Shown: in pieces, positions 1 to 64,000 of the stretch
Position numbering within the stretch: the first letter of the stretch is position 1
Layout: every line of letters begins with the position of its first letter
NCBI GenBank assembly: GCA_031270945.1
Contig: JAISWZ010000085.1
Span: 1-64,000 of the forward strand
Reading direction: 5' to 3'
Length of the DNA: 64,000 nucleotides
Origin: Clostridiales bacterium
GTDB taxonomy: Bacteria; Bacillota; Clostridia; Lachnospirales; WQUN01
Notes under the pieces: generated by a model
What the model was told of the DNA's origin: nothing
The model's database searches: none
The model's input: the letters and a program-made list of their open reading frames with translations, nothing else
Made by a program: the position numbers and the translations under genes

Positions 1-452
1 TTAACAGTTTCCTTAAGCTGCCTTGTTAGCGTGCTGCTTGTGTCAATAATGAAGTTCGCTTTCTTCTTAACATCCGTCAGAAGTTCGCGCTCCCGCTCAA
101 TTCCTGTTATCACTCTTTCGCTTTTGGCCAAAGGATGGCTATGTCTTGTCTCTTTGTATCTTTTGACCAATATGTCGTCTGACGCGTCAAGAAAGAGGAT
201 GGAATACTCAAGGTTTTGCTTGGAGAGTGTTTCAAGCCCGGCGAACACGTCCTCGAAAAGCTTTCCGCCCCTGGCGTCGATTCCCAGGGCGACGCGCTTT
301 ATTCCAGCGCCAGGCCGGCTGCAGACTTCAGCGAACTTCTGCATTAGAGACGGAGGCAGGTTGTCCACGCAGAAATAGCCTGCATCCTCCAGGAACTTAA
401 GCACAGTGCTTTTGCCTGCGCCGGACATCCCTGTCACAATCAGAAACTGCAT
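1..452 (-). CDS. rapZ: RapZ/YvcJ-type nucleotide-binding protein, 3' end beyond the window
   Basis: Reading leftward from an ATG at 452, the frame stays open to the window edge, giving the first 150 residues. A Walker A loop GMSGAGKST lies at residues 8-16, followed by a VDN motif near residue 34, as in the N-terminal kinase-like half of RapZ (YvcJ in Bacillus). Family members bind nucleotides; in Escherichia coli RapZ controls small RNAs of the glucosamine-6-phosphate synthase circuit, while in Firmicutes the role is less clear. The gene lies 56 bp after murB on the same strand, in the usual Firmicute order hprK, murB, rapZ. The C-terminal RNA-binding half is outside the window. Confidence 0.92.
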   Translation of the reverse strand, partial: MQFLIVTGMSGAGKSTVLKFLEDAGYFCVDNLPPSLMQKFAEVCSRPGAGIKRVALGIDARGGKLFEDVFAGLETLSKQNLEYSILFLDASDDILVKRYKETRHSHPLAKSERVITGIERERELLTDVKKKANFIIDTSSTLTRQLKETV

Positions 453-508
453 TTGAGGCGCTCTCCCAACTGCGGCTGCCGGGGCGGTTGCCCGCCCCGG
501 GCGGCCTC

Positions 509-1399
509 CTATTTTTCTGGAACGATCTTGATCTCGGTTTCCAGGAAAACTCCAAATTGCTTTTCAACCTCGTCCTGAACGCGCTTGATAAGCTCAAGCA
601 CATCCTTCGCTGAGGCGCCTCCCTTGTTCACAACGAACCCGCAGTGCTTTTGGGAGACTTGGGCCCCTCCGCAGGAAAAGCCCCTCAGTCCAGCGTCCAT
701 TATGAGCTTTCCGGCAAAATGCCCTTCTGGCCTCTTGAATGTGGAACCCGCGCTTGGCAGATCCAAAGGCTGCTTATCGCGGCGACGGCTGTTCAAGTCA
801 TCCATTTTTCGGCTTATCTCTTCCTTGTCGCCAGGCGCAAGCTTGAGCTTGGCTGAGGCGACTATATCCCCGCTGTCAGAAAGGGCGCTGTGGCGGTAGC
901 CAAACTTCAGATCGCTTGCGTTCAAAGATCGAGCGCCATCAGGTGTGATGACTGAGGCTTCTGCCACAACGTCTTTCATCTCTCCGCCATAGGCGCCAGC
1001 GTTCATGAAGATGGCCCCTCCAAGGGTTCCTGGAATGCCCGAGGCGAACTCCAGGCCAGTGAGGCCAAGGGACAGCGCCTTGGCCGCCAAGGCGGCGAGG
1101 GATATTCCAGCAGAAGCTTCAAGGAAAACGCCTTGATGGGAAGCTAAGCTCATGTTTTTTGCGATCTTTATTACTGTTCCCCGAAAGCCCAGATCGGAAA
1201 ACAAGAGGTTTGATCCGTTTCCTATAACCATGAAGCGCTCTTTCCCGCTTTGCAGGCATTCCAGGACTTCTGCAAGCTCTTTGGCGTTTTCGGGCAAAAC
1301 CAGCAGGTCAGCCGGGCCCCCTATTCTAAACGATGTATGATTTTTGAGCGGCTCGCTTGGCAGGATCTGATCCGGCCTTAGAAGCTCTTGCAATGGCAT
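509..1399 (-). CDS. murB: UDP-N-acetylenolpyruvoylglucosamine reductase
   Basis: MurB reduces UDP-N-acetylglucosamine-enolpyruvate to UDP-N-acetylmuramate with FAD and NADPH, the second committed step of peptidoglycan precursor synthesis in the cytoplasm. The FAD-binding motif NGSNLL is at residues 61-66 and a Gly-rich GIPGTLGGAIFMNAGAYGG segment follows near residue 120. The PSAGSTFKRP motif carries the catalytic serine, and a terminal acidic EIKIV stretch is present. I start at the ATG at 1399, which has a GGGGGG ribosome binding site eight bases upstream; an in-frame GTG at 1408 touches that site and is less likely. The length of 296 residues is normal for the short type II MurB. The gene sits 25 bp after hprK in the same operon. 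Confidence 0.96.
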   Translation of the reverse strand: MPLQELLRPDQILPSEPLKNHTSFRIGGPADLLVLPENAKELAEVLECLQSGKERFMVIGNGSNLLFSDLGFRGTVIKIAKNMSLASHQGVFLEASAGISLAALAAKALSLGLTGLEFASGIPGTLGGAIFMNAGAYGGEMKDVVAEASVITPDGARSLNASDLKFGYRHSALSDSGDIVASAKLKLAPGDKEEISRKMDDLNSRRRDKQPLDLPSAGSTFKRPEGHFAGKLIMDAGLRGFSCGGAQVSQKHCGFVVNKGGASAKDVLELIKRVQDEVEKQFGVFLETEIKIVPEK

Positions 1400-1424
1400 G
1401 CGCGGCACCCCCCGGCGGCTGATG

Positions 1425-2348
1425 CTATTCGACAGTCATGTTTGAAATGACTCTCTCGTTCAATATCTTTGCTGCGTTGTACCCCATTTTCTTCTGCCTG
1501 TGGTTTATGGCGGCGGATTCGCAGATGATGGCTGTGTTCCTTCCAGGCCTTATGGGTATGGAATGGCAGACTATATTGTTTCCAAGGATGTCAAGGAACT
1601 CTTCCCTAAGGCCAAGCCTGTCGTACTTCTTCTTTTTGTCCCAAAACTCAAGCTTGATTATCAAGTCGATTGACTGGGTCGCCTTTATGCTCTCAACCCC
1701 GAACATCTGCTTGACGTCTATTATTCCTATGCCTCTGAGCTCTATGAAGTACCTGATAAGCTCCGGGCAGCTGCCTATAAGGGTTTGGTGCGAAACCCTT
1801 TTCACTTCAACAGCGTCGTCAGCTACAAACCGATGGCCTCTTTTTATGAGCTCCAAGGCGGTCTCGCTTTTTCCGATTCCGCTCTCGCCCATTATCAGGA
1901 CGCCTTCTCCATAGATGTCCACAAGCACCCCATGAAGCGTGATCCTAGGCGCCAGGTGCACCTTGAGCCATCTGATCACCTCGCCCATGAAGTCGGTCGT
2001 GCTGTCCGGGCTTCCCAGAAGAGGGACCTTGAACTCTTCGGCAAAGTCAATCATTTCCGGGAACGGGGCCAGGCCCCTGCAAAGCACCATGCAGGATACC
2101 TGATGGGAGAGAAGCCTCCTGAGCGTCCCGCAACGCTCTTCCACGCTCATCTTCTGCAGATAGGTGTATTCCACCAGGCCGATTATCTGGATGCGGTCAG
2201 CGTCAAAATAATCGTAGAACCCAGCGAGCTGCAAAGCGGGCCGGTTGATGTCGGGATGAGTCAGCAAGCTGTCGCTGGTGTCGACATTGCTTGCGAGCAA
2301 TACCAGATTGAACTCTTTGATCATCTCCGATAGGGCTACTGTGTACAT
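1425..2348 (-). CDS. hprK: HPr kinase/phosphorylase
   Basis: HprK phosphorylates Ser46 of the phosphocarrier HPr using ATP or pyrophosphate and reverses the reaction, linking glycolytic state to CcpA-mediated carbon catabolite control. The protein has the expected 307 residues, with an N-terminal DRTGG-like half and a C-terminal kinase half. The Walker A loop GESGIGKSE is at residues 154-162, and the family signature appears as ELRGIGIIDV near residue 205. The start ATG has GAGGTG just upstream. No HPr or sugar PTS gene is in the window. A perfect inverted repeat at 2373-2396 lies in its 5' leader. Confidence 0.96.
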   Translation of the reverse strand: MYTVALSEMIKEFNLVLLASNVDTSDSLLTHPDINRPALQLAGFYDYFDADRIQIIGLVEYTYLQKMSVEERCGTLRRLLSHQVSCMVLCRGLAPFPEMIDFAEEFKVPLLGSPDSTTDFMGEVIRWLKVHLAPRITLHGVLVDIYGEGVLIMGESGIGKSETALELIKRGHRFVADDAVEVKRVSHQTLIGSCPELIRYFIELRGIGIIDVKQMFGVESIKATQSIDLIIKLEFWDKKKKYDRLGLREEFLDILGNNIVCHSIPIRPGRNTAIICESAAINHRQKKMGYNAAKILNERVISNMTVE

Positions 2349-2372
2349 GCCTGCACCTCTGATTTCCTTTTC

Positions 2373-2396
2373 GGCAGGCGCTCGCCAGCGCCTGCC
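2373..2396. other. perfect inverted repeat in the hprK leader
   Basis: The ten-base arms GGCAGGCGCT and AGCGCCTGCC enclose four bases. It lies between uvrC and the hprK ribosome binding site. It has no T-run on the hprK strand, so it is more likely an mRNA hairpin, mRNA 5' protection or a remnant than an intrinsic terminator. Confidence 0.5.
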
Positions 2397-2543
2397 TGCG
2401 CAAAAAAGCCGGATTCAAGCCTTTTTGTCATTTGAGATATGCGCTCCGGATGGCTGTTGTCATTTCGCACAGAAAAGCGGCTTCGATTTTAGTACTTTCT
2501 ACCAAACAATATATCTCATTTCGAAGAAGATTTCAATACCCAA

Positions 2544-4394
2544 TCATTGCCTAAAGAAGGAGTAAACGGACATGGCAGCGCTCCTGCTCATGCCGGAAAT
2601 GGCGCAAAGTTCATCAACAGAGGCTTTTGCTATGGCTTCTATGGTCTTGAAATGTTTTAGCAGCTCAGTCCGTCTTGAGGGGCCAATCCCTTTTATGTCG
2701 TCTAGCGCTGAGCGCGTCTGGGCCGCCTGGCGCAGCTTCCTGTGGTATTCAATGGCAAACCTGTGAACTTCGTCCTGTATCCGGGTGACCAGCTTGAAGC
2801 CCTCCGACGTGAGCGGCATGGAGATTTCCTGCCCTTCGAAATACAAGCCCCTGGTTCTGTGCTTGTCGTCCTTGACCATTCCGCATACGGGAACATCGAG
2901 CTCCAGCGCCTGCAGAACCTTTTTGGCAGAAGATACCTGACCCTTGCCTCCGTCAATCATTAGGATATCCGGAAGCTTCATGAACTTCGCTTTTTCCGGA
3001 TCCACTTCATCCTCAAGCTCTTGCTTGCGCCTGCTGAACCTGCGGGAGAGAACCTCTTCCATGCTGGCGTAATCGTCAGGCCCCTTTACGGTTTTTATCT
3101 TAAATTTCCTGTAGTCGCTTGGCTTTGGCTTGCCTCCCTCGAAAACGACCATGGATCCAACTGATTCGAATCCCTGAACGTTGGAGATGTCATACGCCTC
3201 TATCCTTTCAAGGCCGGAGCTTAGCTTGAGGGCTTCCCGAATCTCTTTGAGCGCCCCTTGGGTCTTCATTTTCTCCCTGCGCATGTGCTCTCCGAATTGG
3301 GAGAGCGTCAGCCTGGCGTTTTCTGCCGCCATGTCAACAAGCTTCTGCTTCTCCCCTCTCTGGGGAACCAGGATTGAGACGCTTTTCTCCCTCTTGGAGG
3401 AAAGCCATTGGGTGATTGCTTCCTTGTCCAAAATCTCTTCTTCCAAAATCAGCTCTTTGGGGATGAAGGCCGCCTCTCCGTAGAACTGCTTCACGAACTC
3501 GGTCATGGCCTCCTGCCTTGTGGATCCTCTGGCGTTCGCCAGCATGTAGTGCTCCTGCCCTACCATGCGCCCGCCCCTGATAAAGAAGACCTGGGCCAGC
3601 GCGTCATCGTCCGCCCGGGCCAGCGCTATCACGTCTGAATCGCCGTCTCCGGCGCTGGCAACCTTTTGCTTTTCTGAAAGCATGGCAAGCGCCTTTAGCT
3701 TATCCCGCAGCTCAGACGCCCTTTCGAATTCCAGGTTTTCAGAGCATTCCAGCATTTCCCGCTCCAGCCCCGCCATTATGTCCGTGTGCTTTCCTCCCAG
3801 GAAAAGCGCCACCTCGTCAACTATCGCCCTGTACTCCTCCTGGCTGACAAGCCCTGCGCAAGGCGCCTTGCATTGCCCTATGTGATGGTACAAGCATGGC
3901 CTGGACTTGTTCATGTCTTTGGGAAGCTTCAGCTGGCAGCTGCGCAGCGGCCAAATGCCCCTTATCATATCCAGCGATTCCCTGACTGACGATGTATTGG
4001 TGAAAGGGCCAAAATACTTGGCCTGGTCTTTTTCTTTCTGCCTTACCATCATCACCCTTGGAAACTCTTCCGCCACTGTGAGCTTGACATAGGGATATGT
4101 CTTGTCATCCTTGAGCATCACGTTGTAGCGGGGATTGTGCCTCTTTATGAGATTGCACTCAAGAATGAGCGCCTCTACCTCATTGCCTGTGACAATGTAC
4201 TCAAACTCTTTTATGCGCCCCACCATGCTCTGAACCTTGGCGCTTTTGGAGGACGAGTCCTGGAAGTACTGGCGGACCCGGCTGGCCAGGTTTATGGCCT
4301 TGCCTACATATATTATCCCGCCATTCTCGTCCTTCATAAGGTATACGCCGCTTTTTTTGGGCAGCTTCTTCAATTCTTCCTGTATGTCGAACAT
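2544..4394 (-). CDS. uvrC: UvrABC system endonuclease UvrC
   Basis: UvrC makes the dual incisions of nucleotide excision repair after UvrA/UvrB recognise damage. The N-terminal GIY-YIG nuclease domain is visible in SGVYLMKDENGGIIYVGKA (residues about 15-35). Next come a Cys-rich segment with CLYHHIGQCKAPC, a UVR motif near residues 190-225, an RNase H-like 5' nuclease domain with EAYDISN and LMIDGGKGQ, and C-terminal helix-hairpin-helix motifs (IKGIGPSRRTELL, CAISGMSRSAA). I choose the ATG at 4394 because GGAGGCGCT lies directly before it. Sequence upstream belongs to a palindromic repeat at 4430-4528, so a longer 632-codon reading is an artefact. The 616-residue length is normal. Confidence 0.97.
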   Translation of the reverse strand: MFDIQEELKKLPKKSGVYLMKDENGGIIYVGKAINLASRVRQYFQDSSSKSAKVQSMVGRIKEFEYIVTGNEVEALILECNLIKRHNPRYNVMLKDDKTYPYVKLTVAEEFPRVMMVRQKEKDQAKYFGPFTNTSSVRESLDMIRGIWPLRSCQLKLPKDMNKSRPCLYHHIGQCKAPCAGLVSQEEYRAIVDEVALFLGGKHTDIMAGLEREMLECSENLEFERASELRDKLKALAMLSEKQKVASAGDGDSDVIALARADDDALAQVFFIRGGRMVGQEHYMLANARGSTRQEAMTEFVKQFYGEAAFIPKELILEEEILDKEAITQWLSSKREKSVSILVPQRGEKQKLVDMAAENARLTLSQFGEHMRREKMKTQGALKEIREALKLSSGLERIEAYDISNVQGFESVGSMVVFEGGKPKPSDYRKFKIKTVKGPDDYASMEEVLSRRFSRRKQELEDEVDPEKAKFMKLPDILMIDGGKGQVSSAKKVLQALELDVPVCGMVKDDKHRTRGLYFEGQEISMPLTSEGFKLVTRIQDEVHRFAIEYHRKLRQAAQTRSALDDIKGIGPSRRTELLKHFKTIEAIAKASVDELCAISGMSRSAAMSVYSFFRQ

Positions 4395-4429
4395 AGCGCC
4401 TCCAGCCGCCCCCCGGGGCTTGCGATTTA

Positions 4430-4528
4430 GTGCATATCCCAAAATTTATTTTAGGGCTTGCGAAAGTCACGCGTTAGAGCATCGCGATGACTTTTGCTAC
4501 GCCACTTTATGAATTTTGGGATATGCAC
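4430..4528. repeat. palindromic element, core type A, copy 1
   Basis: The ends GTGCATATCCCAAAATT and AATTTTGGGATATGCAC are exact inverted repeats. The core holds a second inverted repeat around GCGAAAGTC and GACTTTTGC. The element lies directly upstream of the uvrC start region. Confidence 0.85.
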
Positions 4529-4849
4529 TCGACAGCTCACTTCATTATAATCCACAGAGCCAATAAAGTAAAATGGTGATGCCAAGGAATTTTGCGGCGC
4601 GCCCCGGGAGGGGGGGGAGACGGCCCTAGGCTAGGCCGGCGCGGGAAGATATCCTCGAAAGGTGCCGGCAATTAGAATTTTCTATTGATGCATGCGCTAA
4701 ATTGAGTTATCATTATAGGGCATTCTTGGGCTCGAAGCAATGGGGCGGCGCAAGCGCCGGCGCGGGCCCAAGCCCTTTGCAACCAGCCAGCCGCGTGCTA
4801 TACTTGGAGCATATCCCAAGCGCGCGCCCCTGAAAAGAGCTTTGCTTTA

Positions 4850-4936
4850 GAGCATATCCCAAATTGGTTTTAAGGCTTGCGAAAGTCGCGCGCAGAAGAT
4901 CGCTTTGACTTTCGCTGCGCAATAGGGATATGCGCT
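4850..4936. repeat. palindromic element, core type A, copy 2
   Basis: GAGCATATCCCAAATT opens the element and AGGGATATGCGCTT closes it. The core GCGAAAGTC...GACTTTCGC matches the element at 4430-4528. Confidence 0.8.
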
Positions 4937-5065
4937 TAAGCGCCAGAATGCCCATGGCGCTTAAAGGACCAGAGGCGCTAAATAAAGAGGAGCAAAACGA
5001 AGAATCACGGAATGAAGAATCACAAAATTAGGTATATTTAGCAATTAAAAGCAAACCATATTCTT

Positions 5066-7399
5066 ATGCGGTACACCGCAGCCTTGGATAGGGGGAACCA
5101 GCCAGTGTTGGCGCTCGTTTTTCTTTGCCTGGCCTTTTATGCCGGCCATTCGCTAGTATCATTGTTTCTTCCAGACTTGCTTGATCCCGGCAAGTTGATG
5201 ATTGACGAAAACGCCAAATGGGAGGTTCTTTTCCCGAGGCTGTTCATCATGTTCCCGGCCTCTTTCGCTGTTGGGGTCATCTTTACTGGTTGGGTTGCCT
5301 ATTTTGCGGCTTACGCCGCGCAAGGGACGAACAGCCCCATGCTCTTTGGATCTTTGGCGGCGTTTGCCTTTGCGATTGGCATTTCAGCGCTTCGGATTTT
5401 TGTTTTCAAGCGCAAGCCAGTTCAGTTTTTGGATTATTTCAAAGAGTTTCGCGCTTGGACGAAAAAAAGCGCCGCCGTGTCCTTATTCTTATTTGGCGTC
5501 ATGTGGTTCATCATCTGGCTGATGACCTACACGTTTTTTGTCGCCGACGGCAAGTTCAACATGGGATACTCGATATTCAGCGATTTCTCCGTCCATACGG
5601 CGCTGATCCGCTCGTTTTCGACTGGCAAGAACTTTCCCACGAACTTCCCCCATTTTCCGGACGGCACCATAAGGTACCACTTCATGTTCCAGTTTTTCAC
5701 CGGCCTTTTGGAGTACATGGGGCTCAGAATGGACTGGGGGCTAAACCTCCTGAGCATTTTGGCGCTGGCTGGGTGCACTGCCCTGCTTTACACTCTGGCT
5801 GTGATAATAACCAGGAACAGGCTTGCTGGGTGCCTTGCGATATTGTTCTTCTTCTTGAGAAGCTCGCTTTCAGGAATCCTCTTCCTAAAGAGCGCAGCCC
5901 CTTACGAAAGCGTTGGGGATTTTATCACAACCATAACGCATAACGCTAACTTTGTAGGGAAAACCCCCAATGAAAGCTGGGGCTTGTGGAACATGAACGT
6001 CTACGCCAACCAGCGGCATTTCGCCTTGGGCATATCAGTGCTGCTTTTTGTTGCGATAGCCATGCTTCCATTGTACAACAAGATGAGGGCTTCAATCGCA
6101 AGAGCAATAAATGAGTTCAAGAGCCTGAAGCTTCAAGAGCAGGCTCAAAAAGAAACAGAGCAAAAGATTCAAGCGCAGCAAAAAGGGCAAAGCCAAAATG
6201 GCCCAAAAATCCAAGGGCAAAGGGATAAAAGCCAAAAAAGCCAAAAAGGCGATTCTGGTGACACGAAGCGCTTTGGCGAAGAGGATCTGCTAACGTCCCC
6301 TGCCAAACTCTTCAAAAACCGCCAAACCTTAATTGCAATGCGAGAAGCGTTTTTCTCAAAAGACGCGTGGGTTTGGGAAAATGTTCCCAGGATGCTGTTC
6401 GTGGGAATACTGACTGGCGCCATGTCATTCTACCATGGCTCAGCCGTGATAGCCTTGCTTGGGATTCTGGCATGCATAGGGATATTCTCAAAGCACAGGC
6501 TGGAGTTTGCCGTAATAGCGGCTATCACCTACGCCATGTCACAGCTTCAGGCGGCCTTCTTCGCGCCTGGGATTGAGCTCGCCAAGCCGCAGATAGTCCT
6601 GGGGTTCATAGCGTCCAAGAAAACGTTCCAAGGAGTTTCTGAGTACTTGTTCGAGCTCACGGGCTTCTGCTTGTTGGCGGCCGCCATAGGCCTTGCCATT
6701 AGCTTCAAGAAGACATTCATGTTTTTCCTTGCGGCCGCAGTCCCGTTTGTTGTCACATTCACTCTGTCCCTCACTCCGGATGTCACAGTGAACCACAAGT
6801 TCTTGATGATATCCCTCGCTCTGTTCAACATCTTCTCCGCCTACGCCATAGCCAAGCTCTACCAGTCCGGATGGAATGCCAAGTGGCTGCGGGTCTTATG
6901 CAAGGCTTGCGCTTGCGCGATTATTCTTTTGTTTGTGTCAACAGGAATCCTTGACTTCTTTACGATGCTTAACCAGGACGGATTCGGCAAAAGCGCCCGA
7001 ATCGACCTTGACAACAGCTACCAAACATGGATCAGGGAGAACACCGATCCCAACGCCGTATTCATAGGGCCCTGGCCGTCTCTTAACGACGTTTTCTTCG
7101 CTGGGCGCAGGGAGTTCTTGGGGTGGCCTTACTACGCATGGTCAGGAGGATATGACACTGACGGCAGATCGTCCATCTTCGCGGAGCTTGTAAACACGCT
7201 GGACGAAAAAAGGTTTATCGAGATCGTCATGGATAACCAGATCTCTTACATCGCTGTTGACCACGACCTTTTAAACAACAGCAACTTCAGGGCAAGACCG
7301 GATCTTATCGTAAGGATTTGCGAAAAGGTCTTCGAAAATCCGGAACAAGGGCTTGAGGTATACGAAACGCCGTATGTCGCGGAAAGCAAAAAGCAATAG
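5066..7399 (+). CDS. polytopic membrane protein, putative GT-C-type glycosyltransferase
   Basis: The predicted 777-residue protein has about a dozen or more hydrophobic segments and a soluble C-terminal portion (about 640-777). The first extracytoplasmic region has an acidic FSDFSVHTALIRSF motif and then FPDGTIRYHFMFQF near residue 205. This arrangement resembles large GT-C-fold enzymes that use polyprenyl-linked sugars, but I recognise no named family, so the function is inference. A Lys/Gln-rich hydrophilic loop (about 345-410) is probably cytoplasmic. The ATG at 5066 lacks a good ribosome binding site; a GTG at 5105 preceded by AGGGGGAACC is a plausible alternative start. It heads a co-oriented set with a FAD oxidoreductase and a second large membrane protein, suggesting one surface-glycan or lipid pathway. 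Confidence 0.65.
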   Translation: MRYTAALDRGNQPVLALVFLCLAFYAGHSLVSLFLPDLLDPGKLMIDENAKWEVLFPRLFIMFPASFAVGVIFTGWVAYFAAYAAQGTNSPMLFGSLAAFAFAIGISALRIFVFKRKPVQFLDYFKEFRAWTKKSAAVSLFLFGVMWFIIWLMTYTFFVADGKFNMGYSIFSDFSVHTALIRSFSTGKNFPTNFPHFPDGTIRYHFMFQFFTGLLEYMGLRMDWGLNLLSILALAGCTALLYTLAVIITRNRLAGCLAILFFFLRSSLSGILFLKSAAPYESVGDFITTITHNANFVGKTPNESWGLWNMNVYANQRHFALGISVLLFVAIAMLPLYNKMRASIARAINEFKSLKLQEQAQKETEQKIQAQQKGQSQNGPKIQGQRDKSQKSQKGDSGDTKRFGEEDLLTSPAKLFKNRQTLIAMREAFFSKDAWVWENVPRMLFVGILTGAMSFYHGSAVIALLGILACIGIFSKHRLEFAVIAAITYAMSQLQAAFFAPGIELAKPQIVLGFIASKKTFQGVSEYLFELTGFCLLAAAIGLAISFKKTFMFFLAAAVPFVVTFTLSLTPDVTVNHKFLMISLALFNIFSAYAIAKLYQSGWNAKWLRVLCKACACAIILLFVSTGILDFFTMLNQDGFGKSARIDLDNSYQTWIRENTDPNAVFIGPWPSLNDVFFAGRREFLGWPYYAWSGGYDTDGRSSIFAELVNTLDEKRFIEIVMDNQISYIAVDHDLLNNSNFRARPDLIVRICEKVFENPEQGLEVYETPYVAESKKQ

Positions 7400-7489
7400 C
7401 GCGCTGCGCTTGAATTTAAGATCTTAAGGCGAATTTTTCTTCTGGCGCATTGCGCCATTCAAGCGCATCGCTCCATAAAAAATCATGAT

Positions 7490-7529
7490 CTTTTTATATT
7501 TTTTTATTTTTGTTTTTTTATTTTCTTTG
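7490..7529. repeat. T-rich low-complexity tract
   Basis: About 40 bases are almost only T with scattered A, G and C. The tract lies between the membrane protein stop and the FAD oxidoreductase start. It is one of several such tracts at gene boundaries in this window. Confidence 0.6.
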
Positions 7530-7568
7530 TGTAGGCGCATTGCGCTATAGGAAAGGCGGAAAACCCAA

Positions 7569-8858
7569 ATGAAAGTCGCAATCATAGGCGCGGGCGCCAC
7601 AGGGCTTGCCGCCGCTTGGACATTGGCCAAGAACGGGCATCGCGTGGACATTTACGAGACGTCGAAAGGCGAGCTTGGCGGCATAGCTGGAGCGATGCCG
7701 ATAGGCAAGACTCGCATAGACAAGATTTACCATCACATATTCACCAGCGACACCAGCATCCTGGACTTGATAGACGAGGTTGGGCTTTCCTCTGAGATGA
7801 TGTGGATCGAACCCAAAAACGGCATGCACATAAATGGGAAGCTGTACCCTTTCACAAGCCCGATGGATCTAATCCTTTTTCCAGCCGTGAACCTCGTCAG
7901 CAGGTTCAGGATGGGGCTTGCCGTGCTCAGGGCCAAGACAGTCTCCGACTACAAGAGCATGGAGGACATAACAGCCAAGGAATGGCTTGTCAAGAAAGCG
8001 GGGCAAGAATCCTACGACAAGCTTTGGAAGACTTTGCTTACCTCCAAGTTTGACAAGGACGCCGACAAGGTGTCAGGCGTTTGGATCTGGAACAAGTTCA
8101 AGCTCCGGGGCTCAACCAGGAAAAACATAAACAGCGAAAGCCTGGGGTACCTAAGGGGCGGGTTCTATGAGCTGTACAAGAAGCTCTCTGAGCTGGTGGA
8201 AGAGAAGAACGGCAGGATCGTCTACAAGAAGGCTACCAGGATATCTGGCGAGGGCGGAAAGATTCGCATTGACACCGAAAGCGGAACCCAGTCTTACGAC
8301 AAGTGCCTTTTTACCCCTTCTCCCGCCTCTTTGGCCAAGCTTTGCGCCCTGCCTCCGGACTACCTGAAAAAGGTGGCGAAGATAAAGCACAAGGCCAATG
8401 TCTGCTTGACCCTTGTGGCAAAGAAAAAGATCTCGGACTATTACTGGGTGACGATAGCGGAAGAGGACTCCCCGTTCGTTGTTTTCATAGAGCACACCAA
8501 CCTGGTGAAGGATGAGAAGTACGAAGGCAAGACCATCATATACCTCTCAAAGTACCTTGATCAGTCAGATCCGTTTTTTGTAGCGACAGACAGGGAGATC
8601 AAGAAGGCGTTCCTGGAGCATCTGCCAAAGCTTTTCCCAAGCTTCAGCGAGGCTGACGTTTTTGAGACCCATATATACCGCAGCCTGGATGCCCAGCCCC
8701 TAGTCGGGCTTAGATACTCCGAGGACGTTCTGCCGCTTGAAACTCCAGTGAAGAATCTATACATTGCATCCATGTGCCAGATCTACCCCGAGGACAGGGG
8801 GCAAAACTACGCCGTCGACAGAGGCATCGCCGCCGCGAAGCGCTTGATGGAAGAGTAG
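7569..8858 (+). CDS. FAD/NAD(P)-dependent amine-oxidase-like oxidoreductase
   Basis: The N-terminus has a Rossmann dinucleotide-binding motif, AIIGAGATGLAAAW (residues 4-17), with the acidic residue of YETSKGELGG about 20 residues later. This places it in the protoporphyrinogen oxidase / amine oxidase / UDP-galactopyranose mutase-like flavoprotein superfamily. The C-terminus has LYIASMCQIYPEDRGQNYAVDRG (shown here in part: NYAVDRGIAAAKRL), the usual second FAD contact region. At 429 residues it is full length. The start has GGAAAGGCGGAAA upstream. Substrate is unknown; similar proteins often neighbour polyprenyl-sugar and GT-C glycosyltransferase genes, as here, so a role in glycan or isoprenoid modification is inferred. 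Confidence 0.8.
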   Translation: MKVAIIGAGATGLAAAWTLAKNGHRVDIYETSKGELGGIAGAMPIGKTRIDKIYHHIFTSDTSILDLIDEVGLSSEMMWIEPKNGMHINGKLYPFTSPMDLILFPAVNLVSRFRMGLAVLRAKTVSDYKSMEDITAKEWLVKKAGQESYDKLWKTLLTSKFDKDADKVSGVWIWNKFKLRGSTRKNINSESLGYLRGGFYELYKKLSELVEEKNGRIVYKKATRISGEGGKIRIDTESGTQSYDKCLFTPSPASLAKLCALPPDYLKKVAKIKHKANVCLTLVAKKKISDYYWVTIAEEDSPFVVFIEHTNLVKDEKYEGKTIIYLSKYLDQSDPFFVATDREIKKAFLEHLPKLFPSFSEADVFETHIYRSLDAQPLVGLRYSEDVLPLETPVKNLYIASMCQIYPEDRGQNYAVDRGIAAAKRLMEE

Positions 8859-8900
8859 CCCGAATCCATGCGGGGCAAGCGCAAAGCGCAACTCTTTTTA

Positions 8901-8970
8901 GAGCATATCCCAAAATTGATTTTGGCTCGGAAAAAGTCGCTGGACAAAGGGATTTCGGGATATGCGCTTA
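8901..8970. repeat. palindromic element, shortened copy 3
   Basis: GAGCATATCCCAAAATT opens and TTTCGGGATATGCGCTTA closes this 70-bp copy. The core is reduced to an AAAAAGTC remnant. It lies just after the FAD oxidoreductase gene. Confidence 0.75.
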
Positions 8971-9033
8971 AATCTACGCAAGAGCCTTCGCTTTTCTGGC
9001 CGCAGCGCCTTTTGCCAATTGGGAGCAGATCTT

Positions 9034-9069
9034 GCAAAAGGCCTTTCGCTTTGGCGAAAGGCCTTTTGC
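9034..9069 (+). terminator. intrinsic terminator after the FAD oxidoreductase
   Basis: The arms GCAAAAGGCCTTTCG and CGAAAGGCCTTTTGC form a long stem with a short loop. A near-identical stem follows the next membrane protein gene at 11598-11631. No long T-run follows on the + strand; an A-rich tract starts within about 12 bases. Confidence 0.7.
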
Positions 9070-9079
9070 TTAGAAATTC

Positions 9080-9164
9080 AAAAAAAAAAAAAAAAAATAA
9101 ATAAATAAAAATAAAAACAAAAAACAAAAAAAACAAAAAACCAAAAAACCAAAAAAACAAAAAA
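9080..9164. repeat. A-rich low-complexity tract
   Basis: About 85 bases of poly-A are broken by single T or C residues, in the gap before the second membrane protein. On the minus strand it is a T tract. No coding content. Confidence 0.75.
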
Positions 9165-9235
9165 GCGCCCTATATGCTTTCGGGCGAGCGTAAAAGATCT
9201 GGCATAAAAGAACTGAGCAAGATTGGAGATTAATC

Positions 9236-11596
9236 ATGAAACGCCTTAAACCATTCCTTCCCTTGATCATCTCCCTGGCTTTCACAGCCATACTGCTGCC
9301 CCGCGATCTTCCCTCTTTCCTTGCTTGGTGGGCTGTGTGGCTGGGCCTTGGCATTGTGTTTCTCCCGATGTCAAGCGTAATATTCTCCAGGCTGCAGTCA
9401 AAGGGGTACATCTTTTCCAAAGTCATAGGGCTTGCCATAGGAGGCTACCTGACCTGGCTGGCGTCTAGCCTCAAGATCTTGCCTTTTCGCTGGTGGGCCG
9501 CCTACTTGGTTCTGGCATTCTTGCTCGGGGCAAACATCATGCTGAGCAGGAAGACCAAGTTTTTCTCAAGCGCCATAAAAGACGAGGGGCTTATAAAGGA
9601 GTTCATAAAGGAAGAGGCGCTGTTCATGGCGCTCCTGGCCTTCTGGTCATTTCTTCGGGGCGTGAAGCCGGATATTATAGGGCTTGAGAAGTTCATGGAT
9701 TTTGGCATCGTAAACTCAGCCCTCAGAGGGGACTACTTTCCTCCAATCGACATGTGGTACGCCGGGCAGCCCATAAACTACTATTACCTTGGCCAGTACT
9801 TCTGCGCCTATCTTACGAGGCTAAGCTTCGTGGACTCCGCGATCACCTACAACCTGATGATGGCGACTTTGTTTGCGGCGGTATTCATGCTGGCCTACAG
9901 CATAGGGCAGTTCCTGTATGATCTATATGTGCAGAACGCCCTATTGAGCAAGAGGTCAAAATACGCGAGGATGGTTTCAGGAATTCTGCCTGGGGCGCTC
10001 GTTTGCCTAAGCGGGAGCCTTCACACGGTCATATACGCTTGGTTTGCTGGCGGAGGGCCATACGGCTTTTACTGGTTTCCTGACGCCACCCGCTACATCG
10101 GCTTCAACCCGCCTGTGCCTGAGGATGGAACGATACACGAGTTCCCTTTGTACTCGTTTGTTGTTTCCGACCTGCACGCCCACGTTATAAACATGCTTTT
10201 TGTTCTGACTGTTGTAGGGGCGGCGATAGCTTGCGCGGTTGGAATCATGAAAAAGGCGCAGACGCAGGAGCCTTTGGACGAGCGGTCAAATGATCCAAAG
10301 GCCAGATCCTTCAAGGACTATATCCCAGAGCCTTCGTATTTTCTGGCCATTTTTCTTATAGGCCTGTTTCCGGCTACGAATTACTGGGACTTTCCCATAT
10401 ACATCGTTGTAAGCGGCGCGATCTATTTCTATGCCAACCTGAAGGCCAGAAAATTCTCTCTTTCGGCTTTGGGCATAGCGTTTGTCCAGGTGGCTGTGGC
10501 GGCCTCGCTTTCATACCTTGTAGTTCTGCCCTTCCAGATGGGGTTTGACGCCATATCCTCCGAGATAAAGCTTGTGACCATACGTTCAAGGCTGTACCAG
10601 CTCTTAGTCCTGTACGGGTACCAGATAGTGTTCTTCGGCATGCTGCTGCTTGAAGCCATTTATTCATTTACCCATCCTCTCACGGTTCCCAAGGCGCAAA
10701 AGAGAGGGCCAAAATTTCAGCCTCCAAAGCCTGGGGAGCTTACGCTGGACATCCCTGAGGACGAAAAGAAGAAGCATATAGTCATAGCATTTCTGGAAAA
10801 GGCGAACCCGGCTGACGTTATTGCGGGAATACTGTTCGTCTGCGCCATAGGCCTTGTGATCTTGCCAGAGATCATTTTCATCAAGGACATTTACCCCAAC
10901 AACCCCAGGGCAAACACAATGTTCAAGCTATGCTACCAAGCCTTCATTCTATTTTCCCTAGGCATTGGCTACGCTTTCCCAAGGCTTTTCATGCATCACG
11001 ACAAGAAGAGGGGCGCAGATTACGTTACCTGCGCCATCGCTGTCGCCTTTTTGTTTTGCGCGTTCATCTATCCGTTTTACGCCATTGAAGGCTGGTACGG
11101 CAAGTTTTCACTTGGCGCGTACAAGGGCCTAAACGGCATCGCTTACATGGAAACCTACAAGGAGAAACTCTCGGACAGCGAAGACGCTGTTGACGAGCTG
11201 TCGATGGTAGATGACATTCCCATAATAGAATACCTGAAGAAAGTGAAGGGCCAGCCAGCCATCTGCGAGGCGAACGACTACAGCTACACATCCTTTGGGC
11301 GCATCGCTTCTGCCACAGGGCTTCCTGACATCTTCAACTGGTACACCCATCAGCAGCTTTGGCGAAACTCCGACCATGACGCGTTCAACGCCAGGGTAGT
11401 TGACGTTGAGCAGGTGTACACGAGCGGAAACGTCCAGACCATAACCGGTGTCTTGGACATGTACAATGTAGAGTACGTTGTTGTTGGGAAGCTTGAAAGA
11501 AAGAAGTTCGGGGACAGGATCCAAGAGCAGGCCATAAAGGATTTAGGCGAGATTGTTGTGGAGTCAAACGGGACATACCTGGTCAAGGTTTCATAA
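9236..11596 (+). CDS. DUF2298-family polytopic membrane protein
   Basis: The predicted 786-residue protein has many membrane helices. It carries the DUF2298 (Chlor_Arch_YYY) landmarks FMDFGIVNSALRGDYFPP and MWYAGQPINYYYLGQY at about residues 155-190, with HEFPLYSFVVSDLHAHV near 300. Members of this family are uncharacterised but look like GT-C-fold glycosyltransferases. The ribosome binding site TTGGAGA precedes the ATG. A soluble C-terminal segment contains paired charged regions like the protein at 5066-7399, suggesting that the two are distant relatives or partners. Between them lies a flavoprotein gene on the same strand. Function in envelope glycan assembly is inference. Confidence 0.8.
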   Translation: MKRLKPFLPLIISLAFTAILLPRDLPSFLAWWAVWLGLGIVFLPMSSVIFSRLQSKGYIFSKVIGLAIGGYLTWLASSLKILPFRWWAAYLVLAFLLGANIMLSRKTKFFSSAIKDEGLIKEFIKEEALFMALLAFWSFLRGVKPDIIGLEKFMDFGIVNSALRGDYFPPIDMWYAGQPINYYYLGQYFCAYLTRLSFVDSAITYNLMMATLFAAVFMLAYSIGQFLYDLYVQNALLSKRSKYARMVSGILPGALVCLSGSLHTVIYAWFAGGGPYGFYWFPDATRYIGFNPPVPEDGTIHEFPLYSFVVSDLHAHVINMLFVLTVVGAAIACAVGIMKKAQTQEPLDERSNDPKARSFKDYIPEPSYFLAIFLIGLFPATNYWDFPIYIVVSGAIYFYANLKARKFSLSALGIAFVQVAVAASLSYLVVLPFQMGFDAISSEIKLVTIRSRLYQLLVLYGYQIVFFGMLLLEAIYSFTHPLTVPKAQKRGPKFQPPKPGELTLDIPEDEKKKHIVIAFLEKANPADVIAGILFVCAIGLVILPEIIFIKDIYPNNPRANTMFKLCYQAFILFSLGIGYAFPRLFMHHDKKRGADYVTCAIAVAFLFCAFIYPFYAIEGWYGKFSLGAYKGLNGIAYMETYKEKLSDSEDAVDELSMVDDIPIIEYLKKVKGQPAICEANDYSYTSFGRIASATGLPDIFNWYTHQQLWRNSDHDAFNARVVDVEQVYTSGNVQTITGVLDMYNVEYVVVGKLERKKFGDRIQEQAIKDLGEIVVESNGTYLVKVS

Positions 11597-11597
11597 A

Positions 11598-11631
11598 ACA
11601 AGGCCTTTCGCTTGCGCGAAAGGCCTTGTTT
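11598..11631. terminator. bidirectional intrinsic terminator
   Basis: The stem ACAAGGCCTTTCG / CGAAAGGCCTTGT lies between convergent genes, with T-rich sequence on the + side and TTTTAT on the minus side. It probably ends both the DUF2298 gene and telA. Confidence 0.8.
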
Positions 11632-11650
11632 GGGTTTTATATATTTATTT

Positions 11651-12808
11651 CTATCTCCTTGCTGGCCTGCTGCCTGAAGCCGGGTTGCTAAGCAGAATGC
11701 CTTTGAGCTCTTCTTCCGCCTTTAGGAGCTCCTGCTCTGCCGCCCGCCTGTCCGCCTTGCCCTGCTCGTGTATCTGCAAGACTTCGGAGATGGTGTCTAT
11801 GAGGTTTTCGTTGGTCTTTCTTATGGTCTCCACCGAAATGATGCTGCGCTCGGATTCCCTGGCGACATCGATTGAGCCTTGCTTCAAGAGCTCGCTGTTT
11901 CTCTGCAGCATCTCGTTGGTGTAGTCTGTGACCTTGGTCTGGGCCTCCAGGGCCTTCTTTGTCCTTTGCATGCCAAGCGCCAGCACCATCTGGTTCTTCC
12001 AGATAGGTATGGAGTTGACGATGCTGGACTGGATCTTGTCGGAAAGAGCGGCGTTGTTGTTTTGCAAAAGCCTGATCTGGGGCGCCATCTGGATGCTGAT
12101 GATCCGGCTAAGCTTCAGGTCGTGGAGCTTCTTGTCAAAGCGGTCAGCCAAGGCCTGCATGTCGTTGAGCTTTTGGGCCTCCATCTGGTCGCCGTTTTGC
12201 GCCTTCAGCCTCTGGGCCGCTATATCGTTTTCGATGAATTGCTTGAGCTTCTCTTCGCCAGCCAGGATGTACATGGAGAGTTCCTTGTAGTACGCCAGGT
12301 TCTTTTCGTACAGGGAGTCAAACAGCGAAATGTCTTTGAGCAGCCCTCTCTGGTGCGTCTCAAGCTCCGTCTGGATCTTGTCTATGTTAACTTCCGCCTT
12401 GGCGTAGCCTGTCTGCATCCGCTCCATGTACTTTTTCGCGCTGTTGAACAGCCCGCCGAAAAAGCCGGGCTTTTCGTCCGTGGTCGCGTCGAAGCCCTTA
12501 AGCTCCATAACCAGGTTCGTCAAGCAGTCTCCAACCTCGCCGGTGTCCCTCGTACGGTAGTTGTTGAGAACCGAGTCGGAAAAGTCCGCGACCTTCTTTT
12601 GGGCAGAGGTTCCGTACATGGCAACAGTGTTCTGATCCATGAGGTTTATCTGCTTGGTGAATTCTGTCACGGCCTTCCTTTCTTCGGGATCCAAGCCGGA
12701 CAGCGTTAGATCCGTGGACGGCGCAGGGCGGCCGTTTGATGCAGGGACTGTCGAAACTTGGTGCTCTGACTCGTCTCCAGGAAGTACCAGCCTAGGTATT
12801 TCAGCCAT
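11651..12808 (-). CDS. TelA-family toxic anion resistance protein
   Basis: This 385-residue, soluble, helix-rich protein matches the TelA/KlaA family in layout: an N-terminal variable region, then long helices with conserved LETHQRGLLKDISLFD (about 165), ISIQMAPQIRLLQNNN (about 250) and ALEAQTKVTDYTNEML (about 305). Family members are linked to tellurite and cell-envelope stress resistance, but their biochemical function is unknown. I start at the ATG at 12808, which has GGAGG five bases upstream; a longer reading from TTG at 12832 is unlikely. The start lies 29 bp beyond the pcrA stop on the same strand, so the two are probably cotranscribed. Confidence 0.85.
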   Translation of the reverse strand: MAEIPRLVLPGDESEHQVSTVPASNGRPAPSTDLTLSGLDPEERKAVTEFTKQINLMDQNTVAMYGTSAQKKVADFSDSVLNNYRTRDTGEVGDCLTNLVMELKGFDATTDEKPGFFGGLFNSAKKYMERMQTGYAKAEVNIDKIQTELETHQRGLLKDISLFDSLYEKNLAYYKELSMYILAGEEKLKQFIENDIAAQRLKAQNGDQMEAQKLNDMQALADRFDKKLHDLKLSRIISIQMAPQIRLLQNNNAALSDKIQSSIVNSIPIWKNQMVLALGMQRTKKALEAQTKVTDYTNEMLQRNSELLKQGSIDVARESERSIISVETIRKTNENLIDTISEVLQIHEQGKADRRAAEQELLKAEEELKGILLSNPASGSRPARR

Positions 12809-12837
12809 TATATCCTCCAATCTGCAAGCCAAGGCGG

Positions 12838-14949
12838 CTAGCTTTCTATTCTTTTTAGCTTTGCGAATTTCGCCAAGAGCTTTCTGCTGCCGTTGTGGTC
12901 AAAGGTTACTGTTACCTCAAAGTCCGCGCCTTTTGGCAATATGCTTTCCACTATGCCCTCTCCGTACTTGGCTTGCCGCACCCGGTCACCCTTCTTGAAC
13001 TCAAGCAAGGAAACCGGCGCCTTGCCTTGGGGGAACGGAGCGGGAGCTTTGGCGGCGAAAGTGCGCCTTGCGGCCTTCTCCACGCATCCTGCAGGGATGT
13101 CGCCAATAAAGCGGCTAGGGCCTCCCGCTCTGCTTCCTGAGGGAAGAGGGCAAGAGGCTGGATAAGAGATCACGAGCTTATTCATGGCCCGGGTTGCGCC
13201 AACGTAGAAAAGCCGCCTTTCCTCTTCCAGCTTTTTCTTGTCGAATATGGCGGTATGAAAAGGCAGAAGCCCTTCAGCCGCGCCGCAGAGGAACACAAAC
13301 GGGAACTCCAGCCCCTTCGCGCTGTGAAGAGTCATGACTGAGACAGCGTTCGCCTTCTCGTCGTAATTGTCCACATCAGAGACAAGCGCCACGCTCTCAA
13401 GAAAGTCGTACAAGCTTCCGCCGTTGTCGCGGTCAAAGGCTGCCGCCTTGCTGCGCAAAAGCTCTATGTTCGAAATCCTGGCATCTCTATCGTCTGTGTC
13501 AGAGGGATTGCCAGAGGTACTTTCAGAAGAGCTTTTTGATTCCGAAAGGCTTTTGATGTAGCCTGTGCGTTCTATCACCTCGCCCACAAGGGCGGACACA
13601 GAATTTTTCATTGAGAAGTCTGCCAGGCTGTCCATCATTGAGACGAAAGCCGTGACGGGCTTGACGCCTTCAAGCTCTGTCGCGGCGTCATAAAATGATA
13701 TTCCCATTTCCTTGGCGAGGTTCGAAATCTTTTTTTGCGTTATCAGGCTAATGCCCCTCTTGGGAGTGTTTATTACCCTTAAGCATGAAATGTCGTCCCT
13801 GGGGTTGGCAATCGCTCTCAGATAGGCTATGATGTCTTTTACTTCCTTGCGCTGGTAGAACTTGACCCCGCCTATCAAGCGGTACGGAACTCCGCTTCGC
13901 ACTAGGCCCTCTTCTATTGCCTTTGCCTGGAAGTTGGCGCGGTAGAGGATCGCGAACTGGGAATAAGGCTCGCCTTTGGCGCAAGCGCCAGCTATATGGG
14001 ACGCTATCGCGTCAGCCTCCCCTATCTCGTCCTCGCAGCTCCACACTGAGACTTTGCTTCCGCCTTGCTTGTCTATCCAAAGGCTCTTTTCCACTCTGGC
14101 CATGTTCTTGGCAATGACTTCATTCGCCGCGCCAAGTATGTACTCCGTGGATCTGTAGTTCTGCTCCAGCTTCACTACAGCGGCTTTGGGATAGGTTTTC
14201 TCGAAATCAAGGATGTTTTTCACGTCAGCGCCGCGCCAGCTGTAGATGCTCTGGTCATCGTCGCCAACGGCGAAGAAGCTTTCGCTTTTGCCAGCCAAAA
14301 GGGATGCCAGCTTGTTTTGGGCATAGCTTGTGTCCTGGTATTCGTCAACCAGGACATGCTTGAGCTTTCTCTGCCACTTTGCCAACACGTCTGGGCGCTC
14401 CATGAAAAGCTTGACGCAAAGGGATATCAGATCATCAAAGTCAAGGCAGTTTGACGCCTTGAGCTTCCTTTGGTATTCCTTGAAAGTCTCCTTGTACTGG
14501 TCCGCGTCTTCCCAACCCAGCAACCTGTCTTTAAGCGTTGAAATGGCGGCGGCTATGTCCCTCAAGCTAGTCGCTTCGTCAACTACGCATTGCCTCAAGG
14601 CCTTCTGGGAATCCTCGGAGTCTAGTATGGTGAACCTGCTGTTGTATCCCAGGAATTGTATGTCGCTTCGGAGAATTCTGGCGCAAGCCGCGTGGAAGGT
14701 GCTGATCCAGACTTTTGAGCCCAGGTCGTTCAGCCCAGATATTCTCTCTTTCATCTCTCCGGCGGCCTTGTTTGTGAAAGTGATCGCCAAAATGCTGGAA
14801 GGATCAACTCCCTTTTCCAGCAACAGGGCAACTCGGTATGCAAGGGTTCTGGTCTTGCCTGATCCAGCGCCGGCAAAAACCAGCATTGGCCCCTTTTGGT
14901 GAAGCGCGGCAGTTCGCTGCTCATTGTTCAACTGGCTAAGATCAATCAT
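12838..14949 (-). CDS. pcrA: UvrD/PcrA-type ATP-dependent DNA helicase
   Basis: This superfamily 1A 3'-5' helicase acts in repair, replication restart and removal of RNA polymerase or RecA from DNA. The Walker A loop AGAGSGKTRT is at residues 25-34. The sequence also shows ITFTNKAAGEM, VDEYQDTS, GDDDQSIYSWRGAD, the motif V-type VMTLHSAKGLEFP and the motif VI-type GATRAMNKLVIS. The C-terminus (about 645-703) is a Tudor-like PcrA tail, with KKGDRVRQAKYGEGIVE. The 703-residue length is slightly shorter than in Bacillus. It shares its strand with telA downstream. The + strand upstream gap is filled with palindromic elements. Confidence 0.95.
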   Translation of the reverse strand: MIDLSQLNNEQRTAALHQKGPMLVFAGAGSGKTRTLAYRVALLLEKGVDPSSILAITFTNKAAGEMKERISGLNDLGSKVWISTFHAACARILRSDIQFLGYNSRFTILDSEDSQKALRQCVVDEATSLRDIAAAISTLKDRLLGWEDADQYKETFKEYQRKLKASNCLDFDDLISLCVKLFMERPDVLAKWQRKLKHVLVDEYQDTSYAQNKLASLLAGKSESFFAVGDDDQSIYSWRGADVKNILDFEKTYPKAAVVKLEQNYRSTEYILGAANEVIAKNMARVEKSLWIDKQGGSKVSVWSCEDEIGEADAIASHIAGACAKGEPYSQFAILYRANFQAKAIEEGLVRSGVPYRLIGGVKFYQRKEVKDIIAYLRAIANPRDDISCLRVINTPKRGISLITQKKISNLAKEMGISFYDAATELEGVKPVTAFVSMMDSLADFSMKNSVSALVGEVIERTGYIKSLSESKSSSESTSGNPSDTDDRDARISNIELLRSKAAAFDRDNGGSLYDFLESVALVSDVDNYDEKANAVSVMTLHSAKGLEFPFVFLCGAAEGLLPFHTAIFDKKKLEEERRLFYVGATRAMNKLVISYPASCPLPSGSRAGGPSRFIGDIPAGCVEKAARRTFAAKAPAPFPQGKAPVSLLEFKKGDRVRQAKYGEGIVESILPKGADFEVTVTFDHNGSRKLLAKFAKLKRIES

Positions 14950-15004
14950 CTGTTCATGCGTCTTCCTTGTCTGGCGCTTAAGGCCTGTTTTGGCGTATCC
15001 AAAA

Positions 15005-15123
15005 GCGTATCCCGAAATTTCGGCAGCAGCGAGAGGGCGTTTGTCCTGTTCAAGGGCAAATCGCCAAAGGCTTGCGATAACGCGCGCCTTTTCTGAGCCA
15101 TAGATATAAATTCGGGATATGCT
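15005..15123. repeat. palindromic element, diverged copy 4
   Basis: GCGTATCCCGAAATTTCGG opens and TATAAATTCGGGATATGCT closes it. The core carries CAAGGGCAAATCGCCAAAG, also found in the element at 47220-47374. Confidence 0.7.
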
Positions 15124-15298
15124 CCCATGCTGGCGACTAAATTTTCTTGTCGTTAACGGCCCGGCTGGCTTTTGAATGCAAGCAAAGCTTTAAATGCAAA
15201 AAAGCCATAAATTATGCTCTTAGGCGACAAGAAAATCATATTTAAATGTTCGTCAAGCATAAAGAAGATATGTTTGGCTTTGAAGTCCTGGACTGCCT

Positions 15299-15422
15299 TG
15301 GGCATATCCGAATTCCTGAAACGGCGCAGGCTGGCGCTCACGGCGCTTTGCGGCAAAAATTTCTTGCCGGCTTTCTGCGCTCAAGGCGAATCCCAGAACG
15401 CTCTTGATTTGGGATATGCCCT
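15299..15422. repeat. palindromic element, diverged copy 5
   Basis: GGGCATATCCGAATTCC opens and GATTTGGGATATGCCC closes this 124-bp copy. The core is unlike the two common types. Confidence 0.65.
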
Positions 15423-15616
15423 TATTCTATAGGATTCCTTGCATTTAGTCAAGCTCTGGAATGATTTTTGCATTGCTTCCAGAATATACGCAAGCGCGTT
15501 ATGGGCATACTATACTGACAAGGCCGCCATAGCGACGCGCTGGCTTCGCTGTGGCAAAAAGCGCGTCCTGATTTAGGAATTCGCTGCATAACATGCCGCA
15601 TTGCTGCAAAAAATTA

Positions 15617-15672
15617 AGAGCATATCCACAAATTATATCCGAGGCGCCATTTCGGAATTTTGGGATAAGCAC
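15617..15672. repeat. palindromic element, deleted type B, copy 6
   Basis: AGCATATCCACAAATTATATCC is followed by GAGGCGCCATTTCGGAATT and a closing GGGATAAGCAC. It looks like a type B element that has lost its inner hairpin. It ends about 40 bp before the MerR start. Confidence 0.7.
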
Positions 15673-15713
15673 ATATGCGCCTTGTTTTAGTGTGCATTAG
15701 GGAGGAGGTAAAC

Positions 15714-16514
15714 ATGAGAGAAGACGATTTGCTTCCTATCGGAAAGTTTGCTGAATACGCGCGCCTGAACCGCTCCACTCTCATCTACTATGACGAGGAG
15801 GGCATCTTCTCGCCGAAAAAGCGCGGCAAAAACGGGTACAGGTATTATGCCCCATGGCAGATAAGCACAATCAACCTAATAACCTACCTTCAGGAATTCG
15901 GGCTTCCTTTGAAGCGAAACGCCGAGATAATGCAAAATCGGACGCCTGAGCAGATGATTGAGCTTCTTGACGCCCAAGAGTCCGAGCTGACAAAGAACAT
16001 AGACGCTTTGGGCCATATCAGGAGCGTCCTCAGGGAATTCCTGCAGCTTTTGAAAGAGGGGAAGACTGCCGACACCGAAGCGTTGGCTATCGTGAAAAAG
16101 CCCGAGCGCAAGATCATGCTTGGCGACAAGAATGAGTTCAAGCGCAACGAAACGTTCCACGATTCTTTCACCCAGTTCTGCAACAACATCGACACCAGCG
16201 GCTCCAGGGTTTACTACCCGATAGGAGGGCTCTTTGAGAGCATGGACGAGTTCATGCGCCACCCCTCAAGGCCTGACCGCTTCTTCGCGCTAGATCCAGA
16301 CGGCCCGGACACAATGGAAGGAGGAGAATACCTAATCGGGCATACCAGAGGCTACTATGGCCAAACGAACGACCTGCCGGAGAAGGTGAAGGATTACTCG
16401 GAAAAGCAAGGGCTCACCTTCGTAGGCCCAGTGTACAACATATTCCTGTGGAACGAGCTGAGCGTCCCGGAGCACGACAAGTATCTGCTGCAGATGTCTT
16501 GCAGGATAGGATAG
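15714..16514 (+). CDS. MerR-family regulator with C-terminal effector-binding domain
   Basis: The protein starts with a MerR winged helix: LPIGKFAEYARLNRSTLIYY (in part) and EGIFSPKKRGKNGYRYY, residues 6-45. A dimerisation helix rich in Leu and Glu follows (about 80-120). Residues 150-266 resemble the BmrR/GyrI-like ligand-binding fold, with GGEYLIGHTRGYYGQ and a YLLQMSCRI ending. Such regulators bind hydrophobic drugs or cations and switch on transporter genes. I start at ATG 15714 because AGGGAGGAGG sits five to eight bases upstream. No efflux gene is adjacent on the same strand, so the target is unknown. Confidence 0.85.
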   Translation: MREDDLLPIGKFAEYARLNRSTLIYYDEEGIFSPKKRGKNGYRYYAPWQISTINLITYLQEFGLPLKRNAEIMQNRTPEQMIELLDAQESELTKNIDALGHIRSVLREFLQLLKEGKTADTEALAIVKKPERKIMLGDKNEFKRNETFHDSFTQFCNNIDTSGSRVYYPIGGLFESMDEFMRHPSRPDRFFALDPDGPDTMEGGEYLIGHTRGYYGQTNDLPEKVKDYSEKQGLTFVGPVYNIFLWNELSVPEHDKYLLQMSCRIG

Positions 16515-16580
16515 TCTTAAACGCGCGGGATGGCATTTGCCCAATGCGCTTGAAGAGCAAGAATCGCTGTTTTAGCAGGA

Positions 16581-16680
16581 CATGCCCAAAGCCAGTCATC
16601 CAGTCTGCGAAGCAATGGCATGGCCAAAGCCAATCATCCAGTCCAAGGCAACAATGGCATGCCCAAAGCCAATCATCCAA
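16581..16680 (+). repeat. three tandem copies of a terminator arm, ~39-bp period
   Basis: Units begin at 16581, 16619 and 16658 with CATGCCCAAAGCCAATCATC or close variants. The third copy supplies the left arm of the terminator at 16667-16700. The earlier two are extra partial copies after the MerR gene. Confidence 0.7.
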
Positions 16681-16700
16681 TAGGATGACTGGCTTTTTTT
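16667..16700 (+). terminator. intrinsic terminator between convergent genes
   Basis: AGCCAATCATCC pairs with GGATGACTGGCT across an AATA loop, followed by seven T. It ends the MerR transcription unit, just before the stop of the convergent YdcF-like gene. Confidence 0.85.
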
Positions 16701-16701
16701 A

Positions 16702-17772
16702 TTACCACAAGAACAGCAGAGTTTTCCCAATAGCCAAGGGAATTGTAGGAAATGCCGCCGCAATCAGGAACACGCTTGTGACAGTGATTGCCAGCTTCTT
16801 TTTCCTCATGGACAGGATTGCGATGTACTCTCTGATCATGGCGTTTGGCATGTAGTAGAAAGCGGTCTTTGATCCTATTCCATCCAGCTTCATTCCTGCG
16901 CTTTTGGCGAATCTTCCAGCCCGAAGAAGGTGAAAGTCGCTTGTGGCTATAATGCAGCGCGGATTTTCCTTGCTGGTTGAGGCAGAAATTAGCTCTTTTG
17001 AAAACGCCATGTTTTCGTGCGTGTTTCTTGAGTTGCCCTCTACAATGACAAGCTCCGGGTCGTAACCTAGCTCGACCGCGCAGTCTAGCATCGCCTCGCC
17101 CTCAGACCGGCTTTCATCGCTTCCTTTCCCGCCAGACATCACGAGGGTGGGGGCATAGCCTTTCTTCGCCTTTTGCTTCACGCCGTAATCCACTGCCCGT
17201 TTGACCCGTCCAGCCAGGAGCTTTGTCACTTTGCCGTCCTTGAGGCCTGCGCCCAAGACGATTATGAAATCCTGGGGCATCCGTGGCTTGGCTAGGTTGT
17301 AAAGCAAAAGCGATGCCAGAAAAGAAATGAGGTGGATTAGGTAAAAAATCATAAGGCTTATTACGCCAGCCCAAATTCTCAGGAACCACGGGGGCAGGCT
17401 TTGGTTTCTTATAACTATGGTTACCGCCGCGAAAATCGCGAGGGCTATTGCCATTATAAGGGTTAGGCTGTTAGCCAGGCTTCGCCTTTCCTTTCGGAAG
17501 ACAATCCGGGCGTTAACCAGGAAAAACGCTATAAAGAAGTAAACGCCAAAGGTGCTCGCAAAGATCCAAGTGACAAAGGCCAACGCCAGCACCACCCTGC
17601 TTATCGCGTTCTGCGAGAACCCAGCCGCGTACAAGAGCACGAAAAAGCCTGAGTCAGCAACAAAGGCTACCAAGATGCCCCCAGTCCACAAGCTGGTCCT
17701 GTTCACGCGGTAGACCACGGCGAACGCAATGAAAAGAATGGCGAGAGTTGTTGCGGATACAGCTAGCTCCAT
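16702..17772 (-). CDS. YdcF/SanA-type DUF218 membrane protein
   Basis: The N-terminal half (about 1-165) has around five membrane helices. The C-terminal half is a DUF218 domain: FIIVLGAGLKDGKVTKLLAGR, given here in part as VLGAGLKDGKVTKLL (about 172), LVMSGGKGSDESRSEGEAM, IVEGNSRNTHENM and CIIATSDFHLLRAGRFAK. This order of motifs is typical of the YdcF/ElyC/SanA group, linked in other bacteria to envelope barrier function and lipid carrier metabolism; the enzymatic activity is uncertain. The last ~25 residues form another hydrophobic helix. A 16-bp perfect palindrome lies 27 bp upstream of the start and may be an operator. Confidence 0.85.
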   Translation of the reverse strand: MELAVSATTLAILFIAFAVVYRVNRTSLWTGGILVAFVADSGFFVLLYAAGFSQNAISRVVLALAFVTWIFASTFGVYFFIAFFLVNARIVFRKERRSLANSLTLIMAIALAIFAAVTIVIRNQSLPPWFLRIWAGVISLMIFYLIHLISFLASLLLYNLAKPRMPQDFIIVLGAGLKDGKVTKLLAGRVKRAVDYGVKQKAKKGYAPTLVMSGGKGSDESRSEGEAMLDCAVELGYDPELVIVEGNSRNTHENMAFSKELISASTSKENPRCIIATSDFHLLRAGRFAKSAGMKLDGIGSKTAFYYMPNAMIREYIAILSMRKKKLAITVTSVFLIAAAFPTIPLAIGKTLLFLW

Positions 17773-17798
17773 ATGATCACCTTTAACTGGGGAACGAT

Positions 17799-17814
17799 TG
17801 TAATTATAATTACA
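17799..17814. promoter_or_regulatory. perfect palindrome, possible operator
   Basis: TGTAATTATAATTACA is an exact 16-bp palindrome directly upstream of the YdcF-like start. It overlaps a possible TATAAT box. Its form suits a dimeric repressor, but the protein is unknown. Confidence 0.5.
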
Positions 17815-18064
17815 TATCAGATCGAGACGCTTGCGCGAAATCTTGTTATTTGCGAAAATCTTGTTTCTTGCAAAATTGTAAGGGGGCTGTCAAGCAAATG
17901 AATGGCGCGATGGCAAGCGGCAGTGCTATACTTTGCTTGCAAGGGCGCGAATGAAAGAAGAAAGAAAGAAAGAAGAAAGCGCAAGCTTGGCTTGAGCATA
18001 TTTAATATTTTATATTTTACAAAAAATAGCTGGGGCTATGCCCCGCTTTCTAAGGAGGCTTGAC

Positions 18065-18832
18065 ATGTCTGCGTTGCTAAAGGCAGTGAACATAGAGAAA
18101 TACTACGGGGGAAAGTCGAATCTCACCAAGGCGCTTGACGGCTTGAGCTTTGAGGTTCGCAAAGGGGAGTTCGTGGGCATCATGGGCGCGTCGGGCTCAG
18201 GAAAGACAACTCTCCTCAATTGCATCTCCACTATAGACAAGGCCACATCCGGCCAGATCTGGATTAACGGCAAAGACATCACAAAGATGGGGCGGGCGGC
18301 GATATCCAGATTCCGCAGGGAAACGCTGGGGTTCATTTTCCAGGACTTCAACCTCTTGGACACGCTGACCGGGTACGAGAACATAGCGCTCGCTCTGACA
18401 ATCATGAAAAAGCCAGTTTCCCACATTGACACGAGGGTTCGTGAGGTGGCTGGGATCCTTGGGATAAGCGAGATACTTTCGCGCTACCCTTACCAGATGT
18501 CTGGAGGCCAAAAGCAGAGGGTCGCAAGCGCCAGGGCCATTGTGGCCGACCCCAAGCTGGTTCTTGCTGACGAGCCTACAGGGGCGCTTGACTCCAAGGC
18601 GTCAAAGGCATTGCTTGAAAGCTTCAGGACTCTTGTGTCAGATCAGGGCGCAACCATTCTCATGGTTACCCATGACCCTTATGCCGCGAGCTTTTTGAAA
18701 AGAATCATCTTTATCAGAGACGGCAAGCTTTTTCATGAGCTGGCTCGAGGCGACGAATCCAGAAAGGGATTCTTTGACCGAATAATCGAGGTGGTAAGCC
18801 TGTTGGGGGGAGACGCAAATGACATCAGCTGA
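18065..18832 (+). CDS. ABC transporter ATPase, BceA/LolD-like
   Basis: This 255-residue ATPase has Walker A GASGSGKTT at residues 41-49, a Q-loop in FIFQDFNLLD, the signature MSGGQKQR near 146, Walker B LVLADEPTGALD and a switch His in MVTHD. TAAGGAGG lies ahead of the ATG at 18065, which I prefer over an ATG at 18038. It overlaps the following permease gene by 14 bp, so both are translated together. The pairing with a 10-helix FtsX-type permease is typical of BceAB antimicrobial-peptide detoxification modules. No two-component pair is directly linked, although one lies 2 kb away on the other strand. Confidence 0.93.
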   Translation: MSALLKAVNIEKYYGGKSNLTKALDGLSFEVRKGEFVGIMGASGSGKTTLLNCISTIDKATSGQIWINGKDITKMGRAAISRFRRETLGFIFQDFNLLDTLTGYENIALALTIMKKPVSHIDTRVREVAGILGISEILSRYPYQMSGGQKQRVASARAIVADPKLVLADEPTGALDSKASKALLESFRTLVSDQGATILMVTHDPYAASFLKRIIFIRDGKLFHELARGDESRKGFFDRIIEVVSLLGGDANDIS

Positions 18833-20792
18833 GATTGCCCTGCGCAACGTGAAGAAAAGCGCCAGCGATTACGCCATTTACTTTCTCACCCTTATATTTG
18901 GCGTGTGCGTGTTCTACGTCTTTAACGCTCTTGAAAGCCAGAGCGCCATAATGAGGATATCGGCAAACCAGGCTGTGATCTTCAGGCAGGTAGGACAAAT
19001 AATGTCTGGAATTTCTGTCTTTGTTTCGACAATTCTGGGACTCTTGATTGTTTACGCCAACAGGTTCCTGATGAGGCGAAGGAAGAAGGAATTCGGGATT
19101 TACCTTCTTCTAGGCATGGACAAGTCAAAAATGTCTTTCATTTTAATCCTGGAAACTTTGTACGTCGGGCTGTTCTCGCTTTTGGCAGGGCTTTTGCTTG
19201 GAGCGCTTTTGTCCCAAGCAATGTCCTTGCTTACAGCCAAGCTTTTGCATGCTGAGGTCTCAACCTTCGTTTTCGTGTTTTCCCCCCAGGCCTTGGTGAA
19301 GACGATAGTCTGCTTCTCCCTTATATTTCTCGTGGCCTTGGTTTTCAACATGGCTTCCGCCAACAACCAGACCCTTTTGGGCATGCTTTACGCAAACCGC
19401 AAGAACGAAGGTTTCAAGACACCCAAGGTTTCGGTTTCAGTCGGACTGTTCCTGGCTTCGCTGGCTCTTCTGGGAGTCGCATACTGGCTTGCCATTGATG
19501 GGCCCAGCGTGACCGAGAACTGCTACCAGATAGCCGCCGTCTTGGGGGTTGCCGGAACGGCGCTGTTCTTTTACTCGCTTTCAGGATTTTTGCTAAAGGC
19601 CATCCAGCAAAGCAAGAAGGTTTACCTAAGCGGGCTCAACATGTTTGTGCTAAGACAGATCAACAGCAAGATCGCGACTACATGCGCTTCCACGACGTTA
19701 GTCTGCCTTACACTTTTTGTCTCCATCTGCACCCTGTCCTCAGGCATCAGCTTCTCAACCTCTGTATATGAGGGCATGAAGGAGTCAGCTCCCTTTGATG
19801 CGTCCCACGCCATTTTTCCCAAAGATGACGAAGATTATTTAGGCGTTGACCTTATCGAGGAAGCCAAGGCAAACGGCATTGACATAGGCGCTTTCGCAAA
19901 GGATGCCTTTACGCTCAGGTACAGAAGAACCGGTGTCACAATGCCAGTGGAGCTGTACAGCCAGATCTTTGACATGGAGCTCTTGGCCATAAGCCTCTCA
20001 GAGTTCAACAAGGCTTCCGTGACCCAGGGTCTTGAACCTTTGGCTCTTGAGCCTGGACAGTTCGCGGTTAATCAGACATTCTCCAACAAGACAGCGATTG
20101 ACTACCTGAACAGCTGGCTGGATGCCGGAAACACTGCAACCGTAAGCGGAGAGACGTTGAGCTTCAAGCCTGGCGCTGTTTTTGAGCGGATGCTTGAAAC
20201 TTCTGAATACCAGGCAAATGGCGCCATGATCGTGATCAGCGACGAGCTGGCAAAAGATCTTCCCTCGGCAAGGGATGTGGTGAGCTTTATCTACAATGAC
20301 GCCGAAAACGCTCAGCAGCTATGCGTAGACGCGTTTCTGGGCTTTGGCCCCGAAAGCGCCAACAACATGCTGCAGACCAGAATCGGCCTCCTGGATCGCG
20401 GAGACGCCACATCTACCATTCTATCATACTTGGCTGTGTATTTGGGCCTCATTTTCTTGATAGCCTCGGCTGCCATTCTTGCAATCGGCCTTCTCTCGGA
20501 GACCAGCGACAACCTGTTCAGCTACGGGCTGTTGAGGAAAGTGGGCGCTGAGGAGAAAATGGTAAACAACGCGCTTTATTCTCAAATATCAATACGCTTC
20601 ATGATGCCTTTAGGTCTGGCTTTAGCTCATTCCATAGCTGGAATAATTGGGGCGTCAAAGCTGGTCTCCAACTTTGAGCTGGCTGGCATCCTTGGAGGAA
20701 GCCTGTTTACGGCGCTTGTCATAGCGGCTGTCTTTGGAGGGTACTGTTTCGCAACCTGCCAAGGAAGCAAGGCAATGCTTGGCAAAAGCTGA
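18819..20792 (+). CDS. FtsX/BceB-type ABC transporter permease
   Basis: This 657-residue permease begins TSAEIALRNVKKSASDYAIY, the usual start of BceB-type permeases. Hydrophobic helices cluster at about 20-290 and again at about 530-650. They flank a large extracytoplasmic region (about 300-520) expected to bind peptide or lipid II complexes. The first FtsX segment includes FLMRRRKKEFGIYLLLGMDK. It is translationally coupled to the ATPase gene by overlap. Family members remove bacitracin-like or cationic peptides from lipid II; the ligand here is unknown. A strong terminator follows. Confidence 0.9.
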   Translation: MTSAEIALRNVKKSASDYAIYFLTLIFGVCVFYVFNALESQSAIMRISANQAVIFRQVGQIMSGISVFVSTILGLLIVYANRFLMRRRKKEFGIYLLLGMDKSKMSFILILETLYVGLFSLLAGLLLGALLSQAMSLLTAKLLHAEVSTFVFVFSPQALVKTIVCFSLIFLVALVFNMASANNQTLLGMLYANRKNEGFKTPKVSVSVGLFLASLALLGVAYWLAIDGPSVTENCYQIAAVLGVAGTALFFYSLSGFLLKAIQQSKKVYLSGLNMFVLRQINSKIATTCASTTLVCLTLFVSICTLSSGISFSTSVYEGMKESAPFDASHAIFPKDDEDYLGVDLIEEAKANGIDIGAFAKDAFTLRYRRTGVTMPVELYSQIFDMELLAISLSEFNKASVTQGLEPLALEPGQFAVNQTFSNKTAIDYLNSWLDAGNTATVSGETLSFKPGAVFERMLETSEYQANGAMIVISDELAKDLPSARDVVSFIYNDAENAQQLCVDAFLGFGPESANNMLQTRIGLLDRGDATSTILSYLAVYLGLIFLIASAAILAIGLLSETSDNLFSYGLLRKVGAEEKMVNNALYSQISIRFMMPLGLALAHSIAGIIGASKLVSNFELAGILGGSLFTALVIAAVFGGYCFATCQGSKAMLGKS

Positions 20793-20854
20793 GAAATGCT
20801 TGTATCTTGTCGTTTCAAATCGTTGCGCTCGCCAGTTTAAAAAAATCAAGACAA

Positions 20855-20888
20855 AATGCCCGTGAGTTTTCACGGGCATTTTTGTTTT
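20855..20888. terminator. intrinsic terminator
   Basis: AATGCCCGTGA and TCACGGGCATT form the stem, followed by TTTTTGTTTTTT. On the minus strand it also has an ATTTTGTC tail, so it may serve the convergent pirin gene. Confidence 0.85.
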
Positions 20889-20938
20889 TTGCAAAAGATC
20901 TGATAAGCTCAAAGCCGCCTTTGAAGCCAAGCGTCCTG

Positions 20939-21706
20939 CTAACCGCGAAACAGCTCCAGCTCTTCTTCCTCTTCAGCGTAACGGTCTCGCTCTCGCTCAG
21001 GCGACCTTTTCATTTCAAGGATCAAGAAATGGGCTGACGAGCCCTGATCCGCCGTGATGTTAATGTCTTCCTCAACCGCCTCCAAGGCGTCTTTTTCGTC
21101 CAGCTTATGTCTTCCGATACTGGCCTTGCCCTCGACTAGAACCAGGTAAGCCTGGCGTCCCGGGTAGATTTTGAACTCCAGGGATTCACCTTCGGATATC
21201 ACGGAGGCATAGATGTTGGTGTCGGCATGGAGCCTTATTGGCGCGGGGTTTTCTGCGCTCCCTGTTGCGATTGGCATCCAGCGCCCAACCCTGTCCTCCC
21301 AGTTGAACTTGAAATCCCCGTAAGAAGGCGCTCGTCCAAGCTGGTTTGGCTCAATCCAGATCTGCAGGAACCTGAGCATCCCTCTGCCAAAGTTGTGCTC
21401 GCTGTGCAAGACGCCTGTTCCGGCAGTCATGTATTGAACCTGCCCTCTTCCCAGGGTGTTGCTGTTTCCCATGCTGTCGGCGTGGGTCAGCTCTCCTTGC
21501 ACGACATAGCTGATAATTTCCATGTCTCGGTGCGGATGCGTGTCAAATCCGGTTCCAGGCTTGACCATGTCGTCATTTACAACCCTCAGCGAGCCAAAGC
21601 TCATGTTTGCGGGGTTATAGTACTCTGCGAAAGAGAAGTGGAAATGGCTGTCCAGCCATCCATGAACCCCTCTGCCCATCTTGTTGTGGTCAATGTGCTT
21701 TATCAT
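20939..21706 (-). CDS. pirin-family protein (bicupin)
   Basis: The 255-residue protein has the N-terminal pirin cupin with HPHRDMEIISYVVQGELTH at about 57-75 and GTGVLHSEHN near 95. The His-x-His, Glu and His ligands of the metal site (HPHRDME, LHSEH) are all present. The C-terminal cupin (about 160-230) ends in an acidic tail rich in Glu. Pirins are iron proteins; some have quercetinase activity, others act as redox regulators. It stands alone on its strand. Two related AAGGGTAT sites lie upstream of the gene. Confidence 0.92.
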   Translation of the reverse strand: MIKHIDHNKMGRGVHGWLDSHFHFSFAEYYNPANMSFGSLRVVNDDMVKPGTGFDTHPHRDMEIISYVVQGELTHADSMGNSNTLGRGQVQYMTAGTGVLHSEHNFGRGMLRFLQIWIEPNQLGRAPSYGDFKFNWEDRVGRWMPIATGSAENPAPIRLHADTNIYASVISEGESLEFKIYPGRQAYLVLVEGKASIGRHKLDEKDALEAVEEDINITADQGSSAHFLILEMKRSPERERDRYAEEEEELELFRG

Positions 21707-21773
21707 TTGCGATCCTCCACCCGTTAAGGGTATGCCTTTTCTTGCGTAAACATGCGAACGGCATGAGCCGTCT

Positions 21774-21785
21774 AGGGTATACCCT
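21774..21785. promoter_or_regulatory. palindromic AGGGTATACCCT site upstream of pirin gene
   Basis: AGGGTATACCCT is a perfect 12-bp palindrome about 70 bp upstream of the pirin start, with a second half-like TAAGGGTATGCC at 21724-21735. This arrangement could be an operator pair. The cognate regulator is unknown. Confidence 0.4.
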
Positions 21786-21871
21786 TATTATTTATTGCAA
21801 CGGGCCTTTTCATTCGTGTTGGTGCCAAAGGCATGCGAAAACGCCGGATGGTTGTTTTAATTGCTTCAAAG

Positions 21872-21922
21872 GAATTATTTTTTAAATTTTTTATATTTTA
21901 TTATTTTGTTATTTTTGTTCTT
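21872..21922. repeat. T/A-rich tract at the 3' end of the glycosylase gene
   Basis: About 50 bases of T with A and few other bases lie at and just past the stop of the minus-strand glycosylase gene. Confidence 0.55.
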
Positions 21923-22421
21923 TTAACGTATATCGCCAAAGCCTTTCCCTATCCTCTTCTCTCGCATAGTCAATCCCAATCCTTTTTGACGCAACGCACT
22001 GCGCCTCAAAGCCGTCATCCTCCAGCCAGATCAGGCTGGAGGACAACAAGTCTTCGCCGTTTAGGGATTTCGTAATGCCCATGGCCTTCGTTAGCCGCCC
22101 AGGCCCAACGTAGCCTATCCCTCCCCGAAGGAGAACCGCCTCCGGGTGGCCTTCTGGGCCTGTCACGATATTCAGCAAGTGATGGATTCCATAGCATAAG
22201 TAAATATACGCGAAGCCCCCTCGCCTGAACATTATTTCGGTTCTGAGGGTTTTCCCTTTGCTGGCGTGGCACGCCGAGTCCAATGGGCCATAGTAGGCTT
22301 CTGTATCGGTTATTCGAACCTGGGCTATGCCGCCAATGTTTGAGAAAAGAAGCTTCCCTACAAGCAAAGGGGCCAGCTCAAGGGCGCTTCGGCTATAAAA
22401 GCTTTCGTCAAGCCTTGCCAT
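21909..22421 (-). CDS. 3-methyladenine DNA glycosylase, AAG/MPG family
   Basis: The 170-residue protein matches the alkyladenine glycosylase fold, which excises alkylated purines. Recognisable motifs are ARLDESFYSRSALELAPLLVG (in part, SALELAPLLVGK), VRITDTEAYYGPLDSACHAS with the catalytic Glu, and MFRRGGFAYIYLCYGIHHLLN, AVLLRGG and GPGRLTKAMGI. It is somewhat shorter than the usual ~190-200 residues, mainly at the C-terminus. The gene stands between the pirin gene and the two-component system, on the same strand. No ada or alkA homologue is adjacent. Confidence 0.92.
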   Translation of the reverse strand: MARLDESFYSRSALELAPLLVGKLLFSNIGGIAQVRITDTEAYYGPLDSACHASKGKTLRTEIMFRRGGFAYIYLCYGIHHLLNIVTGPEGHPEAVLLRGGIGYVGPGRLTKAMGITKSLNGEDLLSSSLIWLEDDGFEAQCVASKRIGIDYAREEDRERLWRYTLKEQK

Positions 22422-22468
22422 AAGGGCATGCCCTCCGTGGGTTTGCTGTATTAGATTTTTTGATCTTT

Positions 22469-23878
22469 TTAATCTAAATCCTCAGGCATGCCCTTCGGCA
22501 GCCTTACGACAAAGGAGCTTCCCAAATCGGGCTTGCTTGTCGCTGTTATGTCTCCGTCATGGGCGGTAACCAATGACTTGGCTATGGCAAGCCCTATGCC
22601 AGCGCCTCCGGTCTTGCGGCTCCTGGACTTGTCCGTCCTGTAGAACCTTTCAAACACCAGCGGAAGCTCTTCCTCGCTTATGCCGATGCCGTTGTCCTTG
22701 ACTGTTACCGTGGCCCAGCTGACGCCGTCTTTCACTTGAATCGATATCTTTCCGCCCTCAGAGGTGTACTTTATGGCGTTGGACAAAAGGTTTGAGATCA
22801 CTTGGCGCATTCTCGGCCCATCGGCAAGGACAATTGCGCTTGAGCCTGATGTATTTACAGTGATGCCCTTTTTTGAGCTCTCCAAGTCAAAGCTTTCTTT
22901 GACGTTTTGCGCCAGCTCAAGGAGATCCACTGGTGTTTTTGAAAGCTCTCTGATGTCTTTTTCAACTTTGGACAGCCTTTCAAGATCCGAGACCAGACCT
23001 GAGAGCCTTTCGATCTCTTCGTAGACGCTTTGCAACCTTTCTTGGCTTGCGCTCCACACGCCTTCTATCATGGCTTCCAGGTGCGACGCCACTACAGTCA
23101 GAGGCGTTCTCAGCTCATGCGCCACATCCGTTGTCAGCCTTCTGCGCAGGCTGTCCTGCCTTGACAGTGACTCCGCCATGTTGTTTATGGCTGCAACCAG
23201 CTCGCTCAGCTCTTTGGTTCTAGCTTTGCCGTTAAACCTGATGTTGTAGTTTCCCTCTGAGATATGGGTAGCTATGTGTGCTGACTTTGTTATTGGCTTG
23301 GAAATGCGTCCAGCCAGAAATCCTCCAGCCAAGCTTCCGGCAACTATAGAGACAAGCCCTGCGGCTAGCATAGCCGCGTTTAGCGCGTCCAGAAACCGCA
23401 AGTCGCTTTCGCTAAAGAAATATGGCCCGTAATAGGAGACCAGAAGCTTTCCCACAGTCTGATTGTCCTGAACCAAATCCTTCTCGTGGGTTATTATGCC
23501 TCCAGGAAGCTTTGGGCGGCTTGCCGTCATCCGCTCGGACACTTGGGCCATTATCTGGGAGCAAAGAGTCATGTCGTGGTTTTCAGCGTCCCAGACTGGG
23601 TTGCCTTTCCCGTCATAGAGCTTTATTATATAGCCCTCGTACAGGGCATGCATGCCAACTCCATGCACGTAGCTGGAATCCCAGCGTCCAGTTAGCGCGT
23701 TGTACTGGTGGCTTAGGTCTATCGCTAGAGTGTCCGCCTGGGATTCATGCTTTTCTTTGATGTAGTCCTCAAAGCTTGCGTTTATCATGACGTTTGAAAA
23801 GAAGCTCCCAAGCCCAATGGTAAAGAGCACTATTGATGCAGTGACAAGAGCCATGTGCGTCCTAATGCTGGAGTTCAA
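22469..23878 (-). CDS. HAMP-domain sensor histidine kinase
   Basis: The protein has a membrane helix at about 8-32, an extracytoplasmic sensor region to about 165, a second helix at about 165-190 and a HAMP segment to about 240. The phosphoacceptor is His254 in DVAHELRTPL. The ATPase domain shows the N box (QVISNLLSNAIKYT), G1 (DNGIGIS), F box and G2 (GGAGIGLAIAK). It overlaps the response regulator by four bases with a TTG start; an ATG at 23854 with AGGA upstream is a possible alternative. The sensor region has no named domain, so the signal is unknown. Confidence 0.92.
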   Translation of the reverse strand: MNSSIRTHMALVTASIVLFTIGLGSFFSNVMINASFEDYIKEKHESQADTLAIDLSHQYNALTGRWDSSYVHGVGMHALYEGYIIKLYDGKGNPVWDAENHDMTLCSQIMAQVSERMTASRPKLPGGIITHEKDLVQDNQTVGKLLVSYYGPYFFSESDLRFLDALNAAMLAAGLVSIVAGSLAGGFLAGRISKPITKSAHIATHISEGNYNIRFNGKARTKELSELVAAINNMAESLSRQDSLRRRLTTDVAHELRTPLTVVASHLEAMIEGVWSASQERLQSVYEEIERLSGLVSDLERLSKVEKDIRELSKTPVDLLELAQNVKESFDLESSKKGITVNTSGSSAIVLADGPRMRQVISNLLSNAIKYTSEGGKISIQVKDGVSWATVTVKDNGIGISEEELPLVFERFYRTDKSRSRKTGGAGIGLAIAKSLVTAHDGDITATSKPDLGSSFVVRLPKGMPEDLD

Positions 23879-24573
23879 CTTTCAGCACATCCAAACTTGT
23901 ATCCCAAGCCATGGACGGTTAAAACGTATGATGGGTTCCTGGGATCGTCCTCGATCTTCTTCCTTAGGTTCTTGACATGGGTGTCGACATTTCTTTCGCT
24001 TCCGTCAAAGTCGTCACCTAGGGCGATGGATATGAGCTCTTCTCTTGAAAAAACCTTTGCGGGCCGCCTGATCAACGCCGCCAAAATCTTTAGCTCGCTT
24101 TGCGTCAAGCTCACAGGCTCTCCGCCTTTGGACACTTCCGCCCGATCAAAGTCAACAACCAGATCTCCGTCTTTCCAAGAGCTCTTCGATTCCAATGAAA
24201 CCAGATCCTTGGCTGATCTGCGCAAGACAGCGGCTATTCTCGCATGAAGCTCCTTAAGGCTGAAGGGCTTTACAATGTAGTCGTCAGCCCCAAGGCTAAA
24301 GCTTTTCACCAGGTCGCTCTCGTCGGATTTCGCTGAAATGACGATTATTGGCACCCTGGACTTCTTCCTAAGCCTTGAGCAGACCTCTTCGCCAGTCATG
24401 CCCTCCAGCATCAGATCCAAAAGCACAAGCGATATTCTGCGCTTGTCAAATATCTCAAGCGCCTCTTGGCCGCTTTGGGCCGCAAAAACCTCAAAGCCCT
24501 TGCTTGTCAAGAAATCTGATACCGCTTCAAGTATTTTAGGCTCATCATCAACTGCCAAGATTTTTGCGGCCAC
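23875..24573 (-). CDS. OmpR/PhoB-family response regulator
   Basis: The receiver domain has acidic residues Asp9-Asp10 (LAVDDEP), phosphoacceptor Asp53 (LLDLML) and a conserved Lys in VISAKSDESD. A C-terminal winged helix begins near residue 130, with LTQSELKILAALIRRPAKVFS and a KNLRKKIEDDPRNPSYVLTV wing. I take GTG at 24573, preceded by GGGGGAG, as the start; upstream reading frame belongs to a palindromic element. The histidine kinase is directly downstream, overlapping. Target genes are not indicated; the BceAB-like operon 3 kb away is one candidate, but the usual kinase type differs. Confidence 0.93.
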   Translation of the reverse strand: MAAKILAVDDEPKILEAVSDFLTSKGFEVFAAQSGQEALEIFDKRRISLVLLDLMLEGMTGEEVCSRLRKKSRVPIIVISAKSDESDLVKSFSLGADDYIVKPFSLKELHARIAAVLRRSAKDLVSLESKSSWKDGDLVVDFDRAEVSKGGEPVSLTQSELKILAALIRRPAKVFSREELISIALGDDFDGSERNVDTHVKNLRKKIEDDPRNPSYVLTVHGLGYKFGCAES

Positions 24574-24602
24574 TTGATTCTCCCCCTGACGCGCAGCGCC
24601 TA

Positions 24603-24700
24603 TGCGATATCCCAAAGTTTCGGCTGTGGCGATGCAAAAGTCATTGCAATGCTTCTGCGTGTGACTTTCACAGGCAAAATGAATTATGGGATACGCTCTT
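24603..24700. repeat. palindromic element, type A-like, copy 7
   Basis: GCGATATCCCAAAGTTTCGG opens and GAATTATGGGATACGCTC closes. The inner part has AAAGTCATTGC and GTGACTTTCAC. It lies directly upstream of the response regulator start. Confidence 0.75.
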
Positions 24701-24777
24701 AGTCAATGTCTCATGACCGTTTTTTCTTTTTTAATTATACTTCAAGCCCTCTGTTTAGCGCAAGCTGAGGGAATGGG

Positions 24778-24880
24778 GCAAATTTCGAAACAGGCTGGAT
24801 TCTGGGGCACAGGGTCTAAATATGCTGACAAATGGCATAATTTAGAATTTATTTATTGGGCGGGAGCGGCCCGACTGGCT
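24778..24880 (+). pseudogene. possible remnant of a lipoprotein gene
   Basis: In one frame this stretch reads AGFWGTGSKYADKWHNLEF, which resembles AGSWSSDGKTFSNKWSKIQF of the lipoprotein encoded at 39132-39770: AG-x-W, an aromatic-containing linker, KW and a hydrophobic F. It has no signal peptide and no continuation. The match is short, so this is a weak call. Confidence 0.3.
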
Positions 24881-24980
24881 TCTAGCGCATATAAAGCTAC
24901 AAATCAATTGGGGGATATGCGCTGAGGCGGGCAGCGATGTAGCGATTAGATAATCTCGCATTTGAGCGTCGGTCAGCGTA

Positions 24981-25016
24981 AAAATGGCGAGGGATTTCCC
25001 CTCGCCATTTTTGCTT
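24981..25016. terminator. intrinsic terminator
   Basis: AAATGGCGAGGG and CCCTCGCCATTT form a strong stem followed by T residues on both strands. It ends the copA-lipoprotein unit read from the right. Confidence 0.8.
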
Positions 25017-25046
25017 TTTGTTTTTTTATTTTTTATTTTTTTTATT

Positions 25047-25700
25047 TTATAGCAGGTTAAACGGCTTCAAAAGCTTCCAAACCAGCGTGGACACCCCGTC
25101 AACATGGACAGGCACTTCCGCGTGCGCCCAGCCATCCACGGCTTCAAGGTTTACGCCAGCGTTTTTAAACGGCTCTGGATTGAGGGCGAATACTGCATCC
25201 TTTTCCTGGTTTGTGTCAGTGTCGGTTAACACAAGCATATCCTTGGCCCATTCAAAGAGGTTTCCGCCTCCAAGCTCAATATTGAAGTGATCCATGTCCG
25301 GATGGTAGCCTATCGAGGTGCGATGGTTCAAGATTATGTTTTTGAAGGCCTTTTCCGGAGCGTCAGCGCTGGACGCGTCGGATTTTGGGATTTCAATGGT
25401 GAACACCCCGCCTGAGACTGTGTAGTTTGACGGGAGCAAGGACGGGTCTAGCCCAGCGTCCAGAAATGGCTGGATGTCAATTTCCAAAAGCGCGTCATCG
25501 CTGCCTGATTTTGCCCAGATGAAACTCGCTTGGCCGTCTGGCGACTTGATCGCCCAGCCAGCATCCCGCTTCTCGCTTCCAGCGGCTTCTATTAAAGCGT
25601 CAAAAGACTTTCCCGCCTGGTTTGCGACAACATCCAGGCTGGAGCATGCGGCCAGCATGGCCAAAGCGGCGACAGCCGCCAATAGTTTTATGCTTCTCAT
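25047..25700 (-). CDS. putative lipoprotein of unknown function
   Basis: The 217-residue protein starts with a typical lipoprotein signal, IKLLAAVAALAMLAAC, with the lipobox cysteine at residue 19. The mature part is soluble and predicted to be exported and membrane-anchored. It shows two similar halves around PFLDAGLDPSLL and EPFKNAGVNLEA, which might be an internal duplication. Only 18 bp separate it from the copper ATPase stop upstream on the same strand, so the two are probably cotranscribed. A copper-related role is only suggested by context; no Cys or Met cluster is visible. A T-rich tract and a terminator follow. Confidence 0.75.
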   Translation of the reverse strand: MRSIKLLAAVAALAMLAACSSLDVVANQAGKSFDALIEAAGSEKRDAGWAIKSPDGQASFIWAKSGSDDALLEIDIQPFLDAGLDPSLLPSNYTVSGGVFTIEIPKSDASSADAPEKAFKNIILNHRTSIGYHPDMDHFNIELGGGNLFEWAKDMLVLTDTDTNQEKDAVFALNPEPFKNAGVNLEAVDGWAHAEVPVHVDGVSTLVWKLLKPFNLL

Positions 25701-25718
25701 GTTGTCTCCCCTTGTTGC

Positions 25719-28193
<2,475 letters not shown>

Positions 28194-28272
28194 GATTCAC
28201 CCCGTTTTGTTTTCTGCGCCTAAGGCGCGATGCACTTTATGTGCCCAATATGAAACCGCAGAACGGTTCTGA

Positions 28273-28310
28273 GTGCATATCCCAAAATTCTGAAATGGAT
28301 ATGCTCTAAG
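28273..28310. repeat. palindromic element, minimal copy 8
   Basis: AGTGCATATCCCAAAATTC and TGGATATGCTCTAA are separated by only a few bases, so this copy consists of the ends alone. It lies 80 bp upstream of copA. Confidence 0.7.
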
Positions 28311-28339
28311 GCTTTGGCGTCTATCGTTTGGCTTTCCCA

Positions 28340-29430
28340 AAGCCCCGCTATAATTTTAATATTGATTTTATATTTTGCAAGTACGCACTTTTTTGTGCTA
28401 TACTATCCAAAATGAAACCAAGCATTGCTTAAGTATATTGGCGTCCATCGCCTCTTTGGTGTCAATCGCTTTGCGCTTTCTCCAATCCTCATGTTGTGAT
28501 TATAATACTGATTTTTCATTTTGCAAGTACGCACTTTTTTGTGCTATACTATCCAAAATAAAACCATAGGATGGCTTAAGCGCTTTGGCATCCAGCGCCT
28601 ATTACGCTTTCTCCGTACCTATGCTATAATTATAATACTGATTTTTCATTCTGCAAGTACGCACTTTTTTGTGCTATACTATCCAAAATGAAACTAAGCA
28701 TGATTTAAGCGCTTCGGCGTCTAATGCTTCTTTGGTGTCCAGCGCCTCTTCGGCATCCAGCGCCTTGCGCTCTATCCAAACCTATACTATAATTATAATA
28801 CTGATTTTTCATTCTGCAAGTACGCACTTTTTTGTGCTATACTATCCAAAACGAAACCAAGTAAGGTTTAAGCGCCTCGGCATCCAGCGCCTATTGCGCC
28901 CTCTCCAAACCTATGCTATAATTATAATACTGATTTTTCTTTCTGCAAGTACGCACTTTTTTGTGCTATACTATCTAAAATGAAACTAAGCTTGATTAAG
29001 CGCTCCAGCGTCCAATGCCTCTTTGGCTTCCAGCGCCTCTTTGGTGTCCAGCGCCTATTGTGCTTTCTCCAAACCCACGCTATAATTATAATACTGATTT
29101 TTCTTTCTGCAAGTACGCACTTTTTTGTGCTATACTACCCAAAACGAAACTAAACATGATTTAAGCGCTCCGGCGTCCAATGCCTCTTTGGCGTCAAGCG
29201 CCTTACGCTTTTCCTAAACCCATGATATAATTATAATACTGATTTTTCTTTCTGCAAGTACGCACTTTTTTGTGATATACTACCTAAAACGAAACCATAG
29301 GACAGCTTAAGCGCTTTCGCCTTAATTGCCTCTTGCGCTCTCTTCAAATCCATGCTATAATTTTAATACCAATTTTTCATTCTGCAAGTACGCACTTTAT
29401 AGTGCAATAGTTTCTAAAGCGAAACCCAGT
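28340..29430 (+). repeat. eight tandem promoter/operator repeats upstream of hxlR
   Basis: Eight copies of a 129-164-bp unit run up to the HxlR gene. Each contains GCTATAATTATAATACTGATT (first 20 bases variable), then CTGCAA or TTGCAA, an 18-bp spacer, and TATACT. The spacer holds the imperfect dyad GTACGCAC-T6-GTGC. The -35/-10 cores are at 28375-28404, 28521-28550, 28651-28680, 28814-28843, 28943-28972, 29107-29136, 29252-29281 and 29382-29411. The last copy, nearest the gene, has the most diverged -10. Between cores lie 17-18-bp minisatellite units such as GCCTCTTTGGTGTCCAG, whose number explains the spacing steps. Confidence 0.9.
29382..29411 (+). promoter_or_regulatory. gene-proximal promoter/operator copy for hxlR
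   Basis: CTGCAA, an 18-bp spacer with GTACGCACTTTATAGTGC, and a weak AATAGT in place of TATACT. The dyad here is the most symmetric of the array (GCACTTTATAGTGC), so it may be the best operator and the weakest promoter. It lies 70 bp upstream of the HxlR start. Confidence 0.6.
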
Positions 29431-29481
29431 ACCCAAAATGATACCGTTAAAAAACGCCCATTTGCGAAGGGAGATGCAAGC

Positions 29482-29841
29482 ATGAAATGTTGCGGCGAGG
29501 TCAATTGCCCAGTTGACGCGACACTGGACATGATCGGAGGAAAGTACAAAGCCCTTATACTTTGGCACCTGATTGACACCACACTGAGGTTTGGGGAATT
29601 GAGCAAACTCATTCCGCAGGCCACGGCAAAAATGCTTACCCAGCAGCTGCGCGAGCTGGAGGCAGACAACCTGGTCATCCGCACTGTTCACCCAGTGGTT
29701 CCTCCCAAAGTGGAGTACCGCCTCTCGGAGCTGGGCGAAAGCATCAGGCCAATTCTTTCCGCCATGTACGATTGGGGCGCTGACTACCTGAAGAAGAGCG
29801 GGCTTGAGGTGAACTGTTCCATGTCAGCAAAGGCCCGCTAG
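29482..29841 (+). CDS. HxlR-family transcriptional regulator
   Basis: The 119-residue protein is a complete HxlR-type winged helix: CPVDATLDMIGGKYKALILW (residues 9-28), RFGELSKLIPQATAKMLTQQ, LRELEADNLVIRTVHPVVPP and VEYRLSELGESI. Cysteines at 3, 4 and 9 could sense electrophiles or oxidants, as in related YodB/HypR proteins. Start chosen at ATG 29482 with GGGAG upstream; earlier in-frame codons belong to the repeat array. HxlR regulators commonly repress their own or a neighbouring redox gene through dyads like those in the array. No target enzyme gene is adjacent on this strand. Confidence 0.9.
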   Translation: MKCCGEVNCPVDATLDMIGGKYKALILWHLIDTTLRFGELSKLIPQATAKMLTQQLRELEADNLVIRTVHPVVPPKVEYRLSELGESIRPILSAMYDWGADYLKKSGLEVNCSMSAKAR

Positions 29842-29896
29842 GGTTGAAGCTCGGAAAACGCGGGCGCTAGGGCCAGGGCTTAAGCGCAATATTTGA

Positions 29897-29930
29897 GGCT
29901 TCCAGGATTCCTTTCTGGAAGCCTTTTTTG
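29897..29930 (+). terminator. intrinsic terminator after hxlR
   Basis: AGGCTTCCAG and CTGGAAGCCT form the stem, followed by TTTTT. Confidence 0.85.
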
Positions 29931-30375
29931 CGTTAAAAGAAAAATGCTGGCCGGGATAGGTCAGCATACCCCAAAACTCTGTTGACTTAACTATATATTT
30001 CTGATATTGACAAACATTTTTGTTATAAATTCACTGATTATGATGTTTTGTCAAGCGCAATCAAACATAATTTCGTTAGATACACTAGCTTGACATTGCT
30101 TTATCGCGTCTGAATTTGGAGTTTTCTTGTCATGTCATGGGTATACTTCAGAGTACCCTCAAAGAAAATCTGCATTTAATCCTAACGTTAATTCAAACAA
30201 GTACGCTAGTTAATTAACATCGAGCCACTTGCGGGGTTATGTCTTATAACAGCAATAGCTTCGTTTACTCCCAATCTTTTGAACCTGTATTCAGCAAAAG
30301 GCTGGCATGCATCCGCACTCCAGCCTTCAACCCCATCATACTCTCTTTCGCTTTTCAAGCGCTATGAATTTCTTC
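29931..30375. other. intergenic region without recognised gene
   Basis: This 445-bp A/T-rich stretch separates the HxlR gene from the convergent aldo/keto reductase. It contains short TTGACA-like motifs but no well-spaced promoter, no Shine-Dalgarno-led frame and no clear hairpin near the reductase stop. I see nothing I can name. Confidence 0.5.
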
Positions 30376-31356
30376 TTACACATGACCCATGACTTTATGG
30401 GGAACGTATGGTTCTTCCAGATATGCAGCCTCTTCTGGCGTGAGCGATATAGACGTTGCCGGGAGCGCCTCTTCCAGGTGCGAGGCTTTGGTTGCGCCAA
30501 CAATGGGAATGGCTACAGGCGCTTTCTGCATGATCCAAGCAAGCGCCACTTGGGTTCTTAGCGCTCCCCTCTTCTCGGCTACCTCGCCTAGCCTGTCTGT
30601 TACGAGCTTGTCCGCCTCGGCTGTAGTGTCATATTTCTTTTGCGAAATAAAATCGGTTTCAAGCCTTTTGGTAGACGTTTCGCCGCCTCTGGTCAAGCGT
30701 CCCGCCGCCAACGGGCTATAGGGAGTGATAGCAATCTTTTCTTCCTTGCAGAGAGGGAGCATTTCTCTTTCCTCTTCGCGATAGATTAGGTTGAGATGGT
30801 TCTGCATTGTCACAAAGCGGGTCCAGCCATTCGCCTGAGCCACGTAGAGCGCCTTCAGGAACTGCCAGGAGTGCATGGCGGACGCGCCGATATACCTGGC
30901 CTTCCCTGCCTTGACTACGTCATTTAACGCTGACATGGTCTCTTCTATGGGGGTTCCATAGTCCCAGCGATGGATGATGTAGAGATCTACGTAGTCCATT
31001 CCCAAGCGCTTGAGGCTGTGGTCTATCTCGCTTAAGATCGCCTTTCTGGACAGCCCGGCCCCGTTTGGCCCATCGTGCATTTTGCCGTTTACCTTCGTCG
31101 CGATCACTACTTGGTCGCGATTGGCATAGTCCCTGATGGCCTTGCCCAGGATCTCCTCGCTTCTGCCAAGGGAATAGACATTGGCTGTGTCAAAGAAGTT
31201 GATTCCAAGCTCAAGAGCCCTTTTGATCACAGGCCTGCTGGCTTCCTCTCCCAGCGCCCACTTGTGCACCCATCCATCGGGATCTCCAAACCCCATGCAT
31301 CCAAGGCAAATTTTCGAAACGTCTAGCCCTGTGTTTCCGAGCTTAATGTACTCCAT
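30376..31356 (-). CDS. aldo/keto reductase
   Basis: The 326-residue (alpha/beta)8 NADPH oxidoreductase has the family tetrad: Asp in NFFDTANVYS, the Tyr three residues on, Lys in VVIATKVN and His in YIIHRWD. The nucleotide-binding end AIPIVGATKASHLEEAL is present. The protein resembles the YajO/YakC/IolS group that reduces aldehydes and quinones. GGAGGCGAGGT precedes the ATG. It is divergent from an AdhR-like MerR gene and has a MerR-type promoter (31553-31583), so induction by reactive aldehydes is likely. Substrate is not determined. Confidence 0.94.
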   Translation of the reverse strand: MEYIKLGNTGLDVSKICLGCMGFGDPDGWVHKWALGEEASRPVIKRALELGINFFDTANVYSLGRSEEILGKAIRDYANRDQVVIATKVNGKMHDGPNGAGLSRKAILSEIDHSLKRLGMDYVDLYIIHRWDYGTPIEETMSALNDVVKAGKARYIGASAMHSWQFLKALYVAQANGWTRFVTMQNHLNLIYREEEREMLPLCKEEKIAITPYSPLAAGRLTRGGETSTKRLETDFISQKKYDTTAEADKLVTDRLGEVAEKRGALRTQVALAWIMQKAPVAIPIVGATKASHLEEALPATSISLTPEEAAYLEEPYVPHKVMGHV

Positions 31357-31413
31357 ACCTCGCCTCCTGCAGCGCGCCAGGTTTTTCGCCCAGCGTCTAT
31401 TTTCGCTCTCTTA

Positions 31414-31515
31414 GTGCATATCCCAAAATTCCGTAATGGCACCGGAAAAATCCTGGCGAATGCTTCAACGCCGGATTTTTCCGGTGCCTCGGATATAATT
31501 TTGGGATATGCACTT
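31414..31515. repeat. palindromic element, type B, copy 9
   Basis: TAGTGCATATCCCAAAATTC opens and AATTTTGGGATATGCACTTA closes. The core contains ACCGGAAAAATCC and GGATTTTTCCGGT as an inner inverted repeat. It lies in the leader of the aldo/keto reductase, downstream of its promoter. Confidence 0.85.
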
Positions 31516-31552
31516 AAACAATTGACTTGCAGCATGCAACATAGTACAATCT

Positions 31553-31583
31553 ATTATACGACTTGGAGTTGGCTCTAAGTCAA
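31553..31583 (-). promoter_or_regulatory. MerR-type promoter of the aldo/keto reductase gene
   Basis: On the minus strand TTGACT (31578-31583) and TATAAT (31553-31558) are separated by 19 bp, the stretched spacing typical of MerR-activated promoters. The spacer carries the dyad ACTTGGAG-TTGG-CTCTAAGT (31561-31580, as read on the + strand). This fits the AdhR/NmlR subgroup. Confidence 0.88.
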
Positions 31584-31642
31584 TAGGAACTTCATATAAA
31601 GGCGGATTTTTTAAGCTTTCGCCACGAGAGGCGGCATCGTTC

Positions 31643-32038
31643 ATGACTATAGCGCAAGCTTGCAAAACCCTCAATCTATCAGCGGACACTTTAAGGTACT
31701 ATGAAAAGGTAGGGCTTATCCCCAAAATCGGCAGAACGGAAAGCGGCTTGAGAGACTACACCAGCGCTGACTGCAATTGGATCGAGTTTATCAAGTGCAT
31801 GCGCAACGCAGGGGTTCAAGTTGAATCGCTGGTAGAGTACGTAAAGCTGTACCAGGAAGGCGACTCAACCCATGAGGCCCGGAAGGACATTCTTGTTCGG
31901 GAGCGTGATCGCATATCCGCGCAGGTTGAGGCGATGCAACAGACGCTCACCAGGCTCAACTTCAAGATCGAAAAGTACGAAACGAAAATGAAAAACGCAG
32001 AGCCCTTGCTGGGTGACTGCGCGAAGTGCTCTTCATAA
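31643..32038 (+). CDS. AdhR-like MerR-family regulator
   Basis: The 131-residue protein has the MerR helix-turn-helix (MTIAQACKTLNLSADTLRYY) and wing (GLIPKIGRTESGLRDY), then a coiled coil to the C-terminus. Cysteines are at 7, 44 and 52, and a CAKC motif ends the protein. A cysteine at position 52 is the conserved reactive residue in Bacillus AdhR, which senses formaldehyde and methylglyoxal. The gene is divergent from an aldo/keto reductase that has a 19-bp-spacer promoter with a fitting dyad. The ribosome binding site is GAGAGGCGG. A strong terminator follows. Confidence 0.9.
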   Translation: MTIAQACKTLNLSADTLRYYEKVGLIPKIGRTESGLRDYTSADCNWIEFIKCMRNAGVQVESLVEYVKLYQEGDSTHEARKDILVRERDRISAQVEAMQQTLTRLNFKIEKYETKMKNAEPLLGDCAKCSS

Positions 32039-32057
32039 GCTTTAAGAGCCATTGCTT

Positions 32058-32096
32058 GCGGCATGGATCCATTTGGGGATCTGTGCCGCTTTTTTT
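32058..32096 (+). terminator. intrinsic terminator after the AdhR-like gene
   Basis: GCGGCATGGATCC and GGATCTGTGCCGC form the stem around ATTTGG, followed by seven T. Confidence 0.9.
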
Positions 32097-32240
32097 ATCT
32101 TATATAAGCCTACGAGTATAAAGTTTAGGGTATCAGGGAACCGGCAGCACGTCTTGAATCGAAAGCGAGCCCAACTACCCTCTTGAGGTGAAGATACGGA
32201 GGCTCCTTTTGTACCGTGGCATTGGCACTTATTGCTCTTT

Positions 32241-32273
32241 GCGGTACGGGCTCGCTCTTTGAGCCCGTACCGC
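32241..32273 (+). repeat. array hairpin H0
   Basis: GCGGTACGGGCTC and GAGCCCGTACCGC pair perfectly around GCTCTTT. Compared with H1-H5 one stem pair has changed on both sides (T-A instead of C-G) and one is C-G where the others have T-G. It precedes the first promoter of the array. Confidence 0.8.
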
Positions 32274-32439
32274 TTTCTGCTTCACCTTTTCGATAAGCTC
32301 TAGCTTTCTGGTTCGCTGTGTTCAAATATCTCCGCGGTTGCTTTTATTAGTGTTTTCGTTCAAATATCTCCAGAAACGGCTAATGTTAATGTTTTCGTTC
32401 AACTACACTGCTTTCTCCCTTTTGCGGCTAAGGCTATTG

Positions 32440-32850
32440 TAAGAAAGGCCTCTTTGTGTTTTGTGAAATAATGTTACTTTTTGTCTTTCAAATCCTCATT
32501 TGCGAGCGCTCATCTCAAATCTCTGAATGCTTAACATTGCATTTATCATTTGCAACCTTCGCGAAATTTGCTATAAATACTAATTAACATTCGGAGCTTT
32601 TCACAAGTTTAGCCTTAGCCAGAAACCTTGCAAAACATGCGTTCGTTGTTCGTGAATCAATCCTAAACCACTTCATGTCGGTTTTGCGTCATCGAGTTTT
32701 ATGATAAAACTCTGTTTGAGCAACATAAAATTGCCTCACAATGAATGTTGGCTATCAACTCTGCGCATATGCTCGTAATTTTATAGCACATCTGTTCGCT
32801 CTTTAAATTCGCCTATGTTTTTTCTGTCTGGCGGAAGAGTCATGCGCGTT
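32440..32850 (+). ncRNA. array unit 1: promoter and conserved 5' block
   Basis: TTGCAA (32550-32555), 16-bp spacer, TATAAA (32572-32577), then TAATTAACATTCGGAG and about 250 bases shared with the other units, including AAAACTCTGTTTGAGCAAC. The next terminator-like hairpin is at 33001-33032, giving a possible RNA of about 0.45 kb. The RNA call is inference. Confidence 0.5.
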
Positions 32851-33000
32851 CATAAATGGTCGTTTGGCTCTCTCACAGCAGTACTACGCTTCCTATTCCT
32901 CGCTTAGTTTCCCTGGCGCCGCTATCCTTTAGCCGCTTTCAACCCGCCTTAGCCACGCTTGGAGGTACCCTCTGTCCCAATTCATCTGATTCCTCCCTTT

Positions 33001-33032
33001 GCGGTATGGGCCCGCTCTTTGGGCCCGTACGC
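33001..33032 (+). repeat. array hairpin H1
   Basis: GCGGTATGGGCCC and GGGCCCGTAC(C)GC; one C is missing in the right arm compared with H2, H4 and H5. It would end unit 1. Confidence 0.7.
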
Positions 33033-33119
33033 TTATTGCCTCGCTTTCTCGGTATCGTGCGCTTCTCGATAGCAATGTGCAACGCATACAAGTTCTTTCT
33101 TCAACCTTATTTCTCGTCT

Positions 33120-33560
33120 CAATAACGTCGCTTTGTCCCTTCGATGCAAGGGGTATTTTAAAAAATCTCCTTTGGTTTTTGTTAGATTTTATTGCTTTTT
33201 GTCTTTTGATTCATCTTCTTCTCGTGCTCACCTAAAATCTCTGAATGCTTAACATTGTAGTAATTTTCTGCAACCTTCTAGATATTTGTTATAATTACTA
33301 ATTAACATTCGGAGTATTTCACAAGTTTCACATTAGCCAGAAACCTTGAAAAACATGCGTTCGCAGTTCTTGAATCAATCCTGTTCGACTCAATATCGTT
33401 TTTGAATCATAGATTTTAAGTGGCAAAACTCTGTTTGAGCAACATACAATACGTATATAATGAATGTTGGCTACAAACTCGATGCATATCCTCGCAATTT
33501 TACAGCATATCTGTTCGCGCTTTTAATCAGCCTATGTTGGCGGAAGAGCCAGGCGCGTTC
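33120..33560 (+). ncRNA. array unit 2: promoter and conserved 5' block
   Basis: CTGCAA (33268-33273), 16-bp spacer, TATAAT (33290-33295), followed by CTAATTAACATTCGGAGTAT and the shared block. A unique C/T-rich body runs to the hairpin at 34609-34641, about 1.35 kb in all. Inferred noncoding RNA. Confidence 0.5.
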
Positions 33561-34608
33561 ACAAGCGGTCGTTTGGCTAACTTCTGCCTCTGCATTTCCT
33601 TCCCGTTTTCTAAGCGCTAATCCAGGACTTTCTCGTACCTTCCCTCTTCGATGAGTCCGTTCTTAGGGTTCGTACCGCTTATGTACTCCCCTCTTTCTCT
33701 CTAACTATTGAAAGCGGCTTGTCTATCCTCTCGTCTAGCGCTTCCCTATTCCACTGTATCCTAGCTCGTTCTCGCTCGTCTTGCTATGGCTTACCGCGCT
33801 CTCTATCCAAACGCGTCTGAATCCGCCTATTCGGTACAGGCTCTTGGTTTGCCAAAAAGCAACATCCCCGTGGAAGCCAAAAACCGCTTATGGGCACCTT
33901 TCTCGGTTCATCATCACCACAGGAACGTTTCTTTATTCCACCATGGAATTTAGCGCCATTTGCTTGTTGGCCCCTTATTGGTGCTTGCCCCTATTGGATT
34001 GGCAAAGCAATCTTTGTACCGCTTCAAAGCGAATGTCTTGAGTGGAAACCTAAAATCCAAACATAGCTTTCGACTTGGCTTGGCCAAAAATAATAAGCCA
34101 TTCGCCGCAAAACTGCGTTCACCTTTGGCTAACGTTCAGAGTGCTTTCAAAAAAGGCGGCGGGAGTGGTTAGTCCCAATCGGCTTTCCTGCCCTGCTCTG
34201 AGTCACGCCTAAAAAAGTTGCCATGAGCGTCATCCGAAAAATCCGTGAGCCTATTTCGCGCTTCGGGATGGCGGTGAGCCCATCGTACTGCTACTCGATT
34301 TCTTGGGCAAGAAAACATCCGACAATTCAAAGCCTTGCGCATCGCGCTCCGTCAAAAGTAGCTCTCGATTTTAATCTCAGTAAGCTTAACATTTCATGTA
34401 ATCAATACGGGCCCTCTCTTTAAGCCTGTGCTGCTTATCCCCGCTCTCTCCAACCGCCTGAAAACCGCTTGCCTATCTCTCACACAGCAGTACTACGCTT
34501 CCTATTCCTCGCTTAGCTTCCCTGGCGCCGCTATCCTTTAGCGGCTTTCAACCCGCCTTAGCCACGCTTGGAGGTACCCTCTGTCCCAATGCATTTGATT
34601 CCTCCCTT

Positions 34609-34641
34609 GCGGTATGGGCCCGCTCTTTGGGCCCGTACCGC
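34609..34641 (+). repeat. array hairpin H2
   Basis: GCGGTATGGGCCC and GGGCCCGTACCGC around GCTCTTT, followed by TTTTTG, as an intrinsic terminator would be. Confidence 0.75.
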
Positions 34642-34734
34642 TTTTTGCCTCGCTTTCTCGGTATCTATGCTCTTCTCGATAGCAATGTGCAACACGCACA
34701 AGTTCTTTCTTCAACCTTATTTCGCATCTCAATA

Positions 34735-35190
34735 ACGTCGCTTTGCCCTTCGATGCAAGGGGTCTTTTAAAAAAACTCCTTTGGTTTTTGTTAAATTGTA
34801 TTGCTTTTTGTCTCTTGATTCATCTTCTTCTCGTGCTCACCTAAAATCTCTGAATGCTTAACATTGTAGTAATTATCTGCAACATTCTAAAAATTCGCTA
34901 TAATCACTAATTAACATTCGGAGTATTTCACAAGTTTCACATTAGCCAGAAACCTTGCAAAACATGCGTTCGCAGTTCGGGAATCAATCCTACTCGACTC
35001 AATGTCATTTTTGAATCATCGATTTTAAGTGGCAAAACTCTGTTTGAGCAACATACAATTCTCTAACAATGAATGTTGGCTACAAACTCTGTGCATATCC
35101 TCGCAATTACACAGCACATCTGTTCGCGCTTTAAATTCGCCTATGTTTTTTCTGCCTGTAGGAAGAGCCATGCCAGCAACCAGCGGTCGT
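34735..35190 (+). ncRNA. array unit 3: promoter and conserved 5' block
   Basis: CTGCAA (34877-34882), 16-bp spacer, TATAAT (34899-34904), then the shared block. The next strong hairpin is at 35621-35653, about 0.75 kb downstream. A weaker hairpin-like copy is near 35447-35475. Confidence 0.5.
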
Positions 35191-35620
35191 TGGCTAACTT
35201 CTCGTCCACCCCTTCCCTACCCCACTGTCTCCTAGCCCGCTTTCGCTCGTCTTAGCTATAGCTTACGGCGCTCCCTATCCCAATGCATCTGAATCCGCAT
35301 TTTCGGTACAGGCTCGTCTAGCCCTCCCCCTGCGATATCGTTTCCCAGCCCTTAGCCAAGGCTCAATGAGGATCTGTCTCTGTAAATCCGATCTCTCATA
35401 TTCCTGTTAGCTACGCTCTTGAAATCCGCCTCCCTACTTCTGCACAGCATGGGCCCTCTCTTTAAGCCTGTACTGCTTCCCCATTCTCTCCAGCCGTCTA
35501 AAAACTGCTTGCCTATTCCTCGCTTAGCTTCCCTGGCACCAGTATCTTTCACCCGTTTTCAACCCGCCTTAGCCACGCTTGGAATTAATCACTGTTCCAA
35601 TGCATCTGATTCCTCCCTTA

Positions 35621-35653
35621 GCGGTATGGGCCCGTTCTTTGGGCCCGTACCGC
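35621..35653 (+). repeat. array hairpin H4
   Basis: GCGGTATGGGCCC and GGGCCCGTACCGC around GTTCTTT, followed by TTTTTG. Confidence 0.75.
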
Positions 35654-35749
35654 TTTTTGCCTCGCTTTCTCGGTATCTGTGCGCTTCTCGATAGCAATGT
35701 GCAACACGTGCAAGTTCATACTTCAACTTTATTTCGCATCTCAATAACA

Positions 35750-36175
35750 CTGCTTTGCCCCTTCGAAGCAAAGGGTATTTTGAAAAAGCTCCTTTGGTTT
35801 TTGTTAAATTGTATTGCTTTTTGTCTCTTGATTCATCTTCTTCCCATCCTCACCTAAAATCTCTGAATGCTTAACATTGTAGTAATTGTCTGCAACCATC
35901 TAGATATTTGTTATAATTACTAATTAACATTCGGAGTATTTCACAAGTTTCATATTAGCCAGAAACCTTGCAAAACATGCGTTCGCAGTTCATGAATCAA
36001 TCCTACTCGACTCAATGTCGTTTTACAGTCATCGATTTTAAGTGGCAAAACTCTGTTTGCGCAACATACAATACCGATGCTAAGCGATTTCAGCCTCAAC
36101 TCTTGCACTTGTTTCGTATTTCAACAGCACATCTGTTCGCATTTTAAATTCGCCTATGTTTTTTCTGTCTGGCGT
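35750..36175 (+). ncRNA. array unit 4: promoter and conserved 5' block
   Basis: CTGCAA (35890-35895), 16-bp spacer, TATAAT (35912-35917), then the shared block. The body contains three degenerate hairpin copies (near 36290, 36420 and 36600) and ends at the strong hairpin at 36772-36804. Confidence 0.5.
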
Positions 36176-36771
36176 CAGTCCTTTGACAATCGCTCCCTGC
36201 CCCACTATCGCTTCTCAGCCTATTCTCAGTCCGTTTAGCCATGACCTTAGCAATTCCCTATCGCTTTGCATTTGCAGCCTCCCCTTGGGGCCGTAGCGTT
36301 TATAGCTACTCTATCTCCAGCTGCTTGCCTTGCCCTCCCCTATCCCGCCATCGCTTCCAATCTCCTACTCGCTTTAGCCATGTTTTGCGATGCCCTCTAC
36401 CCAAACGCGCTTGAGTCTTCCCTTGAGGCATGAGCTCTCCCTTTAGGCCCGTACCGCTTATATTCTCTTTCTCTTGCCTTGCCCTCCCCTCCCCTGCATT
36501 TGATATCGCCTTCATGCTGCCGCTTAGCCCGCATCAGCTCGTCTTGGCTTAGGCTTGAGGCAATCCCCTATCCCAATGCATGTGAACTCTCTTAAGCGCT
36601 ACGGGCACTCTCTTTAAGCCCTGTACTGCTTATACCCTCTCCAGTTGCTTGAAAACCGCTGACTTGCCTCTCATGCAATCCTCCCCTGCCCTGCTATCAT
36701 TTAGCTCGCCATCAACCAGTCTAGCCACGCTTGCGGCAACCTCTGTCCCTATGCATCTGAATCCTCCATTT

Positions 36772-36804
36772 GCGGTATGGGCCCGCTCTTTGGGCCCGTA
36801 CCGC
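36772..36804 (+). repeat. array hairpin H5
   Basis: GCGGTATGGGCCC and GGGCCCGTACCGC around GCTCTTT, followed by TTTTTA. Confidence 0.75.
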
Positions 36805-36889
36805 TTTTTACCTGACTTTTCAGGTATCCGCTTGTTTCTCAATAGCCATGTGCAACCCTCATAAGTTCTTTCTTTTGACCTATTTCGTG

Positions 36890-37260
36890 TCTCAATAACG
36901 TCACTTTGCCTCTTCGATGCAAGTGGTCTTTTATAAAAGCTCCTTTAGTTTTTGTTAAATTGTATTGCTTTTTGTCTCTTGACTTCACTTCTTCCCGCGC
37001 TCATAAAAATCTCTGAGTGCTTAACATTATATTAATTATCCGCAACTATTGCAAAACTTGTCGCATTCACGAATTAACATTCAGAGTTTTCGCAAGCCTC
37101 GCCCCAGCCAAAAATCCCGAAAACAAGCGTTCGCAATTCTTGCCAAATGAAAATTCTCGCCCAATGCCATTTTTGCCTAATCAAATTAAGTGGTAAAACT
37201 CTGCCTGAGCAACATGCAACACCTTAACAACGCGCTTAAGGCTCCTGTTCGCGCTTTTAA
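36890..37260 (+). ncRNA. array unit 5, the most diverged copy
   Basis: CCGCAA (37040-37045), 16-bp spacer and CGCATT (37062-37067) occupy the promoter positions, but the -10 is degraded, so this copy may be silent. The shared block continues with GAATTAACATTCAGAG and AAAACTCTGCCTGAGCAAC. It runs into the duplicated promoter region of the methyltransferase. Confidence 0.4.
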
Positions 37261-37610
37261 AATCCGCAAAGCGTTATTCTTCTTTTTTGGCTTTATTCCA
37301 GTGAGGAAAAGAACTGAGCTTTTAGGGACGGTCGCTAGCCAGCCCCCAGCGCCTCAAAAGTTGAGCAATCCAAGAAACATAGCTATAACGCTCTTCTCTT
37401 TAATGCCATAAGCTCCCTAGGAGCCTCGCCGGAAAAATATCTGTCGCGCTTTAAGTTCGCCAAGCGATATTCCTCTTTTCTCGCCTTATGACAGTGAGGA
37501 AAAGAACTGAGCTTTTCACTCAAGAGCCAGTTGTTCGGTTGCCAGCCCCCAGCGCCTCAAAAGTTGAACAATCCAAGAAACGATGCTATAATGCTCTCAT
37601 CTTTGATGAC
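37245..37610 (+). repeat. ~195-bp direct duplication of the methyltransferase promoter region
   Basis: GTGAGGAAAAGAACTGAGCT occurs at 37301 and 37494. CCAGCCCCCAGCGCCTCAAA and the promoter that follows are also in both copies. The right copy has TTGAAC-17-TATAAT; the left has TTGAGC-17-TATAAC. Confidence 0.85.
37567..37595 (+). promoter_or_regulatory. promoter of the methyltransferase gene
   Basis: TTGAAC and TATAAT are separated by 17 bp about 45 bp upstream of the start codon. This is a good match to the housekeeping sigma factor consensus. Confidence 0.8.
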
Positions 37611-37634
37611 TGCATGTTCTTAAGGAGGCCCGCC

Positions 37635-38309
37635 ATGAAAAATGGAACCGACAAGAACGTGGTTGAGCAGTTCAACCGCATAGCAAACCTTCCTGACTTA
37701 TGGGATTTCAACCAGCACTATCAGAAGTCGCTGTTGAAGCTGATTCCAAACGGGTGCCGCTCCATACTGGATGTTGGATGCGGGACTGGCGAGCTGACAA
37801 AGAAGCTGGCCCCTTTCGCCTCTGAGGTGATAGGGCTGGACGTAGCTGAGAACATGATCTCTGAAGCAAAGAAGAGAAACAGCGCTGACGGGATAACATA
37901 CCTGCTTGAGCCTGTCGAGAAATACCTTGAGGAAACCGGCAAAGAGTTTGACTGCATCATCTCTATAGCGGCGCTTCACCACATGGATGAAGAGCGCGTT
38001 CTTTCCTTGATGAAGAAGAGGCTTGCGCCTGGCGGGCAGATACTGGCGCTTGATCTTGTTGACGACAAAACCCTGCCCGGGCTCATTGTAACTTTAGGCG
38101 CTGCGGTTCTAACCCCGTTCATGTTCTTGGCCCACAGTGGGAAGATGTCAAAGAGCCCTCAGGAAAAGGAAGCATGGAACGAGCATGCCAAATACGACAC
38201 TTACCTCACGGTTGGAAAAGCGAAGGCAATCGCGCGGCGGGCGCTGGGGAAGGCGCAAGTGAAGCGTCTTATGTTTTTCAGGTATATGCTGGCTTACAAG
38301 CGCGACTGA
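37635..38309 (+). CDS. class I SAM-dependent methyltransferase
   Basis: The 224-residue protein has motif I SILDVGCGTGELTKKL (about 43-58), VIGLDVAENMISEAKK as motif post-I, FDCIISIAALHHM as motif II/post-II and MKKRLAPGGQILALD as motif III. This is the UbiE/Methyltransf_11 layout for a small-molecule methyltransferase. The substrate cannot be told. Start at ATG 37635 with AAGGAGG upstream; the frame is open further upstream but this is unlikely to be used. The promoter region is duplicated. The gene stands alone, bounded by the repeat array and two tRNA genes. Confidence 0.88.
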   Translation: MKNGTDKNVVEQFNRIANLPDLWDFNQHYQKSLLKLIPNGCRSILDVGCGTGELTKKLAPFASEVIGLDVAENMISEAKKRNSADGITYLLEPVEKYLEETGKEFDCIISIAALHHMDEERVLSLMKKRLAPGGQILALDLVDDKTLPGLIVTLGAAVLTPFMFLAHSGKMSKSPQEKEAWNEHAKYDTYLTVGKAKAIARRALGKAQVKRLMFFRYMLAYKRD

Positions 38310-38329
38310 GGGCGCTCAGCTGAGCGCCC
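38310..38329. other. perfect palindrome after the methyltransferase
   Basis: GGGCGCTCAGC followed by its complement forms a 20-bp palindrome starting at the stop codon. It lacks a T-run, so termination would be inefficient or factor-dependent. Confidence 0.5.
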
Positions 38330-38478
38330 CTTAGGGGGTCCTGGCCCCATAAGGTGCCCTGGAGATAACGCGACGCCTTGAACCCGCTCATACAGCCTTT
38401 TTGATCAAGCCAGAAATCCCTGCGCTTTTAGAGTCATATATTACCACATAAAAATTTTTGATTTTTTTAAATTTCCCA

Positions 38479-38507
38479 TTGACAAGGCTTGTACTGCACT
38501 GTATAAT
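38479..38507 (+). promoter_or_regulatory. promoter of the tRNA-Lys pair
   Basis: TTGACA (38479-38484), 17-bp spacer, TATAAT (38502-38507): a full consensus promoter about 36 bp upstream of the first tRNA. Confidence 0.92.
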
Positions 38508-38542
38508 AAGCAAGTTGAGTTCGCAAGAGGTTCTCAGCGCAA

Positions 38543-38615
38543 GCACCCTTAGCTCATTCGGTAGAGCGGCTGACTCTTAATCAGCAAGTGCAGGGTTCAA
38601 ATCCCTGAGGGTGCA
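38543..38615 (+). tRNA. tRNA-Lys (anticodon CTT), copy 1
   Basis: The acceptor arms GCACCCT and AGGGTGC, D arm GCTC...GAGC, anticodon stem GCTGA/TCAGC with loop CTCTTAA, and T arm CAGGG/CCCTG with loop TTCAAAT fold into a standard 73-nt tRNA. The anticodon CTT reads AAG. CCA is not encoded. A short imperfect hairpin (GGCTGTTGG/CCAGTGGCC) follows. Confidence 0.97.
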
Positions 38616-38715
38616 TTCAGGCTGTTGGTTTTTCCAGTGGCCTTGTTTTCCCACATAACAAAGACTGACCTGCAAACGTTTTCCCGCTTTTTTAAGACCA
38701 TGACTTGCAAGGCTC

Positions 38716-38788
38716 GCACCCTTAGCTCATTCGGTAGAGCGGCTGACTCTTAATCAGCAAGTGCAGGGTTCAAATCCCTGAGGGTGCA
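38716..38788 (+). tRNA. tRNA-Lys (anticodon CTT), copy 2
   Basis: The sequence is identical to the copy at 38543-38615 over its full 73 nt. The spacing is 173 bp, and both copies are followed by a related GGCTGcTGG-type hairpin, so the pair arose by tandem duplication. No separate strong promoter is evident, so it is probably cotranscribed with copy 1. Confidence 0.97.
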
Positions 38789-38799
38789 TAATGAGACAA

Positions 38800-38836
38800 T
38801 GAGGCTGCTGGATTTTCCAGCAGCCTCATTTTTTAT
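38800..38836 (+). terminator. intrinsic terminator of the tRNA operon
   Basis: TGAGGCTGCTGGA and TCCAGCAGCCTCA form the stem, followed by TTTTTTA. Confidence 0.92.
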
Positions 38837-39131
38837 GCTTTGGGGCTCGCCTTGCAGCGCACGCGCCTCCACTTATCAAGCGCCACCCCGAGCGCCCGCC
38901 TTTTGTTTAAATATAGGAGATGCTCTTAAAGCCAGCGCGAAAAATGGCCGATATCTATGTAGGCGCGCATAAGCCATATGAGCGCCTGGCAGCCCTTATA
39001 GCGCAGTAGGCCTCAGAGCCAGGCCGCAAATATCTCTGGCCGCCAATTTGTGAAAATGATAGCATATTAGGGTGCCATGTGTTATGATAAAAGTAAATCA
39101 ATCGAAATATGACGGATAAGGGAGGCACCCT
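38837..39131. other. intergenic region between tRNA-Lys and the lipoprotein gene
   Basis: About 295 bp without gene. It contains CTCAGAGCCAGGCC-type G/C-rich stretches and an A/T-rich part near 39050-39110 likely to hold the lipoprotein promoter. GGGTGCC near 39070 and GGCACCC near 39125 are inverted and may pair. Confidence 0.4.
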
Positions 39132-39770
39132 ATGGTAGGCATCAAAAAGGCAGCAATGGTTGCATTGGCTGTCATTATGGCCTTGGCGCTAGCGTCGTGC
39201 AGCAAGGGCGAAGAGCCTACGAGCGTGAAAGCGGGCTCGTGGTCATCAGACGGAAAAACATTCTCAAACAAATGGTCAAAGATCCAGTTCAAGCTTCCTG
39301 CCGGATACAGGTCAGGGACAGATGAGGAACTTGACCAAGTGTACCAGTCAGCGAAAGCGGTCACAGAAACCATGGGCGAAAACAGCGCCTCAGCGATCAA
39401 GGTCACCTATGACCTGCTAGCGCTCAAAGACCCCGGAGACATTCCAAAGTTAATGCTGCTTTACGAGAATCTGGGAGACTCAAGCGCGTCGGTCACAACG
39501 GAAACATATTTCAGCAGCATGGCCAAGCAGTTTAGCGCCATGGTGAAAAGCGGCATTACATACACCGAGTCCGACTCGAAAAAAGTGAATCTGGCAGGCA
39601 ATTCATGGGACTCAAAAACCTACAGCATTAAAGGGCCGTCTGCCGAGGCAGTACAGCAATACCTTCTCTTCAAGCGCGACAACTACATGATGACAATCGT
39701 TATAACAAGCGAAGAAGGTTATGAAGCAGAAGTTGAAAGCCTTCTCGATGGCTTTTCAGCCCTGAAGTAA
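39132..39770 (+). CDS. putative lipoprotein of unknown function
   Basis: The 212-residue protein has a lipoprotein signal, with a Lys-containing n-region, hydrophobic core MVALAVIMALALASC and lipobox Cys23. The mature part begins with a short Ser/Glu-rich linker, then an AG-x-W...NKWSKIQFKLPAGYR segment. Two thirds along is an ITYTESDSKKVNLAG turn, and the last 30 residues read like a beta-rich PsbP/Mog1-type ending. GGGAGG precedes the ATG. A possible degraded relative lies at 24778-24880. No named family; the partner is unknown. The terminator downstream is shared with the convergent ackA gene. Confidence 0.75.
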   Translation: MVGIKKAAMVALAVIMALALASCSKGEEPTSVKAGSWSSDGKTFSNKWSKIQFKLPAGYRSGTDEELDQVYQSAKAVTETMGENSASAIKVTYDLLALKDPGDIPKLMLLYENLGDSSASVTTETYFSSMAKQFSAMVKSGITYTESDSKKVNLAGNSWDSKTYSIKGPSAEAVQQYLLFKRDNYMMTIVITSEEGYEAEVESLLDGFSALK

Positions 39771-39778
39771 AGGACGAG

Positions 39779-39837
39779 AAAATAAATAAAAAATAAATTA
39801 AAAAAATTTAAAAAACAAGAAACAAAAAAATAAAACA
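39779..39837. repeat. A-rich low-complexity tract
   Basis: About 58 bases of A with some T and C lie between the lipoprotein stop and the terminator stem. Confidence 0.6.
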
Positions 39838-39872
39838 GCAAAGGCCCGTCCTGTGGACGGGCCTTTGCTGCC
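39838..39872. terminator. bidirectional intrinsic terminator
   Basis: CAAAGGCCCGTCC and GGACGGGCCTTTG form a strong stem with a TGT loop between convergent genes. The A-rich tract on the left gives a T-run for the minus strand. Confidence 0.85.
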
Positions 39873-39886
39873 TTTTCAAGGGGAAA

Positions 39887-39955
39887 CTTAGCAAGCTCTC
39901 TTTGCTTAAGCCAAGATCTCTTTGACTAAGCTAAGCCAAGATCTCTTTTGTGTCC
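39887..39955. repeat. ackA 3' end tandemly repeated, ~26-bp period
   Basis: On the minus strand AAAGAGATCTTGGCTTAG, which encodes KEILA and the stop, recurs right after the stop (39904-39927). A third, more diverged copy AAAGAGAGCTTGCTAAG lies at 39887-39904. Confidence 0.8.
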
Positions 39956-41121
39956 CTCGCTATGACCAGCTCTTCGTTGGTCGGGATAACCAGCGCCCTA
40001 ACCTTTGAGGAGTCTGTTGCGAAGTCAACCTCTTTGCCTCTGCAGTTGTTCTTTTCGCTATCGACCTCGATGCCCAGGTAACCAAGGTATGAGCATATGC
40101 CCGCTCTGGCTGGCGGGCTGTTCTCTCCAAGCCCCGCTGTGAAGACAACAGCGTCAACGCCGTTCATGGCGGCCGCATATTCGCCTACAGTCTTTGCTAC
40201 CCTGTATTGGAACAAGTCAAGGGCGATGGCGGCGCGCTCATTGCCTTCGCTTTTCGCCTTCTCGATGTCCCTGAAGTCGCTGGAAACGCCTGACAAGCCA
40301 AAGACGCCTGACTTCTTGTTGAGGATGCTGTCAACCTCGGCAACAGAAAGGCCTTCTTTTGCTACGAGAAAAGAGATGATAGCCGGGTCAAGGGATCCGC
40401 TTCTGGTTCCCATGGCAAGCCCCTCAAGCGGGGTGAATCCCATGGACGTGTCTACGGACTTCCCGTTTTTTACTGCGCAAACGCTAGCGCCATTGCCGAT
40501 GTGGCAAGTGATTATCTTGAGGCTTTCGTACGGCTTTCCAAGAACGGCAGCGGCCCTTTCAGAGACGAACCTGTGGCTTGTCCCATGGAAGCCGTACTTG
40601 CGGATCTTGTACTTTTCATACAGCTCATACGGAAGCGCGTAGAGGTACGCCTTCGGAGGCATGGTCTGATGGAATGCCGTATCAAACACTGCCACTTGGG
40701 GCGTGTTTGGCATAAGCTTCTCGCAGGCGCTGATGCCTATCAGGTTCGGCGGGTTATGGAGAGGGGCCAGGTCATTGCAGGCTTCTATGGCCTTTTTGAC
40801 CTCGTCAGTAATCCTCACGGAAGAGCTGAAAAGCTCGCCTCCATGGACAACCCTATGCCCTACCGCGTTCACCTCGTCTATTGACTCGATGACTCCGTGC
40901 TCCTTGTCCAAAAGCGCGTCAAGCACCAGCCCGATCGCGTCCGTGTGATCATGCATTGGCGCGTTTGAATCATAGTCCGGCTTTCCCAAAGATGAGTGCT
41001 TGAGCTTCCCGTCTATTCCTATCCTCTCGCAAAGGCCTTTCGCGAGAACCTTTTCATCCGCCATGTCTATGAGTTGGTACTTGAGCGACGAGCTGCCGCA
41101 GTTTACAACCAGTATCTTCAT
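39931..41121 (-). CDS. ackA: acetate kinase
   Basis: AckA converts acetyl phosphate and ADP to acetate and ATP in fermentation. The 396-residue protein begins [17 protein letters not shown] with the phosphate-binding N-terminal motif. It also has [51 protein letters not shown] with [15 protein letters not shown], and [11 protein letters not shown] near the C-terminus. AAGGAATTT precedes the ATG. pta lies 80 bp upstream on the same strand, giving the usual pta-ackA operon. The gene's last codons and stop are tandemly repeated downstream. Confidence 0.98.
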
Positions 41122-41201
41122 GTTAAATTCCTTTCGCCAGCTTTAATACAAGACATGTCAAAGCTCAACACGCCCAAGCATTATGCTCTTATATATATTT
41201 T

Positions 41202-42206
<1,005 letters not shown>

Positions 42207-42275
42207 TCAGGAGTTTATAAGGCATTTTGGGGTATATTCTTGGGCGGATTTACGCAAAAGCGTGTAAAAAACGCT

Positions 42276-42303
42276 TTGTTTTCTTTAGTTGATGGTGTAT
42301 AAT
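42276..42303 (+). promoter_or_regulatory. likely promoter of the tyrosine recombinase gene
   Basis: TTGTTT, 16-bp spacer, TATAAT, located about 120 bp upstream of the recombinase start. GGCGCCTTTGGCGCC, a small hairpin, lies in the leader near 42336. Confidence 0.55.
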
Positions 42304-42425
42304 GGGGGCATGTCCCGCAAAGGCGAAAAAAGTTGGCGCCTTTGGCGCCGGACTTTTGATCGGGGGCTAACGCCAGCGCCGCTTCCAAGCCGCGCTTGCC
42401 AGAAGGCTTGAATGGGGAGGACTCA

Positions 42426-43484
42426 ATGAATTACCACGATGAATCGAAAGCAAAGCACACGCTGAAGCTGAGATCAAAGCTTAGCGACCTGCCTGTTTTC
42501 GCGAGGGACTATTTTCGGGGCATACAGGACACAACGTCCTCATTGACCCGCATCGCCTACGCCAGGGACTTGTACATCTTTTTTGACTTTATCTCAAGGG
42601 AGCAGCCAGAAATGGACGGGGTCCCTGTCAGCGAGATGACGCTGGACGATCTGGGCAAAGTGACTCCCGAGATGATCGAAGAGTACATGGAATACCTCTC
42701 ATACTACATCAAAAGCCAGGAAGGCAAAGATGTTGAGATTCAAAACGGCGAAAGGGGAAAGGCGAGAAAGCTTTCAGCGGTCAGGAGCATGTTCGCCCAT
42801 TTTTGCCGCAAGAAGATGATACGCCAAAACCCGTCCGTATTAGTGGATCTCCCCAAGCTTCACGGCAAGAACATCATACGCTTGGACGCAGACGAGATCA
42901 TGCGCTTGATCGATGAAACCGAAAGTGGCGACCACTTGACTGAGCGCCAAAAAAAGTTCCACGAGCTCACCAAGCTCAGGGACACAGCTATCATTATCCT
43001 CCTTTTGGGCACGGGAATGCGCGTTTCCGAATGCGTTGGCATTGACGTGATGGATGTCGATTTCAAGGCTGGCGGAGTGAAGGTTACCAGAAAGGGCGGC
43101 GACGAGTCCGTGCTCTACTTCAACGAGGAAGTTGAAGACGCCTTGGCCCGGTACATTGAGCACAGGAAGCGCTTGGAAGCGAGCGAAGCGGACAAGGACG
43201 CGCTTTTTCTCTCATTGCAGAAAAGAAGGATAGGCGTCAGGGCTGTGGAGAACCTGGTAAAAAAGTACTCCGCGCTTGTCACCTCCGTGAAGAAAATCTC
43301 CCCGCACAAGCTTAGGGCCACCTACGGCACGAGGCTGTACCAGGAAACCGGCGACATCTATCTGGTTGCCGATGTCCTTGGCCACAACGACGTAAACACC
43401 ACCAAGAAGCATTATGCTGACATGGTGGAGGAAAGGCGAAAGGAAGCAGCCAATTACGTCAGCTTGAGAGGGGGCAAAAAATAA
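42426..43484 (+). CDS. tyrosine recombinase, XerC/XerD-like
   Basis: The 352-residue protein has an N-terminal SAM-like core-binding domain (about 25-130, with SSLTRIAYARDLYIFFDF) and a catalytic domain carrying Arg in LLLGTGMRVSEC, the His-x-x-Arg in SPHKLRATYGTRLY, and the final LGHNDVNTTKKHYADM with His and the nucleophilic Tyr. This is a complete active site. GGGGAGG precedes the ATG at 42426. Length is somewhat above XerD (about 300). Neither attachment sites nor cargo genes flank it, so it could be a housekeeping Xer protein or a remnant of an integrated element. A terminator follows. Confidence 0.9.
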   Translation: MNYHDESKAKHTLKLRSKLSDLPVFARDYFRGIQDTTSSLTRIAYARDLYIFFDFISREQPEMDGVPVSEMTLDDLGKVTPEMIEEYMEYLSYYIKSQEGKDVEIQNGERGKARKLSAVRSMFAHFCRKKMIRQNPSVLVDLPKLHGKNIIRLDADEIMRLIDETESGDHLTERQKKFHELTKLRDTAIIILLLGTGMRVSECVGIDVMDVDFKAGGVKVTRKGGDESVLYFNEEVEDALARYIEHRKRLEASEADKDALFLSLQKRRIGVRAVENLVKKYSALVTSVKKISPHKLRATYGTRLYQETGDIYLVADVLGHNDVNTTKKHYADMVEERRKEAANYVSLRGGKK

Positions 43485-43513
43485 GGCGCGCTTTTGGATC
43501 GCGCTAAGTGCAT

Positions 43514-43545
43514 AGGCATGCGGGCATTCGCCCGCATGCCTTTTT
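43514..43545 (+). terminator. intrinsic terminator after the recombinase
   Basis: AGGCATGCGGGC and GCCCGCATGCCT with an ATTC loop, followed by TTTT. Confidence 0.9.
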
Positions 43546-43660
43546 GCATGGCTCTAACAGCATACCAGAAAAACCAAAGCCGCACAATATTTTTTATGCC
43601 TGAAACGTCTCTTTCTCTTCTCGAACGACTCTTGTTATATTCCAAGTCTTTATTAATTCC

Positions 43661-43735
<75 letters not shown>

Positions 43736-43740
43736 TCTCA

Positions 43741-45711
43741 TTACACTTGGATCGTCTCTTTCTCCATTCCAAGGACTCTCTTCTCTACTTCTTCCTTTGC
43801 CCGCTTGATGAAGTCAAGGGTGGCCACAGGGCCTTCCTCTCCAGCGGCGCGGCTCCAGAGAGCAACTGTGCCGCTCTCGGCTTCCTTTTCTCCTACTACA
43901 AGCAGGTACGGAACCTTTTCAAGCCTTGACTCGCGCATCTTGAAGCCCACTTTTTCGGCTCTGGTATCCGCTTCCGCCCTAAGCCCGGCGGCTTTGAGCA
44001 TGCTGCAAACCTCGGTGGCGTAAGAATTGGACTTGTCAGAGATGGCCAGCACCCTGGCTTGGACTGGCGCAAGCCAAACCGGGAAAGCTCCGGCGTACTT
44101 TTCAACCAAGAGGGCCAGGGTTCTCTCGTAGCACCCGATAGAGGTGCGGTGGATTACGATTGGCGCCTTTTTGGATCCATCCTTGTCTATATAGTTCATC
44201 TTAAACTTCTCTGCCAGGGCGAAATCTATCTGGACAGTTATTATGGTGTCTTCCTTGCCAAAGACGTTCTTGGCTTGGATGTCAAGCTTCGGGCCGTAGA
44301 ATGCGGCTTCGCCTTCCTCTTCCTTTACGTCAAGGCCCAGCTCGTCTATGATCTCCCTCATGGCGCCTTGGGCGTCCTCCCAAACCGCTTCGTCTCCGAT
44401 GTACTTCTCCCTGTTCTTGGGATCCCATTTGGAGAAGCGGAACGAGATGTCATCCTGCAAGCCCAGGGTTGAGGTCATGAACTTTATCAAGTCAACGCAG
44501 CCCTTGAACTCGTCTTTGAGCTGATCCCTGGTGCAGACCAGGTGCCCTTCGGATATGGTGAACTGGCGAACCCTTATGAGGCCATGCATTTCGCCTGAGG
44601 ACTCGTTTCTGAAGAGCGTTGAGGTTTCAGCGTACCTGATTGGCAGATCCCTGTAGCTATGCTGCTCAGCCTTGTATATTTCGAACTGGAACGGGCAGGT
44701 CATGGGGCGGAGGGCGAAAACCTCATCGTCCTTCTTTTCGTCTCCCAGGACAAACATTCCGTCCTTATAGTGATCCCAATGGCCTGAAAGCTTGTAGAGA
44801 TCGCTTTTGGCCATGAAGGGGGTCTTGGTTAGCACATAGCCCCTGCGCTCTTCCTCGTCTTCAACGAACCTCTGCAGAAGCTGGATGACCCTGGCGCCTT
44901 TGGGCATCAAGAGCGGAAGGCCTTGGCCTATTATGTCGGAGGTGGCGAAAAGCTTCAGTTCCCTGCCCAGCCTGTTATGATCGCGCTTTCTGGCTTCTTC
45001 CCTGGCTTTGAGGTAATTGTCCAGGTCGAGCTGCTTGGGGAATGCCGTGCCGTAGATGCGGCTGAGCATTTTGTTCTTTTCGTTCTTCTGCCAGTAAGCG
45101 CCTGATGAGCCGCCTTCCGCGAAGAGCTTTACGGCCTTTATGCCCTTGGTGCTTGCCAAGTGCGGCCCGGCGCAGAGATCCGTGAAGTCTCCCTGCTTGT
45201 AGAAGCTTATCACAGCGCTTTCAGGCAGGAGGGTTATGAGCTCTTCCTTGTAAGGCTCGCCCTTTTCCCTGGCCCATGCCAGCGCGTCTTCCCTGCTCAG
45301 CTCATAGCGCTCAAGCGGGATGTCCTCTTTTATGATCTTTTTCATCTCGGCTTCGATGGCCTCAATCTCTTCCTTGGTGAATGACTGGCCGTGGTCAAAG
45401 TCATAGTAAAACCCGTCATCCGTGGCGGGGCCTATGGCAAGCAGGACATCTGGAAAGAGCCGCTTCGCCGCCTGCGCCAAAACATGCGAGGCAGTGTGCC
45501 TGTACGCCCTTTTTCCAAGCGGATCATCAAAGGTCAGGAATTCCACTTTGCAGTCCTTTACGAGAGGCTCTCTCAGGTCTTTCGTCTCTCCGTCAACCAG
45601 AGCGCAACAGGCCGCTTGGGCCAATCCCCGGCTAATCTGGGCCGCCAGGTCGCTTAGTTTCGTTCCCTCTTCAACTTCTTTGAAGCTGTCTCTCAGGGCT
45701 ATCTTAATCAT
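43741..45711 (-). CDS. thrS: threonine--tRNA ligase
   Basis: ThrRS charges tRNA-Thr and edits Ser. The 656-residue protein has an N-terminal TGS domain (about 1-60), then the editing domain with AYRHTASHVLAQAA and the zinc-ligand His residues. The class II catalytic core has motif 2 in TLFRNESSGEMHGLIRVRQF, shown in part, the zinc Cys in LRPMTCPFQF, and motif 3 near PIVIHRTSIGCYERTLALL. The C-terminal anticodon-binding domain follows. GGAGGAAAC precedes the ATG. The MATE gene stops 31 bp upstream on the same strand, leaving no room for a T-box leader directly in front. Confidence 0.98.
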   Translation of the reverse strand: MIKIALRDSFKEVEEGTKLSDLAAQISRGLAQAACCALVDGETKDLREPLVKDCKVEFLTFDDPLGKRAYRHTASHVLAQAAKRLFPDVLLAIGPATDDGFYYDFDHGQSFTKEEIEAIEAEMKKIIKEDIPLERYELSREDALAWAREKGEPYKEELITLLPESAVISFYKQGDFTDLCAGPHLASTKGIKAVKLFAEGGSSGAYWQKNEKNKMLSRIYGTAFPKQLDLDNYLKAREEARKRDHNRLGRELKLFATSDIIGQGLPLLMPKGARVIQLLQRFVEDEEERRGYVLTKTPFMAKSDLYKLSGHWDHYKDGMFVLGDEKKDDEVFALRPMTCPFQFEIYKAEQHSYRDLPIRYAETSTLFRNESSGEMHGLIRVRQFTISEGHLVCTRDQLKDEFKGCVDLIKFMTSTLGLQDDISFRFSKWDPKNREKYIGDEAVWEDAQGAMREIIDELGLDVKEEEGEAAFYGPKLDIQAKNVFGKEDTIITVQIDFALAEKFKMNYIDKDGSKKAPIVIHRTSIGCYERTLALLVEKYAGAFPVWLAPVQARVLAISDKSNSYATEVCSMLKAAGLRAEADTRAEKVGFKMRESRLEKVPYLLVVGEKEAESGTVALWSRAAGEEGPVATLDFIKRAKEEVEKRVLGMEKETIQV

Positions 45712-45742
45712 TGCGTTTCCTCCTAAGTTGAATGATAAAATA

Positions 45743-47209
45743 TCAATCTTTTGGTGCGTTGATTCCCGTCGGCTCTAATGCTGACGGCTCTTGTGCTGGC
45801 GGCTCTTGCGGTTTCAGCTTTCTGTCCAAGATCTTGAACTCCCGGGCTATCAGGGCGCATGACACGGCTGTTGCTATAAAATCTGAGATAGGCTGCGCCG
45901 CCCAGACTCCGTCCAGGCCAAAAAACGGCGGAAGGATGAAGTACAGGGGGACAAGCAAAAGCACTTGGCGCAACAGGCTTAGAACTATTGACATCTTCGC
46001 CCTGCCTATCGCCTGGAAGAAGTTCGAGGCCGGGATCTGGAATCCAACCAGAGGGAGCATGCACAAAAAGATCCGCATGCCCTTTGAGCCTATGCCAGTC
46101 AAGGCGCCGTCCTTGTTGAAGGCTGAAACCAAGCCTTCAGCCCCGATCTGCACAACCAGGAACCCGAATGTTGTTATTATAACCGCGTAAAGCGCCGACC
46201 ACAAAAACGCGGACTTGACTCTGGAAGCGTCCCGCCTTCCGTAGTTGAACCCGACTATGGGCTGGGATCCCTGGTTGATGCCAAACACCGGCATGCAAAA
46301 CAGCATGTTGACGCTCATTATCACTGTCATTGCGCCAATGGCGGCGGCGTCCCCTCCCAGTCCCAGATCTCTCGCACCGTATTCAGCCAGCTTGGAATTC
46401 GCCAAGGCGACTATGAAGCTATTGGTCAGCTGGAGGATAAAAGGGGAGACTCCTATTGAAAAGATCGCTTTTATGACGCTTGGCCTAGGCCTCATGTTGG
46501 CCCAGGACAGCTTTAAAACGGCGTCTTTGCTGAAGTAGTAGGAGAAAACCATAACAGCCGCCACGGCTTGCGAAATGATTGTCGCGATAGCGGCACCCTC
46601 GACTCCCAACCCAAAGACAAAAATGAAAATGGGATCAAGGACTATGTTGGTTATTCCGCCCACAAGCTGGGTCAAGGCAAACCGCCTGGGGTTTCCGGTG
46701 GCGCGTATTGGATGGTTCATTGCGAATGACGCCATGTTGAAAACGCTTCCGCCAATGATTATCCTGGTGTACGGAAGAGAGTAAGGCAGAAGCTCAGGCG
46801 TCGCTCCGACAAGGGACAGGAACTGCGGAGCAAAGGCATATCCAAAGACCGTAAACAGCAAGCAGAAAAAGAGTATCACAGTCAGTGCGTTTGCCGCTGT
46901 GACCCTAGCCCCTTCCCTGTTTCCCTTGCCCAGCTGGATTGAGATGTTGGCGGCCGCTCCTATGCCCGCAAGCATGGACAGCGCCATAATGATGTTCGTT
47001 ATTGGAAGGCTGAGCCCGATCCCGCTCAAGGCCAGATGCCCCGCCCCTTGGATTTGCCCAACCCAAAAGCGGTCCGCTATTCCGTAGAGCGAGTTGACTG
47101 TCATCCCTATTATCGTTGGTATGGAGTAGCTTAGCACAAGCCAGCGTACGCTTCCCGAAGCCATCCTGGCCTCGGAGCTTCCCCCTGCTTCCGCTTTCTT
47201 GTTGTCCAT
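45743..47209 (-). CDS. MATE-family multidrug efflux transporter
   Basis: The 488-residue protein has about twelve membrane helices. It starts with SVRWLVLSYSIPTIIGMTVN and has a second half beginning near FSIGVSPFILQLTNSFIVALAN. The gene product belongs to the NorM/DinF-type MATE antiporters that use sodium or proton gradients. I start at ATG 47209 with AGGAGC upstream. The longer open frame upstream is a palindromic repeat element (47220-47374) and not coding. It is followed by thrS after 31 bp. Confidence 0.92.
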   Translation of the reverse strand: MDNKKAEAGGSSEARMASGSVRWLVLSYSIPTIIGMTVNSLYGIADRFWVGQIQGAGHLALSGIGLSLPITNIIMALSMLAGIGAAANISIQLGKGNREGARVTAANALTVILFFCLLFTVFGYAFAPQFLSLVGATPELLPYSLPYTRIIIGGSVFNMASFAMNHPIRATGNPRRFALTQLVGGITNIVLDPIFIFVFGLGVEGAAIATIISQAVAAVMVFSYYFSKDAVLKLSWANMRPRPSVIKAIFSIGVSPFILQLTNSFIVALANSKLAEYGARDLGLGGDAAAIGAMTVIMSVNMLFCMPVFGINQGSQPIVGFNYGRRDASRVKSAFLWSALYAVIITTFGFLVVQIGAEGLVSAFNKDGALTGIGSKGMRIFLCMLPLVGFQIPASNFFQAIGRAKMSIVLSLLRQVLLLVPLYFILPPFFGLDGVWAAQPISDFIATAVSCALIAREFKILDRKLKPQEPPAQEPSALEPTGINAPKD

Positions 47210-47219
47210 ATTCGCTCCT

Positions 47220-47374
47220 ATGCATATCCCAAATTTCCGAAATGGTGCCGGATAGCGTTTGCCCAAGGGCAAATCGCCAAAGTCCTGGCGAATGCATGAA
47301 CTAGTTTGCTCGGGCTTTTGCGAGCAAACATCCGGATTTTTCCGGCGCCTCGGATAAAATTTGGGATATGCTCT
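47220..47374. repeat. palindromic element, type B with insertion, copy 10
   Basis: TGCATATCCCAAATTTCCG opens and AAATTTGGGATATGCTCTAA closes this 155-bp copy, the longest seen. It shares GGATTTTTCCGG with the type B elements and AAGGGCAAATCGCCAAAG with copy 4. It lies directly upstream of the MATE start. Confidence 0.8.
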
Positions 47375-47480
47375 AACTTTTTGTCCCAGCATCACTGGCT
47401 GGCGCATAAACTGGATATAGAGCTTGGATTCGCCAGACAAGAGCGCGTTCAAGCTCATTCCAGCCAGAGGAGATGAACTA

Positions 47481-48002
47481 ATGAACCATACCTTTTCCGG
47501 CATCGAGCTTCCGGACAAATACGAAAACGATCTGGCCAAAGCCGAGCTTTCGGGCGAAAAGAAAGTCTCTGGGAGCGGCGTTCCAAAAACCGCCGCAAAG
47601 CCTGAGAGCCATGGCCATGACGATCACGGCGGGACTCGCAAGCCGCATTTGCAAGATCGGCCCGGAGAGAACTATCCTCGCGCTCCAAAGCCAAAACCCC
47701 AGCCTCCAGCGCCCCAGCCTTTTCCCGACTTGGGCCAGCTCACTCCAGCCCAGAAGCCAGCATCAGCCCCTCCGTCAATGGTCCCGCCCAAGGCTGGGAA
47801 GATGAGAACCATGGATCAAAGAGCGATGAAGGGCACATTGTTTCACTACACCTACATTTGGCTCAGAAACGGCATGAGCTTTTGGTTCTACCCTGTATAC
47901 GCGGGGAAGAGCTCCATGGCCGGATACCGGTGGACCCGCTTCGGCTGGATCTACGCCGGAATCGACTTGAGCTGGATAGAGTTCTTCGCGAGGGCAAACT
48001 AG
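47481..48002 (+). CDS. small protein with Pro-rich linker and aromatic C-terminal domain
   Basis: The 173-residue protein has three parts. The N-terminal segment is charged (about 1-50, with HGHDDHGG). The middle is Pro/Gln-rich and probably disordered (about 60-105). The compact C-terminal segment has LFHYTYIWLRNGMSFWFYPV, YAGKSSMAGYRW and FGWIYAGIDLSWIEFF. I have no named family, but this Trp/Tyr-rich unit is the conserved-looking part. GAGGAGATG precedes the ATG at 47481. It is divergent from the MATE gene. No signal peptide is visible. Confidence 0.65.
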   Translation: MNHTFSGIELPDKYENDLAKAELSGEKKVSGSGVPKTAAKPESHGHDDHGGTRKPHLQDRPGENYPRAPKPKPQPPAPQPFPDLGQLTPAQKPASAPPSMVPPKAGKMRTMDQRAMKGTLFHYTYIWLRNGMSFWFYPVYAGKSSMAGYRWTRFGWIYAGIDLSWIEFFARAN

Positions 48003-48089
48003 GCTTGCCGCATATTTATTTTAATAAAGGCCTTCGGGCCTCGCAGCGAGCCGCAAACTTATTCCAATAGAGGCCTTCGGGCCTCTTTT
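48002..48089 (+). terminator. duplicated terminator region, ~42-bp units
   Basis: AGGCCTTCGGGCCT occurs twice, each after an A/T-rich spacer with a GCCGCA start. Only the second is followed by TTTT (48070-48089), so it is the functional intrinsic terminator and the first a partial duplicate. Confidence 0.75.
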
Positions 48090-48110
48090 GAATTGGCTTA
48101 TTTTAGGCAG

Positions 48111-48185
48111 CCAGAAACTTTTTATTTTAGTCCCGCCAGAAACTTTTTATCTTAAGCCAACCAGAAAACTTTCTATTTCCTGGCG
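48111..48185. repeat. thrC 3' end, three exact-length 25-bp tandem units
   Basis: Units begin at 48111, 48136 and 48161 with CCAGAAACTTTTTAT or a near variant. The thrC stop lies inside the middle unit. The last unit downstream of the stop is a noncoding copy. Confidence 0.85.
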
Positions 48186-49589
48186 CATGCCTTCCTTTGA
48201 GCAAACCGCGCCATGCCTCTTTGGTTTCCAACCAAGCTCTTCGATCTGCCTTGGAACGCTTGACTTAGCCAATCCAGCCAGGACCAAGGCGCCTTCCAGC
48301 GCCGGGATTTCCGGCAAAGACGGGTCTATCGCCCTGCAAACGCTTTCCGTGAACTTGAATGGGCTGGCTGTTGATATTATCACGTTCGGCTCGGTCGCGC
48401 CGGTTTCTTCCCTATGCTTCTTGAAGCATTCATATGCCACCGCCGTATGCGGATCTATGACGTAGCCAGCCTCGAACATCTCCTTCATGCCTTGGGCGCA
48501 TTCCTCTTCGGTGGCATGCTTTGCGGCAAACCCAGGATAGTTTTCAGGGGCGAAATAGCGGCCGCTTTGCGACAGGCTCTTCATTCTGGCGCTGGTTTCC
48601 TCCGCGCCGCTGGCATGGTACAGCAGCCGCTCCAGGTTGCTTGACACCAGAATGTCCATTGAAGGCGAGGCTGTAAGCACAAACTTCCTGTTCTTGTCGT
48701 ACTCTCCTGTTGTGAAAAAGTCATAGAGCACTTTGTTCTCGTTTGAGGCGCACAGCAGCGTCTTGATTGGAAGCCCCATCCGCTTCGCGTAATATCCTGC
48801 CAGGATGTTGCCAAAGTTTCCGGTGGGGACAGTGAAGCTTATCTCGTCGCCCAGGGCTATGGCGCCCTTTTGGGCCAGCTGCCCGTACGCGTGAAAGTAA
48901 TAGACTATCTGCGGGAGAAGGCGGCCGATGTTTATGGAGTTGGCAGAGGAGAAGCGAAACCCCTCCGGTGGATCCAAAAATATTTTTTTGACTCCAGCCT
49001 GGGTGTCATCAAAGTTTCCCAAGACACCAACCACATGAGTGTTATCGCCTTCTTGAGTTTGCATTTGAAGCTTCTGTACGCTTGAAACCCCGTTTTCCGG
49101 AAAGAAGACTACTATGGCGGTGCCAGGGCAGTCTGCGAACCCTTCCAGCGCCGCTTTTCCTGTATCACCGCTTGTGGCCACAAGTATCGCCAGGGTCTGG
49201 TCAAGCTTGTTCTTCTTGGCCGCGAACCTCATGAAATGGGGCAGGATAGAAAGAGCCACGTCTTTGAAGGCTAATGTCTTGCCATGAAACAGCTCCAGAA
49301 ACCAGCATCCGTTTCTTTGCTCCAGGGGGGCCACAACCGGGGTGTCAAAGCTTTCGCTTCCGTATGCGGCCTCCACGCACTCCTTGATCTCTTCTTCGGT
49401 ATAGTCTCCCAGGTACAGCTTGAATATTTCAGCGGCCTTTTGCTTGTAGTCCAGAAGGCAGACATTCAGGTCCAGCGCTTCCGGAAAGGTTTCTGGAACA
49501 TACAGCCCGCCGTCATCGGCTATGCCTTTAAGGATGGCTTCGCTTGCTGAAAGCTTTGAAGCCCCTCCCCTGGTGCTTTGGTATCGCAT
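48147..49589 (-). CDS. thrC: threonine synthase
   Basis: ThrC converts O-phosphohomoserine to threonine with pyridoxal phosphate. The 480-residue protein has the class I layout: MRYQSTRGGASKLSASEAIL at the start, ETFPEALD, and the PLP lysine in HGKTLAFKDVALS (about 110). The phosphate-binding loop is VATSGDTGKAALEG, followed by FFPENGVSSVQKLQM. GTFP-like contacts appear as TVPTGNFGNILAGYYA. The gene lies downstream of ygiQ and an RsmF-type gene on the same strand, possibly within one T-box-controlled unit. Its 3' end is tandemly repeated. Confidence 0.97.
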   Translation of the reverse strand: MRYQSTRGGASKLSASEAILKGIADDGGLYVPETFPEALDLNVCLLDYKQKAAEIFKLYLGDYTEEEIKECVEAAYGSESFDTPVVAPLEQRNGCWFLELFHGKTLAFKDVALSILPHFMRFAAKKNKLDQTLAILVATSGDTGKAALEGFADCPGTAIVVFFPENGVSSVQKLQMQTQEGDNTHVVGVLGNFDDTQAGVKKIFLDPPEGFRFSSANSINIGRLLPQIVYYFHAYGQLAQKGAIALGDEISFTVPTGNFGNILAGYYAKRMGLPIKTLLCASNENKVLYDFFTTGEYDKNRKFVLTASPSMDILVSSNLERLLYHASGAEETSARMKSLSQSGRYFAPENYPGFAAKHATEEECAQGMKEMFEAGYVIDPHTAVAYECFKKHREETGATEPNVIISTASPFKFTESVCRAIDPSLPEIPALEGALVLAGLAKSSVPRQIEELGWKPKRHGAVCSKEGMRQEIESFLVGLR

Positions 49590-49616
49590 TGGAATCGAAT
49601 CCCCCGAGTCTAGAGT

Positions 49617-49735
49617 TTTATGTTTTTGTTTTTTTGTTTTTTTGTTTTTTTTATTTTTTTTGTTTTTTTTTTTTTTGTTTTTTGCTTTTTGTTTTTTTTT
49701 TTTTTTTTTTTCTATCGCTTTTTCATTTTTCTATC
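49617..49735. repeat. T-rich tract between ygiQ and thrC
   Basis: About 115 bases of T with single G, C or A. It overlaps the last eight codons of ygiQ on the minus strand (as an A tract). If transcribed through, the mRNA would contain a long A-rich linker. Confidence 0.75.
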
Positions 49736-51616
49736 GTTTCTTTGATTTCTAGCGTTTTTCATATTCTTTTGATCGCCTGCATGAGCGCCAGCTTTAGCCT
49801 TGCCTTGGCCCGAGACGGGCTTGCCTTGCGTCTTTGCCAGCTCTCTTGGCCTGATCAGGCACTTTGGCGCGAATCCTATCAGATCCCTGCGTCCGGCCAA
49901 GGTCAGCGCCTCTTTCACCAGCTCATGGTTTTGCGGGAGCCTGTACTGGATCAGCGCTCTCTGCATGGCTTTTTCGTGAGGGCTTTTCGCTACGTGGACA
50001 CGCTCCCCTGTTCTTGGATCCATCTCTGTGTAGTACATGCATGTAGAAAGGGTGCCAGGGGTCGGATAGAAGTCCTGCGCCTGCTCTGGCCTGATCCCCA
50101 TGTCCCTAAGGTATTCGGCAAGCTCTATGGCCTCGTTCAAGCCGCTTCCCGGGTGGCTGCTCATCAAGTAGGGAACCAGGAACTGCTTCATCCCAAGCTT
50201 TTCGTTTATCTTCTCGTACCTGTCCAGGAACTTCTCAAAGGCTTCGATGCGGGGCTTTCCCATTTTGTCAAGAACCTTAGGCGAGACGTGCTCAGGGGCG
50301 ACCTTCAGTTGCCCGCTTATGTGGTGCTCGATCAGCTCCCTTAAAAACGCTTCGCTTTTGTCCTGCAGAAGATAGTCGTACCTGATCCCGGATCTGACGA
50401 AGACCTTTTTTATCCCAGGCTGTTCCCTGATCTTTTTTAAGAGGCTTCTGTAGTCCTCATGATCCACCTCCAAGTTTTTGCACGGAGCTGGAAAGAGGCA
50501 CTGCTTTTTCGGGCAAACACCGCGAACGCTTTGCCCTTTGCATGAAGGCTTCCTAAAGTTGGCGGTAGGGCCGCCTACGTCATGGATATAGCCCTTGAAC
50601 CTGGGGTCCTTCGCTATGATCCCAACCTCTTTCAAAATGGACTCATGGCTTCTGCCCTGCACATGCCTGCCTTGGTGAAAGGACAGGGCGCAAAAGTTGC
50701 AGCCGCCAAAGCAGCCTCTGCTGCTTATCACGCTGCAGGAGACCTCTTCGCAAGCGGGAACCCCTCCGTCTTTATCATACGCAGGATGCGGCATCCTCAT
50801 AAACGAAAGGTTGTAGACGCCATCAAACTCCTCTTTTGTCAGAGGGGCGGCTGGAGGGTTTTGGACAACTACGGCGTCGGGATACCTTTCTATCAAGCCC
50901 TTGGCGCTGATCGAGTCGGTGTTCTCGTATTGGAGCATAAAGCTTTTGGCGTACGCGGCCTTTGACGACTTGGCTTCCTTGTAGGACGGAAGCTCAACGC
51001 ACCCCTCGATTGTCTCGGTCTTGGGCACCCTTCTAACAATCCCTTTTATGTTTATGGATGACGCCGGGACTCCCTTGTCCAAGAGCTTGGCAATCTGAAT
51101 GATGGCTCTTTCGCCCATGCCGTAAACCAGAATGTCTGCGGATGCGTCCAGAAGAGCGGATCTCCTTACACTCCCATCCCAGTAGTCAAAGTGGGACAGC
51201 CTTCTCAGGCTTGCCTCAAGCCCTCCAAGTATTATGACGGTGTCCTTGTACGCTTCCCGGATTTTGTTCCCGTAGACTATCAATGCCCGGTCAGGCCTGA
51301 GCCCCGGTTTCGCGCCTGGAGAGTACAGATCCTTTTCCCGCCTCTTCTTGGCCACTGTGTAATTTGACACCATTGAGTCTATGTTTCCGCCTGTCACAAG
51401 AAAGCCAAGCCTGGGCTTTCCGAATACTTCGAAAGAGGCCGCGTCCCTCCAGTCCGGCTGGGCCAGAACCGCAACCAGGAATCCTTGGGCCTCTAGCACC
51501 CTGCCGATGACAGCCGCTCCAAATGACGGGTGATCCACATAGGCGTCGCCTGTGACAAGAACAAAATCAGGCTGGCGGCCTTCAAGCTCTTCTTTGGTGA
51601 TTGGCAAAAAATTCAT
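49712..51616 (-). CDS. ygiQ: YgiQ-family radical SAM protein
   Basis: The 634-residue protein has an N-terminal B12-binding-like half starting with LPITKEELEGRQPDFVLVTG (first 20 shown) and DAYVDHPSFGAAVIGR. The radical SAM cluster motif is in SSRGCFGGCNFCALSFHQGR. Another Cys group, CPKKQCLFPAPCKN, follows, then FVRSGIRYDYLL and QDFYPTPGTLSTCMYYT. The function of YgiQ is not known. The C-terminal ~40 residues are low-complexity and basic, with RNQRNDRKMKKR, leading into a T-rich tract. It lies 99 bp after the methyltransferase gene. The intergenic region is a 40-bp tandem repeat. Confidence 0.93.
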   Translation of the reverse strand: MNFLPITKEELEGRQPDFVLVTGDAYVDHPSFGAAVIGRVLEAQGFLVAVLAQPDWRDAASFEVFGKPRLGFLVTGGNIDSMVSNYTVAKKRREKDLYSPGAKPGLRPDRALIVYGNKIREAYKDTVIILGGLEASLRRLSHFDYWDGSVRRSALLDASADILVYGMGERAIIQIAKLLDKGVPASSINIKGIVRRVPKTETIEGCVELPSYKEAKSSKAAYAKSFMLQYENTDSISAKGLIERYPDAVVVQNPPAAPLTKEEFDGVYNLSFMRMPHPAYDKDGGVPACEEVSCSVISSRGCFGGCNFCALSFHQGRHVQGRSHESILKEVGIIAKDPRFKGYIHDVGGPTANFRKPSCKGQSVRGVCPKKQCLFPAPCKNLEVDHEDYRSLLKKIREQPGIKKVFVRSGIRYDYLLQDKSEAFLRELIEHHISGQLKVAPEHVSPKVLDKMGKPRIEAFEKFLDRYEKINEKLGMKQFLVPYLMSSHPGSGLNEAIELAEYLRDMGIRPEQAQDFYPTPGTLSTCMYYTEMDPRTGERVHVAKSPHEKAMQRALIQYRLPQNHELVKEALTLAGRRDLIGFAPKCLIRPRELAKTQGKPVSGQGKAKAGAHAGDQKNMKNARNQRNDRKMKKR

Positions 51617-51640
51617 AAGCCGCTAATCCTCGATTCTATA

Positions 51641-51740
51641 ACCCCGCTAAACCTATTTGCAAACCTAAATCCTATTTATAACCCGCTAAACCTATTTGCA
51701 AAACGCTAATCCTATTTATAACCCGCTAATCCAGCCTTTC
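51641..51740. repeat. rsmF-like 3' end, 40-bp tandem units
   Basis: Units start at 51641, 51681 and 51721 with ACCCGCTAAACCTATTTGCA or a shortened form. The third unit contains the end of the methyltransferase gene, whose stop TAA is at the unit border; the first two are noncoding copies. Confidence 0.85.
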
Positions 51741-53125
51741 AGGTACTTGTTCTTCATCCTTCCGTCTTGAACCTTGGCCCAGCCCAGGGGATACTCACCT
51801 ATCGCAGCCAGGGCCCATCCGTCATCGCATTCGCAGTCAAAGGACTCGCCTTTCAAGTACCTTTCGGCATCTTTATTAGAGAGCTGGATGTGCCTCTTGG
51901 CTTCCCCCATTTTTAGGGCCATTGCCAAAGCCTGGGACGGCTCAAATCTTTTCGTCTTGAACTCCCCAAGCCTCCAGCCGCTTCGGGCAAGCCTTATTCC
52001 GTCAAGGCTGGGTACGCCTTGGGGAACCAGGCACAGAACATCCCCGTTTCTTTCTAGCCTTCCGTTTATGGATATGTTGAGGCTTGATGCGCAAAACTCC
52101 AGGAAGAGCTCGATTCCGGAAACCGGGCGGGGTTGGGTTTTGAGTTCTTGGGGCTCGCTTTCGCCTGATTTTTCTATTGCGCAAACGAAATGCCCTTCCC
52201 CTTTTTGCCTGTGCGGCCAAAGCCTTGCTGAGCCTGCCGCCTCCGGAAAGCCCTCCGAAAACCCGAAGGCTTGAGCGTCAATCTCCCTAATAAAGAGATC
52301 CTTGGAATTCTCCAGGAACGCCTGTATCATCAGCTCGTTTTCCGACTTGTCAAATGTGCAGGTGGAGTAGATGATCCTCCCTCCAGGCTTTAGCATCCTT
52401 TGGGCCTGGAAAAGCAGGGATCTTTGCAAGGCTGAGCATTGGGCAGGCTTGTGGGCGCTCCATGACTTCAAGGCGTCTGGATCTTTTCTGAACATCCCTT
52501 CTCCAGAGCATGGGGCGTCCAAGAGAATGCGATCAAAGAACTGGCCAAACCGATCCGCCAGCCGCTCTGGCTTTTCGCAAGAAATTAAAGCATTTTTGCA
52601 TCCGCACATCTCCAGGTTCTTGGCCAGGGCTTTGCTCCTGGTGAAGCTGATGTCATTTGCGACCAGCACTCCTTCTCCCTGCAGCTTCCCAGCCGCATGA
52701 GTGCTCTTTCCTCCAGGGGCGGCGCACATGTCCAAGACGGCATGCCCCGGCCTAATGTCAGCTGCGCTCACAGGGGCCATGGCGCTAGGCTCCTGGATGT
52801 AGAAGAGCCCTGCCTGGTAATATGGGCTCTTGGCTGGGCGATCTTCCATGTAATAAAAGCCCTCTGGACACCACATAACCCTTTGGCCCAAGTTGGGAAG
52901 GAGCTTTTTCAGCTCTTCCGGCGTGACTTTCAAAAGGTTTGCCCTAAGCGCGTGAAGCCTGGGGGCATTCATGGAGGCAAAGTAGGCGTCCGCCTCGCTG
53001 CCAAGCAAACTCCGCATCTTTTCTTCGAAGCCCTCCGGAAGCTTTAAGTCGCCTAAGTTGGAATCCGGCGGTTTTGAGCCATCCGGCAATCCGGATCCCC
53101 CAGGCAGCTCGAAATCCTCCTGCAT
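51716..53125 (-). CDS. RsmF/NOP2/Sun-type RNA m5C methyltransferase
   Basis: The 469-residue protein has a short N-terminal region, then LPEGFEEKMRSLLGSEADAY and the motif I loop MCAAPGGKSTH (about 165). The catalytic Cys pair is LDAPCSGEGMFRK and IIYSTCTFDKSENE. This matches the RsmF/YebU class that methylates cytosine in 16S rRNA. The C-terminal third (about 350-469) resembles a PUA-like region. I use ATG 53125, with GAAGAGGTT upstream; the longer frame runs through the T-box leader. The 3' end is tandemly repeated. ygiQ and thrC follow on the same strand. Confidence 0.92.
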   Translation of the reverse strand: MQEDFELPGGSGLPDGSKPPDSNLGDLKLPEGFEEKMRSLLGSEADAYFASMNAPRLHALRANLLKVTPEELKKLLPNLGQRVMWCPEGFYYMEDRPAKSPYYQAGLFYIQEPSAMAPVSAADIRPGHAVLDMCAAPGGKSTHAAGKLQGEGVLVANDISFTRSKALAKNLEMCGCKNALISCEKPERLADRFGQFFDRILLDAPCSGEGMFRKDPDALKSWSAHKPAQCSALQRSLLFQAQRMLKPGGRIIYSTCTFDKSENELMIQAFLENSKDLFIREIDAQAFGFSEGFPEAAGSARLWPHRQKGEGHFVCAIEKSGESEPQELKTQPRPVSGIELFLEFCASSLNISINGRLERNGDVLCLVPQGVPSLDGIRLARSGWRLGEFKTKRFEPSQALAMALKMGEAKRHIQLSNKDAERYLKGESFDCECDDGWALAAIGEYPLGWAKVQDGRMKNKYLKGWISGL

Positions 53126-53159
53126 GCTAACCTCTTCCAGAAACCCAAGCCCCCCTGCC

Positions 53160-53494
53160 ACCCTAATTTTTTCAAACAAAAAAACCGCCCCTTTTCTAAA
53201 GCTCGAAAGCTTTGGAAAAGGGGCGGGATTATCCCGTGGTTCCACCCTAATTGCCCCGCGAACGGGGCCTCTCAAAAGGCCAAGCGCCCAAGCGCTGGCC
53301 TTGCGATTATAACGTAATCAACGGGCTTTATTGGAGCCGCTCGGAAGGCGGTTTGGGTAAGGGCTATCGCGGATCGCTTCCAGCCAAGGCGATCTTCTCT
53401 GCGCTCATAGAGCTTGCGAAGCTTTGCTTTCCCGTTGTCCTCGTCAACGTTTTGGGATGGGCGCAATTTGCGCCCTTATAAAACTGTTTTGGTG
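53160..53494 (-). promoter_or_regulatory. T-box riboswitch leader
   Basis: On the minus strand a Stem I with a base helix (AACGGG/CCCGTT), a kink-turn-like GACGAGGA, and a distal CAGAGAA bulge with a GATCGC/GCGATC stem and GGCTGGAA loop are visible. A GCGC-rich hairpin follows, then the diagnostic T-box AGGGTGGAACCACGGG at 53233-53248. An intrinsic terminator follows (arms CCGCCCCTTTT / AAAAGGGGCGG, T-run at 53178-53184). These controls usually sense uncharged tRNA for amino-acid genes. The specifier triplet is not resolved: an ACC (Thr) is one candidate. The downstream gene order is RsmF-type, ygiQ, thrC. Confidence 0.92.
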
Positions 53495-53523
53495 ATTATA
53501 CCACAGGCCAAAAGCTTTGTCAA
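53495..53523 (-). promoter_or_regulatory. promoter of the T-box transcript
   Basis: On the minus strand TTGACA (53518-53523), 17-bp spacer, TATAAT (53495-53500). Confidence 0.92.
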
Positions 53524-53677
53524 TAAAAAGTTTTGCGTGTTGGGCTCATGGCGAATGATGGAGCGATATGCGAGATTGTCAAGCATTTCGCCTGTTTTAG
53601 GCATGCCAAGAGGCTGTGATTTAAAGAGAAGGTAATCAAATCCACAAGTTGCCAGGCAAGACTCGCTCAGCGATAAC

Positions 53678-53810
53678 GTCTCACACAGGCTTCAGCTCGT
53701 CGCAATCAATATAGGAAGGCTCGTCTCACTCAGGCTTTAGCTCATCGTAATCAAGTAGGATGGCTAAGATGGCTCGTCTCACTCAGGCTTTAGCTCATCG
53801 TAATCGATAT
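53678..53810. repeat. three copies of the acidic protein gene's 3' end
   Basis: CGTCTCACTCAGGCTTTAGC and the following TCATCGTAATC recur at 53721 and 53774, with a diverged copy at 53678. Copies after the stop encode DYDELKP-type ends again, including the stop. Confidence 0.8.
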
Positions 53811-54807
53811 AGTCAACGTCAATAATTCTTTCGTCATCGTCTTCCTCTTCAGGCATGCCGTCGTATTCGCTTTCGAACCGGAAGCCGAAAAACTCCATGA
53901 AGGCGCGACTTACCTCGTTGGCGTCAAGAAATAGGTCTTCGTCATAATCCTCGTCATCATCATCGTCGTCGAAATCGTAATCGTCGTCATCATCATCATC
54001 ATCATCATCGTCGTCGTCGAAATCATCATCGTCGTCGTCATCATCATCGCCAAACATAAAATCGCCAAAGTCATAGTAGCCGTCTTCGCTATCGTCTTCT
54101 TCGTCATCATCATCTTCGTCTTCGTCGTCGATCTCCAGCAAGTACTCCCTTTTGTCTTCGGCTGCCTCAAGCAGGTCATTGTACAGCAATTTTGCCTCGT
54201 CATGCATTTGGTGGAAAAACTCAATCTTCTTTACAGTTCCGTCGCCAAGCTTGAACGCCAGGTACCAGATAGGCTCTTCGGGCTTTTCGCTTGCGCCTAA
54301 GGCGTCATCGCTTAGCTCCTCGTCCCAGAAGTAGGCTTGCTTTAGTATCTCCTGCAGATGCTTTCTGGCTTCGCCGATTCCTATGTTCACCTCGAAGCCA
54401 TCTTCGCCAACAATCTGCAATTCGCCTGTGATTCCCAGGAAAACCTTCGCGCCAGAGACGAAAAGCTCTAAAGAGACCGCCTGCAAATCCTTGAGCAGCA
54501 TCTCCCTCTGGTAATCAGGAAACTTTGCGGCGTTCATTTCGCATGCAGCCTTTTGAACCGCAGGGCGATTGTCTTTCATTTTGCTGCGAAGCCAAGTGAT
54601 TTCTGGCTCAGAGAGCTGGCGATCCGCCATCCCTGCAATTTTGTTGATGTCCATCTTCTCATTGCGAGCAGGCATAGACAGAGACTCACATTGCTTGCAC
54701 ACACGCGACCCGTGGCCTTTGCCTGAGAATTGGTCGCCAGGCTTGCTCTCGCCGCAGACTTTGCAGTATTGCGATTGAGGCTTGCCTTGGTTCTTCTTTG
54801 CCGCCAT
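53779..54807 (-). CDS. Asp-rich protein with N-terminal zinc ribbon
   Basis: The 342-residue protein begins with YCKVCGESKPGDQFS and then VCKQC (residues about 14-40), a four-cysteine zinc ribbon. A helical region (about 50-120) and a small beta-rich domain (about 120-215, with FEVNIGIGEARKHLQE) follow. Then comes an extremely acidic stretch of about 75 residues, mostly Asp with a few Tyr and Phe (residues about 225-300), encoded by GAT/GAC triplets prone to slippage. The C-terminus (about 300-342) is also acidic. The function is unknown; a nucleic-acid mimic, a cation buffer or a chaperone-like role are all possible. The 3' end is triplicated. Confidence 0.7.
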   Translation of the reverse strand: MAAKKNQGKPQSQYCKVCGESKPGDQFSGKGHGSRVCKQCESLSMPARNEKMDINKIAGMADRQLSEPEITWLRSKMKDNRPAVQKAACEMNAAKFPDYQREMLLKDLQAVSLELFVSGAKVFLGITGELQIVGEDGFEVNIGIGEARKHLQEILKQAYFWDEELSDDALGASEKPEEPIWYLAFKLGDGTVKKIEFFHQMHDEAKLLYNDLLEAAEDKREYLLEIDDEDEDDDDEEDDSEDGYYDFGDFMFGDDDDDDDDDFDDDDDDDDDDDDDYDFDDDDDDEDYDEDLFLDANEVSRAFMEFFGFRFESEYDGMPEEEDDDERIIDVDYIDYDELKPE

Positions 54808-55379
54808 CCATTCACCCCACTGTATTCACATATTCGTATGTAATTACGGGAAACGCCTTAGGTTAGAGCTTGGCCCAAAATTTATTGATAAGCGCTTAGA
54901 GCATATCCCAAAATTTTATCCGAGGCACCGGAAAAATCCGGCGTTGAAGCATTCGCCAGGATTTTTCCGGTGCCATTTCGGAATTTTGGGATATGCATTT
55001 AGAGCTTGACCTAAAATTTGCTATAGTCAGGCGCTAAAGCGCCGCTTGCGCTTTTCTCGTCAAGAAAACTCGCGCAATTGGGCAAAACAATTATAGCACA
55101 GATGAGAAGAAAAAACCAGATTTGCGGACAGCGCAAAAGTCTAAGCGCAAGCTCCGGGAGAGCGGTTTGATGAGTTGAATGGGCAAGAATTTTTTGGGAT
55201 GGCTTTAATTGGCATTTAATGATTTGGGGTCTGGCAAGCTTTAGTGTCGAAATATTGATAAAATTGGGCATTATATGTATGTTGTGAAATCAAGGAGAAA
55301 AATCAAAGACAAAAAACATTCTTGTTTCATGCGCGATTACAAGCCAAAACGATCAAACAAAAACAATTCCTGAACATCG
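54808..55379. other. intergenic region with one palindromic element
   Basis: This 570-bp divergent/convergent gap contains the type B element at 54899-55001, flanked by half-related AGAGCTTG(G/A)CC(C/T)AAAATTT pieces at both sides. I see no gene. Confidence 0.5.
54899..55001. repeat. palindromic element, type B, copy 11
   Basis: AGAGCATATCCCAAAATTTT opens and GGAATTTTGGGATATGCATT closes. The inner inverted repeat is CACCGGAAAAATCC / GGATTTTTCCGGTG. It is the most intact type B copy. Confidence 0.88.
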
Positions 55380-55412
55380 AAAAGAAGCCGGAGCGCACTC
55401 TGGCTTCTTAAT
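55380..55412 (-). terminator. intrinsic terminator of topA
   Basis: On the minus strand AAGAAGCCAGAG and CTCCGGCTTCTT form the stem, followed by TTC. It lies about 60 bp after the topA stop. Confidence 0.75.
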
Positions 55413-55472
55413 TTAGTGCACGAAAAAGTTAAGCCTTAGGATTAAAAGTTAAGCTTTGCTTATTTTAACCCT

Positions 55473-57671
55473 TTATTCCGCCGCCGCAGTCGTCTCTTCC
55501 ACTGACTCCATATCATCTATCGCGTCCGTATCATCCATATCTGGAGCATCCATTGAATCCATCTCAGCAGGCGTATCCGGCGCATCCAGCACATCGGCGT
55601 CCTCAGCTGGAGCATCCTTCTTGAACATGCAATCCGCGTTAGAGCAGCCGATGTACTTGGTTTTTCCGCCCTTTTCAACCAAGGGGCTTCCGCACTCTGG
55701 GCAAAGCTCGCCAGTCGGCAGAGTCCAGCTCATGAAGCCGCATTCGTCTGGGTTGCCTTCGCAGCCGTAGTACTTGCGTTTTTTCTTCGTCTTCTTTATT
55801 AAAATCCGCCTTCCGCAAAGCGGGCATGCCACTCCTGCATCCTCCAAAAGAGGCTTGGTGTTCTTGCACTCTGGAAATCCGGGGCAAGCAAGGAACTTTC
55901 CGAACCTTCCAAACTTGATGACCATGTTTTTGCCGCAGTTCTCGCAGATGATATCTGTCACTTCGTCCTGGATATCGATATGCCCTATCTTCTCTTCAGC
56001 TTCCATGATCTTGTCGTTGAACGGGGCATAGAAGGTGCGAAGGACTTCCTTCCACTCCAGGGTTCCTTCCTCAACCTCATCCAGCCGCTCTTCCATTTTG
56101 GCAGTGAACTCTATGTCTACAATGTCATCAAAGTTGTCGACCATGACCTCGTTTACGATGGTGCCCATCTCGGTCGTATAGAAAACCTTGTTCTCCTTTG
56201 TGACATAAAACCTGTTCGTCAAAGTGGAGATGGTGGCGGCGTAGGTGCTGGGTCTGCCGATCCCCAGCTCTTCAAGGGTCTTGACCAGCGTTGCCTCAGA
56301 GTACCTTGGAGGCGGCTGTGTGAAATGCTGCTCAGGCAGATGCTCAATCAGCATGAGCGCTTGACCTTCAACAAGCGCTGGCATTCTTACGTCAACTTCT
56401 GATTCCTCATTCTTGGCGTAGACAGCCAGGTAGCCTTTAAACTTGAGAACGGAGCCTGAAGCGCGGTATATGACCTCGCCAGCTGAAATCTTTACAGTCA
56501 GGCTGTCATATACTGCCGGCGACATTTGAGACGCGACAAAACGTTCCCAAATAAGCTTGTAAAGCCTGTACTGATCTCTTGAAAGAGAATCTTTTATCGC
56601 GTCAGGGGTCTTGTCGGCATAGCTGGGCCTTACGGCCTCATGGGCGTCTTGGGCCCTGCCTTTTGTCTTGTACTGCGGCCTCTCCGGGCTTGCGAACTCT
56701 TCCCCGTAGTTTGAAAGGATGAAAGCCTTGGCGTCCTCATAGGCCTCGTCTGCTATCCTTACCGAGTCTGTCCTGATGTATGTGATCAGGCCCATGTTTC
56801 CTTCGCCTTTGATCTCTACGCCCTCGTATAGCTGCTGGGCGATTTGCATCGTCTTCTGGGCTGTGAATCCCAGAACCTTTGACGCTTCTTGCTGCAGCGT
56901 GCTTGTTGTGAAAGGGGGCCCCGGCTTTTTTTGCCTAACTCCCGTTTTCAGCTCCTTGACAGCCCACTGGCAGCCGTCGGTCTTTGCGATAACAGAGAGA
57001 GCGTCCGCTTGGGTTTTAAGCTCAAACTTCTTGTTGTCGCTGGACGTGTAATGCGCAATGAACCTTTGCTTTCCAGTGGAGACCTGAGCTTCAAGAGTCC
57101 AGTATTCCTCCGGGACAAAGCTCGCGATCTCCTCTTCCCTGTCGCAGATGATGCGAAGCGCCACAGACTGGACTCGCCCAGCGCTAAGCCCTCTCTTGAT
57201 CTTCCTCCATAAAAGGGGGCTGATCTTGTAGCCGACTATCCTGTCAAGGCTGCGCCTTGCCTGCTGCGCGTCAACAAGGTTCATGTCTATGTCTCTTGCG
57301 TCCTTGATCGACTTCTTAACTGCCGCCTTGGTTATCTCGTTGAAAGTGATGCGTCTCGCCTTCTGGCTGTCTAACTTCAGCGCGTGCATCAAGTGCCAGC
57401 TGATCGCTTCCCCTTCTCGGTCAGGGTCAGTCGCGAGATAGACTTTGTCAGCGGTTTTCACCTTCTTGCGAAGCTTCGTTAGAATTTCGCCTTTTCCTCT
57501 GATCGTAATATACTTTGGCTCGAAGTCGTTCTCTATATCAATGCCCATCTCGCTCTTGGGCAAATCTCTGACATGTCCGACAGACGCTTCTATCGTGTAA
57601 GAGCTGCCGAGAAACTTTTTCAGTGTCTTAGCTTTTGCGGGCGACTCCACAATAACCAGGTTTTTCGCCAT
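55473..57671 (-). CDS. topA: DNA topoisomerase I
   Basis: This type IA enzyme relaxes negative supercoils. The 732-residue protein starts with the Toprim domain (LVIVESPAKAKTLKKFLG and ATDPDREGEAISWHL). The catalytic Tyr lies in GLITYIRTDSVRI. The C-terminus has three zinc-finger segments, CENCGKN, CPLCGRR and CPECGSP, spanning about 565-690. It ends with a 45-residue acidic Asp/Ala tail (about 690-732), which is not typical. GGAGGTAG precedes the ATG at 57671. It is alone on its strand. Confidence 0.96.
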   Translation of the reverse strand: MAKNLVIVESPAKAKTLKKFLGSSYTIEASVGHVRDLPKSEMGIDIENDFEPKYITIRGKGEILTKLRKKVKTADKVYLATDPDREGEAISWHLMHALKLDSQKARRITFNEITKAAVKKSIKDARDIDMNLVDAQQARRSLDRIVGYKISPLLWRKIKRGLSAGRVQSVALRIICDREEEIASFVPEEYWTLEAQVSTGKQRFIAHYTSSDNKKFELKTQADALSVIAKTDGCQWAVKELKTGVRQKKPGPPFTTSTLQQEASKVLGFTAQKTMQIAQQLYEGVEIKGEGNMGLITYIRTDSVRIADEAYEDAKAFILSNYGEEFASPERPQYKTKGRAQDAHEAVRPSYADKTPDAIKDSLSRDQYRLYKLIWERFVASQMSPAVYDSLTVKISAGEVIYRASGSVLKFKGYLAVYAKNEESEVDVRMPALVEGQALMLIEHLPEQHFTQPPPRYSEATLVKTLEELGIGRPSTYAATISTLTNRFYVTKENKVFYTTEMGTIVNEVMVDNFDDIVDIEFTAKMEERLDEVEEGTLEWKEVLRTFYAPFNDKIMEAEEKIGHIDIQDEVTDIICENCGKNMVIKFGRFGKFLACPGFPECKNTKPLLEDAGVACPLCGRRILIKKTKKKRKYYGCEGNPDECGFMSWTLPTGELCPECGSPLVEKGGKTKYIGCSNADCMFKKDAPAEDADVLDAPDTPAEMDSMDAPDMDDTDAIDDMESVEETTAAAE

Positions 57672-57737
57672 ACTTGCTACCTCCGCGCTCCGGCCCCGAC
57701 GGGCCTCACCGCTCAACGCTCACATGCGAATATCTTA

Positions 57738-57777
57738 AGCGCATATCCCAAAATTAATGCAATCAGGGATATGCGCC
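57738..57777. repeat. palindromic element, minimal copy 12
   Basis: AAGCGCATATCCCAAAATTA and CAGGGATATGCGC with almost no core. Confidence 0.7.
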
Positions 57778-57835
57778 AAGAGAAAAGAGCAGTTCTTTTC
57801 ACTGTGCTGGCGAGCGCTAACTGCGAAATATTCTT

Positions 57836-57973
57836 GGCATATCCCAAAATCAATTTATGGCTGGGGAAATCCGAGTTTGCTCGTTGGTCAGCGCAACCCA
57901 AACTTCCCAAAAAGGCGCAGGAAAGCCATGCGGGCTTTCCAAGCCGTAAAGCATCAAATTTGGGGTATGCCCT
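57836..57973. repeat. palindromic element, copy 13
   Basis: GGCATATCCCAAAATCAATT opens and CAAATTTGGGGTATGCCC closes. The core is diverged, with a GGGAAATCC...GAAAGCC-type interior. Confidence 0.65.
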
Positions 57974-58546
57974 TAATTCTTTCTTTCCTGTTTTCATTGT
58001 ATACTTCCAAGACAAATTTGTTTCTTTATGCGTGGCATGCCGCGCCGTTTCGAGCTGCGCTTGCGAGCATGGAAAACGCATCCTTCTTCATGCCTAGCGC
58101 AAGCGCCAATCATCGCAAACACGCGCGCGATGCCAGAAATTCGCCAAAGTTCCGCCCGCTTGATTCGCAAGCCCGGCACGTTGGCCGCTTTTCGCCCCAG
58201 CGCTACCCCAGCGCTCTTCAGAGTTAAATAATGCTGAGAAACACTTTATCAGGAATTCATTAGATTGTCTATACCTTTTTTTTAGCAACTCAATAGTCTT
58301 ATTTTGGCGATTTCCGGCACTGGCAAATGTATACTCGCAATATGTCGCATAATGTAACATTTTTTACGCGCTTTTGCGCCCTGTTCCTCGCTCCTCTCGC
58401 GGTTTTACGCTAGCAATTCTTATTTATCGCTACCTGCCTTTAAAGCCAGCCAGGCTGCTCCCGCCAACGAATTGCGGCTTTGGGATATGCCCTTATCATA
58501 TGCGACACATGCTCTATGTGACGCATAAAAGCCAATTGTTTGGGCA

Positions 58547-58640
58547 TTCGGAAAATTTCTTGCAGGAAACCCGGAAAAATTCTCGCGAACGCTATGTCTG
58601 GCTTTTCCGGCGCCATATAAATTTTGTCATATGTTCTTAA
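58547..58640. repeat. degenerate palindromic element, type B-like
   Basis: GGCATTCGGAAAATTTC opens and ATAAATTTTGTCATATGTTC closes. The interior has CCCGGAAAAATTC and GGCTTTTCCGGCGCC as in type B. Confidence 0.5.
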
Positions 58641-58954
58641 AGCGTCGATTTTTGGTTGCCTCTGTCGTTGCGTATATCGGCCCGCTCCAGCTAATGCTTA
58701 ATTCTCATGCGACGCGCCCGAGAAGCCCGGAAAGTCGCCTTTTTCGCCTTTTTGTAATCACGATTGTGCTCCAAGCATGCGCCAGGAAAAATCCGCATCA
58801 CCTCTTAGCAATAGATAATACTGCAAAATTCCAAAAAAGCCAAGCGTTTATGAAAAATTTGCTGAGATTAATAAAGATTAATTCTGAAAGCTTCGGTGCG
58901 CCAAAAACGCCGACGCAACCTTCCCGGACACAGGCGGCTCGCATCCCGCCAAAA

Positions 58955-59015
58955 GCAGCGCTCGGTTTTAATCTCTGTATATTTAACGTTTTATGTAATA
59001 GAAGAAGCTGCAGTC
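58955..59015 (+). repeat. segment related to the 32-37 kb array
   Basis: CTCGGTTTTAATCTCTGTAT and the following TTTAACGTTTTATGTAAT resemble CTCGATTTTAATCTCAGTAA and CTTAACATTTCATGTAAT at about 34363-34402. This shows that pieces of the array occur elsewhere. Confidence 0.5.
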
Positions 59016-59057
59016 TCTGGGCGCGGCCCCAGTACTCCCTCAAGAGACAGAAACGCC

Positions 59058-59090
59058 AAAAAAGCCGCCAGTTTCCTGACGGCTTTTATT
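59058..59090. terminator. intrinsic terminator downstream of glgB
   Basis: AAAGCCGCCAG and CTGACGGCTTT form the stem, with T-runs on both strands. It is about 290 bp beyond the glgB stop. Confidence 0.7.
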
Positions 59091-59106
59091 TTTTCACAGC
59101 TAAAGC

Positions 59107-59142
59107 CTCTGAGCTTCCTGCCCGCAGGGCAGGAAGCTCAGA
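59107..59142. other. long perfect hairpin
   Basis: CTCTGAGCTTCCTGCCC and its exact complement enclose a GC/GCA loop, giving a 17-bp perfect stem. It touches the palindromic element at 59141-59240. Confidence 0.7.
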
Positions 59143-59240
59143 GCATATCCCAAAATTAAATTTATGGCTTGCGAAAGTCACGCGTAGAAGCATCGCGGAC
59201 TTTCGCTGCGCAATTTTAAGAATTTTGGGATATGCACTTA
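59141..59240. repeat. palindromic element, type A, copy 14
   Basis: AGAGCATATCCCAAAATTAA opens and AATTTTGGGATATGCACTTA closes, with GCGAAAGTC...GACTTTCGC inside. It is the closest match to the element at 4430-4528. Confidence 0.85.
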
Positions 59241-59382
59241 AAGGCTTTGCTTTGGCTTGTTTTATCAAAGCGCCGCCAATCCTCGGCTGCGCTGGCAATA
59301 TGAATGCAGAGTTATGTCTTTCTGGCGCTAGAAATCAAGCTTTCGCCTCTTATTAGCTGTGCCAATCCGGATTTTGCTGGCT

Positions 59383-61584
59383 CTACTCGGCCAACTTCAA
59401 CATTGCAACTCCAAGCGGGGGCACCCTGAGCCCGATGCTGTGCTGGCGCCCATCCCAAGGCATCTCGTCGGACGAGATCGTTCCTGTGTTGATGACGCCT
59501 GACCCTCCGTACTTGAGATCGTCGGAGTTGATGATCTCTTTGTACTTGCCTGGCAGTGGCACTCCAATCCTGTGCTCGTTGTAGGGCACTGGGGTGAAGT
59601 TGCAGACAACTATCACGAAGCTTTTCTCTGTTGATCCCTTGCGCAGGAAGGCGACAAGGCTCTTCTCGTAATCGCTGCAGTTGATCCACTCAAAGCCGCC
59701 CGGCGTGAAGTCGTCGTGCCAGAGAGCTTCCTCTTTCAGGTAGAGGTGGTTCAGATCGCTTGTATAGCTCTGGATCTGCTGGTGGTGCTCATACTGGAGA
59801 AGGAACCAGTCAAGGGACTTTTCCTCGCTCCATTCATCAAACTGGGCGAACTCGCTGCCCATGAACAAGAGCTTCTTGCCGGGGTGCCCATACATGAAGC
59901 CGTATGCCACACGCAGGTTGGCCAGCTTCTGCCACAGGTCACCAGGCATTTTGCCTACGATGGAGCCTTTTCCGTGAACAACCTCGTCATGGGACAGCAC
60001 GAGTATGAAGTTTTCGGTATAGGCGTACACCATGCTGAATGTAAGCTGGTTGTGGTGGTACTTCCTGTAGACGCTTTCCTTTTCGATATAGGACAGGAAG
60101 TCGTTCATCCAGCCCATGTTCCATTTGACCGTAAAGCCCAGTCCGTGCTGCTCCACTGGCCTTGAAACGCCAGCCCAAGCGGTGGACTCTTCCGCTATCA
60201 TAAGGACGTTGGGGTTGCGGCCTAGTATTACAGAGTTCATGTGGCGCATGAACTCCACAGCCTCCAGGTTGTGGTTGCCGCCATACTGGTTTGGAACCCA
60301 TTGCCCGTCGCTCTTGCCATAGTCCAGGTAAAGCATGGACGCCACGGCGTCCACTCTCAAGCCGTCAATATGGTACTTCTCAAGCCAGAAAATGGCGTTT
60401 CCTATAAGGAAATTCTTGACCTCGTTGCGCCCATAGTTGAATATGTAGGTGCCCCAGTCAGGATGCTCGCCTTTTCTTGGATCCTCGTGCTCATATAGCG
60501 CGGTTCCGTCAAATCTGCCCAATCCGTGATCGTCTTTCGGGAAGTGCGCTGGCACCCAGTCCAGGATCACGCCTATGCCGCTTTGGTGAAAGCGGTCCAC
60601 AAAGGACATGAACTCGGAGGGGTTGCCGTACCTGCTTGACGGCGCGTAATAGCCAACGACCTGGTAGCCCCAGGAAGCGTCAAGCGGGTGCTCTTCTATC
60701 GGCATCAGCTCGATATGGGTGTACCCCATGTTCTTGATGTACGGGATAAGCTCGTCCGCAATCGCGCTGTAGGTCAAGAAGCTGTTTCCAGCGCCCCTCT
60801 TCCATGAGCCCAGGTGAAGCTCATAAATGTTTACGGGGCCCTTAAGCGGGTCTTCTTTTTCGCGGCGCTTCATCCAGCCGCTGTCAGACCACTTGAACCC
60901 ATTGATGTCATAAAGAAGGGAAGAAGTGCTTGGGCGAAGCTCGGAGAAGCTGCCGTAAGGATCGGACTTCTGAACCAATGATCCGAACTTCGTCTTGATC
61001 TCATACTTGTACTGGTCGAAGGTGTTGAGCCCAGGGATGAAAAGCTCCCAGATTCCCGAGCTGCCCAGGGAGCGCATCATGTGCCTCCTGCCATCCCAGG
61101 AGTTGAAGCTTCCTATGACGCTGACTCGCCTGGCGTTCGGCGCCCAAACAGCGAAGAGCACGCCTTCTATGCCCTGGTGGGTTAAGAAGTGCGCTCCTAG
61201 CTTGTCATATATCTCATAGTGTGTGCCCTGCCCGAAAAGGTAGCGGTCAAGCTCCGATATGACGGGCTGGAAGCTGTACGGGTCGTAATTTGTCCAGGAG
61301 GTGTTGTATCCCTCGAGCTCAAGCTTGTACATGAACCACTTGCACCGGTCCTCTATAAGCGTTTCGAAGAACCCGTCCTGGTGAATCTTCCTCATAGGGT
61401 ACCTGCGCTCAGGATCCTTCGCATCCACCAGCGTTATCGCGCTGGCTTGCGGAACGAACGCCCTGGCTACAAGCTTTGGCTTGTGATCTATCTCCACCTC
61501 GTGCAAGCCTAAGATGTGGTGGGGATCTCCGTGAGCTGAATCGATAATCTCCTTCAGCTCATCTAAATCTACTAACGAGACCAT
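59383..61584 (-). CDS. glgB: 1,4-alpha-glucan branching enzyme
   Basis: GlgB (GH13) transfers glucan chains to make alpha-1,6 branches in glycogen. The 733-residue protein has the N-terminal CBM48-type segments (about 10-95 and 120-215), then the catalytic barrel with DWVPAHFPKD (about 340), the nucleophile Asp in HIDGLRVDAVASML, the acid/base Glu in LMIAEESTAW, and the third acid in LVLSHDEVVHGKGS. The C-terminal beta domain ends in VPPLGVAMLKLAE. All catalytic residues are present. No other glycogen gene lies nearby, so the rest of the pathway is elsewhere. Confidence 0.97.
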   Translation of the reverse strand: MVSLVDLDELKEIIDSAHGDPHHILGLHEVEIDHKPKLVARAFVPQASAITLVDAKDPERRYPMRKIHQDGFFETLIEDRCKWFMYKLELEGYNTSWTNYDPYSFQPVISELDRYLFGQGTHYEIYDKLGAHFLTHQGIEGVLFAVWAPNARRVSVIGSFNSWDGRRHMMRSLGSSGIWELFIPGLNTFDQYKYEIKTKFGSLVQKSDPYGSFSELRPSTSSLLYDINGFKWSDSGWMKRREKEDPLKGPVNIYELHLGSWKRGAGNSFLTYSAIADELIPYIKNMGYTHIELMPIEEHPLDASWGYQVVGYYAPSSRYGNPSEFMSFVDRFHQSGIGVILDWVPAHFPKDDHGLGRFDGTALYEHEDPRKGEHPDWGTYIFNYGRNEVKNFLIGNAIFWLEKYHIDGLRVDAVASMLYLDYGKSDGQWVPNQYGGNHNLEAVEFMRHMNSVILGRNPNVLMIAEESTAWAGVSRPVEQHGLGFTVKWNMGWMNDFLSYIEKESVYRKYHHNQLTFSMVYAYTENFILVLSHDEVVHGKGSIVGKMPGDLWQKLANLRVAYGFMYGHPGKKLLFMGSEFAQFDEWSEEKSLDWFLLQYEHHQQIQSYTSDLNHLYLKEEALWHDDFTPGGFEWINCSDYEKSLVAFLRKGSTEKSFVIVVCNFTPVPYNEHRIGVPLPGKYKEIINSDDLKYGGSGVINTGTISSDEMPWDGRQHSIGLRVPPLGVAMLKLAE

Positions 61585-62135
61585 ATTCTCCCTCCGATTT
61601 CCAATGTTCTTTTTGCCGCCCTATGGCGGCTCTTACGAATGCCAATCGGCGCCCAAAGAGCCTGATCGGTTAAATCCAGTATAACATGAATCGGGTAATA
61701 AATAAATATTATGTTATAAGCTTTTGATATTATTTTTGGCGAATTTTCTGCTCAAAAATTTTCCGCTCTAAACTTATCCATGCCAGGGGCGAACGTGGAT
61801 CAAAAAGTTGCGTTTCGCTTTCGCGGAGTCATTTTGTTTAGCCCTTTTTTCGAGCGCTATTTATCGAGTCCCTTTTATCGAGTCCATCTAATAGGTTCTT
61901 CTAAAATGCGAAAATAAATTCATTAAGAGGCGTTTTCTGAGCTGGCATGTTCTGTATGATACAGAGGCCTGGCTGGCTTGAAAAACTGGCAGTGTAACTC
62001 CCTCCCGCCGATCTGCATATGATTGCCAGAAGCGCTCCGCCAAAAACGCGCTCACGCGCCTCTGAATACGTGTTTTATGCGAGTGGCGCAACCCTGCTGG
62101 CTTTCAAGGCGAGTAGCGACAAGAAATTTCAATAT
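61585..62135. other. intergenic region upstream of glgB
   Basis: About 550 bp without gene. A TATACT box on the minus strand near 61678 could be the glgB -10, but the -35 is poor. TTTATCGAGTCC occurs twice near 61860-61885. Nothing else is recognised. Confidence 0.4.
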
Positions 62136-62185
62136 CAAAAAAGGGCGCGCCAAGGGCGCTATTTCGCCCTTGATGCGCCCTTTAA
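62136..62185 (-). terminator. nested-stem intrinsic terminator
   Basis: On the minus strand AAAGGGCGC and GCGCCCTTT form an outer stem around AAGGGCG/CGCCCTT, followed by six T. It lies just after the stop of the next gene. Confidence 0.8.
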
Positions 62186-62199
62186 GAGTATTCCCGATT

Positions 62200-64000
62200 T
62201 CAGCGTTTTGGCTTTGGATAGTAAATCCATTCCGAGCTATCCTCGTCATCGGTGTGATATGCCGCGCCGCCTCTAGGCGCTTCGGGTTGCTCTTCGCGCC
62301 TGGCGCTGCTTGCGCTGGCATAAGTTGCTGGGTTATGGCTTTCAGCGCGGCTTGGGCTTGCATTGCTTGGGCTTGCAGTACTGGCATTGCTTGCCGCGCT
62401 TGCGCTTCCATAGCTTTTGGGATCGCCATGGCTTTCATAGCCGTCATCGTCATGAGCGGCCCAAGCTTCGAAAATGGCCCTTGCTTCCTTGCTTGACAAT
62501 GATTCGCCGCTCCAGCTGTAATCAGCCACTGGATTCCTGGGTGCCGCTTCCGGCTCGCGCCTTTTTGGCTCTTGGGCTGGCGGCTCTCTTTTTGGCGCTG
62601 GCTTGGCTTCGTATCTTTGGCTAGAGCCGCTTGCGCCGTAGCCTTGGCCGTAGCCATCAGCGTCATATCTCTGGCCCGAGTCCTGATCGCCATACCCTTG
62701 GCTGTAGTCGTCAGCGTCGTATCTCTGGCCTGAGTCCTGATCGCCATCCCCCTGGCTGTAGTCGCCAGCGTCATATCTCTGGCCTGAGCGGCTAGATCCG
62801 CGACTACCCTGTCTCTGGCTGGCACCGCGTCCCTCGGAAGCGCTGGCATCGTATCTTTGGCGCTCTGACACTGGCCGCTGGGGCGCAATCGAATCGACCT
62901 CATCCTTTGACGGCGGATACCACACAGGCTCTCCCATTTGGCGCTCCTGGGATTGCTGGGACGCGTCCTGCCAATCCTCGCCCTCATGGCTTTGGGCCTG
63001 CTCCGGCTTTTTAGGCGCCGAATCAAGGGCTAGCGCCTCTTCCTGGGACAAAGGCTGCCAGATCTTCTTTGGGGTGTTTTGATCGGCCTCGCCAACCGCC
63101 TCTTGTTGAGAAGCTTCGCCTTGCGACTCGCCGTTTTCCGGCTCTGCAGGCTTTGAATTTTCATCAGCAAGTTGGGCCTGTTGCGCCGAAGAAGCTATAG
63201 GAGTTGTTGGCGCGCTCCAGCTAAGAGCGTCCAGCCTCTCTGTCAGGGACTGCGCTTCCTGGCTCTTTGCTTGCAGAAGCCTTGACAAGAGCGCTATCTG
63301 CTGGTCTTTTTCCGAATTGCTCCGCTTTAGCCCCTCGACCTGGCTCATTAGGCTCATGGACTCTTCCGTCACGGCCTGCCTCTCGACAGCCGGCGTCTGC
63401 TCCACAACTGGGCCTGCTTCTGGGCCAGGGTAAAAGTCATCGTATAGGTCGGGAATCATCTGGACATCCCAAGGGCATGCATGATCAACATACACCTCTC
63501 TCATGAAAGCTTGGCTTTCGGATTGGCTGGCCTGGCTGATGTAGACCGCCTTTTCAGGGCTCTGGCAAAATTTTGCCTTATATCTTACCGGTCTGCCAAA
63601 AGTGTCCCCGTTGTCCTCGGAGACGCACATATAGAGAATCCCGCCAGACTGGAAAGAGACGCGCAGGGTGTTTTGGACAAAGAAAACAAGGCAGTTCTCT
63701 ATCCTCTGCGCCTCATGAATGGCGATAGGCGGGCCAAAGTCCTTGCCAGCCTTCTTTCTGTATATGAGCTGGCTGGAAAACATGCTCTTCACTACGTAAA
63801 GGGCGTGCACCCCCTTGTCGGTTGCCAGGAAAGAGGTGTCCGGCACGTAATATGGCGTTTGGCAGAACGCGTTGTAAGCTCCTTGCTCCTCTCTTGTTAT
63901 TTCCATGTATCCGAGGTTGTTGTCTGGCGTCCTTTTCTGGTAGAATAGCAATAGGTGATCTCGCGAGAGGCGCTGCACTTGGTAGAGCGATGGCCCAAAC
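62200..64000 (-). CDS. Asp-box (sialidase-like) protein with repetitive disordered tail, 5' end beyond the window
   Basis: The frame stays open to the right edge (FGPSLYQV precedes the first GTG at 63978), so the N-terminus is probably outside. From that GTG, residues 1-150 look beta-rich, with an Asp box SEDNGDTF at 120-127 after ILYMCV, as in BNR/sialidase-type propellers. A coiled coil follows (about 205-250, LKRSNSEKDQQIALLSRLLQ). The remaining ~340 residues are Gln/Ser/Glu-rich and disordered, with about four copies of a SGQRYDA-x-DYSQG-x-GDQD repeat (about 395-450). No signal or anchor is seen. Function unknown. Confidence 0.7.
   Translation of the reverse strand, partial: FGPSLYQVQRLSRDHLLLFYQKRTPDNNLGYMEITREEQGAYNAFCQTPYYVPDTSFLATDKGVHALYVVKSMFSSQLIYRKKAGKDFGPPIAIHEAQRIENCLVFFVQNTLRVSFQSGGILYMCVSEDNGDTFGRPVRYKAKFCQSPEKAVYISQASQSESQAFMREVYVDHACPWDVQMIPDLYDDFYPGPEAGPVVEQTPAVERQAVTEESMSLMSQVEGLKRSNSEKDQQIALLSRLLQAKSQEAQSLTERLDALSWSAPTTPIASSAQQAQLADENSKPAEPENGESQGEASQQEAVGEADQNTPKKIWQPLSQEEALALDSAPKKPEQAQSHEGEDWQDASQQSQERQMGEPVWYPPSKDEVDSIAPQRPVSERQRYDASASEGRGASQRQGSRGSSRSGQRYDAGDYSQGDGDQDSGQRYDADDYSQGYGDQDSGQRYDADGYGQGYGASGSSQRYEAKPAPKREPPAQEPKRREPEAAPRNPVADYSWSGESLSSKEARAIFEAWAAHDDDGYESHGDPKSYGSASAASNASTASPSNASPSRAESHNPATYASASSARREEQPEAPRGGAAYHTDDEDSSEWIYYPKPKR
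62620..62800 (-). repeat. in-frame tandem repeat encoding the RYDA-DYSQG units
   Basis: About three and a half units of roughly 51-54 bp encode GQRYDA(D/G)(D/G)YSQG(Y/D)GDQDS. All keep the reading frame. Confidence 0.8.

Follow-up and report, generated by a model that had tools for sequence, protein, structure and literature searches.

A tandem array of five noncoding units in a Clostridiales genome: possible species-specific, multi-copy RNA genes

In the 64,000-nucleotide stretch of Clostridiales bacterium DNA that we analyzed (the window), five diverged tandem units lie between a MerR-type gene (31643–32038) and a methyltransferase gene (from 37635). We give about an even chance to the reading that these units form a cluster of noncoding RNA genes, present in several copies and specific to this species, with an antisense action like that of LhrC. 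Observed directly were the units themselves, the lack of genes among them, the selective conservation of their promoters and terminators from copy to copy, and the failure to find the array in any of the relatives searched. Transcription, co-regulation and antisense action are what we infer from the sequence. The features of the array are as follows.

32058–32089, + strand: terminator of the MerR-type gene, the 5′ border of the array
32241–32273, + strand: T0, first terminator hairpin of the array type, 14 bp, –27.6 kcal/mol, without a unit of its own
32519–32538, + strand: box A of unit 1, ATCTCTGAATGCTTAACATT
32550–32577, + strand: promoter of unit 1, TTGCAA-16-TATAAA, TG preceding the –10
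32583–33032, + strand: predicted transcribed region of unit 1, to the terminator at 33001–33032
33237–33256, + strand: box A of unit 2
33268–33295, + strand: promoter of unit 2, CTGCAA-16-TATAAT, TG preceding the –10
33301–34641, + strand: predicted transcribed region of unit 2, to the terminator at 34609–34641
33846–34405, no strand: segment of differing composition in unit 2, with a copy of the dispersed box A element at its end (34344–34405)
34846–34865, + strand: box A of unit 3
34877–34904, + strand: promoter of unit 3, CTGCAA-16-TATAAT
34910–35654, + strand: predicted transcribed region of unit 3, to the terminator at 35620–35654
34957–34972, + strand: box C, conserved leader island (unit 3 coordinates)
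35028–35055, + strand: box D, conserved island in the leader with partial complementarity to the start-site box (unit 3 coordinates)
35859–35878, + strand: box A of unit 4
35890–35917, + strand: promoter of unit 4, CTGCAA-16-TATAAT, TG preceding the –10
35923–36804, + strand: predicted transcribed region of unit 4, to the terminator at 36772–36804
37009–37028, + strand: box A of unit 5, with a single change
37040–37067, + strand: decayed promoter of unit 5, CCGCAA-16-CGCATT
37073–37634, + strand: leader of unit 5, continuing into the 5′ region of the methyltransferase gene

The first-pass annotation had described five diverged copies of a conserved block in a gene-free region between an AdhR-like gene, here called MerR-type, and the methyltransferase. 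Both parts of this description held. The units are approximately 70–93% alike across 300–700 nt, none of the array open reading frames tested had a Pfam match above the cut-off, and the leaders contain stops in every reading frame. Leader substitutions fell 10/11/9 by codon position, showing no codon phase, and tblastn of both neighboring proteins against the array returned nothing. With frames, codon phase, Pfam, and tblastn all empty, we rejected an array of hidden peptides or degraded protein genes. Unit 2 is the longest because it contains approximately 0.56 kb (about 33846–34405) of differing composition. The leader of unit 5 holds a duplicated promoter segment of approximately 200 bp (37252–37405 and 37445–37608), and the last promoter before the methyltransferase gene (TTGAAC-17-TATAAT, ending at 37592) lies in this leader.

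The five hexamer pairs with 16-bp spacers that had been reported earlier were all recovered, with –10 hexamers ending at 32577, 33295, 34904, 35917, and 37067. Four of the five have a good –10, as had been stated; unit 5 (CGCATT) has no credible –10 and is also without a terminator of its own. Each of the five pairs is followed by ATTAACATTC[G/A]GAG, a pattern that occurs genome-wide only in the array and at one other place. By consensus these promoters are weak. The array –35 hexamer CTGCAA matches the sigma-70 consensus at 3/6 positions, the array promoters were missing from the output of a sigma-70 consensus scan, and promoter-like sites in the array region showed no clear excess in the consensus scan (12 versus 7.9 expected). 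The case for these putative promoters stands on conservation among copies, not on consensus. Among units 1–4, changes per column were 0.04 in box A, 0.00 in the –35, 0.17 in the –10, and 0.00 in the start-site box, and they were 0.62 in the spacer, 0.42 in the mid-leader, 0.89 in the post-leader, and 0.46 in upstream DNA. Taking box A, the –35, the –10, and the start-site box as elements, 2 of 52 element columns varied compared with 123 of the 325 other columns (Fisher 6e-8). For units 2–4, which closely resemble one another, the corresponding counts were 0 of 52 and 68 of 325 (Fisher 1.4e-5). Both tests ignore the relatedness of the copies. Because the locus was found in no relative, this conservation is seen solely between copies of one genome, and gene conversion between the copies could contribute to it. 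A motif like AAAnCTCTGAATG occurs three times per unit: once in box A, once in inverse orientation at the start site, and once in weaker form in box D. The arrangement of box A and the start-site box resembles a pair of inverted sites recognized by a single putative DNA-binding regulator, so the copies would be switched together.

Strong hairpins with T-tracts start at 32241, 34609, 35620, and 36772 (–27.6 to –30.3 kcal/mol) and stand at the ends of units 2–4 and at T0. The terminator of unit 1 (33001–33032) is weaker, with –20.8 kcal/mol and a poor T-tract, and may be leaky. The GC-rich hairpins followed by T residues that had been noted earlier were strong at 34609, 35620, and 36772 and weaker at 33001. 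Five internal relatives of the hairpin have decayed (–5.6 to –11.1 kcal/mol), a pattern which suggests that one terminator was kept per unit end. Compensatory changes were seen at three of nine pairs of the terminator stem. The terminator at T0, ahead of unit 1, opens the array.

The previously proposed picture of promoter-led, terminator-ended noncoding units is borne out by footprint-like conservation of the promoter parts. A structured RNA family is not. The 145-nt leader domain was no more stable than shuffled sequence (z from –1.7 to +0.2), a double change was seen in only 1 of 30 leader pairs, and there was almost no covariation beyond the terminator hairpin. The duplex between the start-site box and box D has an energy of –13.1 in units 2–4 (shuffle p 0.002–0.012), and unit 1 keeps this complementarity poorly. 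We dropped the structured leader, since z is near 0 in most units and the match between the start-site box and box D could also be taken for a DNA motif that recurs. The bodies are approximately 68% C+U and predicted to be mostly unpaired, with repeated UCCC. The bodies contain 31 copies of TCCC compared with 21.6 (SD 3.6) in shuffles, an excess inflated by the tandem modules, and the TCCC sites have a predicted unpairedness of 0.69–0.89 compared with 0.49–0.59 for the body and 0.70–0.82 for pyrimidine-only 4-mers. The anti-Shine–Dalgarno motif CCTCC was not enriched in the bodies (10 versus 9.7 expected).

So far the array has been found in one species only. It was not found in the sister species, in family genomes, in 391 genomes of the order, or in Rfam, and the family and order matches to it were 21–40 nt long, about chance level. 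The box A 19-mer had no match in GTDB r220 contigs or viral contigs. A 15-mer had 58 viral matches, which is of the order of chance expectation, and a viral match of a 21-mer falls within a phage gene. Rfam at the gathering threshold returned only two tRNA-Lys from the whole window and nothing from 32000–37640 at E≤1, in keeping with the first-pass statement that no known RNA family has this form. Among the sister and five other family genomes, a homolog of the methyltransferase was found in none (E≤1e-10), and MerR homologs were found in two, with 31–57% identity.

The array leader and body had no significant match elsewhere in the genome; only the box A core (approximately 20–33 nt) is dispersed. 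This core occurs at 69 places in this genome, mostly in intergenic DNA, and at none in the relatives searched. Several of the dispersed sites are followed by tandem modules of 125–450 bp with CCGCACCGCTT and a hairpin, and CCGCACCGCTT resembles GCCCGTACCGCTT of the array modules. The dispersed copies are without a TATAAT promoter and have no steady association with promoters of downstream genes. Interspersed repeats are very abundant in the genome. Tandem arrays with a period of at least 90 bp number 28 per Mb here compared with 4–6 in sister and family samples. The genome-wide rates for this genome come from a 744-kb sample partly made up of contigs picked for box A matches, so its repeat rates may be somewhat high. 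Open reading frames cover 76% of this genome, 67% of the sister, and 86–91% of the other family samples.

Because promoters and terminators were kept while the DNA between them drifted, the units probably represent true regulatory RNA genes in several copies. Unequal recombination would have multiplied a block made up of box A, promoter, a leader of approximately 300 nt, a body rich in pyrimidines, and a terminator of the intrinsic type. Units 1–4 are probably transcribed on the + strand from approximately 7 nt past the –10, and their transcripts would stop at their own hairpins, giving RNAs of about 0.46, 1.35, 0.75, and 0.89 kb. Unit 5 is decayed and now makes up the upstream portion of the leader of the methyltransferase gene. 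Because the bodies are rich in C+U, mostly unpaired, and contain repeated UCCC, the likeliest action would be pairing with G-rich ribosome-binding sites. As a comparison, LhrC1–5 of Listeria monocytogenes are sibling sRNA genes, of which four share an intergenic region; their promoters share a conserved regulator-responsive upstream element, the RNAs (105–121 nt) have two stem-loops and repeated single-stranded UCCC, and their action appears additive over copies (PMC4132741, PMC8079631). The array likewise has several homologous noncoding units with sequence features of a promoter and a terminator each (unit 5 lacks the –10 and a terminator of its own, and the terminator of unit 1 is weak) and a conserved box A upstream of the promoters; the UCCC repeated in the bodies may be a further likeness. 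By analogy with LhrC-type sibling sRNAs, copy number would add strength. The array differs in its predicted RNA lengths (0.46–1.35 kb), its leader, and its repeated C/U-rich modules. Given these lengths and the empty Rfam search, we rejected membership in the LhrC family.

Since the genome is repeat-rich and poor in open reading frames, a serious rival is that an ordinary stretch of intergenic DNA was duplicated in tandem, largely neutrally, which we consider possible though rather unlikely. A terminator and then a promoter are expected between co-directional genes, and repeating that layout in tandem would mimic RNA units without purpose. The order of terminator, box A, promoter, leader, and methyltransferase fits this, as does the merging of unit 5 with the 5′ region of that gene, and the frequency of tandem arrays, the low open reading frame cover, and the abundance of interspersed repeats described above favor it. 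However, neutral duplication does not readily account for promoter parts kept at the resolution of single elements beside a drifting spacer, nor for the decay of internal hairpins when the terminal ones have stayed intact and show compensatory changes.

Because box A is dispersed and tandem noncoding arrays are common here, a mobile-element or neutral-repeat reading keeps some weight. In BOX elements a fixed box is followed by modules in variable number, and the dispersed loci of this genome with box A and hairpin modules resemble them. BOX elements of Streptococcus pneumoniae are species-restricted intergenic repeats (PMC3049150). The array units differ from BOX elements in having conserved promoters and terminators and in standing in tandem instead of being dispersed, and the likeness to BOX is one of layout. 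If a non-autonomous mobile or BOX-like repeat had expanded locally, this would explain the core common to 69 sites, the hairpin modules at several of them, and the dispersed copy within unit 2. We regard it as very improbable, since beyond the core no similarity between the array units and the dispersed elements was detectable, and the units do not occur whole at unlinked sites; the TATAAT promoter is absent from the dispersed copies. No terminal repeats or target-site duplications were noticed in the repeat output, and the only Y1-type transposase locus in the genome is split, so that a transposase link was rejected. We also think it improbable that the array serves as a DNA decoy or a set of operators, with box A, the inversely oriented start-site box, and box D titrating a regulator or loading it cooperatively and the RNAs arising as a side effect. 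The motif repeated three times per unit, the many intergenic copies of box A, and an eight-copy operator-promoter array (28330–29470) upstream of the nearby hxlR gene are consistent with this, but a decoy would not need the terminators that were kept, and the dispersed box A copies lack a steady tie to promoters of downstream genes.

If transcribed, the array would be a multicopy cluster of unusually long RNAs of no described family. Comparing its copies yields a natural footprint of the promoter and the terminator, and no relative genome is needed for this. The array also illustrates how an 8.8-Mb genome with low open reading frame cover may gain noncoding transcription units as repeats amplify; the making of new RNAs in this way is seldom observed while it is under way. 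It is a long shot that the array represents a lineage-specific, tandem-amplified family of long C/U-rich RNAs whose shared box A spread to the 69 intergenic places, with copy numbers of RNA and site co-evolving as a new kind of regulon.

A likely dyad, GACTTAGAGCCAACTCCAAGTC, read from the sequence near 31545–31590, accompanies TTGACT-19-TATAAT on the – strand. Control of the array by the neighboring MerR protein was rejected; this dyad would serve the reductase gene, and the spacer between the –35 and –10 hexamers is the least conserved promoter part of the array. The hxlR array resembles the one described here in having eight tandem promoter units with CTGCAA before the –10, a strongly conserved core, and drifting linkers. 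It differs in that no terminators were seen between its copies, it is directed at a protein gene, and it carries an HxlR-like dyad.

Across the 5.5 kb separating a MerR-type gene from a methyltransferase gene, we found five diverged tandem units (U1–U5, all on the + strand) and no credible protein gene, which bears out the first-pass annotation of this region. The hexamer ends listed there (32577, 33295, 34904, 35917 and 37067) and the 16-bp spacers were exact. The neighboring genes and the terminators T0–T4 are as follows.

31643–32038, MerR-type gene, 5' neighbor of the array
32241, terminator T0 opening the array, 14–15-bp hairpin, then T-rich tail
33001, terminator T1 ending U1, –20.8 kcal/mol, T-tract poor
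34609, terminator T2 ending U2, 14–15-bp hairpin, then T-rich tail
35620, terminator T3 ending U3, 14–15-bp hairpin, then T-rich tail
36772, terminator T4 ending U4, 14–15-bp hairpin, then T-rich tail
37635, start of the methyltransferase gene, 3' neighbor of the array

The closest copies were U2–U4 (approximately 84–93% alike), with U1 approximately 70–82% and U5 approximately 62–79% like the other units. The pattern ATTAACATTC[G/A]GAG occurred five times in the array; with any base at the [G/A] place, it occurred once outside it in the 8.8 Mb searched.

A consensus scan did not single out the array promoters (12 promoter-like sites versus 7.9 expected) because their –35 element is CTGCAA. 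The pattern of change between copies is the better evidence. Among U1–U4, changes per column were 0.00 in the –35 element and start-site box, 0.04 in box A, 0.06 in box C, 0.14 in box D and 0.17 in the –10 element, versus 0.62 in the spacer and 0.4–0.9 in the mid-leader, post-leader and upstream DNA. Variable columns numbered 2 of 52 in the elements and 123 of 325 in the rest (Fisher 6e-8), or 0 of 52 and 68 of 325 in U2–U4 alone (Fisher 1.4e-5); these p-values are indicative only because the tests assume independent columns and the boxes were defined with the alignment already in view. The most conserved stretch, tested by shuffling columns, reached 0.001–0.006 for windows of 18–25 nt. When U5 was added, the hexamers were no longer distinct (6 of 12 versus 16 of 26 variable columns), in line with decay of the U5 promoter.

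Hairpin energies of T0, T2, T3 and T4 were –27.6 to –30.3 kcal/mol, and the bodies hold five more relatives of the terminator module, decayed to –5.6 to –11.1 kcal/mol. Pairing-preserving double changes were seen in three of nine consensus stem pairs, as where T0 has GGGCTCG..GAGCCC and the other terminators GGGCCCG..GGGCCC. A set of working noncoding units, each transcribed on its own, would be expected to keep its promoter elements and one terminator per unit, the pattern seen here.

These units have to be judged against their genomic background, because growth of noncoding repeats is a habit of this genome. The draft is 8.8 Mb and the single sister species compared 7.7 Mb, two related, large and ORF-poor genomes in a family otherwise of 1.7–3.7 Mb. 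ORFs of at least 150 codons cover 76% of our sample, 67% of the sister and 86–91% of four other family members. Tandem arrays with a period of at least 90 bp number 28 per Mb, versus 4–6 in the compared genomes, and one 11-mer was found in 85 of 286 intergenic stretches sampled. A mostly neutral duplicated intergenic region would suit such a genome; weighed with the kept elements, we consider it less likely than not, but a serious rival. A MITE-like repeat with TTGGGATATGC ends, to which the same count of 85 in 286 sampled intergenic stretches applies, is very abundant genome-wide and occurs in the window at, for example, 31500 and 59100. Outside it, at L125:1–4271, a 334-bp tandem repeat that lacks a long ORF is present in about a dozen copies, and approximately 320-bp repeats at L163 and L126 seem to share GAAATGGCG..AAGGGAT.

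Box A, which in the array lies approximately 33 bp upstream of the –10 element and is one of the two most constrained stretches, may be a regulator site or else a repeat end. Independent support for it comes from recurrence of the 20-mer elsewhere in the genome: ATCTCTGNATGCTTAACATT (up to 2 mismatches) occurred 69 times, with none in 37 other family genomes and none for the reversed control pattern. The box A 19-mer was absent from the GTDB r220 and viral contigs searched, a set from which this genome and very near ones may be missing. The dispersed form has a core of approximately 55 bp (CCCGCCAAAAGCAGCGCTCGATTTTAATCTCTGTATGCTTAACATTCTATGTTAT) with otherwise unrelated, mostly intergenic flanks; many copies come after a gene on the same strand and that gene's terminator, and they show no steady association with a downstream promoter. 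Several are followed by tandem hairpin modules carrying CCGCACCGCTT, a sequence similar to one arm of the array terminators (GCCCGTACCGCTT). At L117:4900–7300, outside the window, about nine noncoding modules of 150 bp that bear CTGGAAG..CTTCCAG hairpins come after a dispersed box A, and a second kind of module, 125 bp long, comes next.

That the array is an operator decoy seems improbable given the kept terminators, and that it is a mobile repeat slightly more so: array units and dispersed elements have only a core of approximately 20–33 nt in common, and leader plus body gave no significant long match elsewhere in this genome. Sister and family genomes gave only pieces up to approximately 40 nt, and a search of 391 further genomes of the order likewise gave no significant long match.

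As separate transcripts, U1–U4 would give RNAs of approximately 0.46, 1.35, 0.75 and 0.89 kb, with leaders of approximately 300 nt followed by bodies of 67–70% pyrimidines built from diverged modules, each very roughly 175 nt in length. The length of U2 is due to a segment (approximately 33846–34405, about 0.56 kb) that differs in composition and has a copy of a dispersed repeat at its end. The leaders showed no excess fold stability over shuffles (z –1.7 to +0.2, 145 nt), and a structured RNA family is therefore unsupported. TCCC was in moderate excess in the bodies (31 versus 21.6, sd 3.6, in shuffles), a count inflated by tandem duplication, and the sites are predicted to be mostly unpaired. 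The action we judge most natural is that the pyrimidine-rich, unpaired bodies would base-pair with G-rich ribosome-binding sites. The closest working analogue is the multicopy LhrC sRNAs, although the array falls outside that family; LhrC1–4 sit together between cysK and sul, LhrC1–5 are LisRK-dependent, and target pairing is through repeated UCCC motifs (PMC4132741, PMC8079631).

Other promoter regions lie nearby. Eight diverged operator-promoter copies (GCTATAATTATAATAC ... CTGCAAGTACGCACTTTTTTGTGCTATACTATCC, carrying the dyad AGTA-n-CAC / GTG-n-TACT) form a second tandem promoter array at 28330–29470, immediately 5' of an HxlR-type regulator gene. The methyltransferase promoter region (37252–37608) carries a tandem duplication of approximately 200 bp with a TATAA[T/C] –10 element in each copy. 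A likely MerR-type promoter (31545–31590, – strand; TTGACT-19-TATAAT with dyad GACTTAGAGCCAACTCCAAGTC) would serve an aldo/keto reductase gene divergent from the MerR gene. Outside the window, L119:18200–19820 and L120:800–3500 (– strand) hold runs of tandem short genes resembling modified-peptide (RiPP) precursors; they have ribosome-binding sites, and their tails are Gly/Tyr- and Cys-rich.
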